DNA of 38,557 nt, from assembly GCF_003611635.1 (NCBI RefSeq), contig NZ_RAVZ01000049.1, positions 1-38,557 of the forward strand, written 5' to 3'. Below, in pieces: positions 1-38,557 of the stretch (its first letter is position 1; every line of letters begins with the position of its first letter). A program made the translations under genes and the position numbers. The notes below the pieces were generated by a model. The model saw only the letters and a program-made list of their open reading frames with translations. It was not told the DNA's origin and made no database searches. The DNA comes from Corallococcus terminator (GTDB lineage: Bacteria; Myxococcota; Myxococcia; Myxococcales; Myxococcaceae).

Positions 1-1159
1 GGACGGGGGCGGGCGCGGCCGGGGGCGCGTACAGGCCCTGGCGCAGGAGCGTTCGCACCTGGCGGATGTCGTCGAAGGGCTTGAGCAGGTAGTCCACCAC
101 GCCCAGTTGCAGCGCCTGCTGCGTCGTCACCAGCGACGGGTAGCCCGTCATCAGGATGACGCGGGAGGTGGGGTTGAGCCGCCGCGCGTGCTGGGCCAGC
201 TCCAGGCCGGAGATGCCCGGCAGGTTCTTGTCCGTGACGATGAGGTCCACCGGGGTGGAGCGCAGCAGCTCCAGCGCGGCCTCGCCGGTGGCCGCTTCAA
301 TGACTTCGCACTCCTTGTCCATCAGGTCCTTGAAGACCATCCGGATGATGCCCTCGTCGTCCACCACCAGCAGGCGCTTGCGCTGCGGGAGCGGCGCGTC
401 CGTGGGCGGAAAGAGCACGCGGAACACCGTGGCTGGCGGCGGCACCTCGTGCATCGCGGACGGGGGCGCGAGCGTTATCTGCGCGTGGTGCTCGTGCGCG
501 ATGCGCCGACACACGGCGAGGCCCAGGCCGGTGCCGCGCTTGTTGGCGGTGACGTAGGGCTCGAAGATGCGCGCTCGAAGCTCCTGGGGGATGCCCGGGC
601 CCCAGTCCGCCACGTACAGGGCGGGAGATGCGCCCTCGTGCGCCAGCCGCACCTTCACCCGGCCCCGGCCTGCCATGGCGTCGCGCGCGTTGTTGAGCAG
701 GTTGAGCGTGAGCTGTTCGATGAGCCGCGCGTTGCCCAGGATGGTGATGTCCTCGGGCGCCTCCACCTCCAGGGAGATGCGCGCCGAGTCCGGGTTGACG
801 CTGAACACCTTCGCCGCCGCCCAGATGGGCGCGGCCAGGGACTGCTTCTGCTGCGGTGCGGGCCGCTCGCTGGCCAGGCGGATGAAGTCGGAGACGATCT
901 GCTCCATCCGCTCCACCTGCGCGAGCAGCAGCTTCAGGGGGCCGCTGGAGCCCCCTTCCTCGGCGAGCAACTGGGCGTACGCCTTGGCGCCCAGCAGGGG
1001 CTGGCGCAGCTCATGGAGGACCTCCGCTGCGACCTGATGAGTATGGGCGTTGGCGCGCTGCAAGGCCACCGCCGCGAGTCTGGCCGCGGGCAGATCTCCT
1101 GCTTCCAGGGCTTGGAGCAGTTGCGCGAGCGGCGAGGGGGTCTCCATGCCGGGGAGCAT
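1..1159 (-). CDS. Hybrid histidine kinase with C-terminal receiver (3' end outside window)
   Basis: A soluble histidine kinase joined to a receiver domain. About 386 residues are visible and the stop lies beyond base 1. From the ATG at 1159 there is a short N-terminus with no sensor domain or membrane segment. A dimerisation box HELRQPLLGAKAY follows, with the phospho-accepting His at residue 49. The ATP-binding core shows NLLNNARDAM (N box), ADWGPGIP (G1) and GTGLGLAV (G2). A receiver follows with RLLVVDDEG, the phospho-acceptor Asp near residue 310 in LIVTDKNLPG, and the conserved Lys in DYLLKPFDD. Both transmitter and receiver therefore look functional. A second in-frame ATG at 1147 is possible, and neither start has a good ribosome site. 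The sensory input is unknown. It is divergent from the encapsulin cargo gene, with 154 bases between the starts. Confidence 0.88.
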   Translation of the reverse strand, partial: MLPGMETPSPLAQLLQALEAGDLPAARLAAVALQRANAHTHQVAAEVLHELRQPLLGAKAYAQLLAEEGGSSGPLKLLLAQVERMEQIVSDFIRLASERPAPQQKQSLAAPIWAAAKVFSVNPDSARISLEVEAPEDITILGNARLIEQLTLNLLNNARDAMAGRGRVKVRLAHEGASPALYVADWGPGIPQELRARIFEPYVTANKRGTGLGLAVCRRIAHEHHAQITLAPPSAMHEVPPPATVFRVLFPPTDAPLPQRKRLLVVDDEGIIRMVFKDLMDKECEVIEAATGEAALELLRSTPVDLIVTDKNLPGISGLELAQHARRLNPTSRVILMTGYPSLVTTQQALQLGVVDYLLKPFDDIRQVRTLLRQGLYAPPAAPAPV

Positions 1160-1313
1160 GGCGGAGGCGGGTGTTCACGTGCAACGCACCCCGGTGGGAA
1201 TCGGTTGACCCCGTCCTCGCTCGCACGGATGCTCGCGGCCACCTGCCAACCGGGGTCGGGACGGCGACGTTCCGCGCGCCCGGATGGCCGGTCCCCCTGT
1301 CGCTGAGGTCCGC

Positions 1314-1703
1314 ATGCCGCAGACGAACCCGTTCCACTCGTTGGTGCCCCGGAAGCTGACGGACTCCGAACTGGCCCGCTCCATCCGGCTCAACATCGAG
1401 GCGGAGCTGGACGCCATCAACCTCTACGCCGCGCACCTGGACGCGACGGACAACGAGGAGGCCAAGGCCATCCTGCGCCACGTGATGGACGAGGAGCGCG
1501 AGCACGCGGCCCTGTTCTGGCAGCTCATCGCCAAGTTGGATCCCGCGCAGGCCCAGCACGACCGCGACGCTTCGCAGAAGTACCGCCTCATCACCACCGG
1601 CGCGTCCCACGAGGAGGTGGAGGCGGTGGGTGAGGGCGGCGGCGCCGCGGAAGTGGATCCGGAGCTGCCCAAGCGCCTCACCGTGGGCAGCCTGCGCAAG
1701 TAG
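1314..1703 (+). CDS. encC: Encapsulated ferritin-like cargo protein (EncC-like)
   Basis: A 129-residue four-helix ferritin-like protein of the EncFtn type, which oxidises and mineralises iron inside encapsulin nanocompartments. The metal-site pattern of the family is present: Glu31 in NIEAELDAINLY, and Glu61 and His64 in DEEREHA. The C-terminus is LTVGSLRK, which matches the encapsulin targeting peptide of M. xanthus cargo (LTVGSLRR) apart from the last residue. A Gly/Ala/Glu-rich linker separates the helical core from the peptide, as in other cargos. The start at 1314 is chosen because TGAGGTC precedes it; an in-frame ATG at 1284 lacks such a site. No shell gene is in the window. In M. xanthus the shell gene encA sits beside encB, while encC is elsewhere, so encC is the better match. 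The symbol comes from recalled gene order, not a search. Confidence 0.87.
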   Translation: MPQTNPFHSLVPRKLTDSELARSIRLNIEAELDAINLYAAHLDATDNEEAKAILRHVMDEEREHAALFWQLIAKLDPAQAQHDRDASQKYRLITTGASHEEVEAVGEGGGAAEVDPELPKRLTVGSLRK

Positions 1704-1781
1704 GCGCCGTGGGGCCGGAAGCGTCCCCGCGTGGCTCCCGGGCGGCATGAGGCCCGGCGCCTTCGGCCCCGCGGGTTTCCT

Positions 1782-3167
1782 TCAGCTCTGGGGGTTCGGA
1801 GTCGGCGGGCCCTGGCGACGCTCGGCCGGGGTGGCCTCCAGGTCCTGCGCCGCCATGTAGACGACGTTCCGGCTGCCGCGCTTGCCCCGGTACATCGCCC
1901 GGTCGGACAGATCCAACAGGGTGTCCTTGTCCTGGGCGTGTTCGGGGAAGCTGGCCACGCCGATGCAGGTGGTGAGCTTGAGGGCCAGCCCCTCGCGACC
2001 CAGGAACTGGTGGGTCTCCATGGTGCGGCGGATGCGCTCGGCCACCTTGAGGGCGCCGCCGGAGTCGGTGCCGCGCAGCAGCACCACGTACTCGTCGCCG
2101 CCGAAGCGCGCCACCACGTCCGGGTCGCGCACGCAGCCCTTGAGCACGCGCGCGGCCTCCACCAGCACCCGCGAGCCCACCAGGTGCCCGTGCGTGTCGT
2201 TGATGGTCTTGAAGCGGTCCAGGTCCAGGAACAGCAGGGAGAAGGGCCGCTGCGTCTGCACGGCCTCGTTCACCTCGCGGTCCAACACGAGCTGCAGGTA
2301 GCGCGTGTTGAACAGGCGGGTGAGGTCGTCCACGTACGCCAGGTCCTCCACGGCGGCGAAGCGGCCCAGGTTGCGCAGGGCCAGCGCCCAGTTGCGCACG
2401 AGGAAGCTCACCGTCTCCGGGTGGTGCTCCGGGGGCGCGCTGTCATGGAAGAGCACCGCGTGGCCCAGTACCGTGTCGCCGTCCACGGCGGGGAAGGTGT
2501 GGGTGCGCGGCCAGGGCACCTGGAGCCCGTCGAGCACCAGGGGCTCGCGCGACGTGGACAGCCGCTGGATGAGCACCGGCAACAGCGTGTCGTGCAGGTC
2601 CTCCGGCAGGCCGCGCATGCCGTGCGCGCGGAAGCCGGCGGTGGGGTCGCGCTCCAGCAGCATCACGGCGGAGGCGTTGGCCATGGACTCCAGCGCGTCG
2701 GAGGTGGCCGCGGCCAGCCGTTCGCGGTCGAGCGTGGTGGCGATCCGCTGGCCCGCCTCCAGGAGCGCGACGTGCTGGCGCAGGGAGGCGTTCTCGCGCA
2801 TCAGGTCGCGCGTGGTGAGCGCGCGGCGCAGGGCGTGTTGCAGGGCCTCCGGCGCCACGGGCTTGACCAGGTACTCCGCCGCGCCGCTCTTGATGGCGCG
2901 CACGGCGGGGGCGACCTTGTCCAGGCCGGTGATGACCACCACCTCCACGCCGGGGTAGCGCTCGCGCACGTGGCGCAGCACTTCCATGCCGTCGCCGCCA
3001 GGCAGGATGAGGTCGGTCACCACCGCGTCGAACCGCTCCGCGGAGAGGGCGGCCTTCGCGTCCGCCACGGTGGGAACGGCCGTGACGATGTGTCCCGCGG
3101 CCGTGAGGTAGTCGCCGTAGAGGTTGCGGGCGATCTTTTCGTCGTCGACGAGGAGCAGTCGCGCCAT
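1782..3167 (-). CDS. Response regulator diguanylate cyclase (REC-GAF-like-GGDEF)
   Basis: A 461-residue response regulator that should make c-di-GMP from two GTP. The receiver (about residues 1-120) has LLLVDDEK, phospho-acceptor Asp52 in VVTDLILPG, and Lys in EYLVKPVAP. The middle (about 135-290) resembles a GAF-type module and contains a likely signalling helix. The GGDEF domain (about 295-440) has LDLDRFKTIND, the active-site variant GGDEY at 356-360, and an inhibitory-site RxxD (RDPD, 347-350) placed as in feedback-controlled cyclases. It therefore looks catalytically active and product-inhibited. It is divergent from the CheW-like gene, with 52 bases between starts, and stands near romR. 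The cognate kinase is unknown; the hybrid kinase at the left edge is a neighbour but no pairing can be shown. Confidence 0.93.
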   Translation of the reverse strand: MARLLLVDDEKIARNLYGDYLTAAGHIVTAVPTVADAKAALSAERFDAVVTDLILPGGDGMEVLRHVRERYPGVEVVVITGLDKVAPAVRAIKSGAAEYLVKPVAPEALQHALRRALTTRDLMRENASLRQHVALLEAGQRIATTLDRERLAAATSDALESMANASAVMLLERDPTAGFRAHGMRGLPEDLHDTLLPVLIQRLSTSREPLVLDGLQVPWPRTHTFPAVDGDTVLGHAVLFHDSAPPEHHPETVSFLVRNWALALRNLGRFAAVEDLAYVDDLTRLFNTRYLQLVLDREVNEAVQTQRPFSLLFLDLDRFKTINDTHGHLVGSRVLVEAARVLKGCVRDPDVVARFGGDEYVVLLRGTDSGGALKVAERIRRTMETHQFLGREGLALKLTTCIGVASFPEHAQDKDTLLDLSDRAMYRGKRGSRNVVYMAAQDLEATPAERRQGPPTPNPQS

Positions 3168-3219
3168 GACTGTTCACGGCTTAGCACCAAGCCCCGGAAC
3201 GCTGCTAGGGTCCCCACCC

Positions 3220-4035
3220 GTGTCCCCCTTTGAAAGCGGACGCCGGCTCTGCCTTCTGGTCGAGGCCGGTGAGACGCGCTACGCCGTGGAGGCCACCTCC
3301 GTGATGGAGGTCGCCATGCCGGGCGCCCGAGGCACCAGCCTGCGGGGCGTGCTGGAGGTGAAGGACCTGTCCGCGCTGCTCGGCGGGCCGCCGGAGGACG
3401 TGCCGGGCATGGTGGTGGTGCTGGACGTCAGCCCCACGCTCGCGGTGCGGGTGCGCTCGGTGGTGGAGGTCGCGGACGTGGCGCGGGATCCGTTCTTCCT
3501 CTTGCCCCCGGGCCTGGCGGACTCGCTGGCGCCCTTGAGCCGGGGCGCGGTGCTGCACAAGGACCGGCTGTACCTGGAGCTCATCGTGGAGGCGCTGCCC
3601 CACCGGGTGGGCCACCGGGCCGCGCCCCCCGAACCCCGGCCCGTGCACTGGGCGGACGTGCCGCCGGAGCGTGCGCTGGTGCTGGAGTCGCAGGGCGTGC
3701 TGTTCGGTGTCCCATTGAGCAGCGTCTCCCAGGTGGTGCCCAAGGGCGTGTCCTTCAGCGTGCTGCCGGTGCAGAGCGGGCCGGTGGCCGGCGTCTACCC
3801 GCATGCGCAGGCCCTGTGGCCCATCTGTTCGGTTCCGGCGCTCCTGGGCGCGCCTGCGCTGGCGGAGGAATTGTTCGTCCTCACGGAGCTGGCCGGGCGG
3901 ACCGTGGGGCTGGCGGCCACCCGGGTGCTTGGTGTCCTGCAAAAATTCAAGCCCGCCGAGCTGATGGGCACGTTCAAGGCACCGGGTCTGCCGGATCCCG
4001 TGATGTTCCTGGATCTGCAGCGCATGTTTTCTTGA
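3220..4035 (+). CDS. Double CheW-like domain protein next to romR
   Basis: A 271-residue protein that reads as two diverged CheW-like halves. The first (about 8-125) begins RLCLLVEAGETRYAVEATSV; the second (about 150-271) begins RALVLESQGVLFGVPLSSV and ends DPVMFLDLQRMFS. CheW folds couple chemoreceptors to CheA-type kinases, and both halves keep the usual opening strand pattern of a sensed scaffold domain. No kinase or receptor domain is present and no membrane segment is seen. The GTG at 3220 is chosen because AGGG precedes it; a longer start at ATG 3166 would overlap the divergent cyclase gene start. It lies 117 bases upstream of romR on the same strand, so co-transcription is plausible. 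The role is not established; a scaffold linking a chemosensory pathway to polarity is my inference. Confidence 0.78.
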   Translation: MSPFESGRRLCLLVEAGETRYAVEATSVMEVAMPGARGTSLRGVLEVKDLSALLGGPPEDVPGMVVVLDVSPTLAVRVRSVVEVADVARDPFFLLPPGLADSLAPLSRGAVLHKDRLYLELIVEALPHRVGHRAAPPEPRPVHWADVPPERALVLESQGVLFGVPLSSVSQVVPKGVSFSVLPVQSGPVAGVYPHAQALWPICSVPALLGAPALAEELFVLTELAGRTVGLAATRVLGVLQKFKPAELMGTFKAPGLPDPVMFLDLQRMFS

Positions 4036-4152
4036 TCGGCCAGAAGCGCGAACCCTAAGCTTCTCCGATTGACACAGGGCCGGCAGGCAGGCTTGCTCGC
4101 CCGAAATCTCAAACGAATTCAGGGGGGTATGCGCCCCCCGAGGCCGGAGCCG

Positions 4153-5412
4153 ATGCCCAAGAATCTACTGATCGCTGACGACTCGCTCACCATCCGCAAG
4201 GTGATCGGGATGATCTTCGCGACGGAAGACTTCCAGGTGACCGCGGTGGACAACGGGCTGGACGCCATCACGCGGACGCGCGAGCTGCGCCCGGACGTGG
4301 TCCTCGCCGACGTGATGATGCCCGGCAAGAGCGGCTACGAGGTGTGCGAGGCGCTCAAGAGCGACCCCTCCACCCAGGCCATTCCGGTGCTGCTGCTGGC
4401 CGGCACCTTCGAAGCGTTCGACGAGAACCGCGCGAAGGCCGCCCGGGCGGACGACCACATCACCAAGCCCTTCGAGAGCCAGATCCTCCTCGACAAGGTG
4501 AAGGCGCTGGTGGGCCAGAAGTCCAACACGATGCCCGCGTCCGCCGCGACGCGCGTCTTCCCGCAGTCGACCGCGCCCGTGCCGCCCCAGGCCGCCGCGC
4601 CGCAGCCGCCTGCCGCCGCGCCTCCGGGTGTGCGTCCTCCCGGGCCGGGTGCGCCGCCTCCGGGCGCGCGTCCTCCGGGCCCCGGTGCGCCGCCTCCGGG
4701 TGCGCGTCCTCCTGGGCCGGGTGTGCCTCCGCCTCCGGGCATGGCGCGTCCGCCTCCGGGTGCTCCGCCTCCGGGTGCGCGTCCTCCTGGGCCGGGTGTG
4801 CCTCCGCCTCCGGGCATGGCGCGTCCGCCTCCGGGTGCTCCGCCTCCGGGTGCGCGTCCTCCGGGTCCTGGCGTGCCTCCGCCTCCGGGCATGGCGCGTC
4901 CGCCTCCGGGCGCTCCGCCTCCGGGTGCGCGTCCTCCGGGTCCCGGCGTGCCTCCGCCTCCGGGCATGGCCGCGCGTCCTCCCGGCCCTGGCGCTCCGAA
5001 CATCCCGGGTGGGTTCCCGCGTCCTCCCGCCGGGGGCACGCCGCTGCCGCCCTCGCACGCGCCCGCGGCGGTTCCGCCGGCCGCCCGCGCACGGGATCCG
5101 TTCGGTCTGGGCGCTCCCGCCGCTGCGCCTGCCGCCGTGCAGGCCCGCCAGGAGAGCATCCGCATCGAGGACTCGCTGCCCGAGCACAGCGGCGCGGAGG
5201 AGATCTCCCTCGACATCGGTGGGCCTCCGCCGGCCGCCACGCCCTCTCGCCGTCCCGCGGATGGGGGCGAGGCCCTGCTTCGCGAGGCCCTGTCGAAGGC
5301 CTCCCGCGAGGTCATCGAGAAGATCGCCTGGGAGGTCGTACCGCAGTTGGCGGAGACCATCATCCGGCAGGAGCTCGAGCGGCTCATCAAGGACCGCGAG
5401 ACCCAGCATTGA
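4153..5412 (+). CDS. romR: RomR, polarity response regulator for gliding motility
   Basis: A 419-residue protein with the RomR layout. An N-terminal receiver (1-115) starts MPKNLLIADDSLTIRKV and has its phospho-acceptor at Asp53 in VLADVMMPG, the position known for M. xanthus RomR. A long Pro/Gly/Ala linker (about 130-330) follows, then an acidic stretch and a helical C-terminus that reads EKIAWEVVPQLAETII and ends KDRETQH. In M. xanthus RomR marks the lagging pole, acts with RomX and MglA/MglB to set leading-lagging polarity, and receives Frz input. The ATG at 4153 is chosen because GGAG lies just upstream and the receiver begins there; in-frame upstream starts at 4069 and 4129 would add an unlikely tail. 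Length matches the known protein. The linker is encoded by tandem repeats listed separately. Confidence 0.9.
   Translation: MPKNLLIADDSLTIRKVIGMIFATEDFQVTAVDNGLDAITRTRELRPDVVLADVMMPGKSGYEVCEALKSDPSTQAIPVLLLAGTFEAFDENRAKAARADDHITKPFESQILLDKVKALVGQKSNTMPASAATRVFPQSTAPVPPQAAAPQPPAAAPPGVRPPGPGAPPPGARPPGPGAPPPGARPPGPGVPPPPGMARPPPGAPPPGARPPGPGVPPPPGMARPPPGAPPPGARPPGPGVPPPPGMARPPPGAPPPGARPPGPGVPPPPGMAARPPGPGAPNIPGGFPRPPAGGTPLPPSHAPAAVPPAARARDPFGLGAPAAAPAAVQARQESIRIEDSLPEHSGAEEISLDIGGPPPAATPSRRPADGGEALLREALSKASREVIEKIAWEVVPQLAETIIRQELERLIKDRETQH
4714..4968 (+). repeat. 75-bp tandem repeats encoding the RomR proline-rich linker
   Basis: Three complete 75-base units start at 4714, 4789 and 4864, and a fourth partial copy starts at 4939 and diverges after about 30 bases. 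Each unit encodes 25 residues beginning GPGVPPPPGMARPPPGAPPP. Copies differ mostly at third codon positions. Shorter related GARPPGPGAPPP blocks precede the array from about 4620. The in-frame period means copy-number change would alter linker length without a frameshift. Confidence 0.93.
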
Positions 5413-5435
5413 TTCGCAGTCCCCTCTGATTCCCC

Positions 5436-5457
5436 GCCGGCCCCGTCGGGGGCCGGC
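5436..5457 (+). terminator. GC-rich hairpin between romR and the valS start
   Basis: A perfect 9-bp stem (arms 5436-5444 and 5449-5457) with a GTCG loop lies between the romR stop and the valS ATG at 5466. It could end romR transcription, although only a weak T-rich tail (CGTCTTC) follows. Because it ends 8 bases before the valS start, where no clear ribosome site is visible, it could instead shape valS translation. Confidence 0.55.
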
Positions 5458-5465
5458 CGTCTTCA

Positions 5466-8400
5466 ATGACTGACACGACTGAACTGTCCAAGGCCTACGA
5501 GCCCTCCGAAGTGGAGGCGCGGTGGTACAACCACTGGCTGGAGCGCGACTACTTCCGCGCCGAGCCCACTTCCGCCAAGCCGCCGTTCAGCATCGTGCTG
5601 CCGCCGCCCAACGTCACGGGCAGCCTGCACATCGGCCACGCGCTCACCGCGACCATCCAGGACATCCTCACGCGCTGGAAGCGCATGAGCGGCTTCAACG
5701 CGCTCTGGCTGCCGGGCACGGACCACGCGGGCATCGCCACGCAGATGGTGGTGGAGAAGGAGCTCAAGAAGTCCGAAGGCAAGAGCCGCCACGACCTGGG
5801 TCGCGAGGCGTTCCTCGAGCGCGTCTGGACGTGGAAGGGCAAGTACGGCGCGCGCATCGGTGAGCAGCACCGCTACCTGGGCGCGTCGCTGGACTGGAGC
5901 CGCGAGCGCTTCACCATGGACGAGCAGTCCTCGGCCGCGGTGCGCGAGGTCTTCGTCCGCCTGTACGAAGAGGGCCTGATGTACCGGGCCCAGAAGCTCA
6001 TCAACTGGTGCCCGTCCTGCCGCACGGCCTTGAGCGACCTGGAGGTCGAGCACGAGGAGAAGAACGGCTCGCTCTGGCACATCCGCTACCCGGTGAAGGG
6101 CACGGACCGCGCGCTCACCGTCGCGACGACGCGCCCGGAGACGCTGCTGGGCGACACCGCCGTCGCCGTGCACCCGGACGACCCGCGCTACGCGGACCTC
6201 GTGGGCAAGAGCGTGGCGCTGCCGCTCACCGACCGCGAGATTCCGATCATCGCGGACGGAGAGCTCGTGAACATGGAGTTCGGCACCGGCGTGGTGAAGG
6301 TCACGCCCGCGCACGACTTCAACGACTACCAGACGGGCCTGCGCCACAAGCTGCCGATGCTGTCCATCCTGGACGAAGCGGCGCGGATGACGAAGGACAC
6401 CGGCAAGTACGCCGGGGTGGACCGCGTCGAGGCGCGCAAGCAGGTGCTGGCGGACCTGACGGAGCTGGGCCTGCTGGAGAAGGAAGAGCCCCACAAGCTG
6501 AACGTGGGCACCTGCCAGCGCTGCACCACGGTGGTGGAGCCGCGCCTGTCGCCGCAGTGGTTCATCAAGATCGAACCGCTGGCGAAGCCGGCCATCGAGG
6601 CGGTGGAGCAGGGCCGCACGAAGTTCGTCCCCGAGTCCTGGACGAACACGTACTTCCACTGGATGCGCAACATCCACGACTGGTGCGTGAGCCGCCAGTT
6701 GTGGTGGGGCCACCAGATCCCCGCCTGGTACTGCGAGGCGTGCAGCCCCGCGGGCGAGGAGCGTTCGCTGGACAGTGCGGCGGTCATCGTGTCGCGCACC
6801 ACGCCGGAGTCCTGCCCGAAGTGTGGCGGCACGAAGCTGGTGCAGGACCTGGACGTGCTGGACACGTGGTTCTCGTCCGCGTTGTGGCCGTTCTCCACGC
6901 TGGGCTGGCCGCGCCAGACGCCGGAGCTGTCCACGTTCTACCCGACGTCCGTGATGGAGACGGGCCACGACATCATCTTCTTCTGGGTCGCCCGGATGAT
7001 GATGATGGGCCTGCACTTCATGGGCGATGTGCCCTTCCGCACCGTGTACCTGCACGCGATGGTGCGCGACGAGAAGGGCGAGAAGATGTCCAAGGTGAAG
7101 GGGAACGTCATCGATCCCCTGGACGTCATCCTCGGCGCCAAGGTGGACGCGCTCCAGCCGTCGCTGCGCAACCGCTTCCCGCAGGGCATGCCCGCGTTTG
7201 GCGCGGATGCGCTGCGCTTCACGCTGGCTTCGTCGACGCAGCAGGGCCGGGACATCAAGCTGTCGATGGACCGCCTGGGTGGCTACAAGGCGTTCTGCAA
7301 CAAGCTGTGGAACGCCAGCCGCTTCGCCCTGATGAACATGGGCGACTTCAGCCTGGACAAGACGCCGCTGGAGGGCCGCACGCTGACGCTGGCGGACCGG
7401 TGGATCCTCTCCCGGTTGCAGAAGGCCACGCAGGAGACGAGCGCATCGCTGGAGGTGTTCGGCTTCGCGGAGGCGGCCTCCACGCTGTACCAGTTCCTGT
7501 GGGCGGAGTTCTGCGACTGGTACATCGAGCTGGCGAAGGGCTCGCTGTACGGCGAGGACGCGCAGGCCAAGGACACCACGCGCGCGGTGCTGGTGTACTG
7601 CCTGGATCGCATCCTGCGGCTGATGCACCCGTTCATGCCGTTCATCACCGAGGAGATCTGGCAGAAGCTGCCGATGTCCCGGCCCACGGAGAGCATCTGC
7701 ATCGCGGCGTACCCGGAGCCGGATGCGGCGCGCGTGGATGCGTCCGCGGAAGCGGAGATGGCGCCGGTCATCGCGGCCATCGAGGGCCTGCGCACGCTGC
7801 GTGGTGAGAGCAACCTGCCGCCGTCCGCCAAGGTGAAGGCGGTGGTGCAGAGCCCGGATGCGACGACGCGTGAGCTGTTGGAGCGCTGGCGCGCGTACCT
7901 GATGCCGCTGGCCGGCCTGTCGGAAGTGCACGTGGGCCCGCCGGGCGCCAAGCCCCCGCAGGCGGCGGCGTTCGTCAGCGGCAATCTGGAGATCTACGTC
8001 CCGCTGGCGGGACTCGTCGATTTGGACGCGGAGCGCGACCGCCTGAAGAAGGAGATCGTCCGCGCCGAGCAGGAACTCACCAGTGTGCAGCGCAAACTGG
8101 ACAACCCGAGCTTCGTGGCCCGTGCTCCGCCGGACGTGGTGGCGAAGGACAAGGCCCGGGTCGAGGAGCTCCAGGAGCGCACGGTCAAGCTGCAGGATCA
8201 CCTCCAGCGCATCGCCCCGGAGCCCCCCATGTCCGAGCCCGAGACGCCGTCGCCGTTACCGGTCAGCACCGAGTCCGAGACCTCCACCCTCGCGGCGTCC
8301 GAAAGCGCGCACGTGAAGGTGGCCACCGAACCCAAGGCGTCGAAGGACGACGTGAACCTGGGCCAGGAGCTGAAGGGTGAGATGGAGGCGGAGGCCGCCG

Positions 8401-8984
8401 CGGAGGTCGCCCAGACGGCCGACCCCGTGGTGGAGGACGCGCTCAACAAGCTGCGCGAAGGCACCAAGGAAGGGTTGTCCGCCGCGGATCACCACGACCT
8501 GGGCGTCGCGTACATGAGCATGGGCCTCGTGGACGATGCGATGCGCGAGTTCGACCGGGCTAAGGAGGGTGGCGACACCCGCGAGGCTCCGGAGGATTCG
8601 GAAGGCACCGTGAAGAAGTCGGCGGGCAGGAAGGCCGCGTCCGCGAAGAAGGCTCCGGCCAAGAAGGCTGCGGGCGCGAAGAAGGCTCCGGCCAAGAAGG
8701 CGGCGGCCGCGAAGAAGGCTCCGGCCAAGAAGGCGGCGGCCGCGAAGAAGGCTCCGGCCAAGAAGGCGGCGGGCAAGAAGGCCCCGGCCAAGAAGGCCAC
8801 CCGGGGCAAGCCGACCGCGAAGAAGGCGGCGGGCAAGAAGAGCGCCGTGAAGAAGGGTGGTGCCCGCAAGGCGCCGGCCCGGAAGACCTCCGCGAAGACG
8901 GCGGGCAAGAAGGCCGGGGCGAAGAAGTCCCCGGCGAAGAAGACCACCCGGGGCAAGCCGGCGGCCCGCAAGGCCCGTCGGTAG
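5466..8984 (+). CDS. valS: Valyl-tRNA synthetase with TPR-like and H1-like C-terminal extension
   Basis: Charges tRNA-Val with valine in the cytoplasm. Class I signatures are clear: HIGH at residues 55-58 in [11 protein letters not shown], and KMSKV at 540-544 in place of the usual KMSKS. The CP1 editing domain, anticodon-binding domain ([17 protein letters not shown]) and C-terminal coiled-coil arm ending near residue 918 ([10 protein letters not shown]) are all present. The protein then continues in frame for about 250 residues. First comes an acidic linker from Met922 ([10 protein letters not shown]), then a TPR-like helix pair at about 994-1035 ([18 protein letters not shown]), then from about 1048 a Lys/Ala/Pro tail of [11 protein letters not shown] units like histone H1 or bacterial DNA-binding tails. 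At 1172 residues it far exceeds the usual length of about 900-950. The ATG at 8229 (Met922) has GGAG upstream, so the extension may also be made separately. nadC follows after 9 bases. Confidence 0.96.
8643..8774 (+). repeat. 33-bp tandem repeats in the Lys/Ala-rich tail of valS
   Basis: Four consecutive 33-base units start at 8643, 8676, 8709 and 8742. Each encodes [11 protein letters not shown] or [11 protein letters not shown]. Looser versions continue to the end of the gene. The encoded residues resemble the basic tails of eukaryotic H1 and of bacterial H1-like proteins. Confidence 0.92.
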
Positions 8985-8993
8985 GAGGCGGAA

Positions 8994-9875
8994 GTGCAGC
9001 AGGACTATCTCGATCGGCTCATCGCGCTGTCCCTGGACGAGGACCTTGGCGCGGCGGGGGACGTCACCTCGCTGGCGGTGGTCCCCGCCGATGCGGAGGG
9101 CAGTGGGGAGCTGGTCGCGAAGGAGCAGATGATCATCGCCGGCCTGGACGCCTTCGTCCGCGTCTTCCACATGGTGGACGCGGAAGTGGAGGTGGAGGTC
9201 CTCAAGCAGGACGGCAACGAAATCAAACCGAAGGTGGTCGCGGCGCGCGTCCACGGCAAGCTGCGTTCACTGCTCGCCGCCGAGCGCACCGCGCTCAACC
9301 TGGTGCAGCGCGCGGCCGGCATCGCGACGCTGGCCCAGCAGGCGATGACGTCCGTGCGGGGCTCGAAGCTGCGGGTGCTGGACACGCGCAAGACGCCTCC
9401 GGGCATGCGTGGGCTCGCGAAGCACGCGGTGCGCATGGGCGGGGCGTCCAACCACCGCTTCGGCCTCTTCGACGGCATCCTCATCAAGGACAACCACATC
9501 GCGGCGGTGGGCGGTGACATCACCGAAGCCATCCAGCGCGCGAAGTTGAACGGCCCCCGCCTGGTGAAGATCGAAGTGGAGGTCACCAACTTCAAGCAGC
9601 TCGCGGAGGCCATCGCCGCGGGCGCGGACGTCGTCATGTTGGACAACATGGACGACGCGCAGATCCGCGAAGCCGTGAAGCTGGCGGCCGGCCGGGTCCC
9701 CATCGAGGTCTCCGGCGGCGTCACGTTGGACCGGCTGCCCCGGCTGGCGAAGCTGGGCGTGGACTTCGTGTCGATGGGCGCGCTGACGCACTCGGCGCGG
9801 GCCATGGACCTGTCGCTGGAGATCCAGACGACGAAGAAGTCCCCGCGCAAGCCCCGTGCTGCGGCGCAGGGCTGA
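8994..9875 (+). CDS. nadC: Nicotinate-nucleotide pyrophosphorylase (quinolinate phosphoribosyltransferase)
   Basis: A 293-residue enzyme that converts quinolinate and PRPP to nicotinate mononucleotide in de novo NAD synthesis. Family motifs are intact: AERTALNLVQRAAGIAT, then DTRKTPPGMRGLAKHAV, then GASNHRFGLFDGILIKDNHI (substrate and PRPP contacts), and later IEVEVTN, VVMLDNM and EVSGGVTLD. The GTG at 8994 is preceded by TAGGAGG, which overlaps the valS stop, so it is almost certainly translated from the same message as valS. A strong hairpin at 9905-9942 follows. nadA and nadB are not in the window. Confidence 0.96.
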   Translation: MQQDYLDRLIALSLDEDLGAAGDVTSLAVVPADAEGSGELVAKEQMIIAGLDAFVRVFHMVDAEVEVEVLKQDGNEIKPKVVAARVHGKLRSLLAAERTALNLVQRAAGIATLAQQAMTSVRGSKLRVLDTRKTPPGMRGLAKHAVRMGGASNHRFGLFDGILIKDNHIAAVGGDITEAIQRAKLNGPRLVKIEVEVTNFKQLAEAIAAGADVVMLDNMDDAQIREAVKLAAGRVPIEVSGGVTLDRLPRLAKLGVDFVSMGALTHSARAMDLSLEIQTTKKSPRKPRAAAQG

Positions 9876-9904
9876 CGCGGCTCCTCATCCCGGCTGGAGA
9901 AGAT

Positions 9905-9942
9905 GGGCAGGGCGGGTCGGTGACAATCGACTCGACCTGCCC
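9905..9942 (+). terminator. Hairpin terminator after nadC
   Basis: Arms 9905-9919 and 9928-9942 pair over 15 positions, with 13 Watson-Crick pairs, one G-U pair and one mismatch, around an 8-base loop. It stands 30 bases after the nadC stop and is followed by ATTGTCGTTGTC, a weak T-rich tail. Confidence 0.7.
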
Positions 9943-10348
9943 ATTGTCGTTGTCAGCCGTGCGGTCTCGGTCCAGTCCCCTCTAGCCAGGGGCGTTCCGG
10001 ACAGTGCAGCGGAGGCGCACGGAGCTGGAAGGCGAGCGTGCTCGGCTGGCCGCGCACTCCCGGCATACTGGCAGTTGCCAGGGGCAAGCAGGATTCCCCA
10101 TCAAGGATTGAGGGAGTGACCGTTTGGTCTGCGGACCTGTGCGAATTGAGGTCCTGGCGCTCCCCGTCCAACCCCTACTGTTCCGAGCGAACCTCCAAAG
10201 GCTCAGGTCGACGTGTGCCCATCATGTTCAAAGTATTGTCAAATGGCTGGATTTCCATCATGACCCGCAAAGTGCCGAGCGGTTCATGCGGCTATCAGAT
10301 TTTGGTCCGTTCACGGCGTACCCGCTGATATTTGACTGAGGGGCAATC
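9943..10348. other. Gene-poor stretch with falling GC and possible gene remnants
   Basis: No convincing gene is seen. Composition changes toward the right: bases 10321-10380 contain 26 G or C of 60, well below the surrounding genes. A 71-codon open frame at 10124-10339 (TTG start) has low-GC codons and ends 9 bases before the next gene, but has no recognisable domain and no good ribosome site. A short plus-strand stretch around 10010-10060 reads RRRTELEGERARLAA and looks like a coding relic. A perfect inverted repeat, CTGGCAGTTGCCAG, lies at 10068-10081 and could be an operator. I infer an insertion scar or decayed genes. Confidence 0.4.
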
Positions 10349-10681
10349 GTGGATGAAATAAATCAGATTGCAGACGAATTTCTTCAGTGGTGGATTGATC
10401 CTCGAAGCCTTCCAGGGTTCTCCGGCCGGTTTGCTCCTGGATTTTCGTTTCGGATGGAGCCGGTGGGACTGGCTGACGAAGATGCCGTCTGGTTTGCAGA
10501 GCAAAAACTGCCGTGGTCAGGGGTAGAGGTGAAGGAACGGGTGATTGCGGGGGATGAAGCTGTTCTCGTGCTGGAAGGAGAAGACCCGGTGACGGCTCTT
10601 CGGCATCGGGTGAGCCTGAGAATTGTTGTTCAAGAAGGAAGGATTGCTTCCGTTCTTGAGACTTTTGAGGCCATCGAGTGA
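10349..10681 (+). CDS. Small NTF2/SnoaL-like protein of lower GC content
   Basis: A 110-residue cytoplasmic protein. The pattern of an N-terminal helix (DEINQIADEFLQWWI) followed by paired strands (GVEVKERVIAGDEAVLVLEG, HRVSLRIVVQEGRIASVLET) suggests the cone-shaped NTF2/SnoaL fold. That fold is used by small enzymes, by binding proteins and by several toxin-immunity proteins. The GTG at 10349 is preceded by GAGGGG with a 5-base gap. Base use is unlike the neighbours: the last 60 bases (10621-10680) hold only 26 G or C. This suggests recent acquisition. It converges on the phosphatase gene, with 26 bases between stops. The fold is inferred from pattern alone and no function can be assigned. 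Confidence 0.68.
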   Translation: MDEINQIADEFLQWWIDPRSLPGFSGRFAPGFSFRMEPVGLADEDAVWFAEQKLPWSGVEVKERVIAGDEAVLVLEGEDPVTALRHRVSLRIVVQEGRIASVLETFEAIE

Positions 10682-10707
10682 CCCGGTGGGCAAGGGTGAA
10701 GTAGCCT

Positions 10708-12336
10708 TCACCGGCTCCCGGTGAGGGCCTCCGCGCGTGGCTTGCCTTCCGCCGACGCAGGCATGCCCATCTCCAGCAGCGCGGACAGCGTGGGCGCCAC
10801 GTCCACCGGGTCGATCTCCTGGAAGTACATTCCAGGCTTCACACCCCGGCCTGAGAACACCACCGGCACCTGTGACTCGTAGGAGTAGGGCACCCCGTGG
10901 TTGGTTCCTCGCGGGTAGTCCGTCACCACCTGGAACGGCTTCGCCATGAAGAGCACGTCCCCGCTGCGCTCCGGGTAGTAGCCGCGCCGCAGCGGGGCCA
11001 CGAAGCCCGCGGTGTCCTGCGCCGTGTCCAGGTCATCCCGGGCCAGCGCGGTCACCGCGAAGGGCTGCTTCGCGAGCCACGCCGCCGCCGCGCGCCGGAC
11101 CGTGACGCCATCCACCTGGCCTGACTCCAGCGCCTTGCCCCCCAGGTACACGTCCAGGGCCACGATGCTCACCGTCACGTCGACCCCGAACTTCGTGCGC
11201 AGCTCCTTCGCCAGCGCCTTGGACACCTCCACGGGGTTGATGCGCGCCGCGGGGACGCCCGACGCGGCCCAGGCCTCCGGGATCTCCGCGCCCCCGTGGT
11301 CCGCCGACAGCGCGATGAGCAGGTTCGCCCGCCCTCCCGCCGCGCGCTCGGCGGCCGCGATGAGTTCGCCCAGCGCCTGATCCAGCCGCAGCAACGAGTC
11401 CTGCATCTCCCACGAATACGGACCGAAGGCGTGGAACGTCTCATCCGTGCCGCTGAAGCTCACCGCGAGCAGGTCGGGGATGCCGTCCTTGCCCAGGCCC
11501 TCGCCCTCCAGCGCCGCCTTGCCCGCCTGGACCAGCAGGTCATGCGAGAAGGGCGACACGGCGAAGGCCTTGTAGGACTGGGGGCCGGGCGCCGTGAGCC
11601 CGTTGCGCAGGGAATGGGGGAACGCGCGGCCCATGCCGTAGGCGTCGGGCTCCGCGGCGCGGTCATCCTCACCGACGTACTCCGCGCGCGGACGCAGCAG
11701 CTCCCACGTCCTGCCAAAGGACGCGTCCGCCAGCTTGCGCGCGTTGAGCGCCTGCACCCACGCGGGCACGGACTTCGCGTACCAGGTGCTCGTCACCATC
11801 TGCCCCGTGGCCCCGTCGAACCACCACGCCTGCCCCGTCCGTCCCGCGAGGGGAATGGCCGAGCGCGCCTTGAACGACAGCGCCACCACCTTGCCCCGTC
11901 CCTGCGTGGCCCCGAGCAGCCGGTCTGCCAGCGTCTCCGCCATCAGGTTCGCCGGACTGGCATCGGCCGTGGGGACGGTGACGCCCTCCAGGATTTGATG
12001 CGTCGGGTCCATGTAGACCTGCACGCTCTGGCCGGTCGCCCGGTCCTGGACGTCGTTGTCCACGATGCCGTGGCGCCAGGGGTTCGCGCCGGTGGCCAGC
12101 GTGGCATGACCCGGTGCGGTACGGGCCTTCGCGTAGGCATACCGGGCGTAGGGGTAGTACGCCCCCGTGTTGAGCAACTGTCCCAGACCGCCGGTGAGGC
12201 GCGGACGGTTGCGCAGGAGCAGGTCGCTGCCCAGCGCATCCACGCTGATGAACAGCGTGAGCTTCGGGGCCTTGGCCTGGGCGGGCAGGGCGGACAGGGC
12301 CGACAGCACGGCCAGGGTGGTGAGAAGACGCGACAT
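10708..12336 (-). CDS. Exported alkaline-phosphatase-superfamily phosphodiesterase/phosphatase
   Basis: A 542-residue secreted enzyme of the PafA/nucleotide-pyrophosphatase branch, which hydrolyses phosphate mono- or diesters with two metal ions. A signal peptide (about 1-21, ending ALPAQA) precedes the core. Metal and catalytic elements are visible: Asp33 in FISVDALGSD, the nucleophile region KARTAPGHATLATGANPWRH, the GTDETFHAFGP segment, LSADHGG, and GTNHGVPYSYESQVPVVF. The family is therefore probably active in the periplasm or outside the cell. The ATG at 12336 is chosen because it begins the signal peptide and GGAGAGG lies upstream; in-frame extension to 12441 would cover the divergent gene start. 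Substrate is unknown; phosphate scavenging is a reasonable guess. Confidence 0.9.
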   Translation of the reverse strand: MSRLLTTLAVLSALSALPAQAKAPKLTLFISVDALGSDLLLRNRPRLTGGLGQLLNTGAYYPYARYAYAKARTAPGHATLATGANPWRHGIVDNDVQDRATGQSVQVYMDPTHQILEGVTVPTADASPANLMAETLADRLLGATQGRGKVVALSFKARSAIPLAGRTGQAWWFDGATGQMVTSTWYAKSVPAWVQALNARKLADASFGRTWELLRPRAEYVGEDDRAAEPDAYGMGRAFPHSLRNGLTAPGPQSYKAFAVSPFSHDLLVQAGKAALEGEGLGKDGIPDLLAVSFSGTDETFHAFGPYSWEMQDSLLRLDQALGELIAAAERAAGGRANLLIALSADHGGAEIPEAWAASGVPAARINPVEVSKALAKELRTKFGVDVTVSIVALDVYLGGKALESGQVDGVTVRRAAAAWLAKQPFAVTALARDDLDTAQDTAGFVAPLRRGYYPERSGDVLFMAKPFQVVTDYPRGTNHGVPYSYESQVPVVFSGRGVKPGMYFQEIDPVDVAPTLSALLEMGMPASAEGKPRAEALTGSR

Positions 12337-12428
12337 GGTGGACAGCCTCTCCGGCCGGATGGTCAGAAGCAACCAACATGCATCCCCGCCGCTTGGACCC
12401 GTCACCCCGCCCTGATATGGGCGGCCCA

Positions 12429-12833
12429 ATGGTCGAGGCACGGCTGCGCGTCATCTACGGCGACACGGATCAGATGGGGGTCGTGTACTACGCGAACTAC
12501 TTCCGCTACTTCGAGTTCGCGCGCAGCGAGTTCTTCCGGGCCCGCGGTGGCAGCTACCGCGAGCTGGAGAGCACCGGCCTGCTGCTGCCCGTGGTGGAGG
12601 CTAGCGCCCACTACAAGGCCTCCGCGCGCTACGACGACCTGCTCGTCGTGCGCACCACGCTCAGCGAGTTGCGTCATGCGTCCCTCGTGTTCACCTACGA
12701 GTTGCTGCGCGACGGCGAATCCCCCACGCTCCTGTGCACCGGCCGCACGATGCACGCCTGCGTGGGGCGTGACGGCAAGCCCCGGCGCATGCCCGAAGCC
12801 ATCTCCCGACTGAAGGCCCTGGACGCCGGCTGA
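12429..12833 (+). CDS. YbgC-like acyl-CoA thioesterase (hot-dog fold)
   Basis: A 134-residue hot-dog thioesterase of the 4-hydroxybenzoyl-CoA/YbgC group, which hydrolyses acyl-CoA thioesters. The signature YGDTDQMGVVYYANYFRYFE is at about residues 10-29, with the catalytic Asp14 of the DxxG pattern. The His found in E. coli YbgC after VVY is Tyr here, a common variant. The remaining strands (YDDLLVVRTTLSEL, TLLCTGRTMHACV) fit the fold. Start 12429 is chosen because the conserved strand begins at once; in-frame ATGs at 12378 and 12417 would extend into the promoter region shared with the divergent phosphatase. It may share a message with glpX, 57 bases downstream. Confidence 0.9.
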   Translation: MVEARLRVIYGDTDQMGVVYYANYFRYFEFARSEFFRARGGSYRELESTGLLLPVVEASAHYKASARYDDLLVVRTTLSELRHASLVFTYELLRDGESPTLLCTGRTMHACVGRDGKPRRMPEAISRLKALDAG

Positions 12834-12890
12834 GCCCGGGCCCCTCTCCCTGATTCCCCATCCCGAATTTCCCGAACGAGGAGCACCACA

Positions 12891-13856
12891 ATGGATCGCA
12901 ACCTGGCAATGGAGGTCGTGCGCGTCACCGAGATGGCGGCCATCGCCTCCGCCCGCCTCATGGGCCGCGGCAACAAGAACGAGTCGGATCAGGTGGCCGT
13001 GGACGCGATGCGGCGCGCCTTCGACGCGCTGAACATCGACGGCACCGTCGTCATCGGCGAGGGCGAGCGCGACGAGGCGCCCATGCTCTACATCGGCGAG
13101 CGCGTGGGCCGCCGTGAGCCGGGCGCCCCGGAGGTCGACATCGCCCTGGACCCGCTGGAGGGCACGAACCTGTGTGCTTACGGCCGTCCGGGCTCCATCT
13201 CCGTCGTGGCCATGTCCAGCCACGGTGGCCTGCTCAACGCGCCCGACACGTACATGGAGAAGCTGGCCGTGGGGCCGCGCGCCAAGGGCGCCATCGACCT
13301 GACCAAGTCCCCCACGGAGAACCTGCGCGCCATCGCCGAGCGCATGAAGGTCTACGTGGAGGATTTGACCGTGATGACGCTCGACCGTGAGCGCCACGCC
13401 GACCTCATCAAGGAAGTCCGCGCCGCGGGCGCCCGCGTCCGGCTCATCGAGGACGGCGACGTGGCGGGTGCCATCGCCACCTGCTTCGAGGGCACCGGCG
13501 TGGACGTGCTGATGGGCATTGGCGGCGCGCCGGAGGGCGTCATCGCCGCGGCGGCCATCCGCGCCACCGGCGGCGACATGCAGGGCCGGCTGGTGCCGCG
13601 CAACCAGGGCGAAATCGAGCGCGCGAAGAAGATGGGCATCACCGACATCCACAAGATCTACTCCGCCGAGGAGCTGGCGAAGGGTGAGGTGATGTTCGCC
13701 GCGACGGGCGTCACCACCGGTGACTTCCTCAAGGGCGTGCGCTTCTTCGGCGGCGGCTGTGAGACGCACTCCGTCGTCATGCGCAGCAAGACGGGCACCG
13801 TCCGCTTCATCCAGTCCGTGCACAAGTTCGACAAGAAGCCGGGCTACGCGCTGTAG
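12891..13856 (+). CDS. glpX: Class II fructose-1,6-bisphosphatase
   Basis: A 321-residue GlpX-type phosphatase that removes phosphate from fructose-1,6-bisphosphate in gluconeogenesis. Conserved parts include the N-terminal RVTEMAAIASARLMGRGNKN, VVIGEGERDEAPMLYIGE (metal site), DIALDPLEGTNLC (substrate and metal site), and GIGGAPEGVIAAAAIRATGG. The ATG is preceded by GAGGAG with suitable spacing. Length is normal for the family. The downstream RatA/START-like gene follows after 27 bases. Confidence 0.96.
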   Translation: MDRNLAMEVVRVTEMAAIASARLMGRGNKNESDQVAVDAMRRAFDALNIDGTVVIGEGERDEAPMLYIGERVGRREPGAPEVDIALDPLEGTNLCAYGRPGSISVVAMSSHGGLLNAPDTYMEKLAVGPRAKGAIDLTKSPTENLRAIAERMKVYVEDLTVMTLDRERHADLIKEVRAAGARVRLIEDGDVAGAIATCFEGTGVDVLMGIGGAPEGVIAAAAIRATGGDMQGRLVPRNQGEIERAKKMGITDIHKIYSAEELAKGEVMFAATGVTTGDFLKGVRFFGGGCETHSVVMRSKTGTVRFIQSVHKFDKKPGYAL

Positions 13857-13883
13857 CCTTCCCTCTCACCCGGAGACACCCTC

Positions 13884-14309
13884 ATGGCCGGCGCCACGCG
13901 CACCATCACCATCAATGCCCCCGTCGAGAAGGTCTTCGACATCATCACCGACTACGATCGCTACGCGGAGTTCCTGTCGGAGGTGAAGAAGGTCTCCACC
14001 TCGCAGCGCCAGGGCAACATCGTCCAGGTCCACTACGAGGTCGATGTGGTGAAGACCATCCGCTACACCATCAAGGTCACCGAGGAGCGCCCCAAGCGCA
14101 TGTCCTGGACCTTCGTGAACGGCGAGGTCATGAAGGACAACAAGGGCAGTTGGACCCTGGAGCCCGAAGGCGAAGGCAAGACGCGCGCGACCTACAACGT
14201 GGAGATGGCGCTGGGCATGCTGGTCCCCAAGGCCATCGTCAACGGACTCGTGGACAACCAGCTCCCCAAGATGCTGGAGGCGTTCAAGCGCCGCGCTGAA
14301 TCGCTCTGA
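13884..14309 (+). CDS. RatA/SRPBCC (START-like) protein
   Basis: A 141-residue protein of the polyketide-cyclase/RatA/Coq10 branch of the SRPBCC superfamily, which binds hydrophobic ligands in a helix-grip cavity. The opening ATRTITINAPVEKVFDIITD and the following YDRYAEFLSEVKKV are typical, as is the long C-terminal helix (LPKMLEAFKRRAESL). The ATG follows CGGAGA. The family name RatA comes from an E. coli protein reported to affect ribosome assembly, but many members only carry lipid or quinone, and no specific ligand is implied here. Probably co-transcribed with glpX. A long hairpin ends the unit at 14341-14411. Confidence 0.86.
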   Translation: MAGATRTITINAPVEKVFDIITDYDRYAEFLSEVKKVSTSQRQGNIVQVHYEVDVVKTIRYTIKVTEERPKRMSWTFVNGEVMKDNKGSWTLEPEGEGKTRATYNVEMALGMLVPKAIVNGLVDNQLPKMLEAFKRRAESL

Positions 14310-14340
14310 AGTCCGTGAGCCTCTGACGGCTCGCGTCAAA

Positions 14341-14411
14341 GCCCGCCTGTCTGTCTGTTTCCCGGTACGACTTTCGTCGTGCAAGGGGCAGGGAGGCAGG
14401 CGGGCGCTTTT
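14341..14411 (+). terminator. Long two-part hairpin with T run after the glpX cluster
   Basis: The outer stem pairs 14341-14352 with 14394-14405 (12 pairs including one G-U) and includes the perfect arms GCCCGCCTG and CAGGCGGGC. Inside it a second small hairpin forms from ACGAC and GTCGT around 14367-14380. GCTTTTTGG follows the outer stem directly, giving the T tract expected of an intrinsic terminator. The size is larger than usual, so an RNA element cannot be excluded. Confidence 0.72.
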
Positions 14412-14711
14412 TGGCTGGGAACGTGCCGCGAATGCCCTCGAGGGTCACCTGAGACGGGTTGGGTTGCGGCGCGGCGCGGCCGCATTAGGATCAGGCAAAT
14501 TTTGAACGTCCGCTGGGTTTCCCATGACATCCGCGCCACGGTTGCCCTGGCCGGGATGTCGGGAGGTGGACGAGCAGCCATGCAGAATCATGGCGGCGCA
14601 CCCAGAAAGGAACCGGGGTTCTTAATTTGCATCAAAGGGAAGTGGAAGTGGTAAGGGGGCGGGACGGCGGGCGTACATCGGGGTACGTAGGCTGAGGGAG
14701 AGACCGAACCC
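14412..14711. other. Non-coding stretch upstream of the 57-residue protein
   Basis: About 300 bases without a credible gene. It contains two AT-richer patches (14490-14510 around GGCAAATTTTGAACG, and 14618-14634 around TTCTTAATTTGCATC) that could hold the promoter of the next gene, but no convincing paired -35/-10 boxes can be defined. A purine-rich run lies just before the small gene. Confidence 0.4.
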
Positions 14712-14885
14712 ATGCTCGACGCTTTCATTATCGAAGAGATCAAGCGCCGCGAGCGGCTCCGCCGCGAGGACTACGAGCGCCCGGTGGTGGAACTCCCACT
14801 GCCTGTTCCCGATGACCGTCCCCACCGGCGGACGGACACCGAGGAAGACAAGCCGTCACGAGGCGTCGTCGTCATCGACCTCTGA
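14712..14885 (+). CDS. Small charged protein, 57 residues
   Basis: A short gene starting MLDAFIIEEIKRRERLRR and ending GVVVIDL. The first 20 residues would form an amphipathic, strongly charged helix; the middle is proline-rich (VVELPLPVPDDRP), the rest acidic and basic mixed. GAGGGAGAG lies upstream of the ATG. It is bounded on both sides by strong hairpins, which argues for its own transcription unit. I recall similar MLDAFIIEEI proteins as conserved hypotheticals in myxobacteria but cannot verify that here. No function can be given. Confidence 0.7.
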   Translation: MLDAFIIEEIKRRERLRREDYERPVVELPLPVPDDRPHRRTDTEEDKPSRGVVVIDL

Positions 14886-14900
14886 GACGCACACCCATTC

Positions 14901-14974
14901 CCGTGGCCTTCCAGCCACGGCGTGTCCCGAAGCCCACGGTCAGGTCGCCCTCAGGGCGACCTTCCGCGGGCTTC
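14901..14974. terminator. Two hairpins between convergent genes (bidirectional terminator)
   Basis: A first hairpin pairs CCGTGGC (14901-14907) with GCCACGG (14914-14920). A second, stronger one nests a perfect 9-bp stem (14942-14950 with 14954-14962, loop TCA) inside outer arms GAAGCCC (14929-14935) and GGGCTTC (14968-14974). CTTCTTGCTT includes and follows the right arm. They lie between the stops of the small protein and the minus-strand DraG-like gene and could serve both. Confidence 0.68.
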
Positions 14975-15008
14975 TTGCTTGCGGGCCTGGGATGACGCCG
15001 CGCAGCAC

Positions 15009-16097
15009 CTAGCCCGGTGCCAGCAGCAGCAGGTGCCGGGGGTGGTACACTTCCCACATCACCGTTCCCTTCTGGTACGGGTTGTGGGGTTGGCACGCCA
15101 GGAGGACCTTCTGGCGCCACTCCTCGGGCAGCGCGCCCTCGCCGTGGAAGGCGCCCACCAGCGCTCCGGTGACGGCGGCGTGCAGCTCCGTGTCGCCGCC
15201 CCGGTGGATGACGTCCAGGAGCGCCGCCTGCGGCGTGGGCACGTGAATCAGCTCCCAGAACGCCAGCCGGAAGGCGGCCCGGACCGCGTTGTTGCCGGGG
15301 CGGTGCATGTGCAGCTCCGGACCATAGAGCTGCGGGTCCTTCTGGGCCGCCAGGGCCAGGTCCTCGCGCAGGAGCATGGAGGCGCGGGCCACCTCCTGGA
15401 CGAAGTCCGACTCCTGCCGTGCCAGGGCGGCGCCGGCCAGGGAGATGCCCGTCTCGGCGGCGGGCAGCAGGTCCTCCACCTTGAGGTTGGGGCCGCCCGT
15501 CACCGCCTTGGCGATGGCAGCGCACAGCCCGGCGCTGGCGAGCTGGCTGCGCGGGTCGAAGTGGGTGAGCGCGGTGTCCTCCATGGCCGCCTGCGCCAGG
15601 GCGAAGGGGTCCTTGGCCAGCAGGACGCCCAGGGGCACCACCCGGGCGAGGGCCCCGGCGTTCGCCACCCGGCGGAAGTTCTTCTGCCAGACGCGCTTGC
15701 CGGCCCCCCGGACGGCGTTGGCCAGCCCCGTGTCGCACTCCTCCAGGGCCTCCTTCATGGGGTTGCTGACCGCGAAGGCGTGTGGCTGCCAGGCCCGGTA
15801 GCGGCGCAGTGCGTCCGCCGCGTCGTAGCGCTTCATGTCGCGCAGGCTGAGCGTCAGCGCCACGGCGAGCTGGGTGGGTTCGCTCACCTGGCCCTTCTTC
15901 AGCTCATGGGGGCCGCCGCCGTGCAGGTCCTGGTAGGGGCCCACGGCGAGCTCGGGGAAGGCCGGCGCGTAGAAGGGGCGGCCCGCCGTGGGGATGGCCA
16001 GGGCGTTGCCCACGGCCATGCCCAGCAGGGCGCCCCGGGCACGCTGGCCGGGAAGCGGGTCCGGGCCCGTGGCGCGGCGCTTGGGAGGAGGAGGCAT
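15009..16097 (-). CDS. ADP-ribosylglycohydrolase-fold protein with degenerate metal sites
   Basis: A 362-residue all-helical protein of the DraG/ARH family, whose active members remove ADP-ribose from proteins using two divalent metals. The fold signature is visible in ARGALLGMAVGNALAIP, ARVVPLGVLLA and AAVTGALVGAFHGEG. The usual metal ligands are altered: the first-helix GD is GN (Asn31), the TDDT motif is SEPT (72-75), and the C-terminal GGDTDT is GGDTEL (300-305). It is probably a pseudoenzyme or has changed chemistry. The ATG at 16097 is used; an in-frame GTG at 16112 is equally possible and neither has a clear ribosome site. It is divergent from eno and stands alone. Confidence 0.83.
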   Translation of the reverse strand: MPPPPKRRATGPDPLPGQRARGALLGMAVGNALAIPTAGRPFYAPAFPELAVGPYQDLHGGGPHELKKGQVSEPTQLAVALTLSLRDMKRYDAADALRRYRAWQPHAFAVSNPMKEALEECDTGLANAVRGAGKRVWQKNFRRVANAGALARVVPLGVLLAKDPFALAQAAMEDTALTHFDPRSQLASAGLCAAIAKAVTGGPNLKVEDLLPAAETGISLAGAALARQESDFVQEVARASMLLREDLALAAQKDPQLYGPELHMHRPGNNAVRAAFRLAFWELIHVPTPQAALLDVIHRGGDTELHAAVTGALVGAFHGEGALPEEWRQKVLLACQPHNPYQKGTVMWEVYHPRHLLLLAPG

Positions 16098-16164
16098 TCG
16101 GCGGCTGGACACTGTAGCAGCCTGGAATGCGAGCGCGCTTGCCCGTTCCCGCCGTGCCTCATAG

Positions 16165-18266
<2,102 letters not shown>

Positions 18267-18268
18267 GG

Positions 18269-19186
18269 TTGGAGACACGCGGCTCCAGCCGAGCGCGTAG
18301 GGCGCTCTGGGTGTTGCTCGCGGCCGTGCTGTTGGGCGGCTGCGTGGGCACCCGGGCGTCCTCCTCCGGCCTGGAGACCGCGGGGGCCCTGCCGGAGTCT
18401 CCCGGCACCGGAAAGCCGCTGGCGTTCGCGCTGCGGCCTTCTCACGAAGAGCCGGAGCTGGTGTCCGTGCGCCACCGCGTGGCCGCGGGCGAGACGATGT
18501 ACCGCATCGCCAAGACGTACGGCATCACGGTGGAAGAGCTGTCCCTGGCCAACGGCATCAAGGACCCGAAGGAGCTGTCGGTGGGCCGGGAGCTGTTGAT
18601 TCCCGGCAGCGAGCGGCCGCAGTACGGAGACCCGGGTCCGCTGTCCGACGAGGAGCCGGAGCTGGTGCTGACGAAGCCGGGGCAGGCTCCGGTGTCCACG
18701 CCGCGCCGCTCCGTGCCGGCGGTGACGCGCAAGGAGGATCCGCCGCGCGCGCGGGTGGTGTCGGGGCGGCCGGGCGCGCCGTCGCGTCCGAAGCTGGCCA
18801 CGCAGGGGCTGCTCGATTGGCCGTTGCGCGGCGTGCTGTATGGCCGCTTCGGCAAGAAGGGCCGCGAGCCGCACGACGGCATCGACCTGGCGGCGCCCGC
18901 GGGCACGCCCATCAAGACGGCGCAGGCGGGCACGGTCCTCTACGCGGGCGAGCAGAAGGGCTATGGCCTCATCGTCATCGTGGAGCACTCGTCCACGTTG
19001 ATCACCCTGTACGCGCACAACCGCGACCTGCGCGTGCGCACGGGGCAGAAGGTGCGCCGTGAGCAAGTGATCGCCACGGTGGGCGAGTCCGGCCGCACGT
19101 CCGGCCCGCACGTGCACTTCGAGGTGCGCGTGGATGGCAAGCCGGTGGATCCGCTCGAATACCTGGGCGTGATGCCTCCGGCTTAA
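18269..19186 (+). CDS. LysM-M23 lipoprotein, NlpD-like murein hydrolase or activator
   Basis: A 305-residue envelope lipoprotein. A signal peptide with lipobox (LLAAVLLGGC) is followed by a LysM peptidoglycan-binding domain (about 65-112, HRVAAGETMYRIAKTYGITV) and a C-terminal LytM/M23 domain (about 185-300). The peptidase residues are present: His202 and Asp206 in PHDGIDL, LYAHN, and HVHFE. Unlike E. coli NlpD, which is degenerate and activates amidases, this protein may cleave peptidoglycan itself. The TTG at 18269 is the only start giving a proper signal peptide without overlapping surE, and AGG sits immediately before it, so translation may be coupled to surE. Its stop shares TTAA with the stop of the convergent panE-like gene. 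Confidence 0.9.
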   Translation: METRGSSRARRALWVLLAAVLLGGCVGTRASSSGLETAGALPESPGTGKPLAFALRPSHEEPELVSVRHRVAAGETMYRIAKTYGITVEELSLANGIKDPKELSVGRELLIPGSERPQYGDPGPLSDEEPELVLTKPGQAPVSTPRRSVPAVTRKEDPPRARVVSGRPGAPSRPKLATQGLLDWPLRGVLYGRFGKKGREPHDGIDLAAPAGTPIKTAQAGTVLYAGEQKGYGLIVIVEHSSTLITLYAHNRDLRVRTGQKVRREQVIATVGESGRTSGPHVHFEVRVDGKPVDPLEYLGVMPPA

Positions 19187-20184
19187 GTGGCTTCCGGCGT
19201 CGCCCGGGCCGGGTAGCCACCGGCCTGGCGTGCGCGCTCCCGCACCAGGGCGAGGGTGCTCTCGCACGCGGGCATGGGCTTGCCGACGAGCTGTCCCAGT
19301 TCCACGACGGCGCCGAGCAGGGCATCGATCTCCATCGGGCGGCCACGCTCCAGGTCCTGGAGCATGGAGGTCTTGTGCGCGCCGACCTGGGAGGCGCCCT
19401 GGATGCGTTGCTCCACGTCGATGAGGAAGCGGGTGCCCAGGGCTTCGGCGACGGCCTGGGCTTCCACCATCATCGCGCGGGCCACGGCGCGCAGGTCCGA
19501 CTGGCGGGAGAGCACGTCGAGCGTGGCGCCGGTGAGCACGGACAGCGGGTTGAAGGCGAGGTTGCCCCAGAGCTTCACCCAGATTTCATCGCGGATGCGT
19601 GGGCGCACCGGGGACTTCAGGCCCGCCTTCATCATGAGCTGTGACAGGGCCTGGATGCGCGGGCTCTTGCTGCCGTCCGGTTCACCCAACGTGACGCGGT
19701 CGTTGTACGTGTGGACGATGACGCCGGGCGAGACGACCTCCGCGGCCGGGTACACCACCGTGGCGATGACGCGCTCCGGGGGCAGGGTGCGCAGCAGCAC
19801 GCCGCCCGGGTCCACGCTCTCCACGTGGCGGCCCGCGTAGGGGCCTTCGAGTCCGTGGAAGTACCAGTAGGGCACGCCGTTGATGCCGGTGACGAGCGCC
19901 GTCTCCGGGCCCAGCAGGCGGGCCACCTGCGGCGCGGCGGCGGGCAGGGCGTGGGCCTTCATCGTGAGGAACACGTAGTCCTGCGGCCCCGCGTCGTCAG
20001 GGGAGTCGGTGCAGTGCGGCCGCACGGTGACCGTCTCGCCGCCGCTCGTGAGCGTGACGCCGTTCGCGCGCATCGCGCCCAGGTGGGCGCCTCGCGCGAT
20101 GAAGGTGACGTCCGCGCCGGCCTGGAGCAGCTTGACGCCGAGGAATCCGCCGATGGCGCCCGCGCCGAAGATGGCGATCCTCAT
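19183..20184 (-). CDS. 2-dehydropantoate 2-reductase family protein
   Basis: A 333-residue NADPH-dependent reductase of the PanE/ApbA family. The Rossmann motif is at the N-terminus (IFGAGAIGGFLG, residues 5-16), followed by VTFIARGAHL. The C-terminal helical domain holds the family signature EIWVKLWGNLAFNPLSVLTG, with the catalytic Lys and the Asn residues. PanE reduces ketopantoate in pantothenate/CoA synthesis, but many relatives act on other 2-keto acids. Its ATG overlaps the stop of the upstream acyl-CoA ligase gene (ATGA read on the minus strand), so the two are coupled. That partnership leaves the true substrate open. Confidence 0.9.
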   Translation of the reverse strand: MRIAIFGAGAIGGFLGVKLLQAGADVTFIARGAHLGAMRANGVTLTSGGETVTVRPHCTDSPDDAGPQDYVFLTMKAHALPAAAPQVARLLGPETALVTGINGVPYWYFHGLEGPYAGRHVESVDPGGVLLRTLPPERVIATVVYPAAEVVSPGVIVHTYNDRVTLGEPDGSKSPRIQALSQLMMKAGLKSPVRPRIRDEIWVKLWGNLAFNPLSVLTGATLDVLSRQSDLRAVARAMMVEAQAVAEALGTRFLIDVEQRIQGASQVGAHKTSMLQDLERGRPMEIDALLGAVVELGQLVGKPMPACESTLALVRERARQAGGYPARATPEAT

Positions 20185-21710
20185 GACGTGAGCCCCAGTC
20201 GCTCCGCCAACCCGATGCGCTGCACCTTGCCGGTGGGGCCCTTGGGCAGCTCCGTGAGTACCACGATGCGGCGGGGGACCTTGAAGTCGGCCACGCGCGC
20301 GGAGACGAAGTCGCGCAGCTCGCGCTCGGTGGCTTGCAGGCCCTCGCGCAGCACGACGGCGGCGGCCACGTCCTCACCGAGCTTCGGATGGGGCAAGGCG
20401 AACGTCACGGCCTGCTGCACTGCGGGATGATCCAACAGCACGGTGTCCACCTCCAGCGGGCTCACCTTCTCCCCGCCGCGATTGATCAATTCCTTGAGCC
20501 GGCCGGTGAGGCGCAGGTAGCCCTCCGCGTCGAGCGTGCCCTGGTCCCCCGTGCGAAACCATCCGTGCGTGAAGGCGCGCGCATTGGCTTCGGGGTTGTT
20601 CACGTAGCCCGTCATCACGTTGGGGCCCCGGATGACGACTTCTCCCAGTCCACCTGGAGTCAGCATCGCGCCCGCGTCGTCCATGATGGCGACCTCGGGG
20701 CCCGCGGCGAGTCCCACCGAGCCCGCGTGACGGGGGTGGGGTGGCAGCGGATTGGAGGCCATCTGATGCGCGGCCTCGGTCATGCCGTAGCTTTCGATGA
20801 CGGGCACGCCGAAGACGCGCTCCAGTTCCTCCATGACCTGTGGCGGCAGCGACGCGGACGAGGAGCGGATGAAGCGCAGGCGGTTTGACTTCAGGCTCTC
20901 CACGTTGCGCCGGGCGCGCTCCAAAAGCGCCTGATGCATGGTGGGGACGGCGGTGTACCAGGTGGGGCGGGCTTCCTCGAACCAGGAGAAGAAGCGCAGG
21001 GCGTTGAAGCCCGGCGTGCACACCACGCGGCCTCCCGCGCCCAGGCTGGACAGCACCGCGGCCACGAGTCCGTGGATGTGGAACAGCGGCATGATGTTGA
21101 GGCAGGTGTCCTCAGGGCCCAACCCCAGCAGCGCGCCGATGTGCCGCGCGGAGGCGGTGAGGTTCGCGTGCGTCAGCGGGACGAGCTTTGGTCGCGCCGT
21201 CGTCCCGGACGTGTGCAGCACGAGCGCGACGCCTCCTTCGCGGGCCTCATCGGAGTGAGGCGCGATGGGGGGAGGGGGCTGCTCGCACTTCAACGTGAAG
21301 TGTCCGGCGGATCCGTTCGAGGTGGGGCTCAGCTCGATGATGGGAAGGTTCCGCTCGCGCGCCACCATGCGGGCTGGGCCGTCCATTCCTTCGAGCAGGA
21401 CGATGGCCCGGGCCTGGAGGTCGTCCAGGTAGAAGGTGAACTCGTCCGCGCGGTAGGCGGGATTGAGCGGCGCGGTGGTGGCGGCGCTGGCGACGGCGAG
21501 GAACGCGGCGGCCATCTCCGGCCCGTTGGGCAGCACCAGCGCGATGCGGTCCTCCGGTCCCAGTCCCCACTCCCGCAGGCTGGCGCGGACCTGGGTGATG
21601 AGCTCCCGCAGGGCGCCGTATGTCAGCCCCGAACGCCCAGGGGCGCTGAGCGCCACGTCCTCCGTGCGTCCTCGTGCGAGCAGTGCTGCCAGGGTGTTCG
21701 TTCGCTCCAT
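20181..21710 (-). CDS. AMP-dependent acyl-CoA synthetase/ligase
   Basis: A 509-residue adenylate-forming enzyme that activates a carboxylic acid with ATP and joins it to CoA. Family motifs: LVLHTSGTTARPKLVPLTHA (ATP-binding loop), IMPLFHIHGLVAAVLSSLGA, ESYGMTEAAHQM, GWFRTGDQGTLDAEGYLRL, GRLKELINRGGEKVSPLEV, and the C-terminal catalytic Lys in LPKGPTGKVQR. It most resembles the short soluble oxalate/medium-chain type ligases; the acid cannot be named. The ATG at 21710 has GGGAGG at a better distance than the in-frame ATG at 21716. It overlaps the downstream panE-like gene. A 248-base divergent region separates it from the SDR gene. Confidence 0.92.
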   Translation of the reverse strand: MERTNTLAALLARGRTEDVALSAPGRSGLTYGALRELITQVRASLREWGLGPEDRIALVLPNGPEMAAAFLAVASAATTAPLNPAYRADEFTFYLDDLQARAIVLLEGMDGPARMVARERNLPIIELSPTSNGSAGHFTLKCEQPPPPIAPHSDEAREGGVALVLHTSGTTARPKLVPLTHANLTASARHIGALLGLGPEDTCLNIMPLFHIHGLVAAVLSSLGAGGRVVCTPGFNALRFFSWFEEARPTWYTAVPTMHQALLERARRNVESLKSNRLRFIRSSSASLPPQVMEELERVFGVPVIESYGMTEAAHQMASNPLPPHPRHAGSVGLAAGPEVAIMDDAGAMLTPGGLGEVVIRGPNVMTGYVNNPEANARAFTHGWFRTGDQGTLDAEGYLRLTGRLKELINRGGEKVSPLEVDTVLLDHPAVQQAVTFALPHPKLGEDVAAAVVLREGLQATERELRDFVSARVADFKVPRRIVVLTELPKGPTGKVQRIGLAERLGLTS

Positions 21711-21958
21711 GGCCATGCGCCTCCCTGTTCCGGATAGGGCCTGCGTCCTCGGGGTGCAACCGCATCGTGTCTGCCTGCTCCCGTTTTTTGGAAAGGGACT
21801 CCGCTCTCTGGAGGGCTGGCCGTCGGACCGAGGGCGGGAGGGACAACCTCTCCGAAGACGTAGCGCGCCTCCTCCTCGTCGAGGGACGAGCCGACGTGGA
21901 CCGCCTCCTGGAAACGGGGCGGGGGCGACCTGCTATATCGGGCCGGGGAGGCTTCACC

Positions 21959-22741
21959 ATGTCGCGAAAAGTGGCGCTCATCACCGGCGCGTCGGCGGGA
22001 CTCGGAGAGCAGTTCGCGGAGCGTTTCGCCCGGGAGGGTCACGACGTCATCCTGGTGGCGCGCGGCGTGGCGAAGCTGGAGGCGCTGGCCTCTCGGCTGG
22101 AGCAGGCGCACAAGGTGAAGGCCCACGTGCTGCCGGCGGACCTGGGGCAGCCGTCGGCGCCCGAGCAGCTCTTCGCGCAGGTGCAGGCGCTGGGGCTCAC
22201 GGTGGACTTCCTCGTCAACAACGCGGGGTTCGGATCCTCCGGGCCGTTCCTCGAACAGGAGCTGGCCCGCGAGGCGGAGATGGTGGAGGTCAACTGCACC
22301 GCTCTCCTGAAGCTGACGCACCTGTTCGCGCGGCCCATGCGGGAGCGGGGGCAGGGGCGCATCCTCAACATCGCGTCCACGGCGGGCTTCCAGCCGGGGC
22401 CGTACATGTCGACGTACTACGCGTCGAAGGCCTTCGTGATGTCGTTCTCGGAGGCGCTCGCGTTCGAGCTGCAGGGCACGGGCGTGACGGTGACGTGTCA
22501 CTGTCCGGGCGCCACCAAGACGGAGTTCGCCTCACGCGCGGGCAACGCGGAGTCGCGGCTGTTCAAGCGCTCGGGGGTGGCGACGTCCCAGGACGTGGTC
22601 GCGCATGCCTACTCGGCGATGATGAAGGGCCGGGTGCTCTCCGTGCACGGGCTCCTCAACTGGGCGGCGGCCTTCTCGCTCCGCTTCAGCCCGCGTGCCG
22701 CGGTCCGTTTCGTCACGGCGAAGCTGAACCAGCAGGCGTGA
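21959..22741 (+). CDS. Short-chain dehydrogenase/reductase
   Basis: A 260-residue NAD(P)-dependent oxidoreductase of the classical SDR type. The cofactor motif TGASAGLG is at 9-16, NNAG at 87-90, and the catalytic YxxxK at Tyr153-Lys157 after the Ser-containing strand ILNIASTAGF. The C-terminal stretch resembles the DltE/YqjQ-like subgroup. GGGGAGG precedes the ATG at 21959. The open frame extends upstream without a stop, but only this start has a ribosome site and begins the Rossmann strand. TATATC at 21933-21938 could be part of its promoter. Substrate unknown. Confidence 0.93.
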   Translation: MSRKVALITGASAGLGEQFAERFAREGHDVILVARGVAKLEALASRLEQAHKVKAHVLPADLGQPSAPEQLFAQVQALGLTVDFLVNNAGFGSSGPFLEQELAREAEMVEVNCTALLKLTHLFARPMRERGQGRILNIASTAGFQPGPYMSTYYASKAFVMSFSEALAFELQGTGVTVTCHCPGATKTEFASRAGNAESRLFKRSGVATSQDVVAHAYSAMMKGRVLSVHGLLNWAAAFSLRFSPRAAVRFVTAKLNQQA

Positions 22742-22824
22742 GGGGGCAAGGAGGCGGGCACGACTACGGGGGCCCTGGCCCCGCGCCACGCAGGACGCTG
22801 GGCGTGGGCCGGGAGGAGGGTAGA

Positions 22825-24072
22825 GTGTCGCGCGTGTCACGCACCCCCTGGTTCCTCCTCACCTCGTGCCTTGTATCGCTGGCCACGTCCGCCTTCGCGC
22901 AGGATGGGACGGCTCCGGCCCCCGTGGCGGCGCCTGCCTCCGCCGGGATGCAGGTGGATTCCGAAGCACCTCCTTCCGACCCTTCGCGGATGGCTCCCCC
23001 GCCTCCGGGACCCGGGGCGGGAGCGGTGGAGAATCCTCCGGGACCCGTTCCTGGCACGACCACCGCGAGCCCGACCTCGTCGCCGGCCTCCATGAAGGCT
23101 CCGTCCGCTGACGCGAAGCCCGCGCCCGCCGTCGTGTTGGTGCTGCCGTTGGAGTCCAATGCGGCGGGCAAGGAGGCCGCGCCGGGCATCACGTTGATCA
23201 TCGCGAGCCGCCTCGCGGAGTCTCCGCTCCTGCGCGTGCAGTCCCGGCGGGACATCCAGACGATGCTCGACACCGAGCAGCAACAGCGACTGCTGGGCGA
23301 CTCCGGCTGTGTGGAGGAGGACTGCCTCCGGGAGTTGTCCTCGATCACGGGGGCCCGTTACATCCTCACCGGGCGCCTGGATCGCTTCGGGGGTCAGTAC
23401 CTGCTCACCGCGAGCCTCGTGGACACGCGCGATGGCCGAAACCTCGCTCGGCCGCGAGCGGAGGTCTCCGAAGATGACGAGTTGCTGCGCACCGCTGTCG
23501 CCGTGTCAGACGAATTGCTGTCGGTGGTGTCGTCGTCCGGGGACGCGGTCAAGGCGCGGCCGTTGCTGGGCGGCGCGGTCGCGTCCTCGCCGGGCGGTGG
23601 CCTCACGCTGGGGCTGCGCTTCAACAACAGCTTCATCGACAAGCTGTCCTCGTTGAACCCGGGCCTGGACCTGGAGCTGGGCTACTGGTTCCACCCGGAG
23701 TGGCAGGGCTTCCTCCAGGTGGGCTTCACGCTGGTGCGCACGAACGGCGACAGCGGCGAGGGCAAGCTCAACGTGCTGCCCAGCATCGTGGGGGCGCGGC
23801 ACTACCACCGTCTGGACAAGTCCCTGCGGCCCTACTGGGGCTTCGGCCTGGGCGTGCAGTTGTCGTTCGGCGACTTCGGCATCTTCCAGAGCACGGGCCC
23901 GCTTCCGTCGGTCGTGGGCTTCGCCGGGTTGGAGTACCTGCTGGCGGGCCATGTCGGCTTCCAGTTGGAGCTGGGGACGAACATCGCGCAGGCCGTGCTG
24001 GGGCTCGCGCAGGATGGCGAGGGCGATGGTCTCAACCTCGACGTCACCGCTGGCATCGCGTACCACTTCTGA
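22825..24072 (+). CDS. Outer-membrane beta-barrel protein with CsgG/TolB-like N-terminal domain
   Basis: A 415-residue exported protein. A signal peptide ending ATSAFA is followed by a Pro/Ala/Ser-rich linker (about 25-100). Next is a domain (about 105-250) with LVLPLESNAAGKEAAPGITL, SRRDIQTMLDTEQQQRLLGD and ARYILTGRLDRFGGQYLL, which resembles the CsgG/TolB-N/FlgT fold found in envelope assembly proteins. The last 160 residues alternate like an outer-membrane barrel and end in AYHF, with a terminal aromatic. A conserved-looking Cys pair lies in DSGCVEEDCL. The GTG at 22825 is preceded by GGAGGAGGG. It is followed after 17 bases by a TPR lipoprotein, a likely partner. Function unknown. Confidence 0.85.
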   Translation: MSRVSRTPWFLLTSCLVSLATSAFAQDGTAPAPVAAPASAGMQVDSEAPPSDPSRMAPPPPGPGAGAVENPPGPVPGTTTASPTSSPASMKAPSADAKPAPAVVLVLPLESNAAGKEAAPGITLIIASRLAESPLLRVQSRRDIQTMLDTEQQQRLLGDSGCVEEDCLRELSSITGARYILTGRLDRFGGQYLLTASLVDTRDGRNLARPRAEVSEDDELLRTAVAVSDELLSVVSSSGDAVKARPLLGGAVASSPGGGLTLGLRFNNSFIDKLSSLNPGLDLELGYWFHPEWQGFLQVGFTLVRTNGDSGEGKLNVLPSIVGARHYHRLDKSLRPYWGFGLGVQLSFGDFGIFQSTGPLPSVVGFAGLEYLLAGHVGFQLELGTNIAQAVLGLAQDGEGDGLNLDVTAGIAYHF

Positions 24073-24089
24073 ATCTTCCGGAGCCTTCC

Positions 24090-25232
24090 ATGTCGTCGCG
24101 CCTGCGTGCCCTGCCGCTCCTTGCCCTGCTGGCCTCCGGTGCCTGCACCGAAACGCCGAAGCTCGATCCGAAGGACCAGGCGGAGGGGCTCTACATCCGG
24201 GGCAACTCCGAGTACCTCCAGGGCAACTTCGACGCCGCGCTCAAGTCCTTCGACGAGATGAAGGGCCTGATGCCCGCGGATCCGCGCCTGCCCGCCGCGC
24301 GCGGCGAGGTGTTGTTGTCCATGAGCCGGCTGGAGGAAGCGGCGAAGGAGTTCGAGGCCGCGCTGCGGTTGGATCCGAAGCGCTCCACCAACTGGAGCCG
24401 GCTGGGCTTCATCCAGGCGCAGTTGGGCAAGGCGGACGAGGCGCGCAAGTCGCTCCAGAAGGCGCTGGAGCTGCATCCGCGCGACTTCAACGCGCTGGAG
24501 CAGTTGGGCGAACTGGCGGAGGAGCGGGGCGAGCACGACGAGGCGGTGGCCCGGCTCACGCAGGCCGCGGAGGCCGCGCCGGACGCGTCGAAGGCCGACC
24601 TGACGCTGCGCGCGGTGGAGATCCTGACGACGCAGGGTCGGCAGGAGGATGTGCGGGTGTTGCTGCGCAAGGCGACGGCGCAGGGCCTGAGCTCACCGGA
24701 GTTGCTGACGGCGCTGGGCGACGCGGAGGTGCGCGCGGGCCAGTTGCCGGAAGCGGCCACGGCGTACCAGGAGGCCGCGAAGAAGTCGCCCAAGGATCCG
24801 ACGCTATGGGAGCTGGTGGGGGAGATCCAGCTCAAGCTCGGCAAGCGCGACGAAGCGCTGGCGGCCTACCGCGAGTCCCTGAAGGTGAAGGACCGGGCCA
24901 TCGTCCACGTGGCGCTCGCGAGGGCGCACCTGACGGCGGAGGACAAGGCGGCGGCGGAAGGGGAGCTGCAGAAGGCGTTGGACACGGTGTCGGGTTCGGA
25001 CGTGCGGGAGATGCAGGAGGTCGCGGGCCTGCTGACGACGCTGGGGCGCAAGCCCGATGCACTGCGCATCCTGACGAGCCTGGGCTCGGAGCCGGACCAT
25101 GCGAAGGACGTGGAGCTGCAACTCGCCACGGCGCGGCTGGCGCGCGAGTTGAAGGACACCGCGACGGTGCAGGCCGCGTGTGCCCGGGTGGCGTTGGCTG
25201 CGACGGACGGTGGCGTGGCGAAGTGCCCGTAG
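24090..25232 (+). CDS. TPR-repeat lipoprotein
   Basis: A 380-residue exported protein with a signal peptide and probable lipidated Cys (LLALLASGACTET), then about nine tetratricopeptide repeats covering nearly all the mature protein. Clear units include EGLYIRGNSEYLQGNFDAAL, NWSRLGFIQAQLGKADEARK, NALEQLGELAEERGEHDEAV and TLWELVGEIQLKLGKRDEAL. TPR arrays bind peptides and hold complexes together. GGAG lies upstream of the ATG. The close link to the upstream barrel protein suggests both work in the outer membrane or periplasm. The lipobox is imperfect (Ser at -3), so lipidation is likely but not certain. Confidence 0.9.
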   Translation: MSSRLRALPLLALLASGACTETPKLDPKDQAEGLYIRGNSEYLQGNFDAALKSFDEMKGLMPADPRLPAARGEVLLSMSRLEEAAKEFEAALRLDPKRSTNWSRLGFIQAQLGKADEARKSLQKALELHPRDFNALEQLGELAEERGEHDEAVARLTQAAEAAPDASKADLTLRAVEILTTQGRQEDVRVLLRKATAQGLSSPELLTALGDAEVRAGQLPEAATAYQEAAKKSPKDPTLWELVGEIQLKLGKRDEALAAYRESLKVKDRAIVHVALARAHLTAEDKAAAEGELQKALDTVSGSDVREMQEVAGLLTTLGRKPDALRILTSLGSEPDHAKDVELQLATARLARELKDTATVQAACARVALAATDGGVAKCP

Positions 25233-25256
25233 GCGTGTAGGGGCTTCGGGGGCTTC

Positions 25257-25371
25257 ATGACGCGTGGGTGGCCGTGCCTGTTGCTGCCGTTGCTCCTGGT
25301 GGGCTGCGCTTCGGTCCGGGTCGTGAGCCTGGACACAGGGACTGAACCTGCTCCTCACCCGAGGCGGCTGA
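25257..25371 (+). pseudogene. Remnant of a SitA-like lipoprotein toxin gene
   Basis: An ATG at 25257 begins a lipoprotein signal, MTRGWPCLLLPLLLVGC, followed by ASVRVVSLDTG, the kind of leader seen on myxobacterial SitA-type toxins delivered by outer-membrane exchange. After about base 25340 the meaningful frame changes: in another frame the DNA reads GLNLLLTRGG and stops at 25369-25371, 15 bases before the immunity gene, as the end of such a toxin would. The body of the toxin is missing. The leader frame runs on into the next gene without a domain. I infer an internal deletion with loss of frame; assignment to the SitA class rests on remembered leader sequences. Confidence 0.6.
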
Positions 25372-25386
25372 AAGCCAAGGCTCACG

Positions 25387-25953
25387 ATGCCTCTTCGCTA
25401 CTTCAGGCTGTCCGAGGACGTCCAGGCTGGACGCTGGTACCTGGGGGATCCCCAGGATGCGCACGGACGGGAGGTCGAGGACCCCTGGCAGTTCCGTGCT
25501 GGCCGGCCGCTGGCGCCCCCTGACAGGCTGACGGTTCCCATTGATGAGCCTGGGATGGCGCTGGATTTCTCGACAGCGGGCGTGGGTCTGACCCCGATTG
25601 TTCACGTGCGGGTCGCGTCTGTGTTCGCGGAACTCGCACCGGATGATGTCCAGGTCATTCCCGTAAACATCGCGGGCATGCCCGAGCAATACGTCATCCT
25701 CGTCGCGACGAAGCTCATCCTCTGCATTGATGAGCAGGCGTCGAAGGTCCAGTTCTGGCGTGAGGAGGATGGCTTGCCGGAGAAGGTGGGGCAGTACTAC
25801 TCGGTGGATCATCTCCGCATCGACCCGGCGAGGGTCGGAGCCGCGAAGATGTTCCGGACAGCGGGCTGGGATCTTGCCCTCATCGTTTCCGAGGACCTGA
25901 AGCACGCCCTTGAGTGCATCCAGGCCACGGGCATGCGCTTCACCGAAGTCTGA
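25387..25953 (+). CDS. Imm11/DUF1629-type immunity protein
   Basis: A 188-residue soluble protein matching the DUF1629/Imm11 group, which is greatly expanded in myxobacteria and found next to polymorphic toxin genes. Recognisable segments: the N-terminal YFRLSEDVQAGRWYLGDPQD, DPWQFRAGRPL, LDFSTAGVGLTPIVHVRV, ELAPDDVQVIPVNI, REEDGLPEKVGQYYSVDHLR and the ending GWDLALIVSEDLKHAL. All parts appear intact. AAGG precedes the ATG at 25387. The toxin gene upstream is broken, so this is now an orphan immunity gene that may still protect against kin carrying the intact toxin. It converges on lexA across a perfect palindrome. Confidence 0.83.
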   Translation: MPLRYFRLSEDVQAGRWYLGDPQDAHGREVEDPWQFRAGRPLAPPDRLTVPIDEPGMALDFSTAGVGLTPIVHVRVASVFAELAPDDVQVIPVNIAGMPEQYVILVATKLILCIDEQASKVQFWREEDGLPEKVGQYYSVDHLRIDPARVGAAKMFRTAGWDLALIVSEDLKHALECIQATGMRFTEV

Positions 25954-25959
25954 CGCCCA

Positions 25960-25981
25960 CCCGGGCCTGATCAGGCCCGGG
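25960..25981. terminator. Perfect 22-bp palindrome between the immunity gene and lexA
   Basis: The arms CCCGGGCCTGA and TCAGGCCCGGG form a perfect palindrome that would fold to a GC-rich hairpin. It lies 6 bases after the stop of the immunity gene and 18 bases after the lexA stop on the other strand, so it probably terminates both. No long T run is present on either side. Confidence 0.72.
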
Positions 25982-25999
25982 CGGCTTCACGGCAACAGC

Positions 26000-26668
26000 T
26001 TAGGTCCGGCCGCCCTGGAGCTTGCGGTACACGCCCACGACCTGGCCCAGGATCATCGTGGAGCGGAAGTCCGTCTTGTTCACGTAGATGGGCTGCATCG
26101 TCGCGTTCGCCGGCTGGAAGCGGATCCGGTCCACCTCCGGGTAGTAGCGCTTCACCGTGGCCTCGTCCTCGATGAGCGCCACGACGATCTCCCCGGGCTG
26201 CGCCGACGGCGTCTTCTTCACGAACAGGTAGTCCCCGTCGTGGATGCCGTCGTCGATCATCGACTGGCCCTTCACCCGGAGCGCGAACACCTCACGCCCG
26301 TTCACTCCACCCAGGAGGAAGCTGTCGATCTTGACCGAGTCCTCCATGTTTTCCTGCGCGAGCGCCGGCAGACCCGCCGCCACCTTGCCCAGCAGAGGGA
26401 TCTCGATCATCCCCGAGTCCCGGCTCTTCATCCCCAGGCCCAGCAGCAGCCGTGCCCGCTTGGTGGGCACCAGCGAGCGGCTCTGCTGCTCGCCCCGGGT
26501 CAGGTAGCCCTTGCGCTCCAGGGCCTTCAGGTGGTCGTTCACCCCGTTGGTCGAGCGGATGTCCATGTGCTCCCCAATCTCCCGGATGGTGGGGGGGAAG
26601 CCTCGGTTCTCCGTCTCCTTCACGATGAAGGTCAGGATTTCGCGCTGGCGCTCCGTGAGTTCTTCCAT
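26000..26668 (-). CDS. lexA: LexA repressor, SOS regulator
   Basis: A 222-residue repressor that blocks DNA-damage genes until RecA stimulates its self-cleavage. The winged-helix N-terminus reads [20 protein letters not shown]. The cleavage site is Ala98-Gly99 in KVAAGLPA, and the catalytic dyad is Ser136 ([10 protein letters not shown]) and Lys173 (ATVKRYY). All are intact. AAGGAGTGCGGCC precedes the ATG at 26668. An operator matching the myxobacterial LexA consensus lies about 75-90 bases upstream, indicating autoregulation. It is divergent from the large hybrid kinase. Confidence 0.97.
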
Positions 26669-26740
26669 GGCCGCACTCCTTCGCTTGCTTGCCCGCCTGC
26701 TTGAGCCGACCGGGCAACAGAATTTCAGTACCCCATGCTC

Positions 26741-26772
26741 CCTGAACATACGTGTAGAGTCAATCTGTTCAG
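26741..26772. promoter_or_regulatory. LexA operator upstream of lexA, with a second half-site
   Basis: On the minus strand 26741-26757 reads CTACACGTATGTTCAGG, which fits the published M. xanthus LexA consensus CTRHAMRYBYGTTCAGS at 16 of 17 positions. A second GTTCAG on the plus strand (26767-26772) faces the first, so CTGAAC and GTTCAG form inverted half-sites 19 bases apart. The site lies between lexA and the divergent hybrid kinase, about 92 bases before the kinase start, and could act on both. Confidence 0.82.
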
Positions 26773-26863
26773 TGCCCCCACCCATACCGTGTGTGCTGTC
26801 GGAGGCCCGTCTTTCTCGCAACTTGAGGAGGCGCGTTGATCTCAGCGTACACTTGGCGCTGCC

Positions 26864-29800
26864 GTGTCCGACCTCCGCCACACGCTGCTCTTCGTCGACG
26901 ATGAGGCTGACGTCCTCGACATCCTCAGCCGGATGTTCCAACGGCGTTACCGCGTCCTCACGGCGCCTACCGGCCGCGCAGCCCTGGAAATCCTGCGCAC
27001 CGAGTCCGTGGACGTCCTGGTCACCGACCAGCGCATGCCGGAGATGACGGGCATCGAGCTCGTCACCGCCGCCCGCGCGGAAGGCCTGGATGTCACCACG
27101 CTGCTGCTCACCGCCTACACCGACCCGCAGGACATCATCGCGGCCATCAACCAGGGGCAGGTGTACCGCTACGTCACCAAGCCCTGGGACGTGAATGACC
27201 TGCTCATCACCGTGAAGAACGCGGTGGAGTACTCGCAGCTCAAGAAGGACAAGGAGCGGCTCATCCGCCAGCTCCACCAGCGGGTGGAAGCCCTCTTCGT
27301 CCTCTACGAGGTCAGCCGCGCCAGCGCCAACGACCCCGCCAGCTACGACGCCATCATCGATCGCGTGCTCACCGCCGTGGCCCGCGTGCTGCCCTACGAC
27401 TGCGGCGCCGCCCTCATCGCGCCAGAGGGTTCGCGCGGCGCCACGCTGCGCCTGCGCTGCGTGGGCAACGTGGGCGAGCAGGCCCTGCTGGGCGTCAAGG
27501 AGTCCATGCTCGGCGCGTACCGCAAGAGCAGCGGCCTGGCGCTGCCCGAGGACCGGGTCATCACCCGCGTCACCGGCACCACCACCCAGGACGCGGCCTC
27601 GCCCGTCGTCTACCCCAACCAGCTCACGGTGAACCTCACCGCCGCGGGCAAGCCCGTGGGCATGCTGTCGCTGTTCTCCCACCGCGCGGACGCGTTCACC
27701 GAGGACGACGGCCTCTTGCTGGACGTGCTCGCCAACCAGACGGCGGATGCCATCCAGTCGCTGCGCTCGGCGGAGGAGGAAGCCCGTCACCGCATGGAGC
27801 GCATGGTCGCGTCCATGGCGGACGGCGTGGTGCTCACCGACGAGAAGAACGACATCGTGGTGATGAACCCCGCCGCGCGCCGGCTCCTGCGCGCGGGCGA
27901 GGAAGGGCAGGGCAACTCCAGCCGCCTGCTGGAGGACCGCCTGGGCTTCCAGCCGTTCCAACTGGTGCGCAACCTGGAGTACAGCGGCCACCAGATCCTT
28001 CGCGAGGACGTGAAGCTCTTCGATCGCACGGTGCAGACCACCGTGACGCCCGTCAACGACGCTCGCGGCACATTGCGAGGCGTGTGCGTGGTGCTGCGCG
28101 ACATCACCGACCAGAAGCGGCTGGAGGAGCGCAAGGACGCGTTCGTCTCCATGGTGAGCCACGAGCTGCGCACGCCGCTCACCTCCATCACCGGGGCGTT
28201 GGATCTGGTGCTCAACCGGATGGCGGGGGACATCAACGAGCGGCAGCACCGCTACCTGTCGCTCGCCAAGGACTCCGCCGAGAAGCTCAACGGCATCGTC
28301 GACGACCTGTTGGACCTGTCGAAGTTCGCGCAGGGCCGGCTGCGGATGAGCTTCGAGCGCATCTACCTGGAGGAGCTGGTCCAGCGCGTGGTGGAGAAGT
28401 ACGGCCCTGCCTTCGCGGAGCGCCGCGTGCGCGTGGTGCCGCTGCTGCCGCAGCACCCGCTGCGCGCCATGCTGGATCCCAACCGCGTGAATCAGGTGCT
28501 CAACAACCTGCTCAACAACGCGGTGAAGTTCACGCCCGAAGGCGGAGAGGTGCGCGTGGAATTGCGCGCCACCTCCAGCCTGCCCGGCTACGTGGTGCTC
28601 TCCTGTTGGAACAGCGGCGACCCCATCGCCGAGGACAGCCTGGAGCGCATCTTCGATCGCTTCGAGCAGGCGCGCACGCAGGCCAACCGCACCGTGCGCG
28701 GCACCGGCCTGGGGCTGGCCATCTGCCGCAACATCGTGGAGGCGCACGGCGGCCGCATCTGGTGCGAGCCGTCCCACGACGGCGTGCGCTTCATCGCCGT
28801 GCTCCCCACCGAACCTCCGCAGGAGGTGCTGTCGCAGGAGGGCGTGGAGATGCAGCCCTTCCCGCAGCCAGTCCGCCCGGAGGCCCGCGGCAAGTTGCTC
28901 ATCATCGAGGGCGAGCCCGAGGTGGGCCACATCATGAAGGCGCTGCTGGGCGCCCGGGGCTACCGCGTGCGGCTGGCGTCGTCCGCGGAAGAGGGCCTGA
29001 GCGCCGCCCGCAACATGCATCCGGACGTGCTGCTCGTGTCGGTGCGCCTGCCGGACCCGGCCGTGGACGGCCTTCGGCTAGCGGAGATCCTCCGGAATGA
29101 TCCGGAGACGCGCCGCGCGCCGCTGCTGCTCACCTCCGCGTTCGATGAGCGCCAGCGCGCCTTCCGTGCTGGTGCCGACGCGTTCCTCGTGCGCCCGTTG
29201 GCCGGGGACAAGCTGCTGGCCACGGTGGACTCGCTGTCGCGGGGCCGCGCTGGCGCCCAGCATGGCCGCGTTCTGGTGGTGGACGACGACGCGAAGATCG
29301 CCTCCATCTGCCGCGAGGTCCTGGAGGGCATGGGCTTCGAGGTGGGCGTCGCGCACAGCATCGAGGAGGGACGCCGTTCCCTGCGCGAGCGCCGGCCGGA
29401 CGCGGTGCTGCTGGAAGTGTCCCTGCCGGATGGCGACGGGTTCGCGTTCCTGGAGGAGATCAAGGCCGAGCGCGCCAGTGGCCACATCTCCGTCATCTTC
29501 ATCTCCGCGCGCACGGAGACGTCCTCCAAGGTGCGCGCGCTGAAGCTGGGCGGGGACGACTACATCACCAAACCCTTCGACGCGCTGGAGCTGGGCGCGC
29601 GCGTGGAAAGCCTGCTGCGGCGCAAGGAGCAGGAGCTGTCCTCGTCGCCCACCACGCAACTGCCGGGCTCCACCGCCATCGAGCGCGAAGTGCAGCGGCG
29701 GTTGTCCGCGCGCCAGCCGTTCGCGTTCTGCTACCTGGATTTGGACAACCTCAAGGCCTACAACGACTACTACGGCTTCGCGAAGGCGGACGGCGTGGTG

Positions 29801-30201
29801 CGCCAGACGGGCGACCTGATGCGGGAGATCTTCCAGCAGGAAGGCGCCGTCGGGGACTTCCTGGGCCACGTGGCGGGAGACGACTTCGTCTTCATCACCT
29901 CCACGGAGTCGGTGGACCGGGTGTGCCAGCGGGCCATCGAGGCCTTCGACCGGATCATCCCGCTCTACTACGATCGGCAGGACCGGGAGCGCGGCCACAT
30001 CGAGGCGGAGGATCGCTTCGGGGAGAAGCGCCACTTCCCCATCATGAGCGTGTCCGTGGTGGCGGTGATGACCGACGGCGTCGCGCATGACCATGCGGAG
30101 CTGGCGCGCCGGGCCGCGGACATGAAGAAGAAGGCCAAGGCCATCCCGGGCTCCGTCTTCCTGCGCAGCGACGTGGAGCGCGTGGTCCGGTCCATCACGG
30201 G

Positions 30202-30205
<4 letters not shown>
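26864..30205 (+). CDS. Large hybrid histidine kinase: REC-GAF-PAS-HK-REC-REC-degenerate GGDEF
   Basis: A 1113-residue soluble signalling protein. The first receiver (1-125) is intact, with LFVDDEAD, Asp55 in [10 protein letters not shown] and Lys in [11 protein letters not shown]-like (about 145-300) and PAS-like (about 310-420) modules follow. The transmitter has His433 in [21 protein letters not shown], and GTGLGLAI. Receiver 2 (about 675-790) is dead: the acidic pocket is IIEGEP and the phospho-acceptor is Ser726. Receiver 3 (about 800-915) keeps VVDDDAK and TKPFDALEL but has Glu851 in place of Asp, possibly mimicking phosphorylation. The GGDEF domain has AGDDF (1004-1008) and no RxxD, so cyclase activity is unlikely. 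The only usable start is GTG 26864, with no clear ribosome site. Its stop overlaps the next kinase start (ATGA). Layout recalls SgmT-type kinases, but I do not assign that name. Confidence 0.92.
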
Positions 30206-32037
<1,832 letters not shown>

Positions 32038-32069
32038 GCGGGGCCGCTGTGCTAGGCAGGGCCCAACGC

Positions 32070-33062
32070 ATGGCTGCTTCCTCCTCCCGTTCGCGACAGG
32101 CGCCGTTCCTCGCCGCCGTCGTCCTCATCCTCGCCGCGCTGCCGGTGGGCTGGTTCGTCTTCCTTCGAGAGCCCCCCGCGCCTCCTCAGCCCCCCACGCC
32201 CATGGACGCGGGGACCGTGCAGCCCGTCCAGGTGAAGCGCGTGGACCTGGAGCTGAGCACCTTCGAGGGCACCGTGGAGGTGCGGCATGGCGAAAAGGGG
32301 GAGTGGGTTCCCGCCGAGAAGGGCATGGCGCTGCGTCCCACGGACGCGGTGCGCACGGGCGACGGCTCCTACGCCGTGCTGGTGAATGGCGAGACCTTCG
32401 AGGTCCGCATGGACGCCGGCACCGCGGTGTCCGTGGAGGAGCTGACCACCTCGCTGTCGCGGCTGCTGCTCGACAACGGTTCGGCCACCGCCACGGTGCG
32501 GGGGGGCAAGCGCCACAGCTTCGAGCTGACCGCGAAGAACGGCAACGCGAAGGCAAGCACCAGCAGCGGTACCTTCACCATGAGCAACAACGGCGCGGGC
32601 ACGGTGAGCGTGGGCACGCGTGAGGGAGAGGTGGAGCTGCGTGGCGAGGGCAAGGTCGTCATCGTCCGCCCGGGTCAGCAATCCATCGTCCGCCCCGGAC
32701 AGGCTCCTTCCGAGCCCGCCCCCGTCCCGACGAGCATCCTGCTGAAGGTGAACTGGCCTGCGGAAGTGCTGCCCCAGCGCGAGCTCATCGTCATCGGACA
32801 TACGGATCCCGGCAACCAGGTTGAGGTCAACGGCGCCATGGTGACTGCGGACGAGACAGGGCGCTTCGAGCGCAAGGTGGCGCTCGCGGAAGGCAGCAAC
32901 GACGTGCAGGTGCGCGCAAGGGGGGTCGGGGGAGGCGTCGGGAAGGACCAGGCCAAGGTGACCGTGAAGGTGCCGCCCGTGAAGCCGCCGCCCGTGAAGC
33001 CGGTGATAGAAGTCAACCCGAAGGCGCTTTGGGAGAAGACCTCTGGGGGCGCTCCGCTCTGA
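32070..33062 (+). CDS. FecR-domain membrane protein
   Basis: A 330-residue protein with one N-terminal membrane segment (about 10-32, APFLAAVVLILAALPVGWFV) and a periplasmic FecR-like domain (about 45-190). The latter has FEGTVEVRHGEKGEWVPAEK, ALRPTDAVRTGDGSYAVL and a beta-helical SGTFTMSNNGAGTVSVGTR stretch. The region at about 220-315 looks like an Ig-like or carbohydrate-binding-like beta module, and a Pro/Lys-rich tail follows. Classical FecR passes a signal to an ECF sigma factor; none is adjacent, so this is more likely a structural or sensing partner of the kinases. ATG 32070 is chosen; GTG 32034, which overlaps the kinase stop, would add 12 residues. Confidence 0.85.
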   Translation: MAASSSRSRQAPFLAAVVLILAALPVGWFVFLREPPAPPQPPTPMDAGTVQPVQVKRVDLELSTFEGTVEVRHGEKGEWVPAEKGMALRPTDAVRTGDGSYAVLVNGETFEVRMDAGTAVSVEELTTSLSRLLLDNGSATATVRGGKRHSFELTAKNGNAKASTSSGTFTMSNNGAGTVSVGTREGEVELRGEGKVVIVRPGQQSIVRPGQAPSEPAPVPTSILLKVNWPAEVLPQRELIVIGHTDPGNQVEVNGAMVTADETGRFERKVALAEGSNDVQVRARGVGGGVGKDQAKVTVKVPPVKPPPVKPVIEVNPKALWEKTSGGAPL

Positions 33063-33245
33063 TCCATCACCCGGGCCGTGAGGTCCTGCGGTGCCCGCCT
33101 GACCTGGAGGGTCACGCCACCCACGTACGGCGCTCCGGGGCCTGAGGGACCGCCACTTCCGGCGGGATGCAGCAGCAAAGAGGTGCAGTCCCGACGGTGG
33201 GCCTTGTAGAGTCGGGTTGCCCTGGAACGTCTGATCCCCGCCCTG

Positions 33246-35147
33246 TTGTTGGTGTGTGCCCCGGTCTGGGCGGCTTCCCTGGAGCTGCTCGGACCGGCTG
33301 CGGCCGTGCCGCCGGAAGGCTTCACGGTGGCGGTGGTGCGCCGGGACGCCAAGGGCGCGCCCGTGACGTTCGCGCCGCCGACGGTGACGGTGGAGGGCGC
33401 GCAGGTGCGGCCCGGTCCGGAGGCGCCCCCGCTGCGCACCTTCGTCGTGGTTCCGAAGCCCCAGGTGCGCGAGGTGGTGGTGCGCGTGAAGGGCGACGGG
33501 GACGAGGCCCAGGCGCGCTACGCCGTGGGACCGCCCGCCAGCCGCATGGAGCTTTCGTTGGAGCCCGCCCAGCCGGTGAAGGGGCGCGACACGGATGCGA
33601 CGCTCACCGTACGGCGCCTGTTGCCAGACGGCACCCCGGATGACAGCGGGGCCCCGCCGGTGCTGCGTGCGAGCACCGGCCTGGTGGAAGGGCTGAAGCA
33701 CACGGGCCCCGGGACGTACGTGGCCCGCTATGTGTTGCCGCAGACGCGCTTGCCCGAGGCGGCCATCCTGGTGGCGCTGTCCGCGTGGCCGCATCCGCAG
33801 TCGGTGCACGGCGCCTACGGGCGGCTTCTGGTGCCGCTGGCGACGTCGGTGGATCTGCCCGGGGTGAGCGAGGCCGGGGCGATGCTGTCCCTGGAGCTCG
33901 CGGGCAAGCGCTTCGGGCCCGTGCGGGTGGGCCCGGACGGACGCTTCGTGCTGCCGCTGATCGTTCCCCCCGGCCATCCCCTGGCCCGGGGCGAGGTGGA
34001 GGACGACGCGGGCAACGTGGAGCGCATCGCCATCGACCTCCAGTTGCCGCCGACGGATGGGCTGGCGTGCGTGCTCAACCCGCAGCGGCTGCCTGCGGAT
34101 GGCATGTCGCAGGCCCGGCTGCTGTGTGCCACCAGTGATCCGAAGGGGCTGCCGGTGGCGGATGCGCGCGTCACCGCGAAGGCGAAGCACGGGCGGTTGG
34201 AAGGTCCCCAGCGCGACGCGAACGGCATGCTCGAATGGCGCTACACCGCGCCGCGCGTGCTCGCGTCGGATGAGCGCATCGAAGCGGCCTGGCCGCAGCG
34301 CGGTCCGGGGTCGCGCGAGTCGCTGCCGATGCAGTTGGTGCAGGGGCCCGTGCGGGACGTGACGGTGTCCCTGTCCGAGCCGCTGGTGCACCGGGGCACG
34401 GAGGGCCGGGTGGTGGTGGTGGCCCGCGACGCGGCGGGGCAGCCGCGCGCGGAGGCGAAGGTGGAGCTGTCCACGCCGGTGGGCACGGTGGGCACGGCGG
34501 TGGAGTCGCCGCCCGGGACGTTCACCGTCCCGTGGCGTGTGCCCGAGGACGGCGCGGAAGGCCACACGGAGCTGTCCGTGCATGCGTTCGGGCCCCCGGG
34601 GACGGAGCCCGCGCGGCTCGCGGTGTGGCGGCAGGGCCGGGAGCTGGTCGCGGGTGTGGTGGATCTCGCGGGGTTGCCGGTGCCCCGACAGCCGCTGCGG
34701 GTGGCGGGCGTGGAGATGACGACGGGGACGGATGGCACGGTGATGCTGGGGTCGCTTCGGACCGGCGCGGTGCGCGTGACGCACGGCGTGTGGCCGGGGC
34801 TCGATGTCACGGTGTACGTGCTGGGTGTCGACGGCCCGGTGTTCCCGGAGCAGGCGCCGCTGGTTCCTGGCCGTGTGACGTTGGGCGCGGACGTCGGGCC
34901 GGCGTTGCCGGTCAACGTGCGGGTGCGCGTGGAGGGCACGCGCGTGATGTGCTGGGTGGAGGACTCGCGGGGTGTCGTGCTGGTGGACCGGCCGGTGCAC
35001 GTCGCCCTGTCCGAAGGCGAGCGGGGTGACGAGACGGTGCGCGATGGGCTCACGCGCTTCACGGTGCGGGGCGCGAAGGGACCCGTGAGCGTGTCCGTGG
35101 CGGACGTGCGCACGGGCGTGACGGCCATCGAAGAGGTGCGGCCTTGA
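33246..35147 (+). CDS. Large exported protein with Ig-like repeats
   Basis: A protein of about 633 residues made of repeated beta-sandwich modules, similar in pattern to bacterial Ig-like/invasin-type domains. Each has a short Pro/Gly-rich link, then V-x-V strands, for example KGLPVADARVTAKAKHGRLE, GQPRAEAKVELSTPVGTVGT and the ending GPVSVSVADVRTGVTAIEEV. The N-terminus resembles a signal peptide (LLVCAPVWAASLELL). The start is uncertain: TTG 33246, TTG 33249 and GTG 33252 are candidates, and a CTG at 33222 would give a longer, more typical signal. Its stop overlaps the start of the next gene (TTGA), so the two products are probably made together as partners at the cell surface. Confidence 0.8.
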   Translation: MLVCAPVWAASLELLGPAAAVPPEGFTVAVVRRDAKGAPVTFAPPTVTVEGAQVRPGPEAPPLRTFVVVPKPQVREVVVRVKGDGDEAQARYAVGPPASRMELSLEPAQPVKGRDTDATLTVRRLLPDGTPDDSGAPPVLRASTGLVEGLKHTGPGTYVARYVLPQTRLPEAAILVALSAWPHPQSVHGAYGRLLVPLATSVDLPGVSEAGAMLSLELAGKRFGPVRVGPDGRFVLPLIVPPGHPLARGEVEDDAGNVERIAIDLQLPPTDGLACVLNPQRLPADGMSQARLLCATSDPKGLPVADARVTAKAKHGRLEGPQRDANGMLEWRYTAPRVLASDERIEAAWPQRGPGSRESLPMQLVQGPVRDVTVSLSEPLVHRGTEGRVVVVARDAAGQPRAEAKVELSTPVGTVGTAVESPPGTFTVPWRVPEDGAEGHTELSVHAFGPPGTEPARLAVWRQGRELVAGVVDLAGLPVPRQPLRVAGVEMTTGTDGTVMLGSLRTGAVRVTHGVWPGLDVTVYVLGVDGPVFPEQAPLVPGRVTLGADVGPALPVNVRVRVEGTRVMCWVEDSRGVVLVDRPVHVALSEGERGDETVRDGLTRFTVRGAKGPVSVSVADVRTGVTAIEEVRP

Positions 35148-38100
35148 GTCGCCCCTGTCCGGCATCGGCCCGGGCGTCCGTGCTCGCGCACTTCGTCGTG
35201 AGGAGTCTCGCCTTCGCCGTGCTCCTGCTGTCGCCGCAAGCTTTCGCCCAGTCGCTGGCCCTGGATCTGCCCACCCAGGCTTCGACGATCGCGGGCCGCG
35301 TCTGTCAGGACGTGGATGGTGATGGCCTCTGCGGTCCCGACGAGCCGGGACTCGCGAACGTGCGCCTGGTGCTGGCCACCGGCCGTGAGGTGCGCACCGA
35401 TGCCGCAGGGCGCTACCACCTCAACGGCGTGGACTCACGCCTTCCGGATACGACGGAGGGACTCCACCTGCGCCCCGGACGTCACCTGCTGAAGGTGGAT
35501 GCACGAGGGCTGCCATCGGCCAGTCAGGTGTCCCCGAAGGCCGCGACCGTGGAGGTCTCCTGGGGTGCCGCCGTCCTCCAGGACTTCGCCATCCGCCTGC
35601 CCCCCGCACCGCCTCCCGCACCTGTGGCAACCACCGTCGCGCGGCCTCCCGAGGCACGCGTCGTCCCCGAGGGCGTCCGCTTCCTGCTCACGGGCCAGGC
35701 CGCTGCTGGTGAGAAGGTTCGAGTGGCCGACGTGGATGTGGCCGTGGACGCTTCTGGCGCATGGCAGGTGATGTTGCCGCTCCAGCCGGGGCTCAACGCT
35801 GTCTCCGTCACCACCGCGACTCCACGAGGGGAGGTGGGCATCTTCCAGCGCCTCTTCGACGTGGTTCGACGTGGAGAGCGCGGGTGGCTCGTCATTCCCC
35901 GCGAGGCGACGCGTTTGGGCACCGTGAAGGGCCTTTCGTCCGACGCCGCGCCGCTGCCCACCGGAGACACGCGCGTGTGGGTGGAGGCGCTTCCCGGCAC
36001 CGAGGTGACCTCGACCGGGATCGCGCTCACGGTGGGCTCCGACGGTCGCGCGAGCCTGCCCGTGCGGCTCGTGACGGGACGCAACACGCTTCCCCTCTCC
36101 CTGCGACCTCCAGGGCGGCCTCCGAGCGCCGTGACGCTGGTGCTCGAAGCGCGCGCCCAGCCCTTCGCCGTGGGTCTGCTCGACCTGGAGGCCAGCATCG
36201 CGCCCGCGGGCGGCGGCTTCCGTCTCCGGGGGCGTGGCGCCGTCCATGGCGAGGCTCAGGTGGGGCCGGTGCAGGTGGTGGGAGAACTGGACCTGCGGGA
36301 CACGGACCTGCGCCAGTTGAGCGATGCACCCCTCGTGGACTGGCTGCGTCCCCGTCAGCCCGAGCGCTTCGACCGCTGGCGCGATCCCGACATCGCTCCG
36401 GCGGAGTGGGGGGATGCTTCTCTGTCCCTCACTCCCAACCCCTCAGGCGGGCGCCTGCGCCTGGAGGCCCGGCACGAGCAGTATGGCCGCGCCGGCTTCG
36501 GCACCTACCGCGCGCTCCAGCAGGACCGGGAGGTGGGCCGCTATCACCGCCCCCTCTTCGGCCCCTATGCCGAAGTGGAGAAGCAACTGGGTGAGCTGCG
36601 CGTGGGCGTGGACGCGTTCGCGGGAGGGCTCGTGGATCCGACGCGAGGCCTGGCCGCGATCCCCGCGCACGAGGAGCTGCGGGCCACGGGCGGCAGCCTC
36701 TACTACCTGGGCGGCAACACCGTGGCGGAGGGTTCGGAGCTGGTGCGCGTGGAGGTTCGCGACGGCGTCACCGGGCTGCCCCTGGGCGAGCAGCACCTGA
36801 TCCGCGGTCGCGACTACGACATCGACTACCTCGCGGGCCGCATCCTGCTCGCGCGCCCGCTGTCGATGCTCACGGGCTCCTCGCTGCTTCGCACGGACGC
36901 GCTCACCCAGGCACCCGAGCCCGTGCTGGTCGTGGACTACGCCGTGCTGCGCTCGGGCGATCCGCGCGACACGGTGGGAGGCGAGGCCTGGGCGAGCTGG
37001 CGCGACTCTTCCGTGGGCTTGTCCGCCGTGCGCGAACGTCGTCAGGGCGCGCCGTTCCAACTGCTGTCCGGACGCGGAAAGACGCGACTGGGCGCCTACT
37101 CGCTGATCGCCGAGGCCGCGACCAGCCGTGGCGTCGCGGTGGAGCCGGGCGTCTTCGGCGTATCGGACGACGGCGGTCTGAGCTTCCTGCGTCCTGTTGG
37201 CACCCAGGATGATCACGGTGGCGCCGTGGGCCTGCGCCTGAGTGGGCCTTCGCCCTTCGAGGCTGGCGGCACCGTGGACGCCGCGTGGCGCGAGCGTTCG
37301 AAGGGGTTCTCCGACGGTGCCCACCAGGAGGCCGCGCGCTTCCGGCAGCTCTCGCTGCGCGCCACGCAGCCGGTGGGGCCCCTGGGCATCACGCTCCTGG
37401 GCGATGAGCGACGCTCGGCGGATCCGCGCCTGCCCTTCCAGGATGTCCCCTTCGCCGCGCGAACGCTGGGCGCCTCCGTCGGCTATCAGGACGAGGGCGA
37501 CTGGGGCGTGCGCGTGGAGGTGCGTGACGGTTGGCTGCGCGCCAGCGAGCTGGCCGGCAGCGGCGAGGTCCTCGAAGGAGGCCGCACCTCCGCGGGCGTG
37601 GCGGGACACTACGCCGTGGCCCCGGGCGTGGTGGTGTCCGCCGGCCACCGGCAGCGGCTGTTCGAGCGCGGCGCGGGCCCGGGCCGGAGGGATGACACCT
37701 TCACCTCCGCGGGCGTGGACCTTGAGTTGGGAAAGGACGCCGCCGTGGGCGTCAAGGGCGGCTGGGGTCCCCAGCTCGGCCCGCAGGCGTGGCTGGATGC
37801 TCGGATGCGGCGCGGCCCGGAGATCTACTACGGCGGCTACTCCGTGGACGTGGACGGACCGGACTTCGGCGCGGCGCGCGCGGTGACGGGGGCTCGCACG
37901 GAGGTGGGCGACGGCACCACGGTGTTCGTGGAGGACGTGAGCGCGCACGACGCCACGGCCATGCGGCTCGCGCGCGCGGTGGGCTTCCAGCAAGCGGTGC
38001 TGAACGGGTTCAGCGTGGGGGCCCGCTACGAGCGCGGCGTGCGCCACCCGCTGGACATCGACGGCGACCTGCGGCGCGACGTGGCCAGCGTCTCCGCGCA

Positions 38101-38557
38101 GTGGCTGCAAGAGCGCGTCCGCGCGGACGTCCGCGCGGAGGTCCGTCACGAGGAGGGGACTCCCGCGCGCGGTGTCCTCCTTCCCGGTCAGTCTGTTCCG
38201 GCGCCGGTGGATCGCACCCAGGTGGTGCTGGCGCTGGCCGCCGAGGCCCTGCTCGCGCGCGACGTGACGGCCTCTGGACGGTTGGACTTCGCGCACACCG
38301 CGGGCCAGGACGGGCTGGAGGCGCGGTTCGCGGAGGGCTTCGCGGCGGTCGCCTGGCGGCCGGGCCCCTGGCTGGTGGTGGCCCGCTATGGCCTCACGCG
38401 GGAGCTGTCTCCTGGCGTCCGTTCGGTCTTCGGTGACCGGACGCTCCAGACGCTGTCGCTGATGCCGGCGGTGCGGGTGGGCGACCGGCTGTCGGTGGCG
38501 GCGGGACTGCATGCCGGTCGCTCCAGCCTGGGGGATTCAGCGCGGTGGGTGTGGACG
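35144..38557 (+). CDS. Very large exported SdrD-B-like/outer-membrane protein (3' end outside window)
   Basis: At least 1138 residues, still open at the window edge. The TTG at 35144 overlaps the previous stop and has GAGG at a good distance; a GTG at 35198 would also give a signal peptide. The signal ends about SPQAFAQS. An SdrD-B/Cna-B-like module with a calcium-type loop (RVCQDVDGDGLCGPDEPGL, then TDAAGRYHLNGVD) follows. Next come a Pro-rich hinge and a long beta-rich part with many alternating aromatic strands (RLEARHEQYGRAGFGTYRAL, YYGGYSVDVDGPDFGAARA), typical of a large outer-membrane barrel. I infer an outer-membrane anchor or secretion channel for surface material, fed by the upstream Ig-like protein. 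No known name can be given. Confidence 0.82.
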   Translation, partial: MSRPCPASARASVLAHFVVRSLAFAVLLLSPQAFAQSLALDLPTQASTIAGRVCQDVDGDGLCGPDEPGLANVRLVLATGREVRTDAAGRYHLNGVDSRLPDTTEGLHLRPGRHLLKVDARGLPSASQVSPKAATVEVSWGAAVLQDFAIRLPPAPPPAPVATTVARPPEARVVPEGVRFLLTGQAAAGEKVRVADVDVAVDASGAWQVMLPLQPGLNAVSVTTATPRGEVGIFQRLFDVVRRGERGWLVIPREATRLGTVKGLSSDAAPLPTGDTRVWVEALPGTEVTSTGIALTVGSDGRASLPVRLVTGRNTLPLSLRPPGRPPSAVTLVLEARAQPFAVGLLDLEASIAPAGGGFRLRGRGAVHGEAQVGPVQVVGELDLRDTDLRQLSDAPLVDWLRPRQPERFDRWRDPDIAPAEWGDASLSLTPNPSGGRLRLEARHEQYGRAGFGTYRALQQDREVGRYHRPLFGPYAEVEKQLGELRVGVDAFAGGLVDPTRGLAAIPAHEELRATGGSLYYLGGNTVAEGSELVRVEVRDGVTGLPLGEQHLIRGRDYDIDYLAGRILLARPLSMLTGSSLLRTDALTQAPEPVLVVDYAVLRSGDPRDTVGGEAWASWRDSSVGLSAVRERRQGAPFQLLSGRGKTRLGAYSLIAEAATSRGVAVEPGVFGVSDDGGLSFLRPVGTQDDHGGAVGLRLSGPSPFEAGGTVDAAWRERSKGFSDGAHQEAARFRQLSLRATQPVGPLGITLLGDERRSADPRLPFQDVPFAARTLGASVGYQDEGDWGVRVEVRDGWLRASELAGSGEVLEGGRTSAGVAGHYAVAPGVVVSAGHRQRLFERGAGPGRRDDTFTSAGVDLELGKDAAVGVKGGWGPQLGPQAWLDARMRRGPEIYYGGYSVDVDGPDFGAARAVTGARTEVGDGTTVFVEDVSAHDATAMRLARAVGFQQAVLNGFSVGARYERGVRHPLDIDGDLRRDVASVSAQWLQERVRADVRAEVRHEEGTPARGVLLPGQSVPAPVDRTQVVLALAAEALLARDVTASGRLDFAHTAGQDGLEARFAEGFAAVAWRPGPWLVVARYGLTRELSPGVRSVFGDRTLQTLSLMPAVRVGDRLSVAAGLHAGRSSLGDSARWVWT

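Follow-up and report, generated by a model that had tools for sequence, protein, structure and literature searches.

Results

A valyl-tRNA synthetase with an in-frame basic tail

The valS gene of Corallococcus terminator encodes a valyl-tRNA synthetase (ValRS) that continues in frame into a long extension comprising an acidic part with a single TPR-like hairpin and a Lys/Ala/Pro-rich tail that resembles histone H1 in composition. Comparison with relatives inclines us, without great assurance, to the reading that ValRS and tail form an obligate fusion, that a free tail protein is probably made as well, and that the tail has affinity for RNA, DNA or other polyanions. The window referred to below is the whole stretch of DNA analyzed, 38,557 nucleotides of contig NZ_RAVZ01000049.1, in which the following features were located.

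5466-8984, + strand: valS open reading frame, 1172 amino acids, without internal stop
5466..8216, + strand: ValRS core including the arm (residues 1-917), from Pfam domains and TIGR00422
8019..8213, + strand: C-terminal tRNA-binding arm (residues 852-916), PF10458 Val_tRNA-synt_C, profile positions 1-65 of 66
8219..8222, + strand: GGAG, Shine-Dalgarno-like, from sequence; anti-Shine-Dalgarno duplex -5.8 kcal/mol
8229..8231, + strand: in-frame internal ATG (Met922), presumed second start, with GGAG six bases upstream
8229..8984, + strand: tail open reading frame from Met922, 251 amino acids, 25.6 kDa, pI 10.2, in frame with valS
8352..8384, + strand: conserved 11-residue motif; L48 and E51 invariant in 31 aligned sequences
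8424..8567, + strand: helix 70-82 and one TPR-like hairpin 89-117 (extension numbering), related to the SgmX C-terminal TPR region
8592..8981, + strand: Lys/Ala/Pro-rich, H1-like basic tail, residues 1043-1172, 130 amino acids, net charge about +46
8994..9875, + strand: nadC, the next gene; TIGR00078 300.7 bits, cut-off 198.4

The core of the protein is a ValRS by curated thresholds, with Pfam domains PF00133 (residues 20-600), PF08264 (644-793) and PF10458 (852-916) above their cut-offs and a TIGR00422 score of 1132.7 bits against a cut-off of 612.1. The stop codon follows residue 916, the end of the arm, only after a further 256 codons, in agreement with the roughly 250 open codons of a preliminary description of this DNA made from the sequence alone. 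Because no stop separates ValRS from the tail, every complete ValRS made from valS is predicted to carry the tail. NadC-like open reading frames, judged by eye, also come next in relatives. Upstream of valS, at 4069-5412 of the window, lies an open reading frame in which long Pro/Gly-rich repeats come after a response-regulator receiver domain.

The extension stays acidic as far as residue 1042 (net charge about -16 over the first 121 residues from Met922), and the basic tail that follows is 32% Lys and 33% Ala, so that the acidic linker and Lys/Ala/Pro tail described earlier were both recovered. The tail is H1-like in composition only; it scored 35.9 bits with Pfam HC2 (PF07382; cut-off 40) and 40.4 bits with NCBIfam hist_H1_lk_Burk (NF038053; cut-off 80) and belongs to neither family by those cut-offs. 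Among named species, the closest matches to the non-basic part of the extension were C. praedator (97%), C. llansteffanensis (92%) and C. sicarius (91%).

A long form of ValRS is already on record at NCBI under a title that makes no comment on the tail. The model in question, NF011492 (PRK14900; long-form valine--tRNA ligase, 1044 positions), scored 1818.8 bits with the window protein against a cut-off of 1783; the best stretch aligned window residues 1-1121 with model positions 3-1029, and the tail alone aligned with positions 912-1028 (E 3.2e-13). The cut-off was passed by 57 of 145 class genomes and by 0 of 14 controls. Passing is no proof of a tail, since one genome with a frameshifted tail (G050) passed on positions 3-895. 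NF011492 thus covers the long form into the tail; it is a naming model, and its title is silent on tail, fusion and internal start.

Distribution of the fusion

ValRS was searched in 193 Myxococcota genomes and gave matches in 174. Loci were taken from 131 of these, and 130 were analyzed, namely 127 class loci and 3 outgroups from other classes; because the loci are related, counts over them are not independent. Families carry the codes of the genome collection used (f1 to f20); we take f1 to be Myxococcaceae, f2 Anaeromyxobacteraceae and the class Myxococcia. An in-frame extension was present in 114 of the 127 class loci, which bears out the ValRS-tail fusion that had been proposed. The tail was separate or frameshifted in four (L052, L069, L091 and L026) and absent from seven, and two (L082 and L083) were unclear. 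In the 108 fused loci where the stop lay within the stretch taken, the extension measured 73 to 445 amino acids (median 243), and in all 108 it kept its basic charge, the last 70 residues carrying +18 to +40.

An artifact in the window, whether a sequencing error or an overlooked stop, was considered and rejected, since the same junction is open in all 16 loci of the genus to which the window belongs and so many class loci have the in-frame extension. In the three outgroups the frame stops 2 to 6 codons past the arm, and ValRS open frames from the same phylum span 892-992 codons among the 20 matches listed, which include these outgroups. Relatives with a stop between the two parts, for which the preliminary description had suggested looking, do exist (L052, L069 and L091) but stand beside a widespread fusion, and so speak of its origin rather than refute it. 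The junction in the window's group is only 4 codons long, so that the absence of a stop there tells little about selection for fusion.

The seven class loci without a tail indicate that it is not essential throughout. A NadC-like open reading frame, judged by eye, lies directly 3' of valS in five of them (L076, L077, L081, L085 and L086), and L128 and L130 were assigned by the position of the stop.

A second collection, of 62 loci, was gathered for the TPR alignment by way of two short peptide patterns. All 45 loci with a ValRS arm were fused, among them that of Myxococcus xanthus AM003 (L157); the other 17 were weaker matches (E 1e-11 or worse) with no ValRS arm in the locus. One record of this collection, BNCN01000007.1 (L156), is titled Comamonas sp. 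KCTC 72670 and holds a Myxococcus-like valS with a tail; the title is probably wrong.

Several genomes deserve separate mention. Three much smaller f1 genomes of 2.1-2.7 Mb (G137, G101 and G032; loci L066-L068) have a basic ValRS extension from which the TPR motif and a Shine-Dalgarno-backed start are absent, L067 being cut off after 44 codons. G133, G134 and G158 (f9, genus g43, about 2.9-3.0 Mb) gave no ValRS match at E 1e-100 and none to the C-terminal third of the window ValRS, and their best NF011492 matches were at E 2e-67 to 4e-64; their ValRS may have been replaced or be very divergent. A second ValRS-like copy, 52% identical, occurs beside the tailed one at G146:C4:442536-445286 and G185:C24:152887-155634.

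A presumed internal start at Met922

The ATG at 8229, with its GGAG six bases upstream, was found as previously noted. A Shine-Dalgarno-like word followed by an in-frame start codon, ATG or a GTG in its position, is present in 79 of the 114 fused loci, spread over 19 genera and 5 families (f1 56, f2 14, f3 7, f7 1, f8 1). The peptides at the start vary by family (PEPPM, KPEGTM, ARRDSM, GGHM, EDTM, EEGM), and the Shine-Dalgarno word and start are kept. Where an f1 locus has Pro as the first codon past the arm, this Pro is encoded by CCG in 56 of 57 loci with ATG or GTG at codon 5 and in 10 of 24 that have neither there. Eight genera (56 loci, L026 included) were selected because they keep the start; in them codons 1-2 are CCG GAG in 56/56, codons 3-4 vary, and the start codon is ATG 53 times and GTG 3 times. 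Codon choice as sole proof of a Shine-Dalgarno sequence was rejected as weak, because in the arms CCG accounts for 73% of the Pro codons, and GAG for 91% of those for Glu; the contrast with start-less loci and a test of fourfold-degenerate columns were added for this reason.

In the 8 genera, the third base was invariant in 4 of 70 fourfold columns with a near-invariant residue, and two of these four are the adjacent Ala-Pro codons at the Shine-Dalgarno word; in the same test conservation reached 98% or more in 9 of the 70, and GAG was the only codon in 5 of 14 Glu columns. The signal was weaker in three genera alone (45 loci), where 17 of 100 fourfold columns were invariant. ATG contexts were also compared, without selecting on a Shine-Dalgarno word, between the first 26 extension codons and the ValRS arm region. 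An anti-Shine-Dalgarno duplex of -9 kcal/mol or stronger preceded 26 of 58 distinct extension ATGs and 12 of 306 arm ATGs (Fisher p 5e-15, a value that ignores relatedness); the contrast shrank at a laxer limit of -5.5 (42/58 versus 72/306). Counted as 26-codon windows at -9, the figures were 31 of 114 for the extension and 12 of 1141 for the arm region.

Taken together with strong Shine-Dalgarno sequences in f2 (down to -12.1 kcal/mol), f3, f8 and several f1 genera, these comparisons suggest that the mRNA probably also yields a free tail protein of about 26 kDa in most lineages. The earlier proposal of a separate H1-like product from the internal start thus gains comparative support across the class and is weak in the window's own genus, where the duplex is only -5.8 kcal/mol; it is weak also in genera g2 and g6. 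No Shine-Dalgarno-backed start was found in 35 of the 114 fused loci; the tail is nevertheless retained in all of these, and the TPR motif in 19. Fusion alone suffices in these 35 loci, where the tail would, as far as the search shows, be made only as part of ValRS.

TPR-like hairpin and its relation to SgmX

The "TPR-like pair" of the preliminary description is TPR-like, but it amounts to one TPR-like repeat, a pair of helices, standing behind two further predicted helices. A structural model built from 31 sequences (mean pLDDT 72.3, pTM 0.39) has helices at extension residues 48-62, 70-82, 89-102 and 105-117, and only residues 91-120 have block mean pLDDT values over 90 (91-95). Pfam TPR_2 was detected in 29 of the 31 aligned members at E <= 0.1; the match in the window protein has E 0.048 and 14.2 bits, below the cut-off of 27. 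Profile matches of the module in the PDB were to MamA (2.5e-7) and designed TPRs, which also took the top ranks in Foldseek, where 0 of 235 matches reached E <= 0.001. The motif occurs in 75 of the 114 fused loci (f1 73, f7 1, f9 1) and is absent from 14 of the 87 fused f1 loci.

The TPR hairpin is under purifying selection. Over 119-120 pairs from 16 loci (20 were chosen and 4 dropped for lack of the cutting motif), dN/dS was 0.127 for the TPR, 0.275 for the arm, 0.469 for the middle and 0.749 for the linker; the value for the basic tail, 0.415, comes from a doubtful alignment.

The tail open reading frame aligned with positions 827-925 of the SgmX model (E 1.8e-6), and the modules of three relatives also matched SgmX (E 2.1e-9 to 2e-4). 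The score of 26.5 bits, against a full-length cut-off of 1800, denotes a related segment only and not an SgmX protein. The genome's own SgmX-like protein (L004), which matched SgmX positions 332-1065 with 1123 bits against the same cut-off over the 714 amino acids compared of a longer frame, is 33% identical to the TPR module over 91 amino acids. SgmX is described as having 14 TPRs, of which the last three bind MglA-GTP (PMC7668184, PMC11580455). By its position, the ValRS hairpin would be the counterpart of the first of these three. The likeness lies in the C-terminal TPR segment; SgmX has 14 repeats whereas the ValRS extension has one, which is a slender basis for proposing that the two have a partner in common.

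Origin of the fusion

Two f10 genomes, which alone represent the class beyond the window's order in this sample, have a separate Lys-rich open reading frame after valS. Its start overlaps the end of valS by ATGA in one (L069), and in the other (L091) its ATG has GGAGG six bases upstream. Inside the window's order, valS of the f1 locus L052 is closed by TGA, and GGAGG-AACG-ATG starts an open reading frame of 140 Lys/Arg-rich residues; the junction of its tree neighbor L055 is similar, but open and fused. Given a standalone Lys-rich frame after valS in three genomes, the extension probably arose by fusion of neighboring genes. The simplest account of the distribution would be that the neighbors fused and were later split in L052, though the order may have been the reverse, with the fused state earlier. 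The free protein of L069 showed no homology to the TPR module (hhalign probability 0.4%), and that of L091 a weak likeness (hhalign 42%, E 2.6e-4).

A tree was built by a quick method from 92 of the 130 rows, 38 near-copies having been removed by hand. It gave 3 changes between fused and separate, 7 between start kept and lost, and 4 each for tail and TPR presence, all of them rough counts, as the outgroup was not one clade and several long branches met. In L026 (G050, genus g6), on a single contig, a frameshift in a run of C just past the internal ATG puts the TPR and tail in another frame; this is either natural variation or a sequencing slip.

Lys/Ala-rich sequences elsewhere in the genome

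We asked whether Lys/Ala runs are a general habit of this genome and rejected the idea, since the exact KKAPAKKA word is rare; the count covers this one wording, from which other K/A-rich stretches, such as that of L003, differ. The back-translated pattern occurs at 10 places, 5 of them in valS and 3 in one open reading frame on contig C376. The remaining two are the N terminus of topoisomerase I (contig C45, L201), which is Lys/Ala-rich, and a free, Lys/Ala-rich open reading frame of 90 amino acids (contig C68, L202) beside one with below-cut-off similarity to RqcH. Contig C444 (L003) carries a free Lys/Ala-rich open reading frame of 197 amino acids with HC2 similarity below cut-off. The genome also holds two isoleucyl-tRNA synthetase genes, on C7 (L213; 819 bits) and C777 (L212; 873 bits; TIGR00392 cut-off 621). 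The C7 frame is unusually long, exceeding 1200 amino acids and running off its locus; no Lys/Ala tail was seen in the complete open reading frame of L212.

Discussion

Comparison with known systems

The ValRS-tail protein is a synthetase with an appended domain. Pfam holds a model of CAAD, the domain appended to cyanobacterial synthetases; CAAD is not among the 12 Pfam families found at E <= 1 for the window protein, which is thus not a CAAD-bearing synthetase. The nearest studied case that we found is the cyanobacterial ValRS that bears CAAD, as it is described in PMC4893482, the likeness being a bacterial ValRS with an appended localizing domain. CAAD is a membrane anchor, whereas the window ValRS combines a TPR hairpin with a basic tail and has retained an internal start. 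The same source reports that cyanobacterial GluRS probably gained CAAD by fusion of neighboring genes. Human LysRS, whose disordered appended domain is described as binding nucleic acids (PMC6213541), is a candidate for a similar mode of action, but its extension is N-terminal and eukaryotic. Lys/Ala/Pro-rich basic tails also occur in AlgP and PhaF (PMC9239181) and in Hc2 (PF07382), but these are free proteins. The KPAA tail of AlgP, linked to DNA and polyphosphate granules in the account of PMC9239181, sits behind a predicted helical part, as in the window protein. A literature search of titles and abstract openings, with most subscription journals outside its scope, found nothing on the ValRS extension among the papers listed.

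Interpretation

In the reading that we lean toward, a small gene between valS and nadC, encoding a Lys/Ala-rich, H1-like protein, would have joined valS in frame early in the class. Conservation suggests that most lineages retained its original ribosome-binding site and start codon within the joined reading frame, so that a free tail would be made as well. Judged by composition, the basic tail would probably bind polyanions of any sequence. On ValRS it may bind tRNA and rRNA, raising tRNA capture or holding the enzyme near ribosomes, polysomes or the nucleoid; the free tail may bind DNA or RNA. As is usual of its family, the TPR hairpin probably binds a protein partner, a contact that would come on top of those of the tail. 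The suggestion made earlier that the tail tethers the synthetase to RNA, DNA or the nucleoid is plausible in light of its composition and of analogues such as AlgP.

The internal start and the tail could each be read otherwise. The tail may be solely a domain of ValRS, with the Shine-Dalgarno word and ATG a fading relic of the separate gene, as the 35 fused loci lacking such a start and the weak Shine-Dalgarno sequences of the window's genus, g2 and g6 would suggest. We hold this unlikely, though worth serious attention, in view of the strong Shine-Dalgarno sequences of f2, f3, f8 and several f1 genera and of the excess of CCG where a start is present (56/57 versus 10/24), within a linker whose dN/dS is 0.749. 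Conversely, the free tail may be what matters, as a small nucleoid protein that became attached to ValRS when a stop was lost, a side effect that is tolerated. The separate frames of L052, L069 and L091, the strong internal Shine-Dalgarno sequences of several families, and the Lys/Ala-rich sequences of topoisomerase I and the 90-residue frame in the same genome fit this account, but the start-less fused loci keep the tail, often together with the TPR motif, and we regard it as improbable.

The ligand of the tail may instead be polyphosphate, and not DNA or tRNA, in which case ValRS would be placed at granules or condensates, as the association of the Lys/Ala/Pro-tailed AlgP with polyphosphate granules suggests (PMC9239181); AlgP is, however, another protein, with KPAA repeats, and this version seems to us very improbable. 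Scarcely credible is a neutral, low-complexity run-on without function: the wide range of extension lengths and the dN/dS of 0.415 for the basic part, doubtfully aligned, speak for it, but the basic charge is kept in every complete extension and the TPR is under purifying selection. As an elaboration of the fusion with a kept start, one gene might give two proteins class-wide, a tail-tethered ValRS and a free H1-like protein with an SgmX-type TPR hairpin, tying the level of a nucleoid- or RNA-binding protein to that of the synthetase; the hairpin might dock both on an SgmX partner such as the polarity GTPase MglA. This is a long shot; if true, the dual-product reading would connect cell polarity with translation and the nucleoid.

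Eukaryotes, and cyanobacteria with CAAD, are known to have appended domains that position or adjust a synthetase. In the present case an H1-like tail is found on an essential synthetase in most sampled members of a bacterial class, and the likely intermediates are visible as a separate gene, a fusion with a kept start, and a fusion alone. The class offers a testable case both for the route by which adjacent genes may turn into a dual-product fusion and for the question whether synthetases in bacteria are anchored to ribosomes or the nucleoid.
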